Positions 1 to 64,000 of a stretch of DNA of 64,000 bases are shown piece by piece. The stretch lies in assembly GCA_025062195.1 (NCBI GenBank), contig JANXAS010000014.1, positions 1 to 64,000 on the forward strand, written 5' to 3'. Each line of letters opens with the position of its first letter. The first letter of the stretch is position 1. Source of the stretch: Armatimonadota bacterium. GTDB lineage: Bacteria; Armatimonadota; Fervidibacteria; Fervidibacterales; Thermosaccharophagaceae. Made by a program: the position numbers and the translations under genes. Under the pieces are notes generated by a model, which made no database searches, was not told the DNA's origin, and saw only the letters and a list, made by a program, of their open reading frames with translations.

Positions 1-545
1 TTTTCAAAACCATGCCATGGGCTTTAGCCCGTAATAGCTGAAGAATTCTCTTAGCGCCGTCTTTAGACGGCGGTGAATATTTTCTTCTCGGCTCGTTTTC
101 TTTTCGGCTCGGCGGTAGCCTCACCCTCCGAATTTTTCTGTCATGTTTTTTTATTGTTTCGTAGGGCAAGCCTAATGGATTGCCGATTTTTCGCTTTGAC
201 TTTTGGCAGGACGGTAGCCCTGCCCTACGATTTTTTTCTTTGCTGAAAAAATTTTGGCTTGGCAGTAGCCTCGCCATCCAGTTGGTTCGTAGTAAGGCAC
301 GAAGCGAAGCGGAGTGCCGTCAAAGTGAGTGCAACTGCAAAGTTCAAAGCGCAACTAAGACAATAGCATCTCACGTTGCACCAACTTAACGCCACTTCGT
401 GGCTAACTACGAACTTAAACAGGTTTTTGACGCCACTACACTTTCGCTTCGTGGCTAACTACGAACCTAACCGAATGATGCGAAGGGCACAAGGGGGTAT
501 CCTGACAAAAGTTTTCGTGGACACAATGCCACTGCTTCTTCGGCA
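1..545. repeat. Non-coding left edge with degenerate repeat cluster
   Basis: No gene is supported here. The stretch is built from related repeats. Degenerate copies of a GGC-N-GTAGCC-C-GCC element occur at about 109-133, 199-230 and 252-275. A GTAGTAAGGCACGAAG element lies at 281-322. Two copies of CTTCGTGGCTAACTACGAAC lie at 395-414 and 447-466. Exact inverted copies of all three kinds reappear at 6112-6421. The elements contain short internal palindromes such as GGCAC..GTGCC. Open frames in this stretch are short, lack ribosome binding sites and follow the repeats, so I treat them as chance. Confidence 0.75.
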
Positions 546-1634
546 TCATGTAAGCGTAAATAATTTCGCCGCATAGACTCCAGCAGCTGAGGCTGTCAAA
601 AAGTATTGCGGGTCGTCCTCATAGCTTCTCCCCATGCTCATAAGCGGCAATGATAAGCGCTTTGCAAGCTCAATGCCCGGTGTGCCATCCTCCCAGACGA
701 TGCGATGGCGCTGTCTTATGCCAGTTGCATCAAGCTGCATTTCAAGCAATCCTCTTTCGTCTCCCGCACAATCGTGGAAGCAAATTGTGACGGATACATT
801 CGTTGCGTATGTCAAGACCGTGATCGTGTGATGGCTCAGACCGAGATGTCTCCCCCTGCTCTCGGCAAAGCTAACCCTCGGAATGAATATCGTAGCGCCG
901 TTTAGAGCGTTTGCAATTTCAACAGCCCACCCAACTTCAATTCCAGAGAAGCCAAACTTTGTTGCCGTCCCAACATGTCCAGGTCCAGGCGTCACAATTG
1001 CCAAGTCGGCATCGGCAATATGCCTTGCGGCAATTAAGCCTGTGAATATGTTTACGCTTTCAATGTCACCACCAAAAGCCTGCCCAGTTGTGATAGTTAC
1101 ATCAATAATGCCCTTTGATTTGAGAACCCTGACAAGGTCACTGAACGCCAACAGCAGCGCTGCTGAATCAGTCATGACATATGCCACCTTTGAATCCATT
1201 CCATAAGTGGCTTTAAATCCAGCTGCAGCCGCCACGAGCATGCTATGCAGCTGTCCTACGATGACTGGCATGCCATCAATGCTTTCACATGCCTTCACAA
1301 GTTCATGATACTCGCTCTCCTGAGCCTCAACGCTGAGGGTGTTGATTTGGTGCGGTGAGTAACGCATCTTCACTATGTGCCCCTGCAGCATTTCCACATC
1401 CGTTGGATGAGTCAGGTTTGCAACGACGAAATGATAGCCACCTGTTCCGAGCCCCAATTTAATCGCGCAGGTGTTGAGCAAAACAGCATCGCCAATCATT
1501 GCCCTACCGGTGAGGGCAATATAGTTGAAGGCGTTCTCACACTCTCCAGTTGAATTTATGCGCACTGCTAAAACTTGAGCATCACTGTGTTCAGCGAGTA
1601 TACCTTCAACCTCTCCGATTTCAAATCGCCTCAT
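546..1634 (-). CDS. DUF3866 family protein
   Basis: A 362-residue soluble protein that I match to the DUF3866 family (about 360 residues, mainly Firmicutes and Actinobacteria, function unknown). It starts MRRFEIGEVEGI and has glycine-rich segments such as VTPGPGHVGTATKFGFSG and LGLSHHT in its second half, which look like ligand-binding loops. It has no signal peptide or membrane segment. The ATG at 1634 is preferred over an upstream in-frame TTG at 1643 because a GAGGG lies about 10 bases before the ATG. It is divergent from dapB across about 140 bases. No catalytic function can be assigned. Confidence 0.8.
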   Translation of the reverse strand: MRRFEIGEVEGILAEHSDAQVLAVRINSTGECENAFNYIALTGRAMIGDAVLLNTCAIKLGLGTGGYHFVVANLTHPTDVEMLQGHIVKMRYSPHQINTLSVEAQESEYHELVKACESIDGMPVIVGQLHSMLVAAAAGFKATYGMDSKVAYVMTDSAALLLAFSDLVRVLKSKGIIDVTITTGQAFGGDIESVNIFTGLIAARHIADADLAIVTPGPGHVGTATKFGFSGIEVGWAVEIANALNGATIFIPRVSFAESRGRHLGLSHHTITVLTYATNVSVTICFHDCAGDERGLLEMQLDATGIRQRHRIVWEDGTPGIELAKRLSLPLMSMGRSYEDDPQYFLTASAAGVYAAKLFTLT

Positions 1635-1685
1635 GTTATTCAACCCTCACTTGCGGTTAGGGTGTTCGCCCAATCAACAATCGCT

Positions 1686-1717
1686 TTGACGATCGCAATG
1701 CTTGCCCATGCTACAAT
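1686..1717 (+). promoter_or_regulatory. Candidate promoter for dapB
   Basis: TTGACG at 1686-1691 and TACAAT at 1712-1717 are 20 bases apart, which is long. The -10 is preceded by TGC, giving an extended -10 element (TGCTACAAT). This would place the transcript start near 1724, about 50 bases before the dapB ATG. Similar TGC-TAnnnT boxes precede several other genes in the window. Confidence 0.45.
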
Positions 1718-1776
1718 TCTATCAGACGAGTGTGCTATCATTGCGAAAAAAGAACTTGAGGCAGGGGTGAACTCAG

Positions 1777-2586
1777 ATGGCAAATGGTGAAATTAAAGTC
1801 TGCGTGGTCGGTTGTTGCGGGCGTATGGGAAGGGAAGTGGTCAAGGCAGTGAGCGCCCATCAGAGGATGAGAATTGTTGCCGGAGTTGATTTGGTTCAAG
1901 TTGGTGAGGATGTTGGCGCCATCGCTGGAATTGGTGAAGTTGGCATTAAGGTGCAAAGTGACCTTCGCAGCGTATTGAAGGAAAGCAATGCAAATGTGGC
2001 TGTTGAGTTTACGCACCCAAGCGCCACATTTGAGAATGCAATGATTTGCATTGAATGTGGGGTTGCTCCGGTCATAGGGACAACTGGATGGACACAGGAA
2101 ATGGTAAGCCAGCTGAGAGACTTGTGTGAGCGGTATGGTGTGCCGGCAGTTATAGCGCCCAACTTCGCCATCGGCGCTGTGTTGATGATGAAGTTTGCCT
2201 CAGAGGCTGCAAAGTATTTTGACCATGTTGAGATAATTGAGCTTCACCACGATAGAAAGGCGGATGCACCATCGGGGACAGCTTTAAGGACTGCGGAGCT
2301 AATGCTTCAAGCTCGCGGGAAGCCATTCAGCGGACCAAGTGGTGGCGATACTCACATAACCCTTCCCGAAGTTCGCGGCGGCTCAAAAGATGGGATACGG
2401 ATACACAGTGTGCGCCTTCCGGGGCTTGTAGCACACCAAGAGGTCATATTCGGTGGATATGGTCAAGTCCTTACGATAAGACATGACTCGCTCGGTAGAG
2501 AGTCGTTCATGCCCGGTGTGTTGCTTGCAATTGAGCGCGTTCTGTCGTTGAGAGGCTTGATATACGGCTTGGAGCATCTGCTCTGA
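1777..2586 (+). CDS. dapB: 4-hydroxy-tetrahydrodipicolinate reductase
   Basis: Cytosolic NAD(P)H-dependent reductase of the lysine/diaminopimelate pathway, which supplies meso-DAP for peptidoglycan and lysine. The 269 residues match the family length. The N-terminal Rossmann loop is GCCGRMG at 12-18. The catalytic signature HHDRKADAPSGT starts at residue 157, giving the catalytic His157 and Lys161 expected of DapB. The ATG at 1777 follows GGGGTGAACTCAG at good spacing. It is a single gene, with no other lysine gene nearby, and is convergent with cheB. Confidence 0.96.
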   Translation: MANGEIKVCVVGCCGRMGREVVKAVSAHQRMRIVAGVDLVQVGEDVGAIAGIGEVGIKVQSDLRSVLKESNANVAVEFTHPSATFENAMICIECGVAPVIGTTGWTQEMVSQLRDLCERYGVPAVIAPNFAIGAVLMMKFASEAAKYFDHVEIIELHHDRKADAPSGTALRTAELMLQARGKPFSGPSGGDTHITLPEVRGGSKDGIRIHSVRLPGLVAHQEVIFGGYGQVLTIRHDSLGRESFMPGVLLAIERVLSLRGLIYGLEHLL

Positions 2587-2599
2587 CTGTAGTTCTAAC

Positions 2600-3658
2600 T
2601 CATTCCTTTGCTCTCCCAACAAGTTGAGCGAGGCGCTCTGCCATTCTGTCTATCGGGACAATTTCATCAACGACACCGAGTTCTATTGCTGCCTTTGGCA
2701 TGCCGAAAATGAGGCAACTTGACTCATCTTGCACGATGCATCTCCCGCCTTTCTCTTTTATCGCACGCATACCTGTTGCGCCATCTTTACCCATACCGCT
2801 CAAAAGCACACCAATGCATCTCCTGCCGAACACATCGGCTGCGGAGTGAAACAGCAGGTCAACGGATGGAGTGCATGGCATATCCTTCGGTTCTTCCGAG
2901 AGCTTAACAACCGCCTTGCCGGTCAAGCTGCTTCTCCTCACAATCATGTGCTTATCTCCTGGTGCAATAAGCGTAACTCCGCTCTCAACAACATCGCCAT
3001 CGTTAGCTTCTCGCACTTTAAGCTGAGTGCACTTGCTCAGGCGTTCAGCAAAGTGCGTTATAAAAGGTTTTGGCATGTGCTGTGCGACAAGTATTGCCGC
3101 ACCAAAATCAGCCGGGAGCGATGAAAGCAATGCTTTCAGTGCTGAAGGTCCACCGCTTGAGGAGCCAATAGCTATAACTTCAAATACGCTTTCAGGATGC
3201 GGTAACTTGAGGACGCTTACCTCAGCACATTTTTTGCTAATCCTTTTAACCACGCCCTTTAGTTTGCTTGCCGCCTTCACGCTCGCAATCAGTCTGTTTG
3301 ATATGAGATACAGTTCATCAGATGCCAAGCTTGTCGGCTTCTCAACGACATCAATTGCTCCAAGCTCAAGTGCTGCCAAGCTCCTTATGATAGATTGCCT
3401 GCTCAACGCCGAGACTATAACAACTGGTATGGGATGCAGCTGCATCAAGCTGCGAAGGACACTTACGCCATCCATATCGGGCAACATTATGTCAAGCGTG
3501 ATGACATCAGGGTCAAGCTCTTTTGCAAGCTCAATGGCGGCATTACCACTGCCAGTTGCTCCCACAACTTCAATCTCGTTATCGCTCTGTAGGATGTGGG
3601 TCAGAATGCCTCTAACAAAACCCGAGTCGTCAACGACGAGCACACGAATGTTACCCAT
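2600..3658 (-). CDS. cheB: Protein-glutamate methylesterase/glutaminase CheB
   Basis: Chemotaxis response regulator that removes methyl groups from receptor glutamates. An N-terminal receiver domain (about 1-120) carries the acidic pocket Asp10/Asp11, phosphoacceptor Asp56 and Lys107. A linker is followed by the C-terminal methylesterase domain with GSSSGG around Ser167, His194 (VAQHMP) and GMGKDGATGM, which completes the Ser-His-Asp triad. At 352 residues it is full length. The start at 3658 (MGNIRVLVVDD) fits the family; a GTG at 3670 would add four residues. No cheA, cheR, cheW or receptor gene is in the window, so it is an orphan here and may serve a distant chemosensory or surface-motility cluster. 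Confidence 0.93.
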   Translation of the reverse strand: MGNIRVLVVDDSGFVRGILTHILQSDNEIEVVGATGSGNAAIELAKELDPDVITLDIMLPDMDGVSVLRSLMQLHPIPVVIVSALSRQSIIRSLAALELGAIDVVEKPTSLASDELYLISNRLIASVKAASKLKGVVKRISKKCAEVSVLKLPHPESVFEVIAIGSSSGGPSALKALLSSLPADFGAAILVAQHMPKPFITHFAERLSKCTQLKVREANDGDVVESGVTLIAPGDKHMIVRRSSLTGKAVVKLSEEPKDMPCTPSVDLLFHSAADVFGRRCIGVLLSGMGKDGATGMRAIKEKGGRCIVQDESSCLIFGMPKAAIELGVVDEIVPIDRMAERLAQLVGRAKE

Positions 3659-3858
3659 GCTCCAAACCACACCCCATGGTAAATGGCTACTTCAAACTAT
3701 AACTCACACCTTTGGGCTCAAGATACATCCTCAAGATAGTGCGTCATGAGATTTATCCTCAACTGCTTTGGCGATTCAGTGTCCCATCACGCTAAGGGCA
3801 CTTTATCTTGTTCCGCATCACAATGTAACTTTCCTATTCACCACGAAAGAGAGTGGGG

Positions 3859-3887
3859 TTGACAAATGCCCCTCTTTCTACTACACT
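3859..3887 (+). promoter_or_regulatory. Consensus sigma-70-type promoter upstream of pilin-like gene
   Basis: TTGACA at 3859-3864 and TACACT at 3882-3887 are separated by exactly 17 bases. This is the best -35/-10 match seen on the plus strand. A start near 3894 would leave a leader of about 220 nt before the pilin-like ATG at 4113. No other gene lies downstream on this strand before the convergent cyclophilin-like gene. Confidence 0.7.
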
Positions 3888-4112
3888 GAATAGTGATGAT
3901 TCGTGCAGGAAGCTTTGGCTGTGAATGTGAAAGATGGTATGGCTAAAGCTGCTCCTAATTTGTGTTGTTGCTCCATGGACACTATCAATAAGAACAAGGG
4001 GGTGGTTAGAAGCACAAGTTGATGGTAAGCGTTTAGAGCATCTGTTATGCTTCTGGAGGCGGTGATAGGCGTAAGGTAAGTTCAAACCGGGACGAAAGGA
4101 AAGTGATGAATT
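3888..4112 (+). other. Long untranslated leader of the pilin-like gene
   Basis: This is about 220 bases between the predicted transcript start and the pilin-like start codon. It holds no convincing open frame. It is rich in G-runs (AAGGGGGTGG, GGAGGCGGTGATAGG, CCGGGACGAAAGG) and could fold. The last part faintly resembles the 3' half of a cyclic-di-GMP-I aptamer (AAACCGGGACGAAAGG), but the rest of that aptamer cannot be recognised, so no riboswitch is claimed. Confidence 0.3.
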
Positions 4113-4364
4113 ATGCGCAGCAAGGGAGCATTGATTTCAAGGTGGTGCAGAGCAAATGGTTTCACTCTGATAGAGCTGCTTGTGGTGATTGCTATAATCG
4201 CCATCTTGGCAGCGATTCTGTTTCCGGTGTTTGCAAGGGCAAGAAGGCGGAAAGTAAACAGAAAAGGCGCTTTGAAAGAGTCTTCTGTAGACTGCTATTT
4301 GACGGGTAGCAGGGAAGAGGAGTCTATATCTCCTTTGTGGCAATCACTTTGTCACCATCTGTAA
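4113..4364 (+). CDS. Short type IV pilin-like / pseudopilin N-terminal protein
   Basis: An 83-residue protein with a class III (prepilin) signal. A basic leader ends in Gly15-Gly16-like context (CRANG) followed by FTLIELLVV, with the conserved Glu at mature position 5, then a hydrophobic helix AIIAILAAILFPVFARAR. Full-length Armatimonadota and Planctomycetes relatives with this helix carry 150-250 more residues of globular domain. Here the helix is followed by only about 35 basic and polar residues. The gene's end overlaps the convergent cyclophilin-like gene by 41 bases. GAAAGGAAAGTG precedes the ATG. It could be a truncated pseudopilin or a minimal pilin. No pilus machinery gene is nearby. 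Confidence 0.7.
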   Translation: MRSKGALISRWCRANGFTLIELLVVIAIIAILAAILFPVFARARRRKVNRKGALKESSVDCYLTGSREEESISPLWQSLCHHL

Positions 4365-4710
4365 CATCTTTGAAGCTTCCAAATGGGCTTATGATCCGCC
4401 CTATGATAACTACAGGGTCATCAGGCTTGATTGTCCCAGGCGGGCTTTCTGGTGTCGGACCAAAGAAAAGGCAAACACACTGTTCGGTTTCCCAATAGCC
4501 TACATCGCCCGGCGCAACAAATTCGTGTGTGATATCGCCTTCGCCTTTCGTGACCCCGATAGGGAAATAAATTTCCTCGCCCCATACCTCAACACTGCTT
4601 TCCTTAGGCAATGCCTCATACACCCTCTCTGCCGTCTCAGTTTCGTTCAACTCAATTAGCCATGATAGTTGCTTTTCTGGTATAGCCACACGAATAAGCT
4701 TAGGCACCAT
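4324..4710 (-). CDS. Cyclophilin-like domain protein (TM1367/DUF369-like)
   Basis: A 128-residue cytosolic protein that closely resembles the Thermotoga TM1367 type of cyclophilin-like beta-barrel. It shares a VEVWGEEIYFPI segment, GDVGYWETEQ, then CLFFGPTP and a C-terminal IIGRI...GD-KV strand. The family folds like cyclophilin, but its activity is unproven, so peptidyl-prolyl isomerase function should not be assumed. The ATG at 4710 is chosen because AAGGGGTGAGAAG sits directly before it; an in-frame ATG at 4740 has no ribosome binding site. It is monocistronic and precedes no recognisable partner. Confidence 0.88.
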   Translation of the reverse strand: MVPKLIRVAIPEKQLSWLIELNETETAERVYEALPKESSVEVWGEEIYFPIGVTKGEGDITHEFVAPGDVGYWETEQCVCLFFGPTPESPPGTIKPDDPVVIIGRIISPFGSFKDVTDGDKVIATKEI

Positions 4711-4801
4711 CTTCTCACCCCTTACACAATCTCCAAACACTACTTGAGTTTTCTCATGCTATGTTTTGCGGCTTTATAATGTTTATCACATGCTGTATGG
4801 G

Positions 4802-5539
4802 TTACAGTTCAATTTTGTTTGCGCCGGTCTTTGCCACAAGGTTGTTTATATGAAGCCATGCATCAATTGATGCCCCGCAATCTCCCCACCAACCTTTGAG
4901 TAAGTCATAAGTGAGCAACCCTCTTTCAGCGTATGCGTTGTTAACATCTGTGATCTCAAGTTCGCCGCGCTCTGATGGCTTTAACCCCTTGATGATTTCA
5001 AACACGTCGGCATCGTAAAAGTAGATGCCGATGACGGCATACTTGCTTGGTGGCTCTTTCGGCTTCTCAATTATGCGCACGATCCGCTCACCTTCAAAGA
5101 CTGGACAGCCGTAATCCTGTGGGTTTGGGACTTCCTTAAGCAACACCATTGCGCCCTTCTCTTGTTCAGCGAAACGCTTAACATGTGGGATTATGTTGCC
5201 CTCAATCACATTGTCCCCAAGGAAGACGACACACTTACCGCCGTTGATGAAATCTTCGGCTAAGCTCAATGCATGGGCAATTCCTAAAGGCTTCTCTTGA
5301 TATGCATAGTAGAGCGTTTTAACACCCATCTCACGACCGTCACCGAGTAAGCGCGCAAAGTCGCTGGCATACTCACCACCTGTTACGAGCATAATCTCGC
5401 GAATGCCGGCTTTAACAAGCGCCTCAATTGGGTAGTAAATCATCGGCTTGTTGTAGACGGGAAGTAGGTGCTTATTGGTTATTTTCGTCAGCGGATATAG
5501 CCTTGAACCAGTCCCACCGGCTAAAACAACACCGCGCAT
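4802..5539 (-). CDS. Short-type glucose-1-phosphate thymidylyltransferase / sugar nucleotidyltransferase
   Basis: A 245-residue nucleotidyltransferase. The N-terminal signature is LAGGTGSRLYPLT, followed by NKHLLPVYNKPMIYYP and FLGDNVIEG, which match RmlA/RfbA and its short archaeal-type relatives. The likely reaction is dTTP (or UTP) plus glucose-1-phosphate to dTDP (UDP)-glucose plus pyrophosphate, feeding deoxysugar synthesis. It lacks the C-terminal helices of the E. coli enzyme (about 290 residues). The gene stands alone without rmlB, rmlC or rmlD, so the nucleotide preference is not certain. The ATG follows CGGGAGGGATACAGA. Confidence 0.87.
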   Translation of the reverse strand: MRGVVLAGGTGSRLYPLTKITNKHLLPVYNKPMIYYPIEALVKAGIREIMLVTGGEYASDFARLLGDGREMGVKTLYYAYQEKPLGIAHALSLAEDFINGGKCVVFLGDNVIEGNIIPHVKRFAEQEKGAMVLLKEVPNPQDYGCPVFEGERIVRIIEKPKEPPSKYAVIGIYFYDADVFEIIKGLKPSERGELEITDVNNAYAERGLLTYDLLKGWWGDCGASIDAWLHINNLVAKTGANKIEL

Positions 5540-6111
5540 TCTGTATCCCTCCCGAGTTCAGCATTGCTTAGTGACGCAAGGATATACTGCCAGCATGGAT
5601 AACGGCTCTTTTTCATTTCACGAATGCAAACGATAGCGCAGCAACATGAGACAAGCTATGCTCTTTTTCCACTTAATTTGCAATTCAAAAATACGCACTA
5701 CAACTCAGAGATGAAAATGGCATTCATTGGAAGATGCCGATGCAACTAATGTAACCGGTTGATTAAGATGCGCGATGAATGCTTCGGCTTAAGGTGCTTT
5801 ACAATCCAGTGATGCTCAGGATACTGCCCTGTTAAATGAACATGAAAGGTTTGCGTCTGCAAACTTTGGTTGATGAAGGAGCACAGAATCAAATCTCGCA
5901 TTATTTGAATTGGCTGCGCAGTGCTGGCATGGTTGCAGACACAAAGCAAAGTTTGAACCATCCATTATGGGTTGTTAGATGATGGTGTGAACTATCGTCG
6001 GTTGAAGCCAGCAGCTTCTTACGAACACATGGTCGCAGCACCCTGCCCCGTTTGGGCTTATGGCGATTGCCAGACTATACCGTCTTCTCGCTCCGAGCAG
6101 CACTCTGCTCC
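5540..6111. other. Intergenic region without supported gene
   Basis: About 570 bases between the nucleotidyltransferase start and the repeat cluster. It has stop codons in all frames at short spacing, no ribosome binding site, and no match I recognise to RNase P, SRP, tmRNA or 6S RNA. It must contain the promoter of the minus-strand nucleotidyltransferase, but no clear -35/-10 pair can be named. Confidence 0.5.
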
Positions 6112-6421
6112 GTGCCTTACTACGAACCAACAAAGGAGCAACAAACTTTTGAGCAAAGAGGATGACGAAAGATTCAGAGACAATTTTAGTCACTTGGAGT
6201 GCAAGGACAATTTTCATTACTTGGATGGCGAGGACAATTTTATCACTTGGAGTGCAAGGACAATTTTCATCATTGGTAGGGCGAGGCTACTGCCAAGCCA
6301 AAAACTTTGTTATTCATGTTCGTAGTTAGCCACGAAGCGGTAGCGAAGTGGCGTCAAATTTGTTACTTGACTTTTGTTCTTCACCCTGTTTCTGACGGCA
6401 CTCCGCTTCGTGCCTTACTAC
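6112..6421. repeat. Right-hand inverted cluster of the dispersed repeats
   Basis: It contains exact inverted copies of elements at the left edge. GTGCCTTACTACGAACCAAC at 6112-6131 matches 281-300. A 24-base match at 6280-6303 (GGCGAGGCTACTGCCAAGCC plus AAAA) pairs with 252-275. GTTCGTAGTTAGCCACGAAG at 6318-6337 pairs with 395-414 and 447-466. TGACGGCACTCCGCTTCGTG and the following bases at 6392-6421 pair with 289-322, apart from a 5-base duplication. The two clusters are about 6 kb apart and in opposite orientation. Confidence 0.85.
6179..6285 (+). repeat. Four tandem 26-27 base repeats
   Basis: The unit begins GACAATTTT and ends TTGGAGTGCAAG or TTGGATGGCGAG. It repeats at about 6179, 6206, 6233 and 6259 with no spacers. 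Copies 1 and 3 share one ending and copies 2 and 4 the other, suggesting a higher-order unit of about 53 bases. The last copy merges into the dispersed element GGTAGGGCGAGGCTACTGCC. There are no spacers, so this is not a CRISPR array. Confidence 0.8.
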
Positions 6422-6528
6422 AAGCTACCTTAAATGTATAACACCGATAAGCTTTTGAGCGAGGGGTGTTTGTCTTAATGTGTTTTCTTGCGTCACAATT
6501 TTGCGCGATGCCGTTAAAATGCTTCCAA

Positions 6529-6537
6529 TGCTATAAC
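6529..6537 (+). promoter_or_regulatory. Candidate extended -10 promoter of MATE gene
   Basis: TGCTATAAC at 6529-6537 is an extended -10 box about 60 bases before the MATE start codon. No good -35 lies at the usual distance; the nearest TTGCGC at 6501 is too far. This is the likely but not certain start region. Confidence 0.4.
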
Positions 6538-6595
6538 CATTAGCCAGCATGCTGCACCAATTCGTATTAACCTCAATGGCACAAGGAGAGACTAC

Positions 6596-7960
6596 ATGGG
6601 GCGGCATGAGGCAAGCAGAGCAATCATACTTCGTGGCACATTCATTCAAGCCATATCGCTGCTTGCGTTGCCATCGCTGGCATCTCAAATCCTTCAAACT
6701 GTGGCGTGGCTTGGTGAGATGTATTTTGTCAAACGACTTGGCGATGCAGCTATTGCGGCAATTGGTGCAGTTGATGAAGCCACGTGGATACCGTTTACAA
6801 TAGTTATGGCTATGCTTACTGCCACAGTGACACTCATAGCGCAAAATTGGGGTGCCGGAAATTATGAGGCAACGAGGGATGGAGCAATCTCCGCTATACA
6901 GCAATGCCTCTTATTGAGCTTAATTGTTGCATCTGTTTGGCTCTTCAGGGACATCATATGGAGCGTATTTAACTTGACTACAGAAGTGGAGATGCTCGCA
7001 ACACGCTACCTGTTCATCTTCATAACATTTGTTGTGCCCGTTGTGCTCTCACTTTTGCTTGGTGCAATTTACCATGGTCTTGGAGATGTAGTGACGCCAT
7101 TCATAGCGACGGCGTTAGGTGTGGCAACTCAATTAGCATTGAATGCTTTTCTTGTGCCGAGGTTAGGAATAGATGGAGCTGCTATTGCAGCTGTCTCATC
7201 GTATTGCATCAGGTTGTTATTCCTTATGGCATTGCTTTGGCGCTCCCCGGTTAAGCCAAATCCGCACTACATATTGCGATTGCATTTTAATATGCACATG
7301 CAGCTGCTGAAACTTTCGCTGCCTGTTTGTCTTCAATCCATTCAATGGGCGCTTTGTTCCTTCGCCTTCTTCAGCATCATTGGGAGGACATCAAATAGCA
7401 CAGATGCACTTGCCGCACTTACGCTCGGCTGGAGAATTGAATCGCTCATGCTGATGCCCGCATTCGCTCTCGCATCCGCAGCTCAAACAATGGTTGGGCA
7501 AAATGTGGGTGCGGGACAGATTGAGCGCGCAAAGTCACATAGCTATCGCGTAACGCTGTTGGGAATGGCATTGTTGGCTGCATTGGGGGGCATCTTTTTT
7601 GTCACTGCAGACATGTGGGCTCAGATGTTTGCGCATGGCAAATTGACGATGCGCTATGTCTCCGCATATCTGCGTGTGAATGCAATAGCAGAGCCGTTCG
7701 TAGCTATGGGTGCAATACTTGGGGGTTCATTAAGAGGGGCAGGTGATATGCTCTCTCCGGCTATCATCACCATCTTCTCCATATGGGTAGTGCGCATACC
7801 CATAACTTATTGGCTGTGTATACTTGAGCGGCACGATGCCATCGCTGCATGGTGGGCAATGGCTATTTCAAACGTTGTCGGTGGGTTGCTAACATTGCTC
7901 CCTGCGACACTTGTCTGGAAAAGGCTCAAGCGACCTTGCGAGGTGAAGAATGTAGCATAA
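6596..7960 (+). CDS. MATE family efflux transporter
   Basis: A 454-residue inner-membrane protein with about 12 hydrophobic helices in two similar halves. Family-typical segments include ALPSLASQILQT in helix 1, MLTATVTLIAQNWGAGN in the first half and the corresponding SAAQTMVGQNVGAGQ in the second half, plus GSLRGAGDM. MATE exporters use Na+ or H+ gradients to expel cationic drugs or metabolites. The ATG at 6596 follows AAGGAGAGACTAC, a clear ribosome binding site. It is monocistronic, and the substrate cannot be told from sequence. Confidence 0.93.
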   Translation: MGRHEASRAIILRGTFIQAISLLALPSLASQILQTVAWLGEMYFVKRLGDAAIAAIGAVDEATWIPFTIVMAMLTATVTLIAQNWGAGNYEATRDGAISAIQQCLLLSLIVASVWLFRDIIWSVFNLTTEVEMLATRYLFIFITFVVPVVLSLLLGAIYHGLGDVVTPFIATALGVATQLALNAFLVPRLGIDGAAIAAVSSYCIRLLFLMALLWRSPVKPNPHYILRLHFNMHMQLLKLSLPVCLQSIQWALCSFAFFSIIGRTSNSTDALAALTLGWRIESLMLMPAFALASAAQTMVGQNVGAGQIERAKSHSYRVTLLGMALLAALGGIFFVTADMWAQMFAHGKLTMRYVSAYLRVNAIAEPFVAMGAILGGSLRGAGDMLSPAIITIFSIWVVRIPITYWLCILERHDAIAAWWAMAISNVVGGLLTLLPATLVWKRLKRPCEVKNVA

Positions 7961-8192
7961 TATCCTGCCCGCAAGTTGTTGCATGGGCTTAAAGCCTGTG
8001 AAATCATTGAGGGTGCAAAACCACAGATGTAAGTTAGAGATGGACTAAGCTTGCACAACTTCTTTTTGGCGCCTCTCTTATTCACAGCTGAAATGGTTGA
8101 TGGAGTGATGCGGCTCCTGCATCTGTTCTTTTGAAAACTATATCAGCCAGATGGGTGGTTGAGAACTGATATTCTTTTGAGCAAGGGCAGCA

Positions 8193-8510
8193 TCAAAATA
8201 TTTGCACATCAAGGCACCAAATTGTGATTCCCGGCTTAAGGACATATTGAGCCTGCATCTCCCTTATTGCTTTGATGAGTTCGTTTACTTTGCTTTCCTG
8301 CAGTTGGATTAGGAGCAAATTATTCAAGCCGGGGAAGATTGGGTTGCCAAGCTTAAGACCTCTACCGCCAAGACCGTGTGCGTTTAGGAATTTCGTATAC
8401 CCGTTAACGCCAACTCGTTCTATCGTGCTCATCATATCCTCATCAATCGCTCGGTCGTAAACAATGATGAGCAGCTTCTGGCGCTCGCCGCAAACCTCGT
8501 CCGAGGGCAT
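8193..8510 (-). CDS. PII-like small protein associated with RND efflux (PG0541-like)
   Basis: A 105-residue soluble protein with the alternating pattern of a PII/CutA-like ferredoxin fold: KLLIIVYDRAID, then an amphipathic helix, a glycine-rich loop (NAHGLGGRGLKLGNP), LLLIQLQ and a second helix KVNELIKAIREMQ. From memory, similar small transporter-associated proteins (PG0541 type) sit beside RND pumps. Here it is the last gene of the efflux cluster, 246 bases after the pump. It may be a trimeric regulator that binds the pump or a small ligand; this is inference. The ATG at 8510 is preferred to a GTG at 8519 because GAGGTGG sits eight bases before it. Confidence 0.65.
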   Translation of the reverse strand: MPSDEVCGERQKLLIIVYDRAIDEDMMSTIERVGVNGYTKFLNAHGLGGRGLKLGNPIFPGLNNLLLIQLQESKVNELIKAIREMQAQYVLKPGITIWCLDVQIF

Positions 8511-8756
8511 GGACGCCACCTCGCATATGCAAAGTGAAGGATATTCAAAGCTTGCGCATTTCCGTCAATCAAGAACTCAACATCTTAGGATCCTAAGGAC
8601 ATGTCGCAAAGCCCATGACTTATACAAAGTTGCACCGCCCAACCCAAAAACTGCCCCCCTCGTGGCGCTACAGACAATGACAAAGGCGCTTTTAAAGTTC
8701 TTACGAGCAGGATGCGTATGCATTGGTCATGACGGAGAAGTAGGTTAACTTCAGAT

Positions 8757-11700
8757 TCAATCTTTGCCTGCTGCCATTGCCATTCTTAGCTTACGCCATG
8801 CATTGGAAATAGATTGCGCAACCTCTTCAAAGACGGTGTAGGCAACTGGCACGACAAGCAGCGTGAGCATCCATGAAAGTATCAAACCGCCAATTGTGGC
8901 AATAGCCATAGGGGAGCGCAGCTCGCCTGCTTTGCCGAATTCAAGTGCTACTGGTATCAGCGCAAGGATTAGTGTCAATGTGGTCATTGCAATTGGGCGA
9001 AGCCTCACTTGACCAGCCCTCACCATAGCTTCGTGCATGCTCAAGCCGCGCGCCCTGAGTGTGTTCGTGAAGTCAACGAGCAAAATTGCATTCTTCTCTG
9101 TAATGCCCATGAGCATGATGATGCCAATCATCGCCACAATGCTCATCCCCTTACCGGTCAGCATCAAAGCAAGCAAAGCACCAATCAGTGCCTGAGGCAA
9201 CGCAAGGATAATTGATAGCGGCAGGAGAGTTGAGTTGAACAGGGCTGCTTGAAGCATGTAGACAAGCACGACAGCGAGCAAAAGAGCGGAGAGCAAATAG
9301 CCGTAGTTCTCATGCATCATCTCAATGTCTCCGCCAAAATAGATTCTGCTCCTTCCGGTATCAATGTCAGCTATTGCCCTCGCTATTGCTTGCTGCGCAT
9401 TACCAAGTTGGGTGCCTGGAGCAAGGTTGGCAGTTATGGCGATCATCTTTTGTCTGTCCTTACGCTCAAGCAGTGATGGACCCGAAGACAAAACTGGGTA
9501 TGCAACTTCACTCACCCTCACAGGTTGGTTTTTAAATCCTGTCCCGACGATCAAGTTGAGCAAGCCGTTGTGGTCATTAAGTGAGTTCCGTGATAGGCGA
9601 ATCCTTATATCGTATTCTTCGTCGCCATCCTTAAATCTCAGATCTGTGTTGCCCTCAATAGCTGTCCGAAGCACCCACGCAACATCCGATGCGGTAAACC
9701 CCAAGTCAGCAGCCCTTTGCCTGTCTATGTGGAAGTGATATTCCGGTCTGCCAGGACGCCAACCGAGCTTTACATCTCGCAGCAGCGGTATTTGCTCCAT
9801 TCTCGCCGCTACTTCCTTTGCCAAATCAATCAACTCATCTCTGTCTGGTCCGATCAGCTCAACTTGCACCGGAGAGCCTCTCCTTGCCATACCGGTCTGT
9901 TCCTCAACAGAAATTTGTGCTGCCGGTATCTGCTCACGAAGCCATTTAGAAAGCCATTGTGCAATCTCCGCCTGAGTGCGCTCCCTTTTACTCTTGTCTG
10001 TGAGAACTATGTAAAGCATTGCGTATTCATGCCCATACCCGCCAGCGCCCAAAATTGCAGTGCCAGTTGTGCCTATGTTGCTGATCACATGTTCAACCTC
10101 CGGCATGCGCAATAACTCTCGCTCAACCATTTCAACAGCCCTCTCAGTCTCCTTCATGCTCGTCCCGGGCGGCATCTCAATCACTGCAAAGATGCGCCCT
10201 GTGTCCATGACCGGTATAAAGCCAAACTTGGCTGGAAGGTGAATGAACATGAGCGATACAGCACATGCAGCAGCAAAGCCGATTAATCCGCCCCTTTGAC
10301 CCTTCGCAAAGAGAGCAAGCAAAAACCCTATAATCAGGATGAGCGCCATTAAAACGCCACGAACGCGCAAATCCATTGGCGCCATATATCCAAGCACTGT
10401 CAGAAGAGATGCGTTCCCAATGAACAGAGTCAGTGTTCTATTTCGCAATGCCCATTCAAGCGCCCTCCCATAAAGCCTTTCAACACCCTTCCACGCAATA
10501 TCAAAGCCGGCAAATAAACTCTCAATTGCGTTTCTCGGTTCTTGCTTCAACTCCTCTCTTGTCACTCGCTTGAACCACCTTGAGGCGAGCATCGGCGTGA
10601 ATGTAAATGAGACAAGGAGCGAGAAAAGAACCGAGGCAACATGAGCAACTGCAAACGGTCTGAAGAAGCGCCCGACAATCCCGCCCATGTAAATCATCGG
10701 AGTAAATACAACTACATCAACGAGCGTTATAGCTATTGCAGCAAAGCCGATTTCCGTTCGCCCATTGAATGCAGCCTCCGTCGGCAATTCACCCATCTCT
10801 AAATGCCTGTAAATGTTCTCAAGCACAACAATTGAGTCATCAACGAGTGCGCCAACTGCGTGCGCCAAGCCGAGCATGACCATAAAGTTGAGTGTGTAGC
10901 CGAGGAAGTTGATCGGTATGAACGCGGCGATAAGCGATGTCGGTATGGCAAGCCCGATTATGATCGTTCCTTTGATATCGCGCAGGAAAACGAAGACAAC
11001 GAGCATGGCGAGAAGAGCGCCAAGAAGCATGCTGATGGTTAAGTCGTGAAGCGAGTCACGAACAAATACGGATTGATCGTCGGCGATCATGAGCTTTATA
11101 TCCTTAGGGAGTGTCCTGCTCATGTGTTCCGTTTCCCTACGAACAGCATCGGCTACTTCAACTGTGTTTGCTTCCGAGTGGCGATACACATAAATGCCAA
11201 CTGCCTCTTTGCCGTTAAGCCTGATCACTGTCTCTCTGTCGGCGGTCGTATCCACAACATCGGCAATGTCAGATATTCTCACAACAGTCCCAGCATAACC
11301 CATCGCCCTGTTTCCAAACCTTATCGGCACATCCCTTATCTCCTGCACGCTTTGAAATCTTCCAGACAGACGGATGCCCAAGTCCCTCAACTCACCCTTC
11401 AATGTCCCAGCGGGAACATTTAGGTGTGCACCCGCAAGCGCACGCACAACATCGGTGAGTGATAGCCTGTATGCGTCAAGCTTTTCGGGATGCACATTGA
11501 CCTGTATCTCACGCACATCCCCACCAAATACCTGTGCCATTGAGACACCGGGAAGACGTTCCAAGCGCTGAGCAATTTCATCCTCGGCGAACTCACGCAG
11601 GTCCTTGAGTGGGCGCTCGCCACTCACGATGATTGTGACCACTGGGAAGGCGAGAACATCAATCTTATCAATGACTGGTTCTTTAACACCTTCGGGGAGT

Positions 11701-12053
11701 TGCGCCCTTATCATGCTGACCTTGTCGCGCACATCAGCTGCTGCATCGGTGCTTCTAATACCAAGTTCAAATTGAATGGCTACAACCGAAATGCCCTCTT
11801 GAGAATATGACATGACATGGCGCACGCCGGGTATCGTTGACACAGCTTCCTCAATCTTTTCGGTCACCGTTGATTCAACTTCCTCTGGACCTGCCCCTGG
11901 GTAGAGTGTCGTGACCACAACAAATGGGAAATCAACCCTCGGTATAAGCTCAATCGGCAAGCGCATCATCGCCCAAAGCCCGAGCACAACAAAAGAGAGG
12001 ACAGCCATCGCAACCATTACAGGGCGCCTTATGGATAATTCAGTAAGCCACAT
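8757..12053 (-). CDS. RND efflux pump inner-membrane subunit (AcrB/HAE1-like)
   Basis: A 1098-residue proton-driven pump of the AcrB/MdtB superfamily. It begins MWLTELSIRRPVMVAM as usual and has two large periplasmic loops between helices 1-2 and 7-8. The paired acidic proton-relay residues lie in GALVDDSIVV (Asp405, Asp406). An unusual feature is about 45 residues inserted after helix 7 (roughly 560-606), holding two extra hydrophobic segments before the second porter domain starts at GFIPVMDTGR. The ATG at 12053 is favoured over a TTG six bases upstream; AGGTGGTG lies before both. It presumably forms a tripartite pump with the adaptor and TolC-like genes upstream. Confidence 0.95.
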   Translation of the reverse strand: MWLTELSIRRPVMVAMAVLSFVVLGLWAMMRLPIELIPRVDFPFVVVTTLYPGAGPEEVESTVTEKIEEAVSTIPGVRHVMSYSQEGISVVAIQFELGIRSTDAAADVRDKVSMIRAQLPEGVKEPVIDKIDVLAFPVVTIIVSGERPLKDLREFAEDEIAQRLERLPGVSMAQVFGGDVREIQVNVHPEKLDAYRLSLTDVVRALAGAHLNVPAGTLKGELRDLGIRLSGRFQSVQEIRDVPIRFGNRAMGYAGTVVRISDIADVVDTTADRETVIRLNGKEAVGIYVYRHSEANTVEVADAVRRETEHMSRTLPKDIKLMIADDQSVFVRDSLHDLTISMLLGALLAMLVVFVFLRDIKGTIIIGLAIPTSLIAAFIPINFLGYTLNFMVMLGLAHAVGALVDDSIVVLENIYRHLEMGELPTEAAFNGRTEIGFAAIAITLVDVVVFTPMIYMGGIVGRFFRPFAVAHVASVLFSLLVSFTFTPMLASRWFKRVTREELKQEPRNAIESLFAGFDIAWKGVERLYGRALEWALRNRTLTLFIGNASLLTVLGYMAPMDLRVRGVLMALILIIGFLLALFAKGQRGGLIGFAAACAVSLMFIHLPAKFGFIPVMDTGRIFAVIEMPPGTSMKETERAVEMVERELLRMPEVEHVISNIGTTGTAILGAGGYGHEYAMLYIVLTDKSKRERTQAEIAQWLSKWLREQIPAAQISVEEQTGMARRGSPVQVELIGPDRDELIDLAKEVAARMEQIPLLRDVKLGWRPGRPEYHFHIDRQRAADLGFTASDVAWVLRTAIEGNTDLRFKDGDEEYDIRIRLSRNSLNDHNGLLNLIVGTGFKNQPVRVSEVAYPVLSSGPSLLERKDRQKMIAITANLAPGTQLGNAQQAIARAIADIDTGRSRIYFGGDIEMMHENYGYLLSALLLAVVLVYMLQAALFNSTLLPLSIILALPQALIGALLALMLTGKGMSIVAMIGIIMLMGITEKNAILLVDFTNTLRARGLSMHEAMVRAGQVRLRPIAMTTLTLILALIPVALEFGKAGELRSPMAIATIGGLILSWMLTLLVVPVAYTVFEEVAQSISNAWRKLRMAMAAGKD

Positions 12054-12277
12054 GCTCAATACACCACCTGCAAGTTAGGTCATACAAGCCCAATTTATAC
12101 GCCTGTATGTGGCGATGCGCGCTTCATTGAAATGCTGCATCCGGATGTGGCATTGCAAGTTAGCGCACCCAACTTTAGAGTAGTTAACAAGCCTTCACGC
12201 CGTCTGGTTTTGCCGGCGAGTCTTCAGTTGGTTGCCTTCACAGAAACAGCGCCAACTCACATCACGGGTTGCTGGAA

Positions 12278-14341
12278 TTAAACATTGCGCTTACGGATTA
12301 TGCGGACTCGTGCGCCATCGTGCAGCTTATCCTGCCCGGAGATCACGATTAGCTCGCCAACATTTAAGCCGTCAACCACTTGAATCTTCTCGCCGACTTC
12401 AATGCCAAGCTTTACCTCCCTGCGCTTTGCCACGCCCTGCTCAACGACGAACACATAGCTTTTTTCTCTGTCCCGCAATATGCAAGCCGATGGTATAACG
12501 ATAGCACCCCTTATTTCCTCAACCATCATCCGTCCTCGGGCGAACGACCCAGGTATAATGAACTGGTGCAATCTCATCAGCTTGACACGCACGACGAACT
12601 TACGAGTTGCTTCAATGGCTACCGGGATGATTCGCTCTGTGTATCCCTCAAACTCCATTCCGGGGACACTGTCAACGCGCACAGTTACCCTCATCCGACC
12701 GTTAGAGACAGACTCGTATTCTATTTCTGGAAGCTCGCCCTCAAAGTAAATTCTCTCCATTGAGACTAACCGCAGGAGCGGCATGCCCGGAATGACTGTC
12801 TCACCAACATCAACCCTTCTCTCAGCAACATAGCCGCTTATTGGCGCTCTGATCTTTGTCTTCACAAGCTGTGTCTCCAAACTTTGGACTTGAGCCCTTG
12901 CACTATCAACTGCAGCTCTTGCAGCCTCAACCTGCTGCCTTGATATGCCAACTCTTAGGTTGCCAGCACTCGCAAGCTCAACGAGCGCCTCGGCTTGCTT
13001 TACTGCAGCCAGAGCAGCCTCAAGCTGCTCCTTCAACATTTGCCTTCGCCTTTCGCCCTCCTTTGCGAGTTGCAAAGCTAATTCGGCGTTTTTAACTTGC
13101 ACCCGTGCTGACTCAACTTGCAATGCGCTTATCCGCTTGCGAGCCATGCTCACTTTAGCGAGGTTGTAGAGCGCCTCAGCCTCGGCAAGTTGCGCCTTCG
13201 CAATCTCAAGCTCACGCCTAACAGTTGACTTCTTCACCCTCGCAGCCTCGGCGAGTTTTACACCAGCTTCAGCTTGCTTAACTGCCTCCTCGGCTGCTCG
13301 TATATCCTCTGGACGGGTGCCCTCTTCAACAAGCGAGAGCATTTGCTTTGCCGATTCATAATTCGCTTTAGCTACCTCATAGAGCTGTTTGGCTTGGTCA
13401 AGCTGCGACCTTGAAATTGCACCGCGCTCGTAAAGGAACTTCGCACGCTCAAATTCAGCCTGTGCCAGTTCAAAATTAGCCCTCGCCTGTGCAACTGCCT
13501 GACGAGCCTGTTCGCGCTCCTGCGTCCTTGCGCCCTTGCGCGCCTTGTCAAACAAAGCTTTCGCAGAAGCAAGTTGAGCCTGTGCCTGCTGAACCTGTGC
13601 CTCAACTTGCTCATCAGTTGCACCAACGCCCTCTTCAGCCATAGCCAGACGCTCTCTCGCTGCCCTTAAAGCAGCCTCTGCACGCTTAAGTTCTGTCTCA
13701 GCTTGCTCATCGGCGATCTTGGCTTGCTCCTCAGCTTGACTGAGGAAAGCCTTTGCAGCCTCCAAATTGGCTTTTGCCTGTTCAACGCTTATGCCAGTTT
13801 CCTTCTCGGTCAGCTCAAGTGCCACCTTAAGCTCACGGGCACGAGCTTGCGCTGTTGAGAGCTGAGCTTGTGCCGTTTTCAAGTCAGTTCCAACTTTCGT
13901 CCCTTCAAGTTCCTTTGCGAGCCTGAGTTGCTCATATTGAGCCATTGCCGATTCATACGCGGCTTTAGCTTGCCTGAGTTGCGCTTGCAGCGTTGAGTCA
14001 TCAAGCCGAATTAACACATCCCCAGCGCGAACAAAATCACCCTCCTCTGCGCCGACGAACGCGACCTTGCCAGAAATCTCGCTGCCCACATTGACATCGT
14101 CTTCCGACTTGATGCTCCCAGTCACCTCTATCTCCCTTCGGATGTCTTGAGAGCTTACTGGGACGACTTCAACCGGCACAGCTTCCGTTCCCTTTTCTCC
14201 AGCCGCTTCAAGCTGACCCTCGGAGAGTGTGCGGTGACGCCCCATTCGCCACATGCCGATTAAGGAAAGAGCTATTATAGCAAAAGCAATGAGGAGCTGC
14301 GTGATATGCCTTGCACTACAAACCCTTTTAATGCCCACCAT
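12278..14341 (-). CDS. Membrane-fusion adaptor with very long alpha-helical hairpin
   Basis: A 687-residue periplasmic adaptor (HlyD/AcrA family). It has an N-terminal membrane anchor (about 14-30), a first half-lipoyl motif (GSEISGKVAFVG, about 87-98), and an uninterrupted Ala/Glu/Gln-rich helical region from about 117 to 492. The second half-lipoyl motif (KIRAPISGYVAERRVDVGE), beta-barrel and membrane-proximal domains follow. The helical part is about 375 residues, against 60-100 in AcrA or MacA. It contains several recurring turns such as VEEGTRPEDIRAAE and RKGARTQEREQA. The ATG at 14341 follows GGGGGTGAGAGCA. It likely bridges the pump to the TolC-like channel. Confidence 0.93.
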   Translation of the reverse strand: MVGIKRVCSARHITQLLIAFAIIALSLIGMWRMGRHRTLSEGQLEAAGEKGTEAVPVEVVPVSSQDIRREIEVTGSIKSEDDVNVGSEISGKVAFVGAEEGDFVRAGDVLIRLDDSTLQAQLRQAKAAYESAMAQYEQLRLAKELEGTKVGTDLKTAQAQLSTAQARARELKVALELTEKETGISVEQAKANLEAAKAFLSQAEEQAKIADEQAETELKRAEAALRAARERLAMAEEGVGATDEQVEAQVQQAQAQLASAKALFDKARKGARTQEREQARQAVAQARANFELAQAEFERAKFLYERGAISRSQLDQAKQLYEVAKANYESAKQMLSLVEEGTRPEDIRAAEEAVKQAEAGVKLAEAARVKKSTVRRELEIAKAQLAEAEALYNLAKVSMARKRISALQVESARVQVKNAELALQLAKEGERRRQMLKEQLEAALAAVKQAEALVELASAGNLRVGISRQQVEAARAAVDSARAQVQSLETQLVKTKIRAPISGYVAERRVDVGETVIPGMPLLRLVSMERIYFEGELPEIEYESVSNGRMRVTVRVDSVPGMEFEGYTERIIPVAIEATRKFVVRVKLMRLHQFIIPGSFARGRMMVEEIRGAIVIPSACILRDREKSYVFVVEQGVAKRREVKLGIEVGEKIQVVDGLNVGELIVISGQDKLHDGARVRIIRKRNV

Positions 14342-14515
14342 TGCTCTCACCCCCTTTTGAGCAATGCAAACGCTGCAAGTGATGCAAAATGTGGCTGATG
14401 TCAACCCGCCCAGCTTTCAAACACATTTTAGTGTGCCCATAATTGTAGTTTCTCCGTTGCCAAGCAGCCAACGGTGTCCCAATCCAACTTGCATAGCTAT
14501 AACTTTGGATAGAAA

Positions 14516-15889
14516 TCATTGTTGGCTTAATTCAGCCAACACTTGTTCAACTGGTTTTCCAACAGCATAATCAAAATCGGCAGCGGAACGATGAAGGTCG
14601 TGAAAAGCCCTCACAAGGTTTGTTCGAGCCCTCGTTAACGCCACTTGCGTATCAAGCACCTCAACGTTCGTTCCAACACCCGCTTCGTAACGCAGCTTTG
14701 CGATGCGATATGCCTCCTCAGCCTGCTCAAGTGCTGCTGTTGCAGCTTTAAGTCGCTCCTGTGCTGAGCGCCAATTTAGTAAAGATTGCCTCACTTCCAG
14801 TGCCACCTGCTTCTCGGTTGCGGAGAGAATCTCCATTGCGCTCCTCAACTCAGCCTTTGCCTGCTCAACTTGCGCATCTACTCTGCCGGAGTCAAACAGC
14901 GGAGCTTGAATGATGAGCATAGCTGCCTTTGATTCAGCTGCTGCAAAGCCGGTTCGTGTTTGCCTGCGAAACATTGTAGCAAGCGAGATGGATGGCATTC
15001 GGTCGGCAGCGGCAAGCTTGACGCGCTGCTCGGCAAGCTCAACTGAGCGCAACGCGGCTTTCAAATTGGGGCGTTGTGCCATCGCGAGCTTGAGGGAAAT
15101 TGCTTCAGCGTCCTCACGGGTTAACTCCTCAGCATACTTTGGCGGTTCTGTTATCCTCACCAGCTCAGCAGGTGCATCAACTCCTCTTGCAAGCAAGGTG
15201 TTGAAAGCTGAGCGAGCCAGCTCAAGCGCATTTTGCGCCCTCACAAGTTCCTCATACGACTGTGCCAATTCGGCTTCAACTCGCAGCACATCAAACTTGG
15301 CTACTTTGCCGGCTTCAAACATTGAAATTACCACTCGCTTTAATTCTTCAACTCGCTGCAGTGCAGCCCTGGCAACATCAACTATAGCCTCAGCCTCAAG
15401 CACATTCAGATATGCGTGCCTAACGCGCTTTATAAGCTGCAGTTCCCAATCTGCGTGTTCTAACTCAGCAACAATGGCTGCGTTCTTGGCGACCCTGTAA
15501 GCCGCCTCAAGTTTCCCACCTGTGTAGACTGGTTGGGCAAGCTGCAGGATGAACTCACGATATGAGTGCGGGACAACAGTTATCTCGCCGAACGCACCGC
15601 CAATAGCTGGTGGTAGGCGAAAGGTTACATCTGGGGCTTGTTCACGATATGAGGCTGAGAGATCAAGCCTCGGATAAAACTGCGAGCGTGCAAAGTCTAC
15701 CCCCTTATGTGCTGCTGCGACCCTCGCAGCGCTCGCACGAATTTGCGGGTTTTGGCGAAGTGCAATTTCTACAGCTTCACGAAGCGACATCTGAGCCGAC
15801 AGATGCCCAGCTAACAGCATCAAAGCAATAAGCGATAATGCGCTCGCTTTGAGACCCGCAATTTGATTTTCAACGCATCTTCTTCTCAT
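14516..15889 (-). CDS. TolC family outer-membrane efflux channel
   Basis: A 457-residue protein with a Sec signal (MRRRC...LLAGHLSA) followed by the OEP repeat: two related halves, each beginning LREAVEIALRQNPQIRA-like and carrying long coiled helices. The closing segment LRYEAGVGTNVEVLDTQ is diagnostic for TolC relatives. The protein would trimerise to form an outer-membrane beta-barrel and periplasmic tunnel. The ATG at 15889 is chosen because GGGAGGCAGCAGCGG precedes it and it puts the signal peptide at the N-terminus; longer in-frame starts would add a non-signal extension. It is the second gene of the efflux cluster. Confidence 0.93.
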   Translation of the reverse strand: MRRRCVENQIAGLKASALSLIALMLLAGHLSAQMSLREAVEIALRQNPQIRASAARVAAAHKGVDFARSQFYPRLDLSASYREQAPDVTFRLPPAIGGAFGEITVVPHSYREFILQLAQPVYTGGKLEAAYRVAKNAAIVAELEHADWELQLIKRVRHAYLNVLEAEAIVDVARAALQRVEELKRVVISMFEAGKVAKFDVLRVEAELAQSYEELVRAQNALELARSAFNTLLARGVDAPAELVRITEPPKYAEELTREDAEAISLKLAMAQRPNLKAALRSVELAEQRVKLAAADRMPSISLATMFRRQTRTGFAAAESKAAMLIIQAPLFDSGRVDAQVEQAKAELRSAMEILSATEKQVALEVRQSLLNWRSAQERLKAATAALEQAEEAYRIAKLRYEAGVGTNVEVLDTQVALTRARTNLVRAFHDLHRSAADFDYAVGKPVEQVLAELSQQ

Positions 15890-15953
15890 CCGCTGCTGCC
15901 TCCCCATCCGGTAGCTTTTTCTGCCATATGTGTTTGCATGTGATGTGGTTTTT

Positions 15954-16217
15954 TCACCGCCTGCGTTCGGCAGCGCGCAGGTGCGCTTGAAGTTCGAGCC
16001 ATACCTCTTCAAGCCTGTCAGTGGGCATTAGCAGTATACCAACACCAGCCGGATGCGAAAATACAAGGAGCTTATCCTTTGGCTTTATGTCGCATTCCCG
16101 CCTCAACTCAGCTGGTAAAACAATCTGCCCTCTGTTTCCGACCGTGACCACGCCGCGAAAAAGGCGCTGAAGCGACCCCTGACGGCTCGTTTCGGTTTTT
16201 CTCTTCCCAACGCCCAT
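15954..16217 (-). CDS. AbrB/SpoVT-like DNA-binding regulator
   Basis: An 87-residue protein with a swapped-hairpin AbrB domain: VVTVGNRGQIVLPAELRRECDIKPKDKLLVF, which matches the SpoVT/AbrB pattern of a Gly-Gln-I-x-LP-x-x-x-R turn followed by GD-like loops. The C-terminus is a basic helix. It is the first gene of the efflux cluster, 64 bases before the TolC-like gene, so it probably represses or tunes its own operon. Such proteins dimerise and bind promoter DNA. The ATG follows AGGGGGTGAGCTTAC. Confidence 0.87.
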   Translation of the reverse strand: MGVGKRKTETSRQGSLQRLFRGVVTVGNRGQIVLPAELRRECDIKPKDKLLVFSHPAGVGILLMPTDRLEEVWLELQAHLRAAERRR

Positions 16218-16251
16218 GTAAGCTCACCCCCTATAGGTGTTGGCGTAAACC

Positions 16252-16257
16252 ATTATA
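16252..16257 (-). promoter_or_regulatory. Candidate -10 box of the efflux operon
   Basis: On the minus strand TATAAT lies about 35 bases before the AbrB-like start codon. No good -35 sits at 16-18 bases; a TTGACA at 16292-16297 is 34 bases away, too far to pair with it. The palindrome-poor region between this box and the divergent plsC could hold an AbrB-like operator. Confidence 0.4.
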
Positions 16258-16352
16258 GCTCATTTTTTGGAAATGAATGCATCGAATGAAATGTCAATCA
16301 AAGCGAGATTTTCATCCAAGACATACTTCGCTGAGGCGGCTATGAGGGCAGT

Positions 16353-16382
16353 TTGTTCACCACACGGGCGATGTGCTATAGT
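16353..16382 (+). promoter_or_regulatory. Candidate promoter of plsC and its partner
   Basis: TTGTTC at 16353-16358 and TATAGT at 16377-16382 are 18 bases apart, and TGC precedes the -10 (extended -10). A start near 16389 gives a leader of about 55 bases to plsC. It is divergent from the efflux operon promoter. Confidence 0.5.
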
Positions 16383-16445
16383 ATCCGTTGAAAGCCAATT
16401 GCTGCTCTTGGATACGGATTTAGCGTCGCGGGGGAGCTAAGTGTG

Positions 16446-17123
16446 ATGACAATGCGCGATTTCATACGAGACCCTTTATACAGCATCACATATGTGCTCA
16501 CGCAGCTTATTTTCCCTGTGCTGTTCCGTTTCAAAGTTGCTGGGCGTGAGAATGTCCCGCCAAATGGCGCTCTAATAGTGGCGCCGACTCACAGAAGCTA
16601 TGTTGACCCGATATTCGTCGGCGCTGCCCTGCCGAGACGAGCATTTTATATGGCTAAAGCTGAGGCATTTGAGGTGCCACTTCTCGGGGCAATAATGCGA
16701 GCTTATCATGCATTCCCGGTGAGAAGGGAAATATTTGATAGGCGTGCGATAAGGTTCGCCATGCACCTTTTAGCTCATGGCGAGGCGTTGGTGATGTTTC
16801 CTGAGGGCACACGCAACCCGCATCATGAATTGCTCCAACCGAAGTTGGGCATCGCCTATTTGGCACTGCAAACTGGCGCACCTGTGTTGCCGGTCGCGCT
16901 TATGGGCACAGAAGGGGTGATGCCAATAGGCGAAGCGAGATTGCGCTTAGCGCCGGTTGAGGTGCGCTTTGGCGAGGCGCTCCAATTTGAGCTACTAAAG
17001 GGGGAGAAGCCGGAAAGGGAGCTTTTAGTCTCAGTGGCGGTTGAGATCATGCGCGCATTGAGCAATCTCTCTGGACGACCTTTTAAACCGACGCGAATGC
17101 GGGGTGGTGAGATTAACGCATGA
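16446..17123 (+). CDS. plsC: 1-acyl-sn-glycerol-3-phosphate acyltransferase
   Basis: A 225-residue acyltransferase that adds the second acyl chain to lysophosphatidic acid in phospholipid synthesis, at the inner membrane. The catalytic H-x4-D motif is His49/Asp54 (THRSYVD) and the substrate-binding FPEGTR motif is at 118-123. A hydrophobic N-terminal helix is present. The ATG at 16446 is about nine bases after GGGGAG; a GTG at 16443 and another ATG two codons in are alternatives. Its stop overlaps the next gene's start by four bases (ATGA), so the two are probably translationally coupled. Confidence 0.93.
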   Translation: MTMRDFIRDPLYSITYVLTQLIFPVLFRFKVAGRENVPPNGALIVAPTHRSYVDPIFVGAALPRRAFYMAKAEAFEVPLLGAIMRAYHAFPVRREIFDRRAIRFAMHLLAHGEALVMFPEGTRNPHHELLQPKLGIAYLALQTGAPVLPVALMGTEGVMPIGEARLRLAPVEVRFGEALQFELLKGEKPERELLVSVAVEIMRALSNLSGRPFKPTRMRGGEINA

Positions 17124-19012
17124 GTTGGTTTAATCACCGAGCGCATTTTCGGAAAATTGTTGCCGCTCTTTTTGCTGCATCAGTATACGGTGCGGCTTAT
17201 GCGTCAGTGCTCATTGATGACTTTGAGAGAGAGCCATTGGAGTGGGAATGTAGGGATGCGACACGCCGTGATGGCGCAAGTCTATGCGCCATATGGGCAG
17301 TGTCGCCGGGCTGCCCGCAGTCACCGGGCAATAGCGCTGCGCTGATCACCTTCTTTGCGGCAAAGGATTCGTGGGCATCAGTTAGCAAGCGCATTGATGG
17401 GGGAAGGTTGCAGAAAGAGGGCGTTGAAGGGATATCGCTATGGTTCTGTGGCGATGGCAGTGACAGCAGTGTCACGCTCTCATTGGTGCTAAGGAAACGG
17501 CTCGGCGCAACCTCAAGGTATACCTTCAAGCTGCCGCTCAGCTTCCCAAGGTGGCAATGGATAGCGATACCATTTAGCGAGTTTCAAGGTGCTGGCAGTG
17601 CCATTGGGCGGGGCGATGTGGGAAGCATTGTCGCAGTTGAGTTTAGAATGGATGGCTCATGGGATAGCGCTTTCATGTTAGTTGATGACATACAAGCGTA
17701 TGTTGGTCGGAAAAAACTGCAGGCTCCTGAGCCGGCTGAACCAAGCGAGTTTGAAGCGAAGCCGGTGCACATCTTCGTTGAGCCGGAAAACATCATCGGG
17801 AGCGTGAGGGCGAGGGTTGGAACATGCTTAGATGGCGATGCTTTGAAGCTGCTTAGCGATACCACAGCGGTTGAGCGCGCAAAGCAGCTTCAGTTGGGCA
17901 TCGGGAGAATAAAGACAACGGACTTGCTCGCATGGTCAGATGCGGCTGGCAAATACGAGCTGAGCTATGACACGCTCGAGCAACTTCTAAAGCTTGCAAA
18001 AGCACTGCACATGCAACCGATGATTGCCGTAGTTCCGATATCGCCAGAGCAGCTTGCAAGCGATGAGTTTGTGCGGTTGGCTGTTGAGTTGACGCGCCGA
18101 TATGGCTTTAGGGATGATGTGACTGCAATTGAAGTCAACTATTGCCACGCATATGCATTGAGTGCCACACCACAGCGTGCCTTTGAGCGCTTAAGCCAAA
18201 TTGCCGAGACGATGGCTAAAGTCCGACCGAGATGTGCCATTGGTGGGATTGGTTTGCTTGCACCGTGGTATGACTTAACCATGCACCTGCTGCGTTTAGT
18301 GCGCCCACTGGACTTTTTCTCGTTCCAATTCTTTGGAACGCACAATGCAAGCACAACCACAGAAGCATTGATGGCGGCAGCTTTGAAAGGTATGGCTGCT
18401 GATCTGCCCGACCAAATCCCGCTCAGCTCGCTCAGAGCCTTAGTCAAACAGCGTTGGGGTGAGCTGTCAGGTCTATACATCTCGGAGGCAAATTTGAATT
18501 CAATACGCACCGATGCCGGGGGGGCAAGGGATGAGCGTATCTGTCGCCCTGAGGGTATGGCATGGTGGATGGCTTTCCTTCAGACAGCCTCAGCGAGTGT
18601 TGATGAAGTGGTGCAATTCAAATTGTGCGGCGATGGCTGGGGGTTACTATCAGACGAGCTTATGCCGACGCCTTCATATTGGGCGGTTTGGATATTTAAC
18701 ATCTTCAGTCCGAGGGGCTCTGGCATCTGTAAGCTCACAAACGATGATGCCAGCATAAGTTGCATTGGGGTGCGCACGCCAACTGCGGTGAATGTGCTTA
18801 TTGCAAATACTTCGGATAAGCCAAGACAAGTTGAGATAAGGGTCAGCCAAGCCTTCGCCTCAAAGGTGAGCATGATCAGAGTGAGAAGGGTTCTTCCAAC
18901 GGGGGATAATGTCAGCCGACCAACTTATGAGCTATTGCGCCCGCAAGACAGCGCAAAAGTGAAGCTGCCGGGCTATGCCATCTCAGTTGTTCAGTTTGTT
19001 CCAGCAGGGTGA
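17120..19012 (+). CDS. Secreted protein with carbohydrate-binding-like and glycosidase-like domains
   Basis: A 630-residue exported protein. After a signal peptide (to about 28) comes a beta-sandwich of about 165 residues (DDFEREPLEWE... DDIQAYVG) like CBM11/CIA30 modules. A long alpha/beta region from about 210 then resembles clan-A glycoside hydrolases (GH39/GH5-type), and a C-terminal beta domain follows. Candidate catalytic acids are Glu338 (TAIEVNY) and Glu456 (YISEANLNS). The usual NEP motif is not present, so activity is unproven. The coupling to plsC by a four-base overlap is unusual. Its substrate is unknown. Confidence 0.65.
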   Translation: MSWFNHRAHFRKIVAALFAASVYGAAYASVLIDDFEREPLEWECRDATRRDGASLCAIWAVSPGCPQSPGNSAALITFFAAKDSWASVSKRIDGGRLQKEGVEGISLWFCGDGSDSSVTLSLVLRKRLGATSRYTFKLPLSFPRWQWIAIPFSEFQGAGSAIGRGDVGSIVAVEFRMDGSWDSAFMLVDDIQAYVGRKKLQAPEPAEPSEFEAKPVHIFVEPENIIGSVRARVGTCLDGDALKLLSDTTAVERAKQLQLGIGRIKTTDLLAWSDAAGKYELSYDTLEQLLKLAKALHMQPMIAVVPISPEQLASDEFVRLAVELTRRYGFRDDVTAIEVNYCHAYALSATPQRAFERLSQIAETMAKVRPRCAIGGIGLLAPWYDLTMHLLRLVRPLDFFSFQFFGTHNASTTTEALMAAALKGMAADLPDQIPLSSLRALVKQRWGELSGLYISEANLNSIRTDAGGARDERICRPEGMAWWMAFLQTASASVDEVVQFKLCGDGWGLLSDELMPTPSYWAVWIFNIFSPRGSGICKLTNDDASISCIGVRTPTAVNVLIANTSDKPRQVEIRVSQAFASKVSMIRVRRVLPTGDNVSRPTYELLRPQDSAKVKLPGYAISVVQFVPAG

Positions 19013-19122
19013 GCTATGCCATTCTCAGAAACCAAGGCGGCATCCATCCAAAATGGAAGTTGCGCATTTAAATTCGGTGGCGCCAATAAGCCTCAAGCAT
19101 CTTAAAATGTTGGCTTAGTAAT

Positions 19123-20049
19123 TCACAGGCTTATTATGTGCTCAGTCCGTTCAAGCAGCGGTTTAAGTGCACCCTCAATTTCGTGCTCCTCTTCGCCGAC
19201 ATGGACGCCCTTGAACAAGAACCAATGTTCAACATGCTCTATGCATTCTCCGTGCTCAACACGCATCAGCGGACTCAGGGTTTCAAGCTCAAGCATGCGC
19301 TCATTGGTGAACACTTCAGCTGAGCATCCAAAGTCTGGGTATGGCATTCCATCAAAGTGCCTGTGCCGTTTAATGAACAAGTGCCCATCTCTGGCGTAAG
19401 CCAGCCAACCCTCATGGTTTGCGATCCCGAGTTTTAACGGCTCAGTCCTGCCCACATCTTGGCGAAGCGTGATGAACTTCCTTCCCCAGCGCCATCTTGC
19501 GTCGCTCATATCAGTGTAATGCCATATAGCCATCGCCCTTGCCGGAAGCAGTTTCTCCTCGTGCGGTATGAAAGGCGGTTGAGGAAGTATTGCCATCCCG
19601 CCCGGCGCCATGACCGAGAGTGCCCACGCAGCAAGTTCAACAGACCAAAGGTTAAGGTTGCGCAGCCTGTGAATAACTACCACATGCACGCCACTTCGTG
19701 AAAGCGTTATTTGCATTTCCTTCTGTATGCCTGTGAGCCTCTCAACAGGTTGCACAACAAGGAGTGATTCATCTTTCACACTTATTTCAACTGGTTCGTT
19801 ATCGGGTGCATATGTTCTTGGGCGCGCTTCTGGCGCATGCCAGAGCCTATGCCCACCATAGATGCGCCATTCGTCCCCGCCCTTCAATCCGAGCTGCTCT
19901 TCAAACTCGGCAAATTCGTTATTGTCGCCGATGAAACCAAAACGAATAATCCTCGGACCGACATCGGCAGTCACTATCAACTCAGCATCGCCGTTGAATA
20001 GCCTATAGCAGTTCTCCCACCCGCCGTAGCTCACCTTTTGCACCGGCAT
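19123..20049 (-). CDS. DUF4380 family protein (galactose mutarotase-like fold)
   Basis: A 308-residue soluble protein that matches the DUF4380 pattern: NGDAELIVTADVGPRIIRFGF near the N-terminus, GGHRLWHAPE (about 86-95), then ELAAWALSVMAPGG and PLKLGIANHEGW. The family is predicted to fold as a supersandwich like aldose 1-epimerases and lyases, and the conserved His/Trp/Glu of GGHRLWHAPE could bind a sugar. No signal peptide is seen. Its start lies within the end of the upstream flippase-like gene (19-base overlap), so the two are co-transcribed. The function is unknown. Confidence 0.85.
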   Translation of the reverse strand: MPVQKVSYGGWENCYRLFNGDAELIVTADVGPRIIRFGFIGDNNEFAEFEEQLGLKGGDEWRIYGGHRLWHAPEARPRTYAPDNEPVEISVKDESLLVVQPVERLTGIQKEMQITLSRSGVHVVVIHRLRNLNLWSVELAAWALSVMAPGGMAILPQPPFIPHEEKLLPARAMAIWHYTDMSDARWRWGRKFITLRQDVGRTEPLKLGIANHEGWLAYARDGHLFIKRHRHFDGMPYPDFGCSAEVFTNERMLELETLSPLMRVEHGECIEHVEHWFLFKGVHVGEEEHEIEGALKPLLERTEHIISL

Positions 20050-21101
20050 TGCAATTCACCCCCGTTGGTGATATCTGTCCTTTGCATCGCTTTGATTCCG
20101 TCGCCGCATAGCCGCCATATACCGGTAGCCACAGCCAAATGGAGCAATCCACCGAGTAGTGCTGTGAGCCAAGCGATGACGCGCCAAAGCAATGACCAGA
20201 GTATAGCAGCATCCTTAGTCGCTCCGAGCATAACCCAAAGGTGCGTTGCAGTGATCTCTCTGAGACCGAGACCGTGAATGGCTATCGGGAGCGAGCTTAT
20301 AGCTGTCAGGCTTGATATCATCGCCACATAAGATGCGTAGCCCATTCGCATCCCCGTTGCCCATCCGAGCGCAAGGAGCATGGCATCAAGGCACAAATGA
20401 TATGTGATCGCGATGCCAAAGCATATGGCAGCATGCTTGGGCTGTGTGAGGAACAGAAGAGCACCCTCGCCAAAGCGTGCCAATCGGCTCCGCCAAATGT
20501 TTTCCGAGCCGCGCCATAGGAGCAGTGTAGCAATGGCTGCGGTGGCTATGATGAGCAACATCAAGAATGCGATAAGTGTTGCAAGCACGAACTTTTGCGC
20601 TGCCCTGCTGAGCCACAGCGCTGCAACACACCCTACGAGTATCATTGAGGTGAACCCGACAGCGCGCTGCGCATACACAGTTCCCATGATCCGAGACAAT
20701 GGTTGACCCGACTGCCTGCTCGCAACATACGCGCGCACCATATCGCCGCCGACGATGCCCGGGAGGAAGAGGTTGAAGAACATCCCAATGAAGAAGGCGA
20801 CGATCGCGTCCAACGGACTTATGAACATACCCGTAGCACGAATTATCACCCACCAGTTGAATGCCGATAGCGCTTGCAGAAGGCAATACGCACACACGCA
20901 CATTAGGAGCACATTTATCGGCAATTCGTTAAGCTTGTTGAAGACACCTTCACGGTGTCCGAGAATGATCACCCAAGAAAAGAGCGCAAGCGAAATTATA
21001 ATTCGCAAGTGCAGCTGCCAACCCAAAAGCGCCCTTACAAGTTGCCCCAATGTTTTTTTCATGCTGCCCTCTTTGTGCCCATCCTCCCCGGCTTTACTCA
21101 C
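20031..21101 (-). CDS. YbhN/lysylphosphatidylglycerol-synthase-type membrane protein (UPF0104)
   Basis: A 356-residue inner-membrane protein with about eight hydrophobic helices. The signature of the LPG synthase transmembrane/YbhN family is visible as FFIGMFFNLFLPGIVGGDMVRAY and IMGTVYAQRAVGF. Relatives flip or transfer lipids or isoprenoid-linked substrates across the membrane. The N-terminal enzymatic part of MprF is absent. GAGGAG precedes the ATG at 21101; a second ATG at 21062 also has AGAGGG before it. It overlaps the DUF4380 gene, suggesting a joint job with a glycan or lipid substrate; that link is inference. Confidence 0.85.
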   Translation of the reverse strand: MSKAGEDGHKEGSMKKTLGQLVRALLGWQLHLRIIISLALFSWVIILGHREGVFNKLNELPINVLLMCVCAYCLLQALSAFNWWVIIRATGMFISPLDAIVAFFIGMFFNLFLPGIVGGDMVRAYVASRQSGQPLSRIMGTVYAQRAVGFTSMILVGCVAALWLSRAAQKFVLATLIAFLMLLIIATAAIATLLLWRGSENIWRSRLARFGEGALLFLTQPKHAAICFGIAITYHLCLDAMLLALGWATGMRMGYASYVAMISSLTAISSLPIAIHGLGLREITATHLWVMLGATKDAAILWSLLWRVIAWLTALLGGLLHLAVATGIWRLCGDGIKAMQRTDITNGGELQCRCKR

Positions 21102-21373
21102 TCATACTCACTCCTCACAGTGAGAGATGCATGCACATCGGTAAGTATGACAGCAGCATGCAAAACCTATGCTGCGGTTTGTTGAAGCGCATATTAAACC
21201 ATCAGCCGCTTTCATAACCTTTTGACCAACGCACGCCTTTGGTGGTGCGTCTGTAGGTGGGCTCATCAAGCGAACAGAATTGGATTTTCTGCAGGTGAGG
21301 ATGATAGCGCGCTAACATTGCTGGAGAGCGGCGAAATTCATGATACAAGGGCGCTTACGGAGGTGTGAAGGAA

Positions 21374-22381
21374 ATGCCGCAACACAACGAAAGCTCAGGG
21401 AATAGGGCTGCGGTAAGAAAGGTGCGCGTCGGTGTGATTGGATGTGGAGGGCATGCAAATGCCGTCCATTACCCATCGCTTGCTGAATTTGAGGATGTTG
21501 AGTTTGTTGGAGTGTGTGACCTCATTCCCGAAAGGCTCCATTCAACTGCCGACAGGTTTGGCATTGAGGCTCGTTTCACCGATTACAAGGAGATGATTGA
21601 GCGCGCTTCCCCTGAGGCTGTCTATATCATCACGGCACCGCATCATTTGTTTGACATTGTCGTCCATTGCTTGAGGCAAAAGCTCCATGTGTTCATTGAA
21701 AAGCCACCTGGTGTGTATTCCGAACAAACTCGCAACATGGCAAGGCTTGCCGAGCGCAACGGATGTTTAACCATGGTTGGCTTCAACAGGCGATTCATTC
21801 CGTTGCTCAGGCTGCTCAAAGGGCTTGTGGAGGAGAGGGGGCAGATACAGCAGTGTGTCGCTACATTCTACAAACATTGGGTCGGTGGCGAGCCATACTA
21901 CGGTGGCGCTGTGGATATACTCACATGCGATGCCATACACGCAGTTGATTCACTCAGGTGGATGGCTGGCAGTGAAGCCAAAAAGTTAGTTAGCAGTGTG
22001 AGGAAAGTGGGGTGCGATTTTGCCGACAGCTTTAACGCCCTCATTGAGTTTGAAAATGGTTGCGTTGGCATCCTGTTAGCAAATTGGGCTGCCGGAAAGA
22101 GGGTGCATACATTTGAGATGCACGGCATGGGCATATCGGTGTTTGCAAATCCGGATATGGATGGCGAAGGGATAGTTTATGCCGACGATGGCAGGTTCGT
22201 CAAGCGCATTACGAGCAAGGAGGCAGCGGGGACTGAACAATGGCATAAGCTCTATGGCTTCTATGACGAGAACAGGCACTTCATTGACTGCGTCAAATCG
22301 GGAACGCTGCCTCAAACGCACTTTGGTGATGCCGTCAAAACGATGGAACTTGTGGATGCAATTTATCAGAACAGAATTTGA
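21374..22381 (+). CDS. Gfo/Idh/MocA family oxidoreductase
   Basis: A 335-residue NAD(P)-dependent sugar or cyclitol dehydrogenase. The N-terminal Rossmann loop is GVIGCGGHA (20-28), and the family catalytic-lysine motif EKPP is at 109-112. A C-terminal alpha/beta domain includes GGAVDILTCDAIHAVDSLRW, which carries the usual Asp/His of the active site. The ATG at 21374 lies ten bases after GGAGG; a GTG at 21365 abuts the site and is less likely. It stands alone. The substrate is unknown and could be a cell-wall or plant-polysaccharide sugar. Confidence 0.9.
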   Translation: MPQHNESSGNRAAVRKVRVGVIGCGGHANAVHYPSLAEFEDVEFVGVCDLIPERLHSTADRFGIEARFTDYKEMIERASPEAVYIITAPHHLFDIVVHCLRQKLHVFIEKPPGVYSEQTRNMARLAERNGCLTMVGFNRRFIPLLRLLKGLVEERGQIQQCVATFYKHWVGGEPYYGGAVDILTCDAIHAVDSLRWMAGSEAKKLVSSVRKVGCDFADSFNALIEFENGCVGILLANWAAGKRVHTFEMHGMGISVFANPDMDGEGIVYADDGRFVKRITSKEAAGTEQWHKLYGFYDENRHFIDCVKSGTLPQTHFGDAVKTMELVDAIYQNRI

Positions 22382-22448
22382 TTGTGGACTGCCGCCGGCT
22401 GAAGCCAATTGTCTGTGCGCCCGTTATTGGGGCTTGACCACCTTGATC

Positions 22449-23231
22449 TTAATCTGCCTGCGCTGTGCACAACTGCCTTAGAAGCCAATTTCGCGTTAAC
22501 CTGATGACCTGCTCCTCATGGTGACATCTTGCGAATGTGTGGTCAGCGCCTTCAATGATGTGAAGCTCAGACCTGCTTCCGAGCGCTTCGGCGTAAAGTT
22601 TTGCATCTTCAACTGGAACAACCAAATCTGCAGAGCCATGCACTATAAGCGCCCTCCCTTTGAACCGGCGGACAAATTCTACAGGTTTTACATCCGGCAG
22701 CTCATCAAAGAACGCACGGGATACTTTTAACCCGCCTATGTCAATCCACCCCTTTTCCTCAAGTTCGCTCACAGCATTTGTTCCTAAGTGGCGCCTCAGT
22801 ATCTCACTTGGGCGCGCAACGGCAGCCCAAAGGACAAGTGCCCTTATACGCTCGTCAGTGGGCGCACAGCATGCTGCAACACACCCGCCAAGGCTCAACC
22901 CCAAAAGCGCGATGCGATTTGCGTCCACGCCATCAACTGACGAAACAAAATGGATGGCAGCGCGCAGGTCTTCAAGCTCGCCAGTTATTGTAATGTCGCC
23001 GAAGTCGCCTTCGCTCTCGCCCGAGCCGCGAAAGTCAAATCTGAATGCACCTATCCCAAAATGAGCCATCTCCCTTGCCGCCTTTACAAACAGCCTGTGG
23101 GCTTCAATTCTGTGCCCGGTGAAACCGTGGCAGAAGATGACACACGGGCATTTATAGCCATCGTCCGGAAGATGCAGCATCCCGTATAGTTTCATTCCGG
23201 AAACTTCAAACTGGACTTGCAATTCACCCAT
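22449..23231 (-). CDS. Alpha/beta hydrolase
   Basis: A 260-residue cytosolic serine hydrolase. HGFTGHRIEAHR forms the oxyanion region and RFDFRGSGESEG the typical strand-turn. The nucleophile is Ser113 in GLSLGG, with Asp202 (HGSADLVVP) and His231 (GADHTF) completing the triad. It resembles the YitV/BD-FAE and feruloyl-esterase-like groups, but specificity cannot be given. The ATG at 23231 follows GAGGGGTGCGGGCA; a GTG at 23240 would add three residues. It is convergent with the oxidoreductase gene. Confidence 0.92.
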   Translation of the reverse strand: MGELQVQFEVSGMKLYGMLHLPDDGYKCPCVIFCHGFTGHRIEAHRLFVKAAREMAHFGIGAFRFDFRGSGESEGDFGDITITGELEDLRAAIHFVSSVDGVDANRIALLGLSLGGCVAACCAPTDERIRALVLWAAVARPSEILRRHLGTNAVSELEEKGWIDIGGLKVSRAFFDELPDVKPVEFVRRFKGRALIVHGSADLVVPVEDAKLYAEALGSRSELHIIEGADHTFARCHHEEQVIRLTRNWLLRQLCTAQAD

Positions 23232-23509
23232 TGCCCGCACCCCTCAAGTCAAAATTAGGTCAGCGAAAAACTGAAATTGATGCAAAGATAGAAGCAGACA
23301 GCAATCTGCCCTACTTTCATGGGCGTATCTTGCAACCTTACTGCCACCTGCAACTTGCCCATCATACACTGTAGAATACGACTTGAAGGCATCGCTTAAT
23401 GTATGAGCATTATCAAAGTGAATTAGACGATGCAGACGATGCTGTGCAGCTTGCGGAGCGATGTTAGGTTGCGGTTTGAACGATTCATCGCCTTTTGGAG
23501 GGTCAAAGA

Positions 23510-25936
23510 ATGGCTATGCAACAGGTATCACATTGGTGGTGCATTTCAGCCCTGTTAATGATGTTTGCCCTTGCAAGTTATGCATTTGGTCTTGAGCAAC
23601 TAAAGCTATGCGATGAAGCGATCATTGACCCCGGAAGAGCACGCACATGGACTATCTGCGCACGAAAGCTAAATGGCAGTGTGAGTGAGGAGGAGCGCGC
23701 AAATGTCCTTGTCATACCTCAAGGTAAGGCTGTGTTGCTTGAGATGTGGGCAAGGTTGCACTACGGGCGGTTGGCTGGCTCAACGACAGCCATGGTGATA
23801 CGAATTAATGGCATGACTTTGGATGCCGAGCAGCTTGTTAACAAGCCATTGCATTTCCAAACTCGTGGTGGTGCCGCACTTGCATGGTATGGCGCTGGCT
23901 CATGGCGTATACTTTACAGCCCCGACTTTAAAGCGGCTACTGAAGATGTATTAAGCCCGTATAGCGTTGCTGATGCCAACCCTTACAAGTTTGTCTTTGA
24001 CATCACGGAGCTGATTGTGGATGGCGAAAATACGATAACGATACAGCACACGATTCCGAGCATAGCGAGCAGGCTGATGCTGAGCGATGTCGTTGTGCGA
24101 ATCGGTGAAGTTGGTCGGGTTGAAATTGATAAAGGTGCCAAGTTCCCAGTTTATGTTCCAAGGCTGCCACAGCCATTCGGCTACTTCGTGCAATGGCTTA
24201 ATGGCGGTGGGATGAGAATCAGCGTTTTTGATGAGCACTTTATAGTGAGCACGAGCGTATCCATCCCGGGTGGTGGCTGGCATGTTCTTGGCGAACGCGA
24301 ATTACCAACGCCGTGCGGCATGAATTTGCAGATTGAAGGTGGGCGCCGCCTGCTTATGAGGGCTAAGTGTGCGCATTATGCAATTGAGCGCAGCGCCGAA
24401 TGCCATGGTGAATGGATTGATGTGCATGATGAGTTGATGAATCTCACGGGCGTTGAATTGGGAGTCTGTATACGCCATCTCGTTGAGCTTTGCAGCGATA
24501 AGCCGACGAGCATTTATTTGGGCGGTATGAAGATTCAGTCGCCGCAATTCAAACGCCGCAGCAGCAATATGACTGCATTGTTAGTTGGTAAGAGGGCAAT
24601 GGTTGGGATGCTCCCGCTTGACGATGTTTTTCGCGTCCACTGCGCCAGCATCAGGGATGGCGATGCATGTGGAATATGCGATGCAGAGCTTGTCTTGCCA
24701 CCCAATGGAGTCATAAGGATGCGTTGGCGCATCCATCCGCTACCGCGCCCGCAGCCGCTCAACTTTGAGCCGGATGCCGATTATTGGGCATTCATAAATT
24801 CGGTTCGCAGGGGCTTGAATGTCAACTTCACTTTAGAGGGTCCATTTGCGTTTCTTTCGCCGGCAATGCTCAAATGGAGGGATGAAGAGTTATTGCGCTG
24901 GCTTGAATTGCGCAAAGTGAAGTTTGTATCAAGCACAATTGGCAGGCTGGACGACGGAAAGTATGCTCATGGCACCGCTTATTTAAGCGCAAAAGAGGAT
25001 CACGAGATATGGAAAAGGTTGTTCGCGCGCATACGGAGTTTGCGGCCGCAGACAAAATGCTTGATGTATTTTCACTGCTTCATCAGCACCGAAGAAGGAG
25101 CTGTGGAGAAATACGGCGACTCAAGGCTTGTGGACACGGTCGGAAAACAGCTTGCGTATCCTCACTCAACATATCTGCCGCTCTTTTATCCGACGCTCAC
25201 AAACAGCTACGGTGCTGCGGTTGTGCGCTACTTTGATGTGGCTCTCAATCAGATTGGCGCTGACGGCATCTACTGGGATGAGGTTGAATACAGCGCTAAC
25301 ATGTGGACTTACGATTGTTGGGATGGGTATAGCGCTGACATTCACCCAACTACATTTTCGGTTTTGCGCAAGAAGGCTGCAATACCTCTCCTGACGCAGC
25401 CTTGGAAAGTGACTCAGATTGAGAGGTTGCTCAAAGCTGGCAAGGTGATCATAGGCAATGGGATGCCATTAACCGAGACGATGGCAAGCTTGTGCGTGCC
25501 AAGGTTCCGTGAGACGGGTTCGCTGCTCAACTTGCTTGATAGTCATGTATACACCCCAATCGGGTTGGGCGATCACCTCACTCAGCGCACAGAGCAAGAT
25601 GTGATTGACCAAATAAGGCGCAACTTGAACTTCGGCGCATTGTATTACTACTACTCACCCTTAGTCCCTCAAACGCGCACGAACCTAACTGAACACATGT
25701 TTCCGTTCACCCCGCTGGAACTACATTGTGGTGTGCTCATCGGGCAGGAACGCATACTTACGAACCGCTCAGGCGTGTTTGGGTGGGGTGAAAAAGCCGA
25801 TGTCAAAGTGTTCGTATACGACGATAGAGGGAGGCTAATCAAATTTGAACCGATAATTTACACCGAAGGCGGCGCGACTTTCGTCAGGCTTAATTTGCCA
25901 CCACGATATGTGGCAGCCATAGTGAGAAGGCAATAA
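23510..25936 (+). CDS. Large secreted protein with glycosidase-like barrel
   Basis: An 808-residue exported protein with a signal peptide to about residue 28 (MFALASYAFG). The N-terminal half is beta-rich, with an FDITELIVDGENTI segment typical of carbohydrate-binding jelly rolls. From about 425 the pattern suggests a TIM barrel, including NVNFTLEGPFAFLSP, CLMYFHCFIS and DGIYWDEVEYS. Asp590/Glu591 in the last motif resemble catalytic acids of GH36/GH-D-like or GH13-like barrels. A beta domain closes the protein. The ATG at 23510 follows TTTGGAGGGTCAAAGA. I do not recognise a named family; a glycoside hydrolase role is inference. Confidence 0.65.
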   Translation: MAMQQVSHWWCISALLMMFALASYAFGLEQLKLCDEAIIDPGRARTWTICARKLNGSVSEEERANVLVIPQGKAVLLEMWARLHYGRLAGSTTAMVIRINGMTLDAEQLVNKPLHFQTRGGAALAWYGAGSWRILYSPDFKAATEDVLSPYSVADANPYKFVFDITELIVDGENTITIQHTIPSIASRLMLSDVVVRIGEVGRVEIDKGAKFPVYVPRLPQPFGYFVQWLNGGGMRISVFDEHFIVSTSVSIPGGGWHVLGERELPTPCGMNLQIEGGRRLLMRAKCAHYAIERSAECHGEWIDVHDELMNLTGVELGVCIRHLVELCSDKPTSIYLGGMKIQSPQFKRRSSNMTALLVGKRAMVGMLPLDDVFRVHCASIRDGDACGICDAELVLPPNGVIRMRWRIHPLPRPQPLNFEPDADYWAFINSVRRGLNVNFTLEGPFAFLSPAMLKWRDEELLRWLELRKVKFVSSTIGRLDDGKYAHGTAYLSAKEDHEIWKRLFARIRSLRPQTKCLMYFHCFISTEEGAVEKYGDSRLVDTVGKQLAYPHSTYLPLFYPTLTNSYGAAVVRYFDVALNQIGADGIYWDEVEYSANMWTYDCWDGYSADIHPTTFSVLRKKAAIPLLTQPWKVTQIERLLKAGKVIIGNGMPLTETMASLCVPRFRETGSLLNLLDSHVYTPIGLGDHLTQRTEQDVIDQIRRNLNFGALYYYYSPLVPQTRTNLTEHMFPFTPLELHCGVLIGQERILTNRSGVFGWGEKADVKVFVYDDRGRLIKFEPIIYTEGGATFVRLNLPPRYVAAIVRRQ

Positions 25937-25996
25937 TAAAGCTTGCGGTTGAGCCGGTGGCGTTTTTAGCGATGTATGCTGCAGGAGTGATGATGC

Positions 25997-27058
25997 ATGT
26001 GGGTATTAGTTGGCGCATTGAATGAGCAGATTAAAGTTATTGGTGGTGAGACGGCGGAGGGGGAGGAACATTTGCCATCGTGGGCTATTGTCGGCGCTGG
26101 CGGGATAGGAATCACATTTGCAACCATGCTGTGCGAGAGCGGGCACAATGTCTATCTGGTATGCCGCGCTTGGCAAAAGGATGCTTTGCAATCTGAAGGG
26201 GCATTTGTCACAGGTCTATTTGGTGAGCATCACTCTCGCCCCACAATCGTTGATGATGTGATGGCGTTGCCGTCAGAGCTTGATATTTATGCTGTGGCGA
26301 CTAAGGCATACGATACCGAGACAGTAGCCAACTCTTTTGCGAGGGTGATTCGCCAAAGCGCTGTTGTGGTATCGCTTCAAAATGGTTTGGGTAATGTTGA
26401 GGCTCTCATGCGTGCATTGCCGCATTGCCGAGTTCTTGGGGCTCGCATCATATTCGGAGCCGAGCGCATCGGCGCAAATATGGCTAAGGTGACTGTATGT
26501 GCTGATGATGTTGTTGTTGCTCCACTTGGGAGGAGCGATTGGGTTGAAGATGCGAAGCTTGTGGCATCATCTTGCAATCGTTGCGGCATACCTTGCCGAA
26601 GCGATTTGGATATAGCACCATGGCTGTGGGCAAAGGTGCTATACAATTCGGCACTCAACCCATTGGGAGCGCTTTTGAACATGACATACGGGGAGCTGGC
26701 AGAGGACGCTCTAACTCATGCTGCTATGAACGCGGTAATTGAGGAGGCTTTCTCAGTTGCCAGCGCTGTTGGTGCGCCTTTGAGGTGGCGTAATGCTCGT
26801 GATTATATGGAGCACTTCTACGGCGAGCTTGTGCCGCCGACTGCCGCGCATAGGTCTTCAATGCTTCAGGATTTGGAAGCCGGCAGGCGCACAGAAATTG
26901 ATGCATTAAATGGTGCCATAGTGCGCCTCGGAAAACAACACGGCATCCACACGCCTGTAAATTCAGCCCTGACAGAATGGGTGAAGAGGAGTGAGAGTGG
27001 CGAAAAGATTGATACGGAGCAAGTGCGTGCCAGACTCAAAGCAATGCTCAACCTGTGA
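25997..27058 (+). CDS. panE: 2-dehydropantoate 2-reductase
   Basis: NADPH-dependent ketopantoate reductase of the pantothenate/CoA pathway (also called ApbA). The Rossmann loop GAGGIG is at 33-38. TKAYDTE and VVSLQNGLGN are typical, and KVLYNSALNPLGAL holds the conserved Lys/Asn of the active site. The ATG at 25997 has GGAG before it, but it leaves a 28-residue extension ahead of the Rossmann strand. A TTG at 26072 preceded by GGGGGAGG at five bases would give the usual family N-terminus and may be the true start. Its 3' end overlaps the next gene. Confidence 0.9.
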   Translation: MWVLVGALNEQIKVIGGETAEGEEHLPSWAIVGAGGIGITFATMLCESGHNVYLVCRAWQKDALQSEGAFVTGLFGEHHSRPTIVDDVMALPSELDIYAVATKAYDTETVANSFARVIRQSAVVVSLQNGLGNVEALMRALPHCRVLGARIIFGAERIGANMAKVTVCADDVVVAPLGRSDWVEDAKLVASSCNRCGIPCRSDLDIAPWLWAKVLYNSALNPLGALLNMTYGELAEDALTHAAMNAVIEEAFSVASAVGAPLRWRNARDYMEHFYGELVPPTAAHRSSMLQDLEAGRRTEIDALNGAIVRLGKQHGIHTPVNSALTEWVKRSESGEKIDTEQVRARLKAMLNL

Positions 27059-27989
27059 ATACTATGGCGCTGCAACGAGCGTCACGAACAGTTCATTTAA
27101 AGCGCTCAATGGGTTGGTTGTCGCTCTGGCGCTCATCATCCCTGTTTCCGTTTTGAACATGAGCTGTGGAAAGAGGGGCATTGTGGCAAGGGTTAACGGG
27201 GATGTGATTTATGAGGGTGAGTTTGAAGCGGAGCTGTTGAGGAAAGCCGGCGAACAAGTCCTCAGGGAGCTCATCACCGAAAGGCTTATAAGGCGTGAGG
27301 CTGAAAGGGAAGGTATCACCGTAAGTCGCTCGGAGGTGGATGCCGAACTTAAGCGCCTGATTAAGGAAGGAGAAGCCAAAGAGGGCGACAAAGAAAGGTT
27401 GAGCGAGTTGAGGGAGAAAATTGAGCTGAATTTGCTGCTGAAGAAGTTATGCATGAACGCCCCGGAGGCGATGCCAAGCACGCACGAGATCATAAGTTAC
27501 TATGAAAGGCACAGGGATGAATTTGTGATTCCCGAGAGAGTAAGGTTGCGTTGCATTGTCCTTGAAGACCTGACAAGCGCCTTGAGCGTCTATGAGGCAG
27601 CTAAGCGAAGCAAAGATAATTTTGCTAAGCTGGCATCCGAGCTATCGGTTGATGAAGCAACAAAGGGCAAAGGTGGCGACATGGGGGTTTTAATTGTGCG
27701 CAACCTCTCGGCGAAGCTGCGCTCGGTTGTTGATAAGCTCGGTGTCGGTGATGTTAGCGAGCCGTTTGAGCTTGATGGGCGTTGGTGGATAGTTAGGCTT
27801 GAAGAGCACATGCCGGCGCAGCAGCAATCCATTGATGATGTCCGAAGGATGATAGCACAGATGTTGCGTGAGCAGAAGGCTCAAGCGCTTCAGCCAGTTT
27901 ACATCCGCAGGCTGTGGGAAAAAGCCGATGTGAAGGTCTATGTGCCCGGGCTTCTTGGGAAAAGCTTTGAAAAGTCAATCGTGAAGTGA
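26991..27989 (+). CDS. Parvulin-type peptidyl-prolyl isomerase lipoprotein (PrsA/SurA-like)
   Basis: An extracytoplasmic folding factor. A hydrophobic segment ends in a lipobox (SVLNMSC), followed by a SurA_N-like helical domain (VIYEGEFEAELLRKAGEQVL...) and a rotamase domain with KLASELSVDEATKGKGGDMG and GDVSEPFELDGRWWIVRLEE, the parvulin signature. The longest frame (332 residues) opens with a GTG inside panE, 68 bases before its stop. The first 45 residues look unlike a signal peptide, so a later start (for example a TTG near 27114) would give a normal lipoprotein signal. Translational coupling with panE is plausible. Confidence 0.88.
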   Translation: MRVAKRLIRSKCVPDSKQCSTCEYYGAATSVTNSSFKALNGLVVALALIIPVSVLNMSCGKRGIVARVNGDVIYEGEFEAELLRKAGEQVLRELITERLIRREAEREGITVSRSEVDAELKRLIKEGEAKEGDKERLSELREKIELNLLLKKLCMNAPEAMPSTHEIISYYERHRDEFVIPERVRLRCIVLEDLTSALSVYEAAKRSKDNFAKLASELSVDEATKGKGGDMGVLIVRNLSAKLRSVVDKLGVGDVSEPFELDGRWWIVRLEEHMPAQQQSIDDVRRMIAQMLREQKAQALQPVYIRRLWEKADVKVYVPGLLGKSFEKSIVK

Positions 27990-28051
27990 AGTGATGTGTC
28001 AAAGGAATTGAAAAGATGAAGGTGCGTTTAGGATTTTGGCGGTGATGAAGG

Positions 28052-28390
28052 ATGTGCGATGAGCGTTCCTTGAATGAGCTTACACCAGAGGAACTTGAAG
28101 CCAGAATTGAGATGCTGATTGACGAAGCTCTTGGCGGTGAACCGAGGTCTGAGCAGTGGCGTGAATGGCGGGAGGCGCTTGAGGAACGATTGCGCCATCT
28201 TCGCCAAATGCGCTCAAAGGGCATAGTTGAGTTTGAGAACATGGATGAACTCATACGAGATATTGAGGAGAAGATAAAGGTGCTGCGTGAGGAGGAAATC
28301 ATCACCGAGTTTGTTGAGCAGCAAGTCAGGGCGCTTATAGGCAAGTTGAGGTTACAAAAGGAAATTGGAGAGGAGCTTGAACTTGCCTGA
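28052..28390 (+). CDS. Small charged helical protein, unknown
   Basis: A 112-residue protein, about one third Glu and Arg, with long predicted helices (LTPEELEARIEMLIDEAL, LEERLRHLRQMRSKGI, IRDIEEKIKVLREEEI). It has no cysteine pair, signal or membrane segment. It follows the parvulin gene by 62 bases on the same strand and is convergent with the coiled-coil gene. GATGAAGG lies just before the ATG, which is rather close. I recognise no family. The regular codon pattern and uninterrupted heptads support a real gene. Confidence 0.6.
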   Translation: MCDERSLNELTPEELEARIEMLIDEALGGEPRSEQWREWREALEERLRHLRQMRSKGIVEFENMDELIRDIEEKIKVLREEEIITEFVEQQVRALIGKLRLQKEIGEELELA

Positions 28391-28445
28391 CCGATAAACC
28401 CTCAAATCACCCCCTTGTGTGGGCTGCAAATATGGCGGACTTATC

Positions 28446-29003
28446 CTACGAGCCATCTGAAGCTGCATCATGACTTCCAAGTTGGCTTTCCCTTTGAAGC
28501 TCCTCGTGACTCTCGTCAACAATCTCCCTCAGCTTGTTGATGGTTTGTTTAAGCTTGCTCAAAATGCGCAACGCATATTCTGTTGCCTCTGCCCTCCTCC
28601 TTGAAGCTTCTTCATCGGCATATCTGAGTTTCTCATCAGCCATTTGCTCTGCGCGCCTTAGCAGCTCATCTGCTTTTTGCTCGGCGAGCTTCAATATCTC
28701 GCTCTCTGCGATTCTCCTCTCGGCTTCGCGCTGTGCACGCTCAAGTATGCGTTGCCTCTCTTCTTCAGCCTCACGGATTATCCTTTCGGCTTCCTCCTGT
28801 GCGGCGCGAATGCGCCTATCCCTCTCCTTGACAATCTCTTCAGCCATACGAAGCTCGTTTGGGAGGGCGACTTCAATCCTCCTTAACAGCACTGAGACCC
28901 TTTGCTCATCAATCAAGCGCCAGTGCCCTATGCCTCTGCTTCGCTCTATATGCGTCTCAAGTTCCTTGAGCAGGTTCCGTATTTGAATTTCGTGATCCTG
29001 AAT
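28446..29003 (-). CDS. Coiled-coil protein downstream of coaD, possible ATT start
   Basis: A Glu/Arg/Ala-rich coiled-coil protein resembling the F0F1 b-subunit-like proteins found after coaD in many Firmicutes. The segment [25 protein letters not shown] and the following [13 protein letters not shown]-type heptads are typical. Family members begin with a helix like LLKELE about 30 residues before this. That helix is encoded in frame here (29003 down to 28917) but has no ATG, GTG or TTG before it. An ATT at 29003 lies eight bases after AAGGGGGTG (29012-29020), inside coaD. The only standard start is a TTG at 28916 with no good ribosome binding site (156 residues). With ATT the protein has 185. 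Confidence 0.6.
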
Positions 29004-29499
29004 GGCTGATGCACCCCCTTTCAGCCAGTTTCTCCTTCAACCTCGGCAGGACGGAATGTGGGACTAACCCCTGCACACACCCGCCAAGCATTGCTGCCTC
29101 TTTTATGATGCTTGAGCTTAAGTAGGCATACTCAAGACTTGTCATTATGAACACGGTTTCAATGTCTGGGGCAAGTTTGCGGTTCATGGATGCCATTTGA
29201 AACTCGTAATCAAAGTCGGAGACAGCCCGCAAGCCCTTGACTATAACCCTTGCATCAAGGCTTCGTGCAAATTCAACGAGCAACCCGTTGAAACTTTCCA
29301 CCCTTACATTCGGAAGGTGTGCACATGCCTCCCTGATCATGAGAACTCTTTCCTCAAGCGAGAACAGCGGCTTCTTAACTGGGTTGGTTGCGACAGCCAC
29401 AATAAGTTCGTCAAATATCTTCGCGGCGCGCTCAATGATATCCAAGTGACCGTTGGTTATAGGATCAAATGTGCCCGGATAAATTGCGCGCAGCACCAC
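28957..29499 (-). CDS. coaD: Phosphopantetheine adenylyltransferase
   Basis: Catalyses ATP plus 4'-phosphopantetheine to dephospho-CoA, the penultimate step of CoA synthesis. The 180 residues show the nucleotidyltransferase motif [14 protein letters not shown] with T/Hx[17 protein letters not shown], and the second motif [11 protein letters not shown]. The GTG at 29499 follows GAGGGTGATGA; a second GTG follows directly. The C-terminus has about 15 extra Ser/Asn-rich residues beyond the usual end, and this tail overlaps the start of the coiled-coil gene. It follows rsmD on the same strand, a common bacterial order. Confidence 0.96.
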
Positions 29500-29644
29500 T
29501 CATCACCCTCGTGCCAAATCGATTAAGTTGCAGTTTGCGCGGCTGATGGATTTTTTACTGGTGCGAATGCATTCTGCCCGAACACTGCTGGCATGAACGG
29601 GCTGAGCAAACGATTTATCAACTATCTATCGAACACCTCTGCGG

Positions 29645-30208
29645 TCAGCTATCCTTCCGCAAGGTGTAAAAGCTAAAAGCGTTCTCGCCAACGCGATGCC
29701 TTTTTAAAAGTTTCAGCTGACCACACTCAACCGGCAGGTGCTGTCTTTCTGAATGTTGAATTATGACGAGACCACTATCGGCAAGCAGCCCCGTATTCTC
29801 CGAAACCAATTGTAACAGCTTGAGCGCAAGTCGCCCCTCATATGGCGGGTCAGCAAATATGATGTCAAACTTTTCCCCCAACTTCACCAAACGCTTGAGA
29901 GCTAACAGCGCGTCTGAGCGTATCACCTTTGCCATTTGTTCACATCCACATTTTGCTATGTTCCTTTTAAGCGCCGCAATACAGGCTGCATCACGCTCAA
30001 TAAATGTAGCCCTTGTAGCGCCTCTGCTGAGCGCCTCCAAACCGACGGTGCCAACTCCAGCACACACATCAAGGAAACGACATCCGACAACACGCTCACG
30101 CAGGATGTTGAACAGGGCTTCCCTCGCCGCATCAGAGGTGGGACGCAATTCCTTTGAATCCGGAGCAACTAATTTTCTGCCGCGCAGTCTCCCAGAAATT
30201 ATGCGCAT
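29645..30208 (-). CDS. rsmD: 16S rRNA (guanine-966 N2)-methyltransferase
   Basis: A 187-residue SAM-dependent methyltransferase that modifies G966 of 16S rRNA. It begins MRIISGRLRGRKL as the family does. It has RPTSDAAREALFNIL, the SAM site DVCAGVGTVGLEALSRGA and the catalytic FADPPYEG. The ATG at 30208 follows GTGAGGAGGGC; a longer frame from 30241 lacks this fit. It lies upstream of coaD. Confidence 0.95.
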   Translation of the reverse strand: MRIISGRLRGRKLVAPDSKELRPTSDAAREALFNILRERVVGCRFLDVCAGVGTVGLEALSRGATRATFIERDAACIAALKRNIAKCGCEQMAKVIRSDALLALKRLVKLGEKFDIIFADPPYEGRLALKLLQLVSENTGLLADSGLVIIQHSERQHLPVECGQLKLLKRHRVGENAFSFYTLRKDS

Positions 30209-30227
30209 GCCCTCCTCACCCGAGCCA

Positions 30228-30656
30228 TTAAACCAACCCATAGATTGGCAATGGTATCTTCAGACCAAGGATAATGCAAAGGCGGATTATCCAGCACAGC
30301 AGAAAGCACAATATTAGCGTGATGAGGATCGCTCTCATCGCTCTTCTGCTTAATTTGAGCAGCCTCCTTCCAATTGCTGCCTCAAGCGCAAATAAAACTG
30401 CCGCTCCAAAAGCAGCTGCAAACAGAATCAGCCCAAATGGATGCCATGCGAATGCTTCCTTGAACCTTCCATTAGCTGCTGCAAATAGCGCCCTCGTCAT
30501 GCCGCATGACGAACATGGCAAACCCGTAAGTTGATAAAACATACATGGCCATAAATTTGGTGGCTGTTCAAGCACCGCCATGTAAGCCGTCGCCAAAAAC
30601 AAAACTGACGCAGCAATGAGCCTTTGTGCCCTAAAGCTAAAAAAACACTTAAGCAT
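30228..30656 (-). CDS. DUF2752 membrane protein
   Basis: A 142-residue membrane protein with three hydrophobic helices. The family motif is clear: FYQLTGLPCSSCGMTRALFAAANG, followed by AWHPFGLILF. DUF2752 proteins have a conserved CPGCGxTR-like loop and an HP motif; their function is unknown. The ATG overlaps the end of the upstream K+ channel gene by eight bases, with GGCGGGG before it, so it is translated with that gene. It lies just before rsmD on the same strand. Confidence 0.87.
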   Translation of the reverse strand: MLKCFFSFRAQRLIAASVLFLATAYMAVLEQPPNLWPCMFYQLTGLPCSSCGMTRALFAAANGRFKEAFAWHPFGLILFAAAFGAAVLFALEAAIGRRLLKLSRRAMRAILITLILCFLLCWIIRLCIILGLKIPLPIYGLV

Positions 30657-31722
30657 GTTTTGACCCCGCCAATTCGCGCAACCTTTTCAAGTTGTGAACA
30701 TCGCCGTAGGCGATTAGTGTCATGCCTGGCTTTAAAGTTGTTTCTGGGGAGGGCTGGTAAATCAAATTGCCCTCAGAGTCTCTATACGCAAGAACGAGCA
30801 CGCCCAAGCGCTCCGGCAAATGCAAGTTCCTAAGCGACTTGTTAGCCATCTCCGAGTCGTCTGCTATGGTCACTTCATCAAAGCGATATGTGCATCTTGG
30901 GTCTCTCATCATTGCCTCAAGGAATGAGACAACCGTTGGGTGTATCATCTCAGAGACCATTTGCAAACCGCCGATGCGATTTGGGTCTACTACAATATCT
31001 GCGCCAGCCTGAAGCAATCTCTGGTGAGCCTTTGGGTCAATTGCGCGCGCAACGATGCGCAGCTTCGGGTTGATACTGCGTGCTATGAGCACAACATAGA
31101 GATTTTCAGGGTCGGTATCAAGCGCTGTGAACAGCCCCTTTGCCCGCTCTATGCCGGCACTTAGCAATGTGGCTTCATGAGTGGCATCGCCAACTACAAA
31201 GGGCACATTATACGCATCCGATATGTATCGCAACCTCTCCTCGTTGATGTCTACTGCAACGACCTTATGCAACATCTTCACCAATTCCTCAATGATGTGT
31301 TCCCCGGTTCGCCCGGCGCCGCAGACAATGTAATGTTCCGATAACCCCTTTATTTCCTTCATCATTCGTCTCCTCTCCAATGCCGAAGCTAATTCACCCT
31401 CAACCAGAAGCGCAGTCACGGTGCTAAGAGCGTATCCGAGAGCTGCTACACCGCATATGGCGAGGACTATTGTGAAAATCCTCCCGACATCTGTGTTCGC
31501 TCCATGCACAACTTCACCATAGCCAATTGTGAGCACCGTGATCACAGTCATGTAAAGGCAATCAATCCATCCGGCTTTCTCACCACCAATGAGCTTATAC
31601 CCAGCAGTGCCAGTAAGAAGCACACCTATGATCAACATGGCGAGATTTCTCAAACGCCACCTTATTGCTTCATGGGCGCTTTCCATAAGCTCGTGAGCGA
31701 TGCTCCTACGGCTATTCTGCAT
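30649..31722 (-). CDS. Two-helix potassium channel with TrkA-type RCK domain
   Basis: A 357-residue ion channel. Helix 1 spans about 27-45, the pore loop carries the selectivity filter TIGYGE (about 65-70), and helix 2 follows. Next is a TrkA_N (RCK) Rossmann domain starting HYIVCGAGRTGEHII and with the adenosine-binding acidic strand end VAVDINEERL. A TrkA_C domain at the C-terminus ends in LIAYGDVHNLKRL. This is the MthK/Kch-type layout, gated by Ca2+, nucleotides or voltage in relatives. The ATG at 31722 has AGGTGGTGCCCACT before it; the frame extends 45 residues further upstream without support. Confidence 0.93.
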   Translation of the reverse strand: MQNSRRSIAHELMESAHEAIRWRLRNLAMLIIGVLLTGTAGYKLIGGEKAGWIDCLYMTVITVLTIGYGEVVHGANTDVGRIFTIVLAICGVAALGYALSTVTALLVEGELASALERRRMMKEIKGLSEHYIVCGAGRTGEHIIEELVKMLHKVVAVDINEERLRYISDAYNVPFVVGDATHEATLLSAGIERAKGLFTALDTDPENLYVVLIARSINPKLRIVARAIDPKAHQRLLQAGADIVVDPNRIGGLQMVSEMIHPTVVSFLEAMMRDPRCTYRFDEVTIADDSEMANKSLRNLHLPERLGVLVLAYRDSEGNLIYQPSPETTLKPGMTLIAYGDVHNLKRLRELAGSKHA

Positions 31723-31783
31723 AGTGGGCACCACCTGTAGATCACCTCGCCGACGGCAGCGCCATTGCATAGCTAACCCACCT

Positions 31784-31811
31784 ATCATAGAGTGTGCCAA
31801 ATATGCGCCAA
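31784..31811 (-). promoter_or_regulatory. Weak candidate promoter of the K+ channel gene
   Basis: On the minus strand TTGGCG and TATGAT are 16 bases apart, about 60 bases before the channel start codon. The match is moderate. Confidence 0.35.
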
Positions 31812-32162
31812 AGAACTCCGGCGCTTTCAAAATGAGCGAGCAGCACAGACGCTGCAAGTGGCACAGAAGTAGTGGCGGACAACAGCCTGCCCGTTTTTAA
31901 TGCGCGTTTGTGCGCCCCTACCGCTATGCGCTTTAATCGTTAAAGCCGTGCAGGATATTGTGGATAGCTTGCCTATAAACAACGGATTTCGTTAGGCATT
32001 CTAAATGTTGAGAGCGGCTTGCGCAATATGTGTTCCTTCGGAGTTGAAGTTGGTCAAGCAAAGCTTGCAGCGCTCAACCGAACTAAGCGGCGCTGTTTGG
32101 AAGCCATCTGATGTTGAAGGCAGGATATGTTGGCAGCATCTTTTCGGGTTGGTGAATGAGCC
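31812..32162. other. Intergenic region between divergent genes
   Basis: About 350 bases between the K+ channel promoter region and the glycosylase gene. Frames are short and lack ribosome binding sites. No repeat, RNA gene or clear promoter for the plus-strand gene was recognised. Confidence 0.5.
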
Positions 32163-32891
32163 ATGGCGTTTAGCAGGTTGATTCAAACGAACTTATGGGA
32201 CGAACTTATGAGCGCTTTATCCAGATCCGAAGATATGGCGAGATGTGCTGCTGTGCTCGGGCGAAGGTTCTACGATGACGATGTGCGCAATGTGGCAGCG
32301 CGCATCCTGTGCAAACTCCTTTTGCGTGAGATTGACGGCAGCATATGTGGCGGCGTGATTGTTGAAGCGGAAGCTTACCTTGCAGTTGGCGACCCAGCAA
32401 ATCATGCCTATCGTGGGCTGACCGAGCGCAATCGGTCAATGTTTGGATCTCCCGGACATGCCTATGTTTATCGCATTCATCAACAGCATTGCTTAAATGT
32501 GGTCACAGAGCCTGAGGGGATACCGAGCGCTGTGCTCATCCGCGCCATACAGCCAATTTGGGGCGTTGAAATTATGCTCGCCAATAGGAAGGGAAAAGGC
32601 ATTGTTGGCTTGACCGACGGACCCGGGAAAGTTTGCCAAGCACTGAAGATAGACTTGCGCTATGATGGGTGGGACTTGACGCTCGGTAAGGAGCTATGGC
32701 TTGCTGAGCTGCCAAGTGAGCTAAAACCGCCCGAGTTTGAGATTGCCATTTCAGAGCGAGTAGGAGTTACCGCAGCGAAGGAAATGCTCCTTCGCTTCTT
32801 CATCTTCGGGAATGAGTTTGTCAGCAAGCCGAGGCATGCACGCAAGCTCGTTCGCTCAACCGATTTGCCTTCGCGGCATGACGACACCTGA
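32163..32891 (+). CDS. 3-methyladenine (alkyladenine) DNA glycosylase, AAG/MPG type
   Basis: Removes alkylated and deaminated purines from DNA as the first step of base-excision repair. The AAG fold is visible as ILCKLLLREI, VIVEAEAYLAVGDPANHAYRGLTERNRSMFG with the catalytic Glu and DNA-contacting residues, HAYVYRIHQQHCLNVV and LTDGPGKVCQALKI. At 242 residues it is slightly longer than the usual 190-210, because of about 35 extra N-terminal residues. An internal ATG at 32208 may be the real start. It is single, with no adjacent repair gene. Confidence 0.92.
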   Translation: MAFSRLIQTNLWDELMSALSRSEDMARCAAVLGRRFYDDDVRNVAARILCKLLLREIDGSICGGVIVEAEAYLAVGDPANHAYRGLTERNRSMFGSPGHAYVYRIHQQHCLNVVTEPEGIPSAVLIRAIQPIWGVEIMLANRKGKGIVGLTDGPGKVCQALKIDLRYDGWDLTLGKELWLAELPSELKPPEFEIAISERVGVTAAKEMLLRFFIFGNEFVSKPRHARKLVRSTDLPSRHDDT

Positions 32892-33234
32892 TTGGCATTG
32901 TGTTATTTAAGTTCCCCGACCAAACCCTCTTGAACTTTTCTGGGTATGAGGTGACTAATTCATCCCTGTGCTTGTTCTCGGAGTCCGTGATGTTATTTCA
33001 AAAAAATTGATCCCGAATGAGTTGTATGCCGCCTCAAATCCATTTGTCATGTTCCCCCGTAGCAGAAAGGCGCAGTTTGTAGTGAGCCGCAAAGCAGTAG
33101 CATGGTTGGCTTTAATGATCGCCACATCGGTGGCTGAGAAAGACCCGCTTCGCGCCGTGCTTACTTCAAACATCTTTGAGCCATGCCCATGCTGAATTGG
33201 CTTTTGAAATGGCATAAGCTGCAGTGTCTGGCGG
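32892..33234. other. Intergenic region with overlapping open frames, no supported gene
   Basis: Between the glycosylase and yajC there is a stretch open on both strands for about 75-85 codons (32968-33195 plus, 32955-33215 minus). Neither frame has a convincing ribosome binding site or a family I recognise. A decayed gene or a structured RNA cannot be excluded. Confidence 0.4.
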
Positions 33235-33243
33235 TGCTAAAAT
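33235..33243 (+). promoter_or_regulatory. Candidate extended -10 upstream of yajC
   Basis: TGCTAAAAT at 33235-33243 has the TGC-TAnnnT form seen before other genes, about 120 bases before the yajC start. No -35 can be named. Confidence 0.3.
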
Positions 33244-33365
33244 ATCGGCTATGAAGCCGTGGCAAAAGTGGCAACGGATTTTTCGCGCTGCAAGATGTGC
33301 CCTTCAAATGGCTTTTACCTTGTTATCACTTTCTTGAGATGCCGACACTTCAAGGGGTGATAGAG

Positions 33366-33695
33366 TTGAGCACACAAGGTGGCGCTGAGGCTATAGTCCC
33401 AATGCTCATCTATGTTGTGGCGCTATTTGCTTTCATCTACATCTTCCTCATCCACCCGCAGAGGAAGCAGCAGCGTGAGCGGCGCCGCTTCCTTGAGTCA
33501 CTTAAGAAGGGCGACAAAGTGGTAACCGTAGGTGGCATATGCGGGCAGATAATCAGCCTTGACGAGGATATAGTCACATTGCAGGTTGCTGACGGAGTTG
33601 AGCTGCAGGTTCTGCGCTCGGGCATTCATCGTCGTCTTGAGCAGGACGAGGCTGCCAAGATGAGAGAACTTTGGGGTAAGCGCCGTAAGCGATGA
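33366..33695 (+). CDS. yajC: Preprotein translocase subunit YajC
   Basis: A 109-residue single-pass membrane protein of the Sec holocomplex (SecDF-YajC). One helix (VPMLIYVVALFAFIYIFLIHP) ends in the hallmark HPQRKQQRERRRF, followed by the small domain KKGDKVVTVGGICGQIISLDED. The TTG at 33366 is chosen because AAGGGGTGA (33352-33360) lies five bases before it and gives the family length; in-frame ATGs at 33339 and 33297 have no ribosome binding site. secD and secF do not follow; a CPBP protease gene does. Confidence 0.93.
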   Translation: MSTQGGAEAIVPMLIYVVALFAFIYIFLIHPQRKQQRERRRFLESLKKGDKVVTVGGICGQIISLDEDIVTLQVADGVELQVLRSGIHRRLEQDEAAKMRELWGKRRKR

Positions 33696-33720
33696 AGTTA
33701 ACTAAAAGGGTGATTTGACG

Positions 33721-35205
33721 ATGTTGATCGGAGTTACGAATGATAGAGGTGGTGGCTGCCTGAGGCGCTTAAACCCGTTATTTGTTGCGAGGCGTCTTTT
33801 AATCCTTTTGCTTGCCATAGTTGCACTTATTAGTGCGTGTGTCCGTCTTGTCGCTCAATCAATCACACCGTCCCCGATAAGTCACGAAGCAAACAGAGTT
33901 CAACTATCCATAGCGATGCGCATCATCGCAAAGTCTATTGTCATCGGCGAGCCGTTACTTATGGGCTTAAAGGGCACCGATTACTCAAGGGCGATGGAAG
34001 ATTTGGATAACATCCTTCAGACGCTCGTTAAAAGCCGAGATGTGGAAGTGTTGAGGGATGTTGGCATACTATATGCCTACTTGGGCGTGCGCCAGCGAGC
34101 TTTGGAATGCCTCAACGAGTTTATGCGCTTGGGGAGTGAAAGTGGTAGGCTCACAAGGGATGAGTTGAATTTATGGCGCAAGATGCTCTCGGAAAAGACC
34201 CCCTCAATTGGCGAGCTCAAAGCGCTTGAGCGCAAAATTGAGGCTCTCAATCTTGGTTGGTTTGAGCGATTGGCGAAGGCTTGGCTTTATGAGAGGACAT
34301 TCATGTTCGTCCAAAGCGAGAAGATGAGAACAGATGCGCGCTTGTCGGCTGCCAGAAGCCTTCTTCCGCTGCTTATTCTGCTCATGTTGCTAATAGCGCT
34401 TTTTCTCATCGGAGTTGTCCTTACACCTATTTTGCTCCTTTCGCTTTCAAAGCAGCTGCGATTGCGCCGAAAAGATGCTGCGGATGCGAATTTGAACCTA
34501 TATGTGCTGCTTGAGGCATTTGTTGTTTATCTCTTCATGATGGAGGTTGTGACACCGACGATTACCCGCTCGCTATTGCCCCGCGTTAGAGGCACTCACA
34601 GCGTTGAAACGAGTTTGATAGCGGCGATGGTTATTAGTGTGGCAATCACTTCTTTGAGCATCCTTTGGCTTGTGCTATCGCTGCGTGCCAACTCCGTCAA
34701 ACTATCTGCAGTTGGCTTAAAGGGCGATGCCATCGTGAAAGATTTGTGGCATGGCTTACTGGCATATGTATCCATGTTGCCATGGATATGGCTTGCATCT
34801 GCCTTTAGCATGCTCCTCTCAAAATGGCTCTCTGGGGTGCTGAGTGAGCCAATTCATCCAGTCGCGCAGGCGTTGATGCTCACCAGCTCAACTGCGCTTA
34901 TGGTTACGGCATTTATTATCGGCACGCTCATTGCCCCAATTGTTGAAGAGCTGATTTTCCGAGGTGCGCTTTATAACGCTTTAAAAGGACGCATAGGTTT
35001 GTTTTGGGGTGCCATTTTAAGCTCTCTGTTGTTTGCCCTGCTACACCCGCAATCAATTGTTGGGGCATTTCCGCTTTTCGTCATCGGTGTCGGGCTTTCG
35101 TTGCTGTATGAGGCGCGCCGTTCCATTGTCGGGTGCGTATTTGCTCATGCGCTCATCAACTTCGTATCGCTATTGGCGTTGATGCTGTTTACCTCGGTCC
35201 GATGA
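33721..35205 (+). CDS. CPBP family intramembrane metalloprotease with TPR-like N-terminus
   Basis: A 494-residue polytopic membrane protein. The C-terminal CPBP (Abi/Rce1-like) domain holds EELIFRG with Glu409/Glu410 and Arg414, a downstream FALLHPQ, and VFAHALIN, all in transmembrane helices. These are the expected catalytic Glu and His positions. Ahead of it lie a signal-anchor helix, a 150-residue helical segment resembling tetratricopeptide packing (GILYAYLGVRQRALECLNEFM) and further helices. The ATG at 33721 follows AAGGGTGATTTGACG. It may process or degrade membrane peptides; the substrate is unknown. It is 25 bases after yajC. Confidence 0.88.
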   Translation: MLIGVTNDRGGGCLRRLNPLFVARRLLILLLAIVALISACVRLVAQSITPSPISHEANRVQLSIAMRIIAKSIVIGEPLLMGLKGTDYSRAMEDLDNILQTLVKSRDVEVLRDVGILYAYLGVRQRALECLNEFMRLGSESGRLTRDELNLWRKMLSEKTPSIGELKALERKIEALNLGWFERLAKAWLYERTFMFVQSEKMRTDARLSAARSLLPLLILLMLLIALFLIGVVLTPILLLSLSKQLRLRRKDAADANLNLYVLLEAFVVYLFMMEVVTPTITRSLLPRVRGTHSVETSLIAAMVISVAITSLSILWLVLSLRANSVKLSAVGLKGDAIVKDLWHGLLAYVSMLPWIWLASAFSMLLSKWLSGVLSEPIHPVAQALMLTSSTALMVTAFIIGTLIAPIVEELIFRGALYNALKGRIGLFWGAILSSLLFALLHPQSIVGAFPLFVIGVGLSLLYEARRSIVGCVFAHALINFVSLLALMLFTSVR

Positions 35206-35326
35206 ACAGCACACGCCTCAATGACAGCCCAGTTCCACATAGCGCCCGTGCTGCAATCGCATACGACTGGCATAATAGTTTTATGGATGTTGCACCAAAA
35301 GCAGATGAAGGGGTTGAGACAAACTC

Positions 35327-36241
35327 ATGAAAGGGTGGATAATGTGGATAATCTACTCCATTGCGGTGTGTGCGATAATGGCGAGCTTTTCTTATTCTGA
35401 AACCTTGCATGATATTGCAAAGCGTATACCAACCGAGTTTGATGGTTGGAGGGCTGAAGGTGATTGGAGGCATTACGACAGAAATACGCTCTTCCAACAC
35501 ATAGACGGCGGTGCCGAGTTATATCTCGCATATCGCTTTAAGGGGGCATTCGTTAGACGATATTTGAAGGGCGGCGAAATGGGGATAACCGTTGACATTT
35601 ACGATATGAGTTCTCCTGAGGACGCTTTTGGTGTCTTCAGTGTGGAATGCTACGGTGACGAGGTTGGCATCGGACAAGGCTCGGATTACATTGAGGGCTT
35701 GCTTCGCTTCTGGAAGGGGCGCTTCTTTGTATCAATCCTGACTCGCCTTGAGACGGATGAAAGTAAGGCAGCAGTGCTTAAGCTCGGCAGGTTAATAGAC
35801 AGAGCCATATCCGACAGGGGAGAACCGCCAAAAATTTTATCGCTGCTCCCAGTGAACGGTTTGAAAAGGCGTAGCGTGCGCTTCTTCCGCAAGCACTCAA
35901 TCCTCAATCGCATTTACTTCATCGCCGATAAAAATGTTCTGCGCCTCGGTGATGAGACTGAAGGTGTTGTAGCCGAATATGAGCGAAAGGACGGTAAAGG
36001 GCTTCTTCTGATTGTGCGCTACTCGAGCGCAAAAGACGCTAAAGCTGCTCTCAATGGCTTTATCAATGCGCTTATCCCAGAGGCTAAGCGGACGAAAATT
36101 GCGAGGCTTGAGGATGGCAGATGGATAGCTGTTGAGGCTGTAGGTCAATTTTTATTTGCAGCACTTGATGCCACAAAGAGGGGCTTCGCCCACAATTTGA
36201 TTGAAACTATGCGAGGCATCCTAAGGGGGGTGAAGGGCTGA
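35327..36241 (+). CDS. Secreted DUF6599-like protein
   Basis: A 304-residue protein with an N-terminal signal (WIIYSIAVCAIMASFSYS). The segment LFQHIDGGAELYLAYRF and the following VDIYDMSSPEDAFGVFSVE match the pattern I associate with DUF6599, a family of unknown function in Acidobacteria and related phyla. There is no catalytic motif. GAAGGGG lies before the ATG. Its stop codon shares one base with the start of the DUF362 gene (TGATG), so the two are coupled. Confidence 0.75.
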   Translation: MKGWIMWIIYSIAVCAIMASFSYSETLHDIAKRIPTEFDGWRAEGDWRHYDRNTLFQHIDGGAELYLAYRFKGAFVRRYLKGGEMGITVDIYDMSSPEDAFGVFSVECYGDEVGIGQGSDYIEGLLRFWKGRFFVSILTRLETDESKAAVLKLGRLIDRAISDRGEPPKILSLLPVNGLKRRSVRFFRKHSILNRIYFIADKNVLRLGDETEGVVAEYERKDGKGLLLIVRYSSAKDAKAALNGFINALIPEAKRTKIARLEDGRWIAVEAVGQFLFAALDATKRGFAHNLIETMRGILRGVKG

Positions 36242-37131
36242 TGAGTGATGAGTTAGTTAAATCAAAACTGACGAGGCGCGACTTCATCCGTCATGCAGCT
36301 TATGCGGCGCTTGCAACAAGTGCTTATGGTGAGGTGCTTGATTCCGGAGAGGAAAAAAAGGTTAAGGTCGTCTTGGTGCGCGACGAAGATGCTTTGGATA
36401 AAAACCGAAATCCAAATCCGAAGGTTATACAGAGCATGCTTGACAAAGCGGTGAGTGAACTCGTTGGCATAGACGACCCAGTTGAGGCGTGGCGCAGATT
36501 GGTCAAGCCAAAAGACCTCGTAGGAATAAAGACGAATGTTTGGTCTTACCTCCCGACACCGAGGGAAGTTGAGGATGCAATAAGGCGACGATTAAAGGAT
36601 GCCGGTGTGCGCGAGGACAGAATCTTAATGGACGATAGGGGAGCGTATCAGACTCTGGCAAATTGCACTGCGTTGATAAATGTGCGCCCGCTCAGGACGC
36701 ATTATTGGTCCGGCATTGGAGGGTGCATCAAAAATTACATCATGTTTGTGCCAGACCCGTGGAGGTATCATCCGGATACATGTGCGCCACTTGGGCATGT
36801 GTGGACGTTGCCATCCGTGAAGGGTAAGACGAGGCTAAACATACTCGTAGTTCTGACACCGCTTTTTCACGGCGTTGGTCCGCACCACTTCTCACCAAAA
36901 TACACTTGGGATTACAAGGGCTTAATGGTTTCGTTTGACCCGGTGGCTATAGATGCAATCGGTGTGAGATTGCTCTTAGCTAAGCGCCGTGAGTTCTTCG
37001 GCGCAGAAAAGCCGCTTGTGTATAGCACGCATCACATAATCTATGCGGATAAGAAGTATAAGGTCGGGACAAGCGATCCAAGCAAGATACAGCTAATTAA
37101 GCTTGGTTGGCTTGAAGGTGTGCTCATTTGA
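36241..37131 (+). CDS. DUF362 domain protein with Tat signal
   Basis: A 296-residue protein beginning with a twin-arginine export signal (LTRRDFIRHAAYAAL). The DUF362 core follows: LVKPKDLVGIKTNVW, then NVRPLRTHYWSGIGGCIKN and GLMVSFDPVAIDAIG. DUF362 proteins often carry or sit beside iron-sulfur domains; no CxxCxxC motif is present here, so any cofactor is unknown. It is coupled to the DUF6599-like gene. Tat export suggests a folded, cofactor-bearing envelope protein. Confidence 0.85.
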   Translation: MSDELVKSKLTRRDFIRHAAYAALATSAYGEVLDSGEEKKVKVVLVRDEDALDKNRNPNPKVIQSMLDKAVSELVGIDDPVEAWRRLVKPKDLVGIKTNVWSYLPTPREVEDAIRRRLKDAGVREDRILMDDRGAYQTLANCTALINVRPLRTHYWSGIGGCIKNYIMFVPDPWRYHPDTCAPLGHVWTLPSVKGKTRLNILVVLTPLFHGVGPHHFSPKYTWDYKGLMVSFDPVAIDAIGVRLLLAKRREFFGAEKPLVYSTHHIIYADKKYKVGTSDPSKIQLIKLGWLEGVLI

Positions 37132-37175
37132 TTGGAAACCAGTGTTTGAAGCGCTAAACAGAGGAGTGAAAGGCT

Positions 37176-38219
37176 GTGTCAGAATTGCGGCGTGACCCAA
37201 TAGTCGGAAGGTGGGTGATAATAGCGGAAAGACGCGCTGAAAGACCTGTGGCGATTATGGACGAAGAAGAAAGGGATGTCGGACCAAGCGCCTGTCCGCT
37301 GTGTCCCGGTAAAGAGCGCAACACCCCACCTGAAGTGTTTGCTATACGCCCCGATTGTAGCGAGCCAAACACACCCGGATGGCTAATACGGGTTGTGCCA
37401 AACAAGTATCCAGCGCTGACGATTGAGGGCGACTTGAATAGGCGCGGGCTTGGCATGTTTGACCTGATGAATGGCGTTGGCGCTCACGAGGTCATAATTG
37501 AAACGCCGGAGCATAACGCGCGCCTCCCCGACTTACCGCTGCAGCAAATTAAACTCGTGCTGGTAGCATACAGGGAGAGAATAATTGACCTGCGCAATGA
37601 CAAGCGCTTCATTTACATACTTGTCTTTCGCAACTATAGGGCTGCTGCTGGTGCGTCACTTTTGCATCCGCATTCGCAGCTCATCGCCATAGCTATCACT
37701 CCAGAGATAGTGAAGCGCAAGCTTGAATCAGCGAGGGCGCACTTCATGGAGAAACAGCGCTGTCTATTCTGCGACTTGCTCAGTCAGGAGTTAAGGCTTG
37801 GCGAGAGAGTTGTGCTTGAAACAGAGCATTTTGTTGTTCTATCGCCATTTGCAGCTCGCTTCCCATACGAACTTCACATTTATCCAAAGGCACATTGCCA
37901 TGACTTCGTTTTGATGAATGAGGAGCAACTTGAGGACTTCGCAAGGACTTTAAAGCGGATACTGTGTTGTGTGCGAGACACCTTAAACGACCCACCATAC
38001 AATTATGTGCTCCACACATCACCGAACCCCGTGCCTCGCCTTGGCAGACCGGATTACTGGCAGACACTCCCGTATGACTATCATTGGCATCTTGAATTCA
38101 TTCCAAGGCTGACAAGGGTAGCTGGATTTGAGTGGGGGACTGGATTTTACATTAACCCGGTCCCGCCAGAGTTAGCTGCAGAGGTGCTCAGAGGCGAGCT
38201 AAGCTCTAAAGGTGCTTAG
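37176..38219 (+). CDS. galT: Galactose-1-phosphate uridylyltransferase
   Basis: Leloir-pathway enzyme exchanging UMP between UDP-glucose and galactose-1-phosphate. The active-site HPHSQ is at 164-168, with the nucleophilic His166 at the same number as in E. coli. Metal-binding CPLC and CLFC pairs and DYHWHLEFIPRL near the C-terminus also fit. The 347 residues are full length. The GTG at 37176 has GAGGAGTGAAAGGCT before it. No galK or galE is nearby. With glgC downstream it suggests routing of galactose to UDP-glucose/glycogen. Confidence 0.94.
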   Translation: MSELRRDPIVGRWVIIAERRAERPVAIMDEEERDVGPSACPLCPGKERNTPPEVFAIRPDCSEPNTPGWLIRVVPNKYPALTIEGDLNRRGLGMFDLMNGVGAHEVIIETPEHNARLPDLPLQQIKLVLVAYRERIIDLRNDKRFIYILVFRNYRAAAGASLLHPHSQLIAIAITPEIVKRKLESARAHFMEKQRCLFCDLLSQELRLGERVVLETEHFVVLSPFAARFPYELHIYPKAHCHDFVLMNEEQLEDFARTLKRILCCVRDTLNDPPYNYVLHTSPNPVPRLGRPDYWQTLPYDYHWHLEFIPRLTRVAGFEWGTGFYINPVPPELAAEVLRGELSSKGA

Positions 38220-38265
38220 CGTGAGTTAGCTGTGGGTTATATCGTGCGAGACGGGGGTTAGTGTG

Positions 38266-41200
38266 ATGCCTTTAAATGGTGATGGGTTAAGCCATCGTGA
38301 GTTGTTGTTGAGGGATGCTGTAGGGCGTTTATTGTCAAGGCGCATTGAGGAGCTGCGCAGCAAGTGGCGTGAGGAAGCCAATTGGCGCCTTTCGGACGAC
38401 GACCAGCGAAGGTGCATAGGGAAAGCAATAGAGCTGCTCTTGCCACACATGGTTAGCTGGCTTTCCAACCCGGAGAGGCATTCATTGGCAAATTCACTCA
38501 AACGCACGCTTGAAAAATACATCTCTGCTGGGATCGGTGTAGGTGTCAGTATAGCTCTCATGTTTGCGCTCAGAGACGCCCTAATCAGAATGCTCAAAGC
38601 TCATCTCAATGAGTTGCGCGTTGATGCCAATTGGGATGAAATAGCACGCATCATTGACGACTCAGTTGAGACCGCAACACAGTTCATTGCCTCGCGCTAT
38701 GAGAGAATGCTTTCAAAGCACCCGAGTGATGCCGGCGAAAAATTCTCAGTGCTGTTTGAGCACGCTGGGGATGCAATATTGGTGCTTGACTCAGAGGGAC
38801 AGATACTTATGGCGAACATAGCCGCAGAGGATATGTTTGACTGCGCTGAGGACGAAATGGTTGGCAGGCGCATAACCGATTTTGCCTCACAGGATGCCAT
38901 CGCTGAACTTGAAGTTGCAATAGCACGCTCTTTAAAGGAAGGCTCAATCGTGTTGCATGGAATTAATCTCCAAAGAGGCGACGGGACAGCCATACCAAGC
39001 TGTCTTCGTATAACGGCTGTCCCGGTTCGCGAGCGCCCACAACTTATGTGCATCATACGCGACATTACAGAGTTGCATAACCTTCAGATGGAACTTGAGG
39101 CTGCAAGGCGCTCGCTTGAGGAACAGGTGAGGGAACGAACACGCCAACTCCAAGAGCTATATGGGCGTGAACAAAAGCGCTCCGCACAGCTGCGCGTGCT
39201 TGCGAAGATCGCTCAAGAGGCATTGGCTGTGTTTGACATAGCCAGCCTATTCAACTCAACGGTAAGGGCATTACAAGAACATTTCCATTATTACGATGTA
39301 GCCCTGTTTGAGGTTGACGCAGTGAATGATGAGCTCGTCTTGGTAGCTCATTCTGGTGCTTACGAGGGTGCGTTGCCGAAGGGTTACCGACAAAAGATCG
39401 GCATCGGGATTGTTGGGTGGGTGGCGTTAAATGCATCGCCACTATATGTCGGCGATGTCCTTTCAGACCCAAGGTATGTGAGAGCCTCCGATGCCGAAAT
39501 TATCACTCGCTCAGAGTTGGCAGTGCCGATAAAGCTGGCAAATAATGTCATTGGCGTAATTGATGTTAAAGCCCCAGTTAAGGATGCATTTGATGAAGAT
39601 GACCTTAAGACACTGCAAGCGGTTGCGGATCAAATCGCCAATGCTGTTCAAGCGATAAGGCAATTCCAGCGTGCGCATATGTTCCGTGAGCTAAACGAGC
39701 GCATAATTGATAGTTTCCCTGAGAGTGTGGCTGTGCTCAACAGCGAGGGCAGGATTGTGGCTGCCAACCCAAAGTTCTGTCAGGAGGTGAATTTGGCGAG
39801 AGAGGAAATCATCGGCAAGCTCATATGTGATGTTGTTGATCCATCACTTGTTGAGATGCTTGATTTAAAGTCAGCGATAAAGAAAGTTGTGGAGACAGGC
39901 GAGCTGAAGCGATACCTTGGGGTGCAACATTTTTCCCCGAGGCATCCGCCGAGATTCCTTGAAATACACATTATGCGGTTGCAGGCAGCTGGGAGCGTTA
40001 GAGTGCTGTTTCTCGCCGATGATGCCACTGAGCGTTCAAGGCGCGCATACAAGCTTGAAATGTTGCTTCAGATCACACAAGCGATGGGTGAGACGCTTGA
40101 GCTAAACAGGTTGCTGCACGCAATACTTAAGTCGCTCACAGCTGGTCCGGGATTGGGATTCAACAGGGCTATTCTGTTTCTCGTTAACGAGGAAGGGACG
40201 GAAATGGAGACGGCAATGGCTGTTGGTCCGGCAACGAGGGAGGAGGCTTATGAGATTTGGGCGAAGCTTTCCCATGAGAAGTGGACTTTGCGCCAGTTCA
40301 TTGATGACTATTCGGGAGAGGATTTGCGGGAATCACCGTTCCAGCAGGCTGTGCGCGGAATAAAAATACCGCTAAGTGATAGTGACGACCTATTAGTGCA
40401 GTGCTTGATGGGTAAAGAGGTGCGCAAGCTTACACGACCGCTTGAATACCCGAATCTTCATCCCCGTTTGAAGGAACTGTTTGGGGAGACAGAGGTTGTG
40501 TGTGTCCCACTGGTGGCGAAGGGGAAGCTGCTCGGACTCATCATCGCTGACAATGCCTTCTCTGGGCAGCCGATCACCTCAGAAGAGATTGAAGTGCTTC
40601 GTCTGTTTGCCACGCCAGCAGCGCTTGCTATAGATAACGCGAGGGCATACCAGCAACTTCAAAAGCAGACGCTTGAGCTTTCAAAGGCTTTGGGTGATTT
40701 GCGCGAGGCGCAGGAAAAGTTAATACGCTCCGAGAGGTTGGCTGCCATCGGTGAGGTTGCTGCGAGGGTTGCACATGATATAAGAAATCCGCTTGCCACA
40801 ATAGGAGGCTATGCAAGGGCAATATTGAAAACGCCACAAGATATAAACCGTGTTTTGCGAAATGCTACTGTCGTCTATGAGGAGGTGCAGAAGCTTGAAG
40901 AGTTGCTGCGTGAGATGCTTGAGTTTGCCTCGCCGAAACCACCACAACTCAAGCCGGTAGATTTGAACGAATTAATCATCAGGGTCTGTGAGAAGCACGA
41001 GGCGGAGTGGGCAAGCGGTGATGTTTATCTCGTTTTTGACTTGGCTGAGGATCTACCCATAGCCATGGTTGATGAAAACCAGATTGAAAGGGTGTTAATC
41101 AACCTGATACAAAACGGGTTGCACGCCATAGGTAACAGCGGTCAAATCACGATAAGGACTTGGGTTGAGGAAGAGGGCATCAAAATCGCGGTCTCGGACA

Positions 41201-41427
41201 CCGGTCGTGGCATACCGCCGGATATGATACAACATATCTTTGAGCCATTCTTTACAACCAAGCCTAATGGCACCGGACTTGGGCTGGCGGTTGTAAAGAG
41301 AATTGTTGAAGACCACGGCGGGAGCATAGATGTCCGCAGTCAAGTTGGATGTGGAGCCACATTCATAATTTCGCTGCCGCACAGTCGGGCAAGAAATTAT
41401 GAGCTCAAGCTGCTGCAGGAGTTTTGA
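38266..41427 (+). CDS. Soluble multi-sensor histidine kinase (PAS-GAF-PAS-GAF)
   Basis: A 1053-residue kinase without membrane segments that can act as a receptor. The order is an N-terminal helical domain (1-150) like RsbR-type sensor regions, PAS (about 160-285), coiled coil (285-310), GAF (about 315-465), PAS (about 480-590), GAF (about 610-800), then HisKA with the phosphoacceptor His837 in ARVAHDIRNPLA. The HATPase_c domain has NLIQNG, DTGRGIPP and GTGLGLAV boxes. The ATG at 38266 follows GGGGGTTAGTGTG. A receiver protein gene lies 15 bases downstream and glycogen genes follow, so it may sense a cytosolic signal for carbon storage; that is inference. Confidence 0.93.
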   Translation: MPLNGDGLSHRELLLRDAVGRLLSRRIEELRSKWREEANWRLSDDDQRRCIGKAIELLLPHMVSWLSNPERHSLANSLKRTLEKYISAGIGVGVSIALMFALRDALIRMLKAHLNELRVDANWDEIARIIDDSVETATQFIASRYERMLSKHPSDAGEKFSVLFEHAGDAILVLDSEGQILMANIAAEDMFDCAEDEMVGRRITDFASQDAIAELEVAIARSLKEGSIVLHGINLQRGDGTAIPSCLRITAVPVRERPQLMCIIRDITELHNLQMELEAARRSLEEQVRERTRQLQELYGREQKRSAQLRVLAKIAQEALAVFDIASLFNSTVRALQEHFHYYDVALFEVDAVNDELVLVAHSGAYEGALPKGYRQKIGIGIVGWVALNASPLYVGDVLSDPRYVRASDAEIITRSELAVPIKLANNVIGVIDVKAPVKDAFDEDDLKTLQAVADQIANAVQAIRQFQRAHMFRELNERIIDSFPESVAVLNSEGRIVAANPKFCQEVNLAREEIIGKLICDVVDPSLVEMLDLKSAIKKVVETGELKRYLGVQHFSPRHPPRFLEIHIMRLQAAGSVRVLFLADDATERSRRAYKLEMLLQITQAMGETLELNRLLHAILKSLTAGPGLGFNRAILFLVNEEGTEMETAMAVGPATREEAYEIWAKLSHEKWTLRQFIDDYSGEDLRESPFQQAVRGIKIPLSDSDDLLVQCLMGKEVRKLTRPLEYPNLHPRLKELFGETEVVCVPLVAKGKLLGLIIADNAFSGQPITSEEIEVLRLFATPAALAIDNARAYQQLQKQTLELSKALGDLREAQEKLIRSERLAAIGEVAARVAHDIRNPLATIGGYARAILKTPQDINRVLRNATVVYEEVQKLEELLREMLEFASPKPPQLKPVDLNELIIRVCEKHEAEWASGDVYLVFDLAEDLPIAMVDENQIERVLINLIQNGLHAIGNSGQITIRTWVEEEGIKIAVSDTGRGIPPDMIQHIFEPFFTTKPNGTGLGLAVVKRIVEDHGGSIDVRSQVGCGATFIISLPHSRARNYELKLLQEF

Positions 41428-41442
41428 GTGAGGTGAGCAATT

Positions 41443-41814
41443 GTGGCTGGTGAGAAGATCCTCATAATTGAGGACAATGATAAGCAGCGCCTTCTATATC
41501 GTGAGGAACTTGAGGCGCTTGGCTATAGCGTGATTGAGGCGGCTAATGCAGTGGAAGGATTGCGCATGGTTGAAGAGGAGCAGCCCAACTTGGTCATCCT
41601 TGACATCTGCATGCCCGGGATAGATGGCTTAGAGGCGCTGACGAGGATACACAATATTAATCCGACGCTACCAGTTGTCATAAACACGGCTTATTCAAGC
41701 TACCAAGACCAGTTCATCTCTTGGCTCGCGGATGCTTATGTCGTTAAGTCATCAAATGTGGATGAACTTCTTGAGACCGTCCAAAAGGTATTAAGAGAAC
41801 GAAGCGGTGAATGA
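41443..41814 (+). CDS. Single-domain response regulator
   Basis: A 123-residue stand-alone receiver (CheY-like). The acidic pair is Glu10/Asp11, the phosphoacceptor is Asp54 (VILDICMP) and the conserved Lys is Lys102 (YVVKSS). There is no DNA-binding or other output domain, so it would act by protein contact or in a phosphorelay. The GTG at 41443 follows GTGAGGTGAGCAATT. It is 15 bases from the kinase gene, whose His837 is the natural donor, and 17 bases from glgC. Confidence 0.93.
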   Translation: MAGEKILIIEDNDKQRLLYREELEALGYSVIEAANAVEGLRMVEEEQPNLVILDICMPGIDGLEALTRIHNINPTLPVVINTAYSSYQDQFISWLADAYVVKSSNVDELLETVQKVLRERSGE

Positions 41815-41831
41815 GCCAAGGGGGTAAATGA

Positions 41832-43046
41832 ATGCAGCAAGTGAGAGATGTGCTCACGCTGATTCTGGCAGGTGGCGCTGGGCAGAGGTTATACCCGCTA
41901 ACTAAGAACAGGGCGAAGCCGGCGGTGCCGTTTGGCGGTGTCTATCGCATCATAGACTTCACTCTTTCAAATTGCATCAACTCTGGGATGAGGCGAATAT
42001 ATGTGCTCACGCAGCACAAGTCAATTTCGCTTGATAGGCATCTGAGGGAGGCGTGGCAAATATTCAGGCCCGAGTTTGGCGAGTTCCTTGAGACTGTCCC
42101 GCCACAGCAGTTCATCGTCTCCCGCTGGTATGCCGGAACCGCAGATGCCGTCTTTCAGAATATTCACCTGCTTGAGGAGGAGCGCCCAAGATATGTTCTG
42201 ATACTTTCGGGCGATCATGTTTACAGGATGGATTACAGGGTGCTGCTTGATTGGCACATCGCAAAGGAAGCCGATTTGACTATAGCTTGTATTGATGTTG
42301 AGCGAAGTGAGGCATCTCGGTATGGTGTCATGGAAGTGGATAGGGATTTTCGCGTGGTGGGCTTCTCGGAAAAGCCGCGCAACCCCAAGCCAATGCTTGG
42401 CAGCACAGAACGATGCCTCATCTCAATGGGCATTTATGTCTTCCGGACAGAGTCCTTAGTGAGGGCTGTCATAAGAGATGCGAAGCGAGAGAGCGAACAT
42501 GACTTTGGAAAGAACATCATACCAGACATGGTTGAGCGAACGAAGGTCTTTGCATTTCCGGTTAGGGAATGCTTGCCAGAATCTATGCACTATTGGCGTG
42601 ACATCGGGACAGTGGACAGTTATTACGATGCTCATATGGAGTTGCTTCAGCCATCACCGCAGTTTGACTTGTTTGACCAATCGTGGCGCATAAGGACGCA
42701 CATTGGGCAACATGCCCCGACGCTCATCAGCGGAAACAAATGCAGGATTGAAAGTTCCATTATCAGCCCTGGGACAATCGTGAACGATGCCACTATCATC
42801 CGTTCGGTGATTTCATACGGGGTGAGAATTGGGGCTAATGCAACTGTAATGGACTCAATACTCCTGCCGGGTGTAACCGTGGGTGAGAATGTCTTTCTTA
42901 ACCGCACCATCGTTGACGAGGATATTACCATACCGCAAAACACGGTTATCGGCGTTGACTTGGAGAGCGACTCAAAACAGTTCTTTGCTACGAAGTGTGG
43001 AGTAGTCGTTATACCTGTTGGTGCGGTGATGTTTGAACGGCGATAG
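41832..43046 (+). CDS. glgC: Glucose-1-phosphate adenylyltransferase
   Basis: Makes ADP-glucose, the committed precursor of bacterial glycogen. The 404 residues show the N-terminal LILAGGAGQRLYPLTKNRAKPAVPFGG nucleotide site, substrate-binding RWYAGTADAVFQN, ILSGDHVYRMD and FSEKP, and a C-terminal left-handed beta-helix (SGNKCRIESSIISPGTIV...). The ATG follows AAGGGGGTAAATGA. It is part of the kinase-regulator-glgC-debranching run. No glycogen synthase or branching enzyme is within the window. Confidence 0.95.
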   Translation: MQQVRDVLTLILAGGAGQRLYPLTKNRAKPAVPFGGVYRIIDFTLSNCINSGMRRIYVLTQHKSISLDRHLREAWQIFRPEFGEFLETVPPQQFIVSRWYAGTADAVFQNIHLLEEERPRYVLILSGDHVYRMDYRVLLDWHIAKEADLTIACIDVERSEASRYGVMEVDRDFRVVGFSEKPRNPKPMLGSTERCLISMGIYVFRTESLVRAVIRDAKRESEHDFGKNIIPDMVERTKVFAFPVRECLPESMHYWRDIGTVDSYYDAHMELLQPSPQFDLFDQSWRIRTHIGQHAPTLISGNKCRIESSIISPGTIVNDATIIRSVISYGVRIGANATVMDSILLPGVTVGENVFLNRTIVDEDITIPQNTVIGVDLESDSKQFFATKCGVVVIPVGAVMFERR

Positions 43047-43115
43047 CGTAAGGGGACGCTCAAAACAGCATTTGCCCTTCAAAAGCCATGTGCAACATGG
43101 GATGGCAAATCCAAA

Positions 43116-45215
43116 ATGTTTCCGGTTATTGAGGTTGCTAAAGAATGCCTTCATGAATTGAGCCAGGCTATACGGCTTGAATGGCTTGAGACGAACGGGC
43201 TCGGTGGCTACGCATCGTGTAGCATTGTGGGCGCAAACACGAGGCGTTATCATGGTTTGCTCATCGCTGCGCTTAATCCGCCAAGGCAAAGAATGATTCT
43301 GCTCGCTAAGCTCTCCGAGACTCTGTGGCTCAACGGGGCTGAGTATCAACTTGATACAAATCTTTACCATCCAAATGCCGTCCATCCGGAGGGTTATCGT
43401 CTCCTTGAATCGTTTGAGCTTTCGCCATTTCCGACGATGCGCTTTGTCATCGGAGATGCGACGCTAATAAAGCAAATTATCATGCCTCACTTGCGTAACA
43501 GTGTGATTGTCTCTTATAAGCTTCACGCTCATGTAGAGGCGATGCTGCGAGTTCGCATATTTCTTAATGCCCGAGACCATCATCACATTACGCGCCACGA
43601 TGGCTCATGGCTTAAAGAAGCCGACCTGAAATTCTCGGAACGATGCATTCGTGTCAAGCTGCGCTGGTATGCACCGCCGCTTATCATTTCCTTCACAAGC
43701 GGACGGTTCATTGAGAGCCGAGATTGGTATTACAACTTCCGCTACCCAATTGAAACGGAGAGGGGTTTAGAGGATGCCGAGGACTTGCCCACCATCGGAT
43801 ACATTGATGCGCGCCTTGCGCAGAGTGAACCCTTATACATCACAGCTTCAATTGGTGACCTCAATGCGGATGATGCCGAGGCGATAATCAAGGGTGAGCT
43901 CCAGCGCAGAGCAAGGCTGCTAAACACTATACCATGCAGAGAGGTTCAAGATTCGGTCAGCGAGCTCGCTCAAGCGCTCAGCTTAAACAGAGACGAACAG
44001 ATTGGCACAGACGAGATTGAGAGGCTATCTAAATTGCTTCTTACGAGGCTATGGCTTTCTTCCGACAGCTTCATTGTTAGGCGCCCAGGTTCATCAAGCT
44101 CCGTAATTGCTGGCTATCACTGGTTTTCAGATTGGGGAAGAGATGCCATGATATCGCTACCTGGTCTGACACTCATCACTGGGCGATATCAAGTGGCAAG
44201 GGAATTGCTAACGCTGTTTGGTGAGCATATGGATTGTGGCATAGTGCCCAACTTCTTTCCCGAGGATGGTGGCGCACCGGCTTACAACACCATTGATGCC
44301 TCACTTTGGTTTGCACACGCTTCCTACAGCTACTTAAGGCACACCCGTGACATAAAATTTGTGCGTTCGTTCCTATATGAGCGGCTGCGCCATTTGACCC
44401 AGTGGCACATTGCCGGAACACACTTTGGGATACGGGTGCAGGATGACGGCTTGTTGAGCTGGCGCTCGGAAGGGATGGCTATAACATGGATGGATGCCAA
44501 GGTTGGTGGCACACCGGTCACGCCGAGGCAAGGTAAGCCAGTCGAGGTAAATGCCCTATGGCTGCACTGTCTGTGGCTCGTCATGCGCCTTGCAGAGATG
44601 CTCGGCGATATGCCAACTAAAAGATATATCGGATACCTTCACAGAAGGGCGACTGAATCATTCCACAACCGGTTTTGGAATGGAATGGTTGGCTGCCTTT
44701 ACGATGTTATAAGTGAAGATGCCTTTGATCCTTCGGTGCGACCGAACCAGCTCATAGCGTTAATGCTTCCGAGCTTGAAGTTTGATGAACGGCGTGCCCA
44801 TAGCATTCTACAAGTAGCCATAGAGCGTTTGCTGACACCGATTGGCTTGAGGACACTTGCCCCAAATGAACCACGCTATGTTGGAAGATACATTGGTGAG
44901 CAAGTTGCAAGGGATGCTGCATACCACAATGGGACTGTCTGGGCTTGGCTACTTGGACCAATGTGCACTGGCTATGCAAGATATAATGGGCGTTCAGTTG
45001 CAGCCCGTCTGACTATAGCAAAGTGGCTTTGCGGCATGCTCAAGCATTTAAGCGAAGCCGGTATCGGATACATCTCCGAGATAGCTGATGGGGAAGCACC
45101 TCACATGCCGCGTGGTTGCATCGCGCAGGCATGGAGTGTTGCCGAAGTTCTGCGCTCACTAATTGAGGATGTCTTTAACATACGCAAGCCAAAATTGTGG
45201 GATGAAGATGATTAA
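43116..45215 (+). CDS. Glycogen-debranching enzyme, archaeal/GH133 type
   Basis: A 699-residue amylo-alpha-1,6-glucosidase-like enzyme of the single-chain archaeal/bacterial type. The N-terminal GDE_N beta-domain begins EWLETNGLGGYASCSIVGANTRRYHGLL. The C-terminal (alpha/alpha)6 barrel holds the marker GYHWFSDWGRDAMISLPGL, and further on ARDAAYHNGTVWAWLLGP. Catalytic acids of GH133 lie in this domain. No ribosome binding site is seen before the ATG at 43116, 69 bases after glgC, which makes the start the least certain in this run. It removes branches from glycogen, opposite in direction to glgC. Confidence 0.93.
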   Translation: MFPVIEVAKECLHELSQAIRLEWLETNGLGGYASCSIVGANTRRYHGLLIAALNPPRQRMILLAKLSETLWLNGAEYQLDTNLYHPNAVHPEGYRLLESFELSPFPTMRFVIGDATLIKQIIMPHLRNSVIVSYKLHAHVEAMLRVRIFLNARDHHHITRHDGSWLKEADLKFSERCIRVKLRWYAPPLIISFTSGRFIESRDWYYNFRYPIETERGLEDAEDLPTIGYIDARLAQSEPLYITASIGDLNADDAEAIIKGELQRRARLLNTIPCREVQDSVSELAQALSLNRDEQIGTDEIERLSKLLLTRLWLSSDSFIVRRPGSSSSVIAGYHWFSDWGRDAMISLPGLTLITGRYQVARELLTLFGEHMDCGIVPNFFPEDGGAPAYNTIDASLWFAHASYSYLRHTRDIKFVRSFLYERLRHLTQWHIAGTHFGIRVQDDGLLSWRSEGMAITWMDAKVGGTPVTPRQGKPVEVNALWLHCLWLVMRLAEMLGDMPTKRYIGYLHRRATESFHNRFWNGMVGCLYDVISEDAFDPSVRPNQLIALMLPSLKFDERRAHSILQVAIERLLTPIGLRTLAPNEPRYVGRYIGEQVARDAAYHNGTVWAWLLGPMCTGYARYNGRSVAARLTIAKWLCGMLKHLSEAGIGYISEIADGEAPHMPRGCIAQAWSVAEVLRSLIEDVFNIRKPKLWDEDD

Positions 45216-45247
45216 TTATGTGAGCCGATTCAACGAGGTGGAAGACG

Positions 45248-48200
45248 ATGCACAAAAGTGAGCAGCGCACCGGTGTTCTCTTCGCTCATCTCGCAATATT
45301 AGTTGGGTTAGCTTGGGCAGTCGTTGGGGTTGCAAAGTTGATTATGAGCGAGCAGCCAACTGCATCTTTAAGCGGTTTGGTCATAAGCTCTGTCACAGGG
45401 AAACCGATACCGAAAGCTACCGTCACATTGCGCCCTGCCGATACAACTGGCGTTATTGTTAACCGAGTGTTTAATGCCAGATGCGACAAGCATGGCGAAT
45501 TCTCATTCCGCATAATACCAGCAGGCTTGTATGAGATTGAGGCTCACTCACCAGCGCATTCGTTGTCTCCGACCCATCTTAAACTCCGTGAAGGCGCTAA
45601 GGAGAGAGTCACACTTGAACTATTACCAAAAGAGCCATGGCTGCACCTCATATTGCCGCAACGGACATTTACGACGAGTGAGCGAGTGCGCATAAGAGTG
45701 AGAGGGTTTGTGCTTGAAGATAAGCTGACGCTAAAGGTGCACAAGGTTGATGTGCAGCGTTTACTTTCCTCAGGCGGCGTGGAGATACCGCAGCAGACCA
45801 GTTCGGAGTGGGGCATTGAGCAAATTTTTGCTCCTGAGACGCCCTCAAACTTTGATTCATCGTGGTGGCGGGAAAGGAATGAAGCCTTGCGGAGGTTCAT
45901 TGAGGTGTATGGAAAGAGCATGCTCATGAAGGACGTGCCAGTAAGTGGGCGAGATGGGGAGGGCATCTTCACCCAGTATGTGGATGTTCCAGTTAAGCTC
46001 CCCGGAGTCTACTTTGTTGAATTAAGTGCGGGCGGGAGAAGAGTTTACACGAGCATAATCGTGGTAGACATTGGTGTGGTGGTTAAGTATGGCGGACAGA
46101 GGACGCTGATCTACGCGTGCAAGTTGGACAGCGGGACGCCAGTTGCAGGTGCAGTTGTGTTCGTGAGCGAAAGGATGAGAAATGGGTTGAAGGAACTTGG
46201 TGTCACTGGCGAAGACGGTGTTGCGGTAGTTGATACAAACAAGATCCCAAGGGATACCGATGTGACATTCGTCGTGAGCTACAATGGTCAAACATGTTTT
46301 GCTCGCCTTTATACCGGCATGAACCCAAATCAAAAATACAGGGTGCACATTTACACTGACCGACCGGTGTATCGTCCCGGTGACACTGTTCACTTCAAAG
46401 GGATTGTGAGACTTCAAGGTGACAAGGGTTATGTTGTCCCTGATGAGACGAATGTTGAATTTGAGCTGCGTGACAGGGGTGGGCGCAGAGTTTGGACTGG
46501 CAGCGGGCGAACGAACCCATATGGGACTTTTCATGGCAGCTTGAATTTGCCCCATGAGATAGCGACGGGCAGCGCCACAATTGCGGCGATCATTGATGGC
46601 GAGCAGCACGAGCGCACGATACAAATAGCGGCATACCGAAAGCCCGAGTTCGCCATCAAAGTGAGCGCTGAGCGCACAGACTATCTGCCAACCGAAGTTG
46701 TGCGTATTAGCGTTGAAGCACATTATTACTTTGGCGTGCCCGTAAGGAATGCGAAGGTGCATTATAGAGTTTTTCAAGTTGAGCTGCCATGTGATGGGTT
46801 GATTGAAGGTGAGGGCGTTGGTGAAGATGTGGAGTGGTATGAGTGGTCTTACGGCACCGAAATAGTATCTGGGAAGGCTGTGACGGATGAGAATGGCAGG
46901 GCACGGATAAATTTCAAAATGCCATATCCAGAGGAGTTCATTCACGCTGCACGGGATAGCAGTCGTGACAAATTGCACATTGTCACGCCGCCAGTATACA
47001 GTCAATCCGTTTGGGTAAGCGTGACTGACGCTGGCGGAAGGGAGGTTGAGCAGTGGCTTTCGTTAAAACTTCATCCGGCATCGCTCTCTGTCTCCATTGA
47101 GCCTCAAAGGTATCTTGCCAGTCCGGATGAAAAGGTTGCCGTGAAGATTAAAGTGAGCGGTTTGGATGGCAAGCCAGTTGGTGGTGTGAAGGTGAAAGCT
47201 ATATTCGGGAAGGTGTTTTGGGAGTGGGATACTCATGAGTTTAGGGTATACCTCAAACCATCTGTGAGCACCACATTGACCACATCTCAGTCTGGCGTTG
47301 CAAATTGGGTTGTCAAGCCAACGGATGTAGGGGAGTGGGCTGTTTACGCCATTGTTGAGGACGACATTGGTTGGTGGAATGCTGATGCGGAATATATCTG
47401 CGCATACGAAGATGGTCTGCCATTACCCGAGGTGGAAAGGCAGCCAAAGCTGGAGTTTGTTTCCGAGAAGCGTTCATTCTCAGTTGGGGAGAGAGCAAGG
47501 GCGATGCTTCGTTCAAGCATTAGGGATGCCTATGCGCTCATCACGATTGAGGCTGAAAAGGTTTATAGCCATTGGCTTGTTAAGCTTGACGGTAATGCGA
47601 AGCTGCTTGAGTTTGATGTGCAACCAAGCTACATCCCGGGGGTTTGGCTATGCGCAGCGCTTGTGCGTTCAAAGGAGCTCAGCGAGGCTAAGGCATTCAT
47701 TGAGGTCTCAAAGGCTGCGAGGGAATTAAAAGTGAGTGTGCAGCCAAGCAAACAGCGATGTTCCCCCGGTGAGGTTGTTGAGTATCTCATAAAGGTGACT
47801 GACAAAAATGGTAAACCGGTGAGGGCTGAGCTTTCACTTTCTGTTGTGGATGAAGCCATATATGCGATAAAGGATGAGCCGTTAGATGAACTGTTGAGGG
47901 CATTTTACGGGCGAAAGCAACACGAAGTGGTAACGGTTAGCTCCTTCCCCGAACTATATCTGCAAGCTAATAAAGTTGGCGTAGAGAGCGTTCGGAAGCA
48001 CTTCCCCGATACTGCATTTTGGGCACCGTCGCTTTACACCGATGAGAAGGGCATCGTGCGCATAAATGTGAAAATGCCAGATGCTATTACAACATGGAGA
48101 GCCACTGTTAAAGCCGTGAGTATGGACACATCTCTTGGGGTTGCGCTTGACAGGCTCATCGTGAGCAAACCGTTGATGGTGCGCTTACAACTGCCTCGTT

Positions 48201-50062
48201 TTCTCACTGAGGGCGATGAGGTGGATGTTGTTGGGTTAGTCCATAACGAGTCCGATGGGAAAAAGGAATTGATGGTGCGACTCTCATGTGATGGGTTAAA
48301 TGTTGATGGTGATAGTGTGCGCAAGGTGAAAGTGGGACCGAGAGATGCCGCAAAGCTTGTATGGAGGGCAAAGGCGACAAAGTATGGCTATGCAACGCTC
48401 ACGCTAAGCGCCAAATCAAGCGATGGTTGTGGTGATGCTGTCCAAAAGCGTCTACAAATATTGCCGCTTGCAATACCTTACAAATTCACGAAGTCCGGTA
48501 GGCTGAATGGCGGTGAAGCCGAAAGAATCACCTTACACATCCCCAGCGATGCTTTAAAGGATGTTGGGGAGGTTGAGGTCTTACTTTCGTCGTCTCCGGC
48601 AGGTTCAGTGCTTTCAGCCATTGAATTCCTCATCAGCTACCCGTATGGGTGCGTTGAACAGACGATGAGCAGCTTCATGCCGGATGTGCTCGCATACCGC
48701 GCTTGGAAAGAGTTAGGGTGGGCGTTCCCAACATCACTTGAGAAAGAGTTGCCGAAGATGGTGGGGCATGGCTTGGTAAGGCTTTACAGATACCAACATG
48801 AAGACGGCAGTTGGGGATGGTGTTACTACGACGATGCCGACTTGTGGATGACGGCTTATGTTGCATACGGTTTGCTTGAGTGCCGCGATGCTGGATTTGA
48901 AGTTGACAATGTCGCTTTAGAGCGGGCTGGGTATTGGCTCAAAGAGCATTTGCCATCCGCTATGCACAGTCACTCGCATGATTATGCATGTGCACTCGCA
49001 TGCTATGTGCTTGCGAAATTGGGTGAGCGCAAAGGTATAGTGCCACAGGCGCATTGGATTAAAAGGGCGTCGCCAAAAGCAGTGGCACTGATTGCTATGA
49101 CTGCGCATCGCGTGGGCGATAATGCTGCATTCAATGTTGCAATGAGGCAGCTGTATAAGGGGGTTATTGAGGGAGTAGAAGAATGCACTTGGGGAACGGT
49201 TGAGGATACAGCTTGGGCGTTGCGTGCGCTTTTAAACGCTGAAGATGTGAGCGACATTAATGAGCGCCATAGGGTTCGTGAGCTCGCTGATAAGGCAGCA
49301 AATTATCTCCTCTCAATACGCACCGGTGAGTGCTGGGAATCAACGAAACAAACTGCCGTCGTTGTGGCTGCACTCGTTGATTACCTTAAGAAGCGCCGCT
49401 GGACGCCGCCGAGAGGGACTTTTACAGCTGCTTTGAATGGTAAAAAGCGCAGCATAAAAATTGATCCAAAGCACGCCTACCATGAGGATCTGACTTTGCG
49501 CATCAGCATCAATGAAGCAATTGAAGGCGATAACCAACTCACACTTCAGTTTGATGGTAGTGGCACACTTTATTACGCAACCATGCTGAATTGCATGAGG
49601 CGCATTGGCGCACAAACACGATATATCGCCTCAAGTGGCATTACCGTTACAAGGTGCTACGAACTCATTACATACGGCAGTGATGGCAAGGAATACTCGC
49701 GCGAGCTTGCGGATAGATTGAAGTGCTCTCAAGGCAGCATACTCAAATGCACGCTGACGGTGAACACCTCAAAGCCGCTCAGGTATCTGCTAATTGAAGA
49801 GCCATTGCCAGCTGGTTGCGAGGTTATTGAGCGTGGTGAGCTTGAAAGATATGAGTGGGATTTATGGTATGCTGAGCAAGATATTCGTGATGACAAGATC
49901 GTCTTCTTCGTCAGAGAGATGCCGCGTGGGACGAAGAAAATCTCATACAGGTTGCGTGTTGAATGCTCTGGTAACTTTACAATCCTTCCGACGACAGTGA
50001 GTGCAATGTATGAGCCAACTATTATGAGCAGGGGTTCGCCCCAACTTATCAGCGTGAGGTAA
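45248..50062 (+). CDS. Alpha-2-macroglobulin family protease inhibitor
   Basis: A 1604-residue envelope protein. A signal-anchor helix (about 12-32) has no lipobox Cys. A carboxypeptidase regulatory-like beta domain (about 40-130) is followed by macroglobulin domains, with the family motif DRPVYRPGDTVHFKG around residue 375. A bait-like segment comes next, then the alpha-2-macroglobulin core with SVVDEAIYAI, TDEKGIVRINVKMPD and ITTWRATVKAV. The thioester motif YPYGCVEQ gives Cys1135 and Gln1138, followed by an alpha/alpha thioester domain and C-terminal beta domains. Such proteins trap proteases in the periplasm. A GAGGTGG ribosome binding site precedes the ATG. pbpC, its usual partner, is absent. 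Confidence 0.94.
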   Translation: MHKSEQRTGVLFAHLAILVGLAWAVVGVAKLIMSEQPTASLSGLVISSVTGKPIPKATVTLRPADTTGVIVNRVFNARCDKHGEFSFRIIPAGLYEIEAHSPAHSLSPTHLKLREGAKERVTLELLPKEPWLHLILPQRTFTTSERVRIRVRGFVLEDKLTLKVHKVDVQRLLSSGGVEIPQQTSSEWGIEQIFAPETPSNFDSSWWRERNEALRRFIEVYGKSMLMKDVPVSGRDGEGIFTQYVDVPVKLPGVYFVELSAGGRRVYTSIIVVDIGVVVKYGGQRTLIYACKLDSGTPVAGAVVFVSERMRNGLKELGVTGEDGVAVVDTNKIPRDTDVTFVVSYNGQTCFARLYTGMNPNQKYRVHIYTDRPVYRPGDTVHFKGIVRLQGDKGYVVPDETNVEFELRDRGGRRVWTGSGRTNPYGTFHGSLNLPHEIATGSATIAAIIDGEQHERTIQIAAYRKPEFAIKVSAERTDYLPTEVVRISVEAHYYFGVPVRNAKVHYRVFQVELPCDGLIEGEGVGEDVEWYEWSYGTEIVSGKAVTDENGRARINFKMPYPEEFIHAARDSSRDKLHIVTPPVYSQSVWVSVTDAGGREVEQWLSLKLHPASLSVSIEPQRYLASPDEKVAVKIKVSGLDGKPVGGVKVKAIFGKVFWEWDTHEFRVYLKPSVSTTLTTSQSGVANWVVKPTDVGEWAVYAIVEDDIGWWNADAEYICAYEDGLPLPEVERQPKLEFVSEKRSFSVGERARAMLRSSIRDAYALITIEAEKVYSHWLVKLDGNAKLLEFDVQPSYIPGVWLCAALVRSKELSEAKAFIEVSKAARELKVSVQPSKQRCSPGEVVEYLIKVTDKNGKPVRAELSLSVVDEAIYAIKDEPLDELLRAFYGRKQHEVVTVSSFPELYLQANKVGVESVRKHFPDTAFWAPSLYTDEKGIVRINVKMPDAITTWRATVKAVSMDTSLGVALDRLIVSKPLMVRLQLPRFLTEGDEVDVVGLVHNESDGKKELMVRLSCDGLNVDGDSVRKVKVGPRDAAKLVWRAKATKYGYATLTLSAKSSDGCGDAVQKRLQILPLAIPYKFTKSGRLNGGEAERITLHIPSDALKDVGEVEVLLSSSPAGSVLSAIEFLISYPYGCVEQTMSSFMPDVLAYRAWKELGWAFPTSLEKELPKMVGHGLVRLYRYQHEDGSWGWCYYDDADLWMTAYVAYGLLECRDAGFEVDNVALERAGYWLKEHLPSAMHSHSHDYACALACYVLAKLGERKGIVPQAHWIKRASPKAVALIAMTAHRVGDNAAFNVAMRQLYKGVIEGVEECTWGTVEDTAWALRALLNAEDVSDINERHRVRELADKAANYLLSIRTGECWESTKQTAVVVAALVDYLKKRRWTPPRGTFTAALNGKKRSIKIDPKHAYHEDLTLRISINEAIEGDNQLTLQFDGSGTLYYATMLNCMRRIGAQTRYIASSGITVTRCYELITYGSDGKEYSRELADRLKCSQGSILKCTLTVNTSKPLRYLLIEEPLPAGCEVIERGELERYEWDLWYAEQDIRDDKIVFFVREMPRGTKKISYRLRVECSGNFTILPTTVSAMYEPTIMSRGSPQLISVR

Positions 50063-50582
50063 GCACCTCTCTCCAAGTGGCGTTGATACTGTTTCAAAAC
50101 GGGGATTGCATTGTTGAGTAACGGCTACAGGCTTTATGGCTCGTTCTTGTGCCGATTTTTGGCTGTCGTTCGCACACGCGGGAAAGCTGCCTGCGCAACT
50201 CCTGCATGAAATTAGGGGTTGCTTCCCGCTCAAAAGTTTATTGGTGCTTTGCCGTATCTGGCTTTAGCAACATTTACCTTCACTGTGAGATGGCTCCACA
50301 TAGCCACTAAAGTTCGGTGCATCAAAAGATGCGTTCCATGAAGAGTTTAAGACTCGCCGGTGCAAGCGCATATCATGTTTGGAGAAGGCAGCACTTAAGC
50401 CACACTGCGTCTCTTGGGTTTCCAGAGAACCTGTAGGTAGGGGCAAACGAAATCCGCTCGTAAATTTTCAGACAAGTTTCATCTCCCCTTATAAGTCCTC
50501 ATTGGCGTTTAAGGCTCTTACCGTGGGTTGATAAAAAGATTGTTTTTTCTTAAGCCACCAAGGAAGATAGCTGTCCAAGTGC
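50063..50582. other. Intergenic region between convergent genes
   Basis: About 520 bases between the A2M stop and the minus-strand terminator. Frames are short and unsupported. An isolated GTTTCAAAACGGGGATTG recalls part of a CRISPR repeat but occurs once. AAAAGATTGTTTTTTCTTAA near 50535 is A/T-rich and might end A2M transcription, but there is no clear stem. Confidence 0.5.
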
Positions 50583-50626
50583 TAAAAAGAGAGCGCCCCG
50601 CAAGGCAAAGAGCCTTGCGGGGCGCT
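50583..50626 (-). terminator. Intrinsic terminator of the SLH-porin gene
   Basis: A perfect 15-base stem (AGCGCCCCGCAAGGC, 50592-50606, pairing with 50612-50626) closes a five-base loop. On the minus strand it is followed by CTCTTTTTAGC. It lies 30 bases after the porin stop codon and is the strongest rho-independent terminator in the window. Confidence 0.93.
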
Positions 50627-50655
50627 ATGTTCAGCGCCCAAGGAGCGGTCAGCTA

Positions 50656-52449
50656 TCAGAACTTGTAGCTGCCGCTCAACCGGATGAAGTGCCTGTCAGC
50701 ATTCGGACCAAGCACGTTGGCAGCGTTGAAGAACCCGTAGAGCACATCCAGGTCAATTCTCTCGCCAAGCACCCACTTATAGCCGACTGTAAAAGCCCAG
50801 CCAAGGTCGTTGCCATTTGTGTCATCGCCACGGAACCAGCGCACATTTAGCCAGTTGCCAGCTATCTTCCATGCCAGACGGACATCAAACACATCACGCA
50901 GCATTACTGGCACAATCCCAGGTGCTGCAGGTGTAAGCGCACCGATTGCTGGCAAGCCCGGACGGAACATCAATTCGCCGCGGGAGAGATAGAACGGGTT
51001 AAGCACCGATGCAGGATGTGGGCTATAGCCTTCATCGCTTGATGCCCACGAAAGATCAAGCTTGAGTGACGGGAGATTAAGGATATTCAGGTCAAGCCAC
51101 CACAGGTTCTCGCCATCCGGATCCACATTCTCCCAATCCTTATCGGTGTAGACCCACTCAGCACGGAACTTCGTCAGGTAGTTGCCCTCGGGGAAGATAT
51201 CAAAGTGCAAGTCCACACCATAGCCCCTGTAATCACCAACGCCAGTATAAAGTGCATTTGCCCCGATGTGCCAGCGGTCTTCATCGGTCCTCCATGAGAG
51301 CCTCACTCCAAATACGCCGTCATTCTCCGGAACATCCATTCCGACAATCTGTCCCATAGCACTGTTGTTATAACCTCGGAAGGGATCATATGCATCCACA
51401 TCGGCAAACAGCAAGCTCAGGTTGATTGAGCCAAATGCGCGGTCCCAACGCAGCCCATCAAACGCCGAGAATTGATTGTCAAGCAGGAAACCGTAGCCAT
51501 ACTTGACGAACTGTCTCCCAAGGACAGCTTGCCCACCAACTATCGGTGCAGGACCTGTAAGCTTGCCCTCGTAGATGTCAATGCGCTCCGTGTCCCTACC
51601 TGCCTCCGTCCCGTTGACCCAAAGCAGGTGCAAGTTTGCGTTCCAGTCTTCGCTCACACGGAAGCCAAGGTTCAAGTCAGCACGCAAGAAACCATAGCGG
51701 TCTTCTGGCCAATCAAGTGAGTCCGCCTCATCTGCAACATCGCTGAGCCAATCAGCCGTAAACGATGCCGAGCCTTCAACACTGAGCCTTGGGACACCAA
51801 CTGCTGCAGCTTCCTCCAACTTCCTCACTCGTTCCTCAAGTGCACCCATGCGCTCTTCCACTTTCTTGAGCTCGGCACGGAACTCGTCACGCAAACGGCT
51901 AATTAGCTCCTCAAGCTTCTTCACATCCACAGCTACAGGTGCCTTAACTGCCAGAACCTTTTCTACAGCAGCCTGAATCTCCTCTGGGGTTGGTGGACGA
52001 CCAGGTGGACCTGGTGGACCTTCAGGGCCTCGCGGACCCTCAGGGCCTCGTGGACCTTCAGGGCCTCGTGGACCTTCAGGGCCTCGCGGACCCTCGGGGC
52101 CTGCTGGGCCTCGTGGACCTTCAGGGCCTCGCGGACCTTCAGGGCCTCGTGGACCTTCAGGGCCGGGAGGACCTTGAAACAGTTTACGCCACTCGGGGTC
52201 GGTGCGTATCTTGTTCAAGATACGCCAAATAGCCAGAGCAAACTCATATCGTGTCATCGGCTGTGAACCCTTGAAAGTCCCATCGGGGTAGCCCTCAAGG
52301 ATGCCCCACTCAATGAGCTGGCGCACTGCTGCATACGCCCAGTGGGTTGGTGGGACATCCTTCGTCTCAGCGGTTACTGTTGAGCGAAAGCTAACGGCAA
52401 AGAAAGTTGTTGCTACAACGCTGATGAGCATCCAACTTGCTTTCCGCAA
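50656..52449 (-). CDS. SLH-anchored outer-membrane porin with collagen-like stalk
   Basis: A 597-residue envelope protein. Signal peptide 1-28; one S-layer homology domain (about 30-80: [35 protein letters not shown]); 20 collagen-like triplets at 93-152, mostly GPE-GPR; a coiled coil (about 175-215); and a beta-barrel of about 380 residues ending in GSYKF with the C-terminal Phe recognised by Bam. By analogy with OmpM/Slp proteins of Negativicutes and Deinococcus-Thermus, the SLH domain binds peptidoglycan-linked polymer and the barrel sits in the outer membrane, tying the two together. The collagen spacer, likely trimeric, is uncommon. The TTG start is fixed by AAGGAGG eight bases upstream. 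Confidence 0.92.
51994..52173 (-). repeat. 18-base minisatellite encoding the collagen-like stalk
   Basis: Near-perfect tandem units reading GGCCCTGAAGGTCCACGA on the minus strand encode GPEGPR. One unit is interrupted by GPA, and the ends read GPP. The units differ only at wobble positions, so copy number can change without a frameshift. Confidence 0.9.
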
Positions 52450-52457
52450 GGCTCATC

Positions 52458-52464
52458 CCTCCTT
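52458..52464 (-). promoter_or_regulatory. Strong Shine-Dalgarno that fixes the TTG start of the porin
   Basis: AAGGAGG on the minus strand lies eight bases before TTG 52449. A nearby ATG at 52455 is out of frame and too close to the site. Confidence 0.8.
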
Positions 52465-52730
52465 ACCACCACTTGGTGGGATTATTTTGACAGCTTCGCA
52501 TGCTGCGTCTGTGCTACATCACACGCCGCTCGAGCAGGATACGACCACCACTCACAACTCTATTTGCGCCTTGCGGCAGCTCCATTTGCAGTTTGGGTGT
52601 GGGGTGACCTCACTGAGCATCCGCTGTTCCCTCAGCGCATCATCCCACAACACCCATAATCACACGCTACCGCAAGCGCTCACCCTCTTGCATCACCTCC
52701 TTTGTTATCAAGGTTCAAGCTGCAACTTCA
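52465..52730 (-). other. Long 5' leader of the SLH-porin mRNA
   Basis: About 265 bases of leader lie between the predicted transcript start (near 52730) and the coding Shine-Dalgarno. The leader carries AAAGGAGGTGAT at 52692-52703, fully complementary to the usual 16S rRNA 3' end, about 30 bases from the 5' end. It is followed immediately by a nine-codon frame (ATGCAAGAGGGT to TAG). No other gene is present. Confidence 0.6.
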
Positions 52731-52736
52731 TGCACC

Positions 52737-52765
52737 ATTATAGCAACATTGCATTTGGTTGTAAA
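52737..52765 (-). promoter_or_regulatory. Near-consensus promoter of the SLH-porin gene
   Basis: On the minus strand TTTACA (52760-52765) and TATAAT (52737-52742) are exactly 17 bases apart, and TGC precedes the -10, giving an extended -10. This is the strongest promoter in the window, as expected for an abundant envelope protein. Confidence 0.85.
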
Positions 52766-53027
52766 GCCACACATTGCTATGGAGTTAAGGTATCGCTATT
52801 GCATTATAGCGCGAGCTTGTGCGCTGTAAATGGAAAATGTGAATGTCCAAATTTTTGATTGCGCTTGCCGTTAACCAGCCAAGCTGCAACGGCGGTTTAA
52901 TTTTGCAAGCATTGCTGCGATGCATAATTTTAGTGTGCAAAGCGCGCTTTCTGTTCGGGCGTGGGTGAAAAGCATAATCTATCTCTGACAGCATGGTAGG
53001 AAACATGAATCATGAGGTGAGGGAGCA

Positions 53028-53954
53028 GTGTGTGAGTGGGTTGAAATAAACATGGCTACAGATGCTGGCGGAGCTGACATAGCATCAGCTTTGTTGATCG
53101 CTATCGGTTGCAATGGCACTGCACAAGAGGACGGCGAGGATGATGGCGAGGTTGTAGTCCGAGGTTACCTGCCAGCAAATGATAATATTGTTGAACTCAT
53201 TGATTGGCTATACCAGCGCATGAAGGTGGCGCATCAAGAGGGCTTAACGATGCAACCTGTGAAGATAAGTTTGCGCGCGATTGAGTGCCCCGATTGGGAG
53301 GAGCAATGGCTGTCAGTTCTTGAGCCGTTAATGATTGGGCGGCTGTTCTTGATTGCGCCGCTATCGCTTGATGAGAGGGTAAGCCTCATTTGTGATTCGT
53401 GTGCTCGGATCAAGATCACAATATCGGCGGTCGGCGGCTTTGGGACCGGACATCACCCAACGACGAGGATGTGCCTTGAGCTAATGGAGGAGATAGTTGA
53501 GGAGTTTTGCGGGGCTGATGTGCTTGATGTTGGATGCGGCTCTGGAATACTCTCAATAGCTGCTGCAAAGCTTGGTGCACGATCTGTAACTGCCGTTGAC
53601 ATTGAGCGAAGCGCACTTGAATGCACGATGAGAAACGCATCGCTTAACGGTGTCCGAGAAAAGATACATGTCAAGCTGAGCGACCTTGCAAGTGCCGTTG
53701 ACGGAAATTACGACATCATCCTCTCAAACCTATTCACGGAACTTGTTCAAAGGCTCGCTATGCAGATCCGTTCAAGGCACCTTTTGCGCAGCCAGCACGG
53801 ACGAAATAGCTATTGGATAGCATCCGGCATACCGACACAAAAGTTTGATGAAGCAACATGGAGGGGCGAGTTGAAGAAGCTCGGCATGCGCGTAGTTAGC
53901 GTCCGCAGGGATGAGTTTTGGGTTGCTTTCATGGCAGTCAATGAATGCAACTGA
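53028..53954 (+). CDS. prmA: Ribosomal protein L11 methyltransferase
   Basis: A 308-residue SAM-dependent enzyme that methylates ribosomal protein L11. The N-terminal substrate-recognition domain is followed by the PrmA signature GGFGTGHHPTTRMCLELM and the SAM site VLDVGCGSGILSIAAAKLGA. NLFTELVQRLA and a C-terminal SGI follow. The GTG at 53028 lies after GAGGTGAGGGAGCA. It is followed 15 bases later by rsmE, a pairing common in many bacteria. The central segment after SLILSN-like DIILSNLF is normal. Confidence 0.93.
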   Translation: MCEWVEINMATDAGGADIASALLIAIGCNGTAQEDGEDDGEVVVRGYLPANDNIVELIDWLYQRMKVAHQEGLTMQPVKISLRAIECPDWEEQWLSVLEPLMIGRLFLIAPLSLDERVSLICDSCARIKITISAVGGFGTGHHPTTRMCLELMEEIVEEFCGADVLDVGCGSGILSIAAAKLGARSVTAVDIERSALECTMRNASLNGVREKIHVKLSDLASAVDGNYDIILSNLFTELVQRLAMQIRSRHLLRSQHGRNSYWIASGIPTQKFDEATWRGELKKLGMRVVSVRRDEFWVAFMAVNECN

Positions 53955-53969
53955 GGTGTATGAAAGGCC

Positions 53970-54707
53970 GTGCATGTATATCGCCTATATGTGCCGGTTC
54001 AACCAAAGGTTGGGATTGTTAGCTTGCATGGCGACACAGCTCACAGGCTCATCAATGTTTTGAGATTGCGTCCCGGTGATGCTTTTGCGTTGACCGATGG
54101 AAAGGGGAATGAAATGCGCTCAAGGCTGATTAAGGCACAGCGGGACGAGGCGCTCGTTGAAATATATGAAGTCACTCAACCATCAAGGGAGCCGAAAGGG
54201 CACATATGCCTTGCAATTACAGTTTTGAAGGGCGAGAGGTTTGATTGGTTGATTCAAAAAGCGGTAGAGCTTGGCGTGAGGGAGATATTGCCCCTTCTGA
54301 CGCGAAACTGTGTTGTGCGCATATCTCGGGATGACTCACAGAGGAAGCAAAAGCGCTGGCTCTCAATCGCTATAAGCGCAATGGAGCAATCTGGAGGGTG
54401 TGTTCTTCCGATTATACATGAGCCAACATCACTATCGGAAGCGTTAGCGAGGGCAAAGCATTTTGATGCTCGCATCATGTTACATGAAGGTGCAGAGCGC
54501 GCTTTGCACCAAGCCGTTGGTGAGTTGGTTATGGCAAAAAGTGCCGTCTTGTTTGTCGGTCCTGAGGGTGGCTTTGATGATGCCGAGGTTGAAGAAGCTG
54601 TCTCACACGGTGTGGTTGCGGTGAATTTGGGTAGGCGTATATTGCGCTCCGAGACAGCGGCAATAGTTGGCACCGCAATAATTTTGCACCATCTTGAGAA
54701 ACCATAA
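53970..54707 (+). CDS. rsmE: 16S rRNA (uracil-1498 N3)-methyltransferase
   Basis: A 245-residue SPOUT methyltransferase modifying U1498 of 16S rRNA. An N-terminal PUA-like domain (HRLINVLRLRPGDAFALTDGKG) is followed by the knotted domain with LKGERFDWLIQKAVELGV, VLFVGPEGGFDDAEVEEA and LGRRILRSETA, all diagnostic. The GTG start is close to AAAGG and 12 bases from GAGGTG. It probably shares a transcript with prmA. Confidence 0.95.
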   Translation: MHVYRLYVPVQPKVGIVSLHGDTAHRLINVLRLRPGDAFALTDGKGNEMRSRLIKAQRDEALVEIYEVTQPSREPKGHICLAITVLKGERFDWLIQKAVELGVREILPLLTRNCVVRISRDDSQRKQKRWLSIAISAMEQSGGCVLPIIHEPTSLSEALARAKHFDARIMLHEGAERALHQAVGELVMAKSAVLFVGPEGGFDDAEVEEAVSHGVVAVNLGRRILRSETAAIVGTAIILHHLEKP

Positions 54708-54904
54708 GTGTGTATAGTGTGGGCTCTGACTATAACTGATGAATGTCGGGGGCAAACTAAGTGTGCTTGGGAAAGGGTTTTGCTTTGTCCATTCCCACTT
54801 TGTGTCACCTGTTGTCCGTTAGATACCAAGGCTGTTTGCAGGCGGCATTACAGCTTTGAGGCATAGTTGCCAAGAGAGGTCAACGGCGGAGGGAAGCAAT
54901 TGTA

Positions 54905-56635
54905 ATGGGAAGGCTCGCTAAATTTGCGATGCGAATCGGGTTAGTTTCGGCTGTGGCATTGATTGCATCGCTATCTGAGTCATACGCTCTGCCTGCAAGC
55001 GGGCGCAAGAACGCTGTTCAAACCGCAACATGCGAAATCAAAGGTTGCAAATGCGTCACAGCATTGATGGAGAAAGTGGACGAACTCTCACAACGGTTCT
55101 TAGTGGCACAGCACATTTCTGGCAAGCTAATCTTGAACAAGTTGGCTGCTCTTAAACGCCTCTACGGGAGTAACTTCAATATGCACAAGCGCATAGCATC
55201 GTTTTTAGAATGGCTGGGCAAAAAGCCAATGTGTATCCTCATCACGAAGCCTTTTGATGGTGAACCCACAATCTTCCCAGGTGATGGGGTGACCATTTTG
55301 GGCGCAGTTGAAGTTGGTGCTACAGTCACTGTAAATGGCGCTGTAGCCCCATTAGATAAACATGGCAGGTTTGCTGTCATCGCCAAACTCAAGCCAAATG
55401 ACAACCGCATAACGATTTGTATCTCCAAGGGCGAATTGAAAAAGCGGTGGCAAGCCAATGTGCCAATCAAGCTTGATGAGAGGCTGACATTGCTTGATAA
55501 CTTGTGTAAACATGCCGAGGCAATTGGGGTGCAATTTGAGGGCGCACGCATAGCCCTGAGTGAGGCAACGAAAAGGGCATCATCAGGCGAGTATGGGCGC
55601 TCCGATGCCGAGCGCTTAGAGGAGATAATCCATCAGTTGCGATTTCGCCTCTTACAGCACAGGCTCGGGAAATGCGCTGCCATTGCAACTTCGTCAAGTG
55701 CTCAACTTAAAACGCTTTGGGAGCTCGCACGCACATTCGTTGCAATGGGGGATGTTGAGGGTGCTGAGCGCCTTCTTGAGCAAATTGAAGCGTATAGTGG
55801 GGTTGACCCAAGCGATATGCCATGCAATGTTGAGCCGATGCTTCATAACGGTGTTTGGAGCTACAGCGTATCAAACGGTTATGTGAGCGCCATCTTTTCT
55901 CGCCTTGGTGGGTGGATAGCTGACTTGCGCTCATTTGGGATACCGATGCTGAGTAAAGACGGCATAGTTGATGACCTTGGCGATGCAGCTGGGAGGCAGA
56001 ACTGGATGCTTATTGTTGAGCATGCTTCAAGTGAGCTGGCGATACTCAGGGCGCAAACATTTGTGTGGGGTGGAATTGAATTTGTGCGCAGAGTCAGCCT
56101 GAGCAAGGGTTCGCCGACGCTGCTGCTGCACTATCAAATCACAAACTACAGCCGAAATGAAGCACCCATGAAGTGGAAGCTTCGCATCCACCCAGCGATA
56201 GGCTATCAAGGTAGGTATGGCAATCCAAATTGGGATAGGTTATTCGCGCCGTGCAATGAGCGCCCGTTATCTATCGTCATATCGCCGGGTCTCGTTAAAG
56301 GTGCGCCGAGGCGAATCCCTTTGAAGCTGGCGGATGGCTTGATCGGGGTGCATGATAGCGCTTACAGGGCTGGCTTTGGAGTGGTGTTTGATAGCGAAGC
56401 TTTTGATGGGTATGCGTTAATCGGCAGCTCGTATTACGCGCTGGAAATATTGCCAAAGCCAACCCATTCAAAGCTTCAAAGGGGAAAAGTTGAGTTCACA
56501 TTGGCATTGACGACGATGCTCGGTTGCGAGAGCTATGAGGGGTTTGGCAAGGTGCTTCGCGCCGTTGCAGATAACATGCGTGAGCAGGCGATTAAGACAA
56601 CGCCATTCATAGGGCGTCCAAGTGAATCGCCTTAA
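54905..56635 (+). CDS. Secreted protein with Ig-like and mutarotase-like domains
   Basis: A 576-residue exported protein (signal to about 29, ending SYALPA). Residues about 30-110 are helical. About 110-190 form a glucodextranase-B/Big-like beta-domain (TVNGAVAPLDKHGRFAVIAKL). Another helical segment follows. From about 310 to the end comes a beta-supersandwich resembling DUF4380/DUF5107 or aldose-epimerase folds (SNGYVSAIFSRLGGWIADLRSFG, then FVRRVSLSKGSPTLLLHYQITN). I do not recognise a named family for the whole. GGAGGGAAGC precedes the ATG at 54905. A role in glycan binding or processing is inference. Confidence 0.65.
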   Translation: MGRLAKFAMRIGLVSAVALIASLSESYALPASGRKNAVQTATCEIKGCKCVTALMEKVDELSQRFLVAQHISGKLILNKLAALKRLYGSNFNMHKRIASFLEWLGKKPMCILITKPFDGEPTIFPGDGVTILGAVEVGATVTVNGAVAPLDKHGRFAVIAKLKPNDNRITICISKGELKKRWQANVPIKLDERLTLLDNLCKHAEAIGVQFEGARIALSEATKRASSGEYGRSDAERLEEIIHQLRFRLLQHRLGKCAAIATSSSAQLKTLWELARTFVAMGDVEGAERLLEQIEAYSGVDPSDMPCNVEPMLHNGVWSYSVSNGYVSAIFSRLGGWIADLRSFGIPMLSKDGIVDDLGDAAGRQNWMLIVEHASSELAILRAQTFVWGGIEFVRRVSLSKGSPTLLLHYQITNYSRNEAPMKWKLRIHPAIGYQGRYGNPNWDRLFAPCNERPLSIVISPGLVKGAPRRIPLKLADGLIGVHDSAYRAGFGVVFDSEAFDGYALIGSSYYALEILPKPTHSKLQRGKVEFTLALTTMLGCESYEGFGKVLRAVADNMREQAIKTTPFIGRPSESP

Positions 56636-56662
56636 CCATTACGGTGAATGCGCATTGCGCAT

Positions 56663-58372
56663 TCAGTTTATTGCGAGGCGCCATCTGGGCATCTTGTTTG
56701 GGCGGCTCAAAAGCAGGAGCGCAAATGGCGATGGATTGCGGAAGTTGTTAGCCCAACCAAATGCTGCCATTTGCTTTGCTCTTCCACCCCTCTCATCGGT
56801 ATCGTCAACGAGCACATCAAAGCTTATTGCCGGCAAGCCTTTGAAGATGACCGTCGGAATAGTCAGCTCAATGCTATACCCTGTTGCTGTAAAATCGGCT
56901 TCCACACCCACATTGAGCCACTTACCGCTTGGCTTGGTAAATGTTGGCTCAGCCTCATCAAATGACCACGAAGCAATTCTCACAACCTTGCTTCCCGGAA
57001 CCATGGCAAGCATCGTCACATCCTCATCAAAGAATGGCTTTCCCTGCTCTTGCGGTGGGCGATGGTCAATGAAGACCTCAACGCAGTCGCCGAACAATAG
57101 GCAACTGAAGTCCCATGCGGGCTTGACGATGACAACATCGTCGTTCACCAGTATGTTCATCCTGAGAAGTTTGCCGTCATCGCAGCGGCGAAGACGCATC
57201 CGAAAGCTAAGGTCATCACGACCACGCCAACGCTGTCCACCCAAAACGACATGGTCATAGCTTGCGAACTCAAGCCAACCATCAATGCGTTCGTTGCCAA
57301 GCCACATTGCTGAATTGTCGCAGTGCAATGCCGGTGTCCATGTTGCCCACTTCACATCCCAACTCAAGCCATCGTCACAGCGCGCAACTGCGGTTATGCG
57401 CTCCCGAACGAATTTAAGCGAGCGAGCTATTGGTGGCTTGAGTTTAACCTTGCATTCGGCATTTGATTCGGCATCAATTGCGATTGCCCAATGATGCCAC
57501 ACATCAGCATGCTCAACCGTCAGTTCAGCCCCCAACAGTCTTCGTGAGAGGTTGCTCACAGCTATTGGCAGTTCAAACATTGCATCCCCCTCAAGCCATG
57601 TGACACCTGTTCCAATGCGCGTTTCCAAGGGGCGCTTGATACCGAGCATGCGATGAAGCGCATCCCATAACTCCTTCGCCATGATCACATGACTATATTC
57701 GGCAGGATGTGTCGGTGGTGGTGAGAACCAACCACGAAAGTCATGCTCTTGCTCATGCAGCGCACGGTCAAAGTCAGCCATAGCAACATTGGCTTCCCTT
57801 GCGAGCGCCCGTATGGCTTCGGCTACGGGTGAATCCGGCTTTGGCGTCTGGAACGGTGGAACGATAAGCATGATTTTGACATTGCTCACCTTGCGCAGCC
57901 TCTCAATCATGCCCGCCAAGTTTGCCTTGATAAGCTCCAACGGGTATCGGGAGCGAGAGTCATTGCCGCCAAATTGCAACAGCACTAAGTCGGGTGAATT
58001 TGATGCAACGAAATCAATCTCACGAAGCCCAACATCAGTAGTTGCTCCGGGTATACCATGCCTTATCAGCTTCACCCTTGTTGGTGCAAGCCATTTGGCG
58101 AGCATGCGCGAAAACAGCACCGCATAGCAATCCATATCCGGGTTGTCCAAACCAACGCCGGCTGTGATTGAATCGCCGAGGGCGAAAATGACGATGCCGT
58201 TCTTGCGACGCCATTCGTCAAGAAGGTTCCTCTCACCCTTTTCGGGCTTTGCCAACACGGCATTGCCGGCTAACGATGCGAAGCGCTCCAAATGGCAGGT
58301 CAATATGGTGACAGCAACTGCAAGCGAAACAAACCTTACAAAGTTGCACTTTAACTGCACCCTGTGCGCCAT
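56663..58372 (-). CDS. Secreted SGNH/GDSL esterase with DOMON/CBM9-like C-terminus
   Basis: A 569-residue exported hydrolase. A signal or anchor (about 12-40) precedes an SGNH domain with the nucleophile Ser68 in ALGDSITAG, the block III QFGGNDSR and the catalytic Asp/His in THPAEYSH. These enzymes deacetylate or de-esterify polysaccharides or lipids. The C-terminal 200 residues form a beta-sandwich like CBM9/DOMON modules (DDLSFRMRLRRCDDG, DCVEVFIDHRPP, GYSIELTIPTVIFKGL). The ATG follows GAGGGGTTGATAAG. A carbohydrate-esterase role is likely; the substrate is unknown. Confidence 0.87.
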   Translation of the reverse strand: MAHRVQLKCNFVRFVSLAVAVTILTCHLERFASLAGNAVLAKPEKGERNLLDEWRRKNGIVIFALGDSITAGVGLDNPDMDCYAVLFSRMLAKWLAPTRVKLIRHGIPGATTDVGLREIDFVASNSPDLVLLQFGGNDSRSRYPLELIKANLAGMIERLRKVSNVKIMLIVPPFQTPKPDSPVAEAIRALAREANVAMADFDRALHEQEHDFRGWFSPPPTHPAEYSHVIMAKELWDALHRMLGIKRPLETRIGTGVTWLEGDAMFELPIAVSNLSRRLLGAELTVEHADVWHHWAIAIDAESNAECKVKLKPPIARSLKFVRERITAVARCDDGLSWDVKWATWTPALHCDNSAMWLGNERIDGWLEFASYDHVVLGGQRWRGRDDLSFRMRLRRCDDGKLLRMNILVNDDVVIVKPAWDFSCLLFGDCVEVFIDHRPPQEQGKPFFDEDVTMLAMVPGSKVVRIASWSFDEAEPTFTKPSGKWLNVGVEADFTATGYSIELTIPTVIFKGLPAISFDVLVDDTDERGGRAKQMAAFGWANNFRNPSPFALLLLSRPNKMPRWRLAIN

Positions 58373-58459
58373 CTTATCAACCCCTCTTAGTGATTGCTTC
58401 AGGGCTTGTCAGGAGCTTTTCTAAAAACACTTCACAATCGTTTACCATCGCCGCTCAGC

Positions 58460-59698
58460 TCATGCACGAAACTTTTGCAACCTTCCACCGTGTGCGAGCA
58501 TAAGGCTCATCGTCTCAATCATTTGAAAGTGACCGAGCATGCCTCTTGCGCAAGCCCTCTCGTTAAATCCACTCGCATCGGACTCTGGAATGATCCACTT
58601 GGAGTGCAAAAGGAAGGGCACCGGATGCCAGCTGTGAGCGCGCCAAACAGATGGTGTGCTGTGGTCGCTGGTTATGACGAGCACATCGGGGTTAAGTTCA
58701 AGCACCTTCGGGAGATGCTCATCAAACTCCTCAATGACCCTCACCTTGCCGAGCGCATCGCCATCTTCGCCGCGCGAATCCGTCGGCTTGATGTGCACGA
58801 AGAAGTAATCAAACTCGCCATAATGGCTTCGCAGTGCCTCAATCTCGTCCTCAATGCCCTCACCGCTAACATCAATTAGTTTCATCCCAACAAGCTTTGC
58901 CAAACCACGATACATCGGATAGACTGCGATGGCGCATGGATTGAGCTTAAACAATTCACCAATGCTTGGCAACCTTGGCACCTTTGAAAAGCCGCGCAGC
59001 AAGACAAAGTTGGCTCTCTCCTCACCTCTGAGCAACATAGCGGCTTTCTCTATAAACCGCGCAGCCAGCCCCGCTGTTCTTTCCGATGCCTCATCCTCGC
59101 CCTTCGGAGCCAGTGCTGGAACACCAACAGCTTGCGGGTCAGTATCGTTGACAGCGTCGCCAAGTCCCTCGCCGCGAAATACGACGACGAACCTGTGTTC
59201 TTTAACCGGTCGGACAATCACCTCAACATCGTCAATGCGCTCAATTGAGCTTTGGAGCAAATCACATAGCCTTTGACATTCACTCGTCGGTATCCGCCCA
59301 GCTCTTCTATCGGTTACTATCCAATCGCCGTCGCGCCGCTCAGCTGTAGCGAAGTTAGCCCTTATAGCCACATCGTTTCCTGTCAGCTCCAAGCCTATAC
59401 CGATCGCCTCAAGGACGCCTCTACCAATCTCGCATTCAATTGGGTCATAGCCGAAAAGCGCCATATGCCCGGGGCTGCTTCCGGGAGTTATTCCGTGTCC
59501 CACTGGGTATGCCAGCCCAAGTGCCGAGCGCCTCGCAAGCTCATCCAAGTTTGGCGTCCTTGCAGCTTCAAGTTCCGTTCGCCAGCCAAGCTCCTCAACT
59601 GGCAAGCCGCCAAGCCCGTCAAGCACGATAAGCAATAGCTTTGTCTCAGCAGGCTCAACAAGCGTGCTTAAAAGCCGTTGCCTGTTAATAGTCATCAT
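58460..59698 (-). CDS. apgM: Cofactor-independent phosphoglycerate mutase, archaeal type
   Basis: Interconverts 3- and 2-phosphoglycerate in glycolysis and gluconeogenesis. It belongs to the alkaline-phosphatase superfamily aPGAM group rather than the GpmI or GpmA type. Its 412 residues show LLIVLDGLGGLP (metal and nucleophile region), GITPGSSPGHMALFGYDP with the phosphorylated Ser, KPTDSRGEDGDA and VITSDHSTP metal ligands near the C-terminus. The ATG at 59698 sits after GGGGGTGGAAGGG, and the next codon is also ATG. It is monocistronic. Confidence 0.93.
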   Translation of the reverse strand: MMTINRQRLLSTLVEPAETKLLLIVLDGLGGLPVEELGWRTELEAARTPNLDELARRSALGLAYPVGHGITPGSSPGHMALFGYDPIECEIGRGVLEAIGIGLELTGNDVAIRANFATAERRDGDWIVTDRRAGRIPTSECQRLCDLLQSSIERIDDVEVIVRPVKEHRFVVVFRGEGLGDAVNDTDPQAVGVPALAPKGEDEASERTAGLAARFIEKAAMLLRGEERANFVLLRGFSKVPRLPSIGELFKLNPCAIAVYPMYRGLAKLVGMKLIDVSGEGIEDEIEALRSHYGEFDYFFVHIKPTDSRGEDGDALGKVRVIEEFDEHLPKVLELNPDVLVITSDHSTPSVWRAHSWHPVPFLLHSKWIIPESDASGFNERACARGMLGHFQMIETMSLMLAHGGRLQKFRA

Positions 59699-59927
59699 CC
59701 CTTCCACCCCCAAGTGCTCTAAAATTCTGCATCGCAAGCCAACGATATAGGATGCCACATGGCAACTTTGTGTTGCCTTATAAAGTCCATTCAATTCATT
59801 AAGCCGTAGCTTGACTAAGCCATAAATCGTTCTCGCTGCGCCGAGATGGCAACAAGCGTGGCAATGCTATCATCTTAATCATTGATGCTGGTATGATTGA
59901 GAGATTCCAATTTCGGCGGGAGTGATT

Positions 59928-62900
59928 TTGCCTGTGAGTGTGATCACCATAACCAATCATCAGCGCTTCCTGCTGTGTCGGTTGTTCATCCTGGCGTGTG
60001 CAGCTTGTTTCGCTATAGCTGGCGTTGCTGAGTGTCAACCTGTGAAGACGATGCTATATGTGCCGAGGGCTAATGTGAAAGTGCAGATTGATGCAATGCC
60101 ACTTGAGTGGGCTATGACGACGCCGTTGGCTATCGGGGCAAGGGAAAAAATTCATCCAAAGAGCGCATGGGATGGTCCTGAGGACTTGAGCGCACTTGTT
60201 CGTTGCATGTGGGATGAGGGTGCACTTTATGCCCTCATTGAAGTTTGCGATAATGAAGTCGTCGTCAAAGACGAGGTTAATTCGTGTGACCGGATTAAGG
60301 TTGAGATTGGTGAGTTCGGCATTTGCCTTCTGCCAGCCATCGGGAAATATAGCGCACGGGCATTTGATACCAGAACAAATTTGCAACTGCTTGAGGATGG
60401 CACATGGGCTGCTTCAGCGAATAGCAACTCATACCTCGCCGAGTTGTGCATCCCATGGAATAAGCTTGGGCGGCTGAGCGAGAGAGCAAAAGGCAAGCTC
60501 ATCATGAACATTGAGGTGGTTGATGTTGATCTTGTTGGTGACGGGAAGATATTGGGCATGGTGGGCGAAGATGCTGTTGTGATGACCATTGATAAGAGGA
60601 CACCGAACGAGTTGCTCGCCGATGTCAATGTGCTTAGCGGCATGTGTTTGATAGAAGTGAGTTCCAGCGAGCTTGTGCCGGATACAGAGCTTCAGGTTGA
60701 CATAATGCTGCCGCGCACCCTTCTTGGCGTAATCGGTGTTGAGACAACCATTGTGGATGAACTCGGGAACGAATTTGAAATGAAGCTGTTGCGGAGGGAG
60801 CGCCTGAGCATTTTCTGGCGTTGGCGATATTCGTGGCTAATACCGCCGGATGCTCGCGGCAGCTACACCTTGAAACTCAACTTGCTTGGTGCTGACAATC
60901 AAGTGCTTGCGGCAATAACGCGAAGCATTGGGAGCGCAATGCGCATTGCCACATTGGACATCCGTGCTCAAATTGATGAGCTTGTATCCGAGGCGCGCTC
61001 TCAAACCCTTAGGGCGAGGAGACTCGGCGACGAAGTTGCCTGCGGGCGCTGGGCTACACTTTGGTTTCATGCAAGCAGGTTACAAGACGACTTTGTGGGG
61101 ATGACAAATGAGGAGCCAACTATTGATGCAGCGAGGGCTTTTTTGGCACGCCTGAATGAACTTCAAAGGATGCGCAAGAACATAGTTAGCGGCAAAGACC
61201 CATTTGATGGGCACACGGGCGTGATTGAGCGTGCATACCTTTCCAGCTTGGACGACACTTTGCAGCCATATTCGGTTTATATCCCGCCAATCTACTACAA
61301 TGTGCTCTCGGGCAAGCGCGTCAATTTGCCGAAGCAGCTGGAACAAGTTCTCGCTGAGGATGAGGAGCTTGCAAGGGCACTTGATGTGGAGAGCTTCAGG
61401 GTTCGCGGCTTCCCTATGGTCGTGCAACTTCACGGCTTGGGTGGCACATACAAGATCAGTTCACCGTCGCCATCAAGTCCGCTTTGGGCTGTAATCGTAT
61501 TAGCGCCGCATGGGCGCGGACCAACGGATTACAAAGTCTGGGGAGAGGTAGATGTGGTTTGCGTCATAAAGGAGGCGATGCGCACATATCGCGTTGACGA
61601 GGACAGAGTCTACATGACCGGAGTATCAATGGGCGGGACTGGGTGTTGGCAAATTGCAACTCATTATCCGGATTTGTTTGCGGCGATTGCGCCCATATGT
61701 GGCAATGCCGACCACAGGGTTTGGGAGAGGGAGTGGAATTGGGGGCAGCCTGAGCGGACATTCATGACCGATGTGCGCAACTTCTTGGAGAACTGTGAGA
61801 GCCCAGTTTTCCTTGCCGAGAATTTGATGCATGTGCCGGTCTACTGCGTTCACGGCGATGCCGATGATATTGTCCCAGTGGGGCACTCAAGAAGCATGGT
61901 CGGTAGGTTGCGCGAACTTGGCTATAGTGTCATTTACGATGAGCAAAAGGGTGTTGGGCATGGCGGTTTCCATGCAGGCACATTTGATAAATTGTATGCA
62001 TGGCTGCTCAAGCAAGTGCGCAATCGTTATCCAAAGCGCGTCGTATACAAGACTGGTTGGTTAAAATACAAAGGCGCATACTGGGTTGAGATAAATCGAA
62101 TTGAGCGTTACCTCAACTTTGCTGCCGTTGATGCGGAGATTGTCTCACCAAATGCTATTTCGGTGCGCACGAACAATGTTGCCCACTTCACATTGCGCCT
62201 AAACGATAACATCGTTGATACGAGCAAACCGGTTAGTGTCTCCATTGATGGCGAGTTTGTGTATCGTGGTGGTGTTAGTGGCGATGGCTCCCTTTCGTTT
62301 GTGAGGCGGAGGTTGCCAGATGGTGCGCATCAGTGGGTGTTATCAAGTCCGCCACAGGGGTTAATCAAGTCGGCAACTCTTGAAGGTCCGATTGAGGCTG
62401 CCTTTTTATCTCGCTTCATTATCGCTTATGGCACAGTAGGTGATGACAGAACAGAAGTTAAGGTCAATGAAGCGGAGGCAAGGAAGCTCGCAGCGCATTG
62501 GGCGAGATGGGCAAGTGGGAGGGCGATCGTCAAGCGCGATGTTGATGTGACAGATGACGATGTGGCAAATGCCAACCTCGTGCTCATCGGCAACTTGAAA
62601 AGCAATCACATCATAAAGCGCATTAATGCCTTCCTGCCGATAAGGTTTGATGCGAGTGGCAACACCATCGTAATGGCAAATGGCTTGCGGTTTGAGGGCG
62701 ATGATGTCGGCGTCAACATGGTTTACCCAAACCCACTTAACCCGAAGAGGCTTGTCGTCATAATCGGCGGAGTGACATGGAAGGGCACCTTTGATGTTGT
62801 TAGGCGTTTTGACAATTGGTTTGATTGGGGGGTGCTTGACCATAGGAAGTGGTTTGACTTTGCCATCTACGATGCGCGCACAAGAGACCCAGAAACATTC

Positions 62901-64000
62901 CTGGCAGTTGGCTTTTACGACCAAGATTGGATGCTCTCCGATGAATTGACATTCTATGGCGATGCGAAACTCAGGCATGCAACGCCGCCGCTTTCACCTT
63001 CAGATAGACAATGGGCGAGCGCTTCAGAACACATTGTTTATTTGAGCGACCTAAAGCCGATAAGCTTCTCATCGGACAAAGGGCCGCTCGGCATAGACCG
63101 CACGACTAACGGATATCCGTTGACACTTGGTGGAAGACAATACAGCAAGGGACTCAGTGTCCATCCCGATGCGGAGATCGTTTATGACATTGGTGGGCGA
63201 TTCAAAGCGTTTGAGTGCGTCGTCGGGATTGACACATCCGGAGAGAAGCCGGTCTCGGCAGCAAGGGAGCGAGCTGAGACAGTCACATTCCAGGTCTTCG
63301 GCGATGGCAAGTTGCTCGCTGAGGTTACCGATGTCAAATGGAACACACCACCAAAGCGGATAGCGGTGAGTGTTGAGGGCGTGCGCGCACTCAGGCTCGT
63401 TGCGAAGCGTCAAGGCGGCGCAAGGTGGCTTTACGGCAAAGTTGACTTTGCTGATGCAAAGCTCGTCAATGAAACCATACACCGACATGAGTCGGTTGGC
63501 ATCTATGCGTTTTCAAGGGTGCTTGAAGGCGAAGAGCAAGCTGCGCTTCCAAGGAGCCTTGCGGAGGAAGTTGAGCTGGGCAGTGGTTGGCGCATGCGCC
63601 CTGCAAGTTATGGTGAGGGTGTTGAGAGAGGTTGGCATGAAAAGCCATTTGAAAAGATTGAAAGGCGCCCGGAGCATCTCGGTGAGGGACAGTTTGCGCC
63701 CGATGCCGATTTTAAGGGCAGGCTGCAGGATGACCAGCCAGATTTGCAACGATGGCAAGTTAACGACAATGTGGATTGGGGAGGGATTGGGTATAGGGCT
63801 GAGCTTGAGAAGTTGGAATTGCAAGTTAACTTGCCAATGAGCGTGCATGGCGCACTCATTCAACATGGCATCATGCAAGATCCGTGCGGACGCATAAAAG
63901 AACAACACATCAATTTCCAACGGACAAACGAGCAACTGACACTGGCTGCTGACGAAGTTGGTGAGTTTGAATGGTGGTTGCAAAAGGTCTTCCAAGTCCC
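59928..64000 (+). CDS. Giant secreted esterase with CBM9-like and NPCBM modules (3' end beyond window)
   Basis: Runs open to the right edge, at least 1357 residues. A signal peptide is followed by a CBM9/DOMON-like beta-domain (about 50-220) and a helical linker. Next comes an alpha/beta esterase domain with nucleophile Ser567 in GVSMGGTG, HGDADDIVP near 642 and GVGHGGFHAG near 675-684, as in feruloyl/acetyl-xylan esterases and PHB-depolymerase-like enzymes. An NPCBM-like domain (about 1038-1178: YSKGLSVHPDAEIVYD) and a further module follow. The start is a TTG (59928) five bases after GGGAG, or GTG at 59934. It probably acts on cell-wall polysaccharides. Confidence 0.85.
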   Translation, partial: MPVSVITITNHQRFLLCRLFILACAACFAIAGVAECQPVKTMLYVPRANVKVQIDAMPLEWAMTTPLAIGAREKIHPKSAWDGPEDLSALVRCMWDEGALYALIEVCDNEVVVKDEVNSCDRIKVEIGEFGICLLPAIGKYSARAFDTRTNLQLLEDGTWAASANSNSYLAELCIPWNKLGRLSERAKGKLIMNIEVVDVDLVGDGKILGMVGEDAVVMTIDKRTPNELLADVNVLSGMCLIEVSSSELVPDTELQVDIMLPRTLLGVIGVETTIVDELGNEFEMKLLRRERLSIFWRWRYSWLIPPDARGSYTLKLNLLGADNQVLAAITRSIGSAMRIATLDIRAQIDELVSEARSQTLRARRLGDEVACGRWATLWFHASRLQDDFVGMTNEEPTIDAARAFLARLNELQRMRKNIVSGKDPFDGHTGVIERAYLSSLDDTLQPYSVYIPPIYYNVLSGKRVNLPKQLEQVLAEDEELARALDVESFRVRGFPMVVQLHGLGGTYKISSPSPSSPLWAVIVLAPHGRGPTDYKVWGEVDVVCVIKEAMRTYRVDEDRVYMTGVSMGGTGCWQIATHYPDLFAAIAPICGNADHRVWEREWNWGQPERTFMTDVRNFLENCESPVFLAENLMHVPVYCVHGDADDIVPVGHSRSMVGRLRELGYSVIYDEQKGVGHGGFHAGTFDKLYAWLLKQVRNRYPKRVVYKTGWLKYKGAYWVEINRIERYLNFAAVDAEIVSPNAISVRTNNVAHFTLRLNDNIVDTSKPVSVSIDGEFVYRGGVSGDGSLSFVRRRLPDGAHQWVLSSPPQGLIKSATLEGPIEAAFLSRFIIAYGTVGDDRTEVKVNEAEARKLAAHWARWASGRAIVKRDVDVTDDDVANANLVLIGNLKSNHIIKRINAFLPIRFDASGNTIVMANGLRFEGDDVGVNMVYPNPLNPKRLVVIIGGVTWKGTFDVVRRFDNWFDWGVLDHRKWFDFAIYDARTRDPETFLAVGFYDQDWMLSDELTFYGDAKLRHATPPLSPSDRQWASASEHIVYLSDLKPISFSSDKGPLGIDRTTNGYPLTLGGRQYSKGLSVHPDAEIVYDIGGRFKAFECVVGIDTSGEKPVSAARERAETVTFQVFGDGKLLAEVTDVKWNTPPKRIAVSVEGVRALRLVAKRQGGARWLYGKVDFADAKLVNETIHRHESVGIYAFSRVLEGEEQAALPRSLAEEVELGSGWRMRPASYGEGVERGWHEKPFEKIERRPEHLGEGQFAPDADFKGRLQDDQPDLQRWQVNDNVDWGGIGYRAELEKLELQVNLPMSVHGALIQHGIMQDPCGRIKEQHINFQRTNEQLTLAADEVGEFEWWLQKVFQV

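Follow-up and report, generated by a model that had tools for sequence, protein, structure and literature searches.

A collagen-stalked OmpM/SlpA-type porin in Armatimonadota and the possible match of its stalk to envelope spacing

The porin gene and its domains

The window is a stretch of 64,000 nucleotides (contig JANXAS010000014.1, positions 1 to 64,000) from an Armatimonadota bacterium. On its minus strand lies a gene encoding a porin of the OmpM/SlpA type, which carries a collagen-like segment. The following features were assigned to the gene and its surroundings:

50656..52449, minus strand: coding sequence of a collagen-stalked OmpM/SlpA-type porin, 597 aa, TTG start, stop codon within the range
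52369..52449, minus strand: signal peptide, residues 1-27, read by eye, with a putative cleavage site between VTA and E
52237..52362, minus strand: single SLH repeat, residues 30-71 (Pfam PF00395, 8e-11)
52174..52236, minus strand: helical link from SLH to collagen, residues 72-92 (AlphaFold2 helices 67-83 and 85-91)
51994..52173, minus strand: collagen-like stalk, residues 93-152, 20 Gly-X-Y triplets (Pfam PF01391, codon count)
51787..51993, minus strand: coiled-coil stalk, residues 153-221 (AlphaFold2 helices 155-167 and 176-218)
50659..51786, minus strand: outer-membrane beta-barrel, residues 222-597 (18 strands, 222-596, in the AlphaFold2 model; Foldseek)
52737..52765, minus strand: promoter-like TTTACA-17-(TG)TATAAT, 11/12 match
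52803..52830, minus strand: promoter-like TTTACA-16-TATAAT, 11/12 match
50592..50626, minus strand: strong intrinsic terminator downstream of the porin gene, 15-bp stem followed by TTTTT

The sequence AGGAGG is found 8 nt upstream of the TTG start. Both near-consensus promoters are arranged in tandem on the porin strand, approximately 290-380 nt upstream, and the gene is isolated, with its own promoters and terminator. A lone porin gene with two promoters and a strong terminator would fit an abundant major protein. The leader between promoters and start codon is about 285 nt long, and an Rfam search of this leader matched no family. The neighboring genes encode an alpha-2-macroglobulin-type protein (1,604 aa, 45248-50062, plus strand, convergent with the porin gene), PrmA, an RNA methyltransferase and a GDSL lipase, and indicate no shared pathway.

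An initial sequence-only reading of the locus had proposed that a single polypeptide joins an SLH domain, collagen triplets, a coiled coil and a barrel. Pfam, AlphaFold2 and Foldseek bear out this domain order. The signal peptide and the C-terminal Phe, which that reading had also pointed out, are both visible: A27, adjoining the putative cleavage site, is near-invariant in the family alignment, and Phe is the final residue, closing the outer-membrane beta-barrel. The SLH repeat contains the TRYE motif at residues 66-69; T66, R67, Y68, E69 and F70 (TRYEF) are invariant in the alignment, as is the HWAY stretch of the domain. Conserved residues of the coil are L186, E189, F190 and L211. According to the model, the coil is present between SLH and barrel, but is separated from the SLH by the 20 collagen triplets.

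The collagen match covers residues 93-151 (PF01391, 1.6e-8, 34.6 bits, cut-off 27.2), and the Gly-X-Y run is uninterrupted. The segment had been described as 20 GPx triplets. A codon-level count gives 20 Gly-X-Y triplets indeed, but only 19 of them are strictly GPx (8 GPE, 7 GPR, 3 GPP, 1 GPA), the remaining one being GRP. The 20 glycines observed in register compare with a maximum of 7 after the residue order of the protein was shuffled 5,000 times. At the DNA level, the stretch consists of near-identical 18-nt repeat units. An antisense collagen-like frame with 19 in-register glycines was rejected as a gene, as it mirrors the GGN-CCN codons and is broken by a stop. In the AlphaFold2 monomer model, the collagen segment has a pLDDT of approx. 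43-57; such low values are expected of a lone chain and, thus, neither favor nor disfavor a triple helix. The segment may fold as one, and 60 residues at 0.286 nm would then give 17.2 nm, in agreement with the approx. 17 nm suggested before.

Known relatives and occurrence in the phylum

A profile built from 46 relatives matches OmpM1 of Veillonella parvula (8bys, 8bym; 1.9e-40), collagens, and SlpA (7zgx; 4e-32). The top Foldseek hits are V. parvula OmpM1 (9.5e-14) and the MOMP of C. jejuni; together with the 18-strand model, these fold matches support an outer-membrane barrel as the C-terminal domain, as had been supposed. Placement of the window protein among OmpM/SlpA-like tether porins is therefore well supported by profile, fold and TRYE motif. 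It shares with OmpM1 a signal peptide, one SLH repeat per chain, a coil and a porin-like barrel. However, the SLH of OmpM1 passes straight into the coiled coil, whereas the window protein inserts 20 collagen triplets, and its modeled barrel has 18 strands compared to 16 in OmpM1. The collagen insertion was considered a variant feature and was not counted against membership. SlpA of Deinococcus radiodurans has the same order of SLH, trimeric spacer and barrel, but its spacer is coiled coil throughout and its barrel is 30-stranded. OmpM1 and SlpA are known to trimerise and to bind the wall (PMC10628300, PMC9388160); by analogy, the window porin probably forms trimers and its SLH probably binds the wall. 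In SlpA, a spacer coil of 28 nm compares with a measured distance of 30 nm between outer membrane and peptidoglycan; the same paper lists members from Armatimonadetes, and the word “collagen” is absent from it (PMC9388160). No description of an SLH-collagen porin was found in the literature searched, and the papers on OmpM and SlpA among it do not mention collagen.

To our knowledge, none of the bacterial collagen-like proteins Scl1/2, BclA and Bucl8 combines an SLH domain with a porin barrel. They resemble the window protein in their Gly-X-Y repeats, for which hydroxyproline is not needed (PMC8968730), but are surface or spore proteins, Bucl8 being an outer-membrane efflux component. One might suppose that the window protein is likewise a surface protein with collagen and SLH pointing outward, in the manner of collagen-like adhesins, considering that well-known bacterial collagens, among them Scl1/2 and BclA, are located on the surface (PMC8968730) and that Bucl8 joins collagen and an outer-membrane channel (PMC7682875). 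We regard this as very improbable: the collagen precedes the barrel in the chain and lies with coil and SLH on the side that is periplasmic in OmpM and SlpA, and the protein has no anchor or second barrel.

SLH proteins were gathered from dozens of Armatimonadota genomes. The combination of SLH, collagen and coil occurs in 90 proteins from 58 genomes, covering at least 21 families of the phylum. Thus, the architecture is a phylum-wide variant and not an oddity of a single genome, and the earlier suggestion that a collagen rod in an SLH-coil-barrel protein is rare does not hold. The number of triplets varies from approximately 5 to 58. In nearly all members, the link from SLH to collagen has 11-25 aa and the coil 44-70 aa. 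A phylum-wide trade-off between coil and collagen length was rejected, as the coil is near-constant (44-56 aa) in most families.

Such variation could be expected if the Gly-Pro segment of an OmpM-type tether were a flexible or drifting low-complexity linker, whose length changes by repeat slippage and which has no role as a ruler. The near-identical 18-nt units and the wide range of triplet numbers would fit this explanation, as would those members elsewhere in the phylum in which Pro-rich or Ala/Pro linkers replace the collagen. Nevertheless, we consider it unlikely, since the X and Y positions diverge across 21 families, but the Gly at each third position is retained; further arguments from stalk length are given below.

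Several members deviate in other ways. OmpM paralogues of one genus (L109-L111; genus g6, family f5) have a Pro-rich stretch and a longer coil instead of collagen, and one genome (G018) relies on a long coil alone, its SLH and barrel being approx. 200 residues apart. Family f29 has shorter SLH-collagen proteins (L154, L157, L158; about 460 aa), which are without a coil, carry a linker rich in Ala and Pro and differ in their C-terminal part; they are possibly a separate porin class. In a related genome (G002), a frameshift or an assembly error divides the OmpM gene L048 into two frames, 428 and 251 aa long. Outside Armatimonadota, an indirect test on named genome matches, plasmids and viral contigs gave SLH-sized matches only, and for plasmids and viral contigs the BLAST low-complexity filter may mask collagen. 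Two OmpM-like SLH sequences, 54-60% identical (L254, L255), lie on one 111-kb IMG/VR contig which is filed as viral but is probably bacterial DNA.

The composition of the stalk differs between families as well. Pro occupies 95-96% of the X positions in families f1 and f2 compared to 4-82% in the others. The proteins of the window appear thermophilic by composition; their IVYWREL fraction is 0.437, which reportedly corresponds to about 75 °C in a published regression. This high Pro content, seen in two related families only, would be consistent with a triple helix that has to remain stable in a hot environment.

Stalk length within and between genomes

If the stalk spans one gap, the OmpM copies of one cell should share its length. 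This is what we observed. The SLH-to-coil length differs by a mean of 2.0 aa in 36 within-genome pairs, compared to 3.5 aa when genome labels were shuffled inside families (p = 0.0002); one genome (G282) was excluded from this test, as its copies look split or misassembled. For pairs with barrels less than 42% identical, the difference is 1.9 aa within genomes and 4.5 aa between genomes of the same family (Mann-Whitney p = 1e-4). An agreement so far beyond shuffled labels also speaks against the slippage-driven linker. Link and collagen change with opposite sign within genomes in a ratio of 20 to 1, but the boundary between them is partly arbitrary, so this trade-off is partly definitional and was not used as separate evidence, though it is real for total length.

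Gene conversion of the N-terminal part might also produce equal lengths within a genome, with shared ancestry accounting for any correlation across genomes. Indeed, the X and Y positions of the stalk are slightly more alike within than between genomes (42-52% vs. 39-44% identity), and family f11, discussed below, is one clade. However, SLH identity of the more diverged pairs is not raised within compared to between genomes (71.7 vs. 72.8% and 70.3 vs. 74.4%), which argues against gene conversion, and the length match persists in pairs with less than 50% stalk identity (p = 0.003). Shared ancestry, in turn, is countered by independent contrasts on an RpoB tree, in which the correlation of the stalk with two other envelope proteins, TamB and MlaD, is kept (r = 0.77 and 0.75, respectively; all tips). 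Taken as a whole, this explanation is improbable.

TamB and long MlaD proteins are thought to bridge the inner to the outer membrane. Their lengths were taken from an HMM search and a subset was checked on the sequence (TamB of G253 and G001: 1786 and 2039 aa, compared to 2697 and 2261 in the search table); TamB frames seeming truncated or split were excluded from the correlation. TamB adjoins a BamA gene in most genomes. The MlaD of the window's genome is modeled with a TM helix, an MCE domain, approx. 340 helical residues, the helices being of low confidence, and a small barrel. This is the same order as in V. parvula, whose long MlaD has a modeled helical length of 23.5 nm at a periplasm width of 24.2 nm (PMC10665443). 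In contrast to the porin, MlaD is a lipid transport bridge and no tether, and was used in this comparison solely as an independent marker of length. All values in nm assume straight rods with a textbook rise of 0.286 (triple helix) or 0.1485 nm (alpha-helix) per residue.

Stalk span correlates with the length of both bridges. On family medians, rho is 0.76 for TamB (n = 21) and 0.64 for MlaD (n = 22), and 0.65 (28 families) and 0.51 (31 families), respectively, when coil-only members are added. Tree-corrected controls gave r = −0.12 for BamA length and −0.01 for RpoB length. Genome size, which itself correlates with stalk span (rho 0.46), was rejected as a confounder, since the tree-corrected correlation is still 0.73 after its removal. 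Signs of the contrasts agree in 26 of 42 and 28 of 44 cases over all tips. Without family f11, however, the tree-corrected r falls to 0.27 for TamB (p = 0.09) and 0.33 for MlaD (p = 0.03). The tree-corrected signal rests largely on this one lineage, and the weakness of the correlation outside f11 is again what a slipping linker would produce.

Family f11 has stalks of 44-58 triplets, MlaD proteins of 797, 888 and 912 aa, and TamB proteins of 2,882 (a lower bound), 4,300 and 4,365 aa, the last two over double the usual 1,750 (G257:C7 and G259:C444, i.e., L187 and L188; G013:C78, i.e., L189). Stalk, TamB and MlaD lengthen in the same order over the three genomes, with the TamB of G013, cut by the contig end, counted as a lower bound; independent drift of a linker would not predict this. 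The extra length of MlaD sits in the helical bridge. Outside f11, MlaD gains 6.8 ± 1.4 aa with each nm of stalk, compared to 6.7 for a 1:1 alpha-helix. The pattern recurs a second time in family f16, in part with long coil for collagen (TamB approx. 2,850, MlaD approx. 670 aa), and a third time, more mildly, in the window's own order (TamB 1,997-2,112 aa, MlaD 593-622 aa, stalk 23-30 nm). Family f6 (G008, G022, G046) is discordant, with TamB of 2237-2499 and MlaD of 599-628 aa, yet a stalk of 12-17 nm; this mismatch would be accounted for by a second tether or by a wide inner gap. Scaling of the stalk with independent envelope markers is, thus, partly supported: r is 0.75-0.77 overall, weak without f11, and contradicted by f6.

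A candidate tether matched to the outer membrane–wall distance

The best explanation of these data, to which we assign a probability of roughly two in three, would be an OmpM/SlpA-type tether whose stalk of collagen and coil is matched to the gap between outer membrane and peptidoglycan. Three chains would form three outer-membrane barrels, and their N-terminal arms would merge into one stalk, ending in an SLH trimer on the cell wall. In Armatimonadota, a collagen triple helix would be placed between SLH trimer and coiled coil, and the three-fold domains at both ends of the rod would keep the chains in register. Per residue, a triple helix would extend about two times as far as a coiled coil and, since collagen is a repeat, its length would be adjustable in steps of three residues. 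The total length of the stalk would be matched to the distance from outer membrane to peptidoglycan in each species; the OmpM paralogues of one cell would all be suited to one common gap, and their stalk would co-evolve with the TamB and MlaD bridges. Earlier, the stalk had been proposed to set the width of the periplasm. The distance spanned would not be the whole periplasm, but that from outer membrane to peptidoglycan. The proposal itself has become a correlated and testable hypothesis by means of the paralogue match and the TamB/MlaD lengths, although f6 is an exception and the signal leans on f11. Of the readings considered, the stalk as spacer is the best, with support from the paralogue length match and, in part, from the co-variation with other bridges.

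The collagen may set the spacing or may itself be adapted to it, and any distances between outer membrane and peptidoglycan given here are estimates from the stalks. Wall thickness or another tether may fix the gap, with OmpM, TamB and MlaD selected to fit. The mutual correlation of TamB and MlaD (rho 0.82 on family medians) is at least as strong as that of either with the stalk, and long TamB and MlaD proteins occur with a short stalk in f6, both of which would be expected if the stalk follows the envelope. This sub-reading is compatible with the matched tether and shares all its sequence predictions; only the direction of causality differs. We consider it a real possibility, although the odds are against it. 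A more far-reaching version of the matched tether is offered tentatively, at slightly less than even odds: triplet number might act as a repeat-encoded, evolvable ruler between outer membrane and wall which co-evolves with TamB and MlaD, one lineage having stretched all three to a gap near 50 nm.

What determines envelope spacing in bacteria is still an open question, and most work on it has dealt with Lpp in E. coli. Lpp is also a tether between outer membrane and peptidoglycan with a length linked to envelope spacing (PMC8824477), but is an unrelated, small helical lipoprotein and covalently attached to the wall. The collagen-stalked porins provide a natural series of tethers, estimated at approx. 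15 to 59 nm, whose length is varied through a simple repeat. TamB and MlaD, as two unrelated bridges, give independent read-outs in the same genomes. The almost pure GPx stalk in the window's probably hot-spring lineage hints at how a triple helix may be stable without hydroxyproline when hot. If the proposed tether is true, it would be a load-bearing use of collagen in the periplasm of bacteria.
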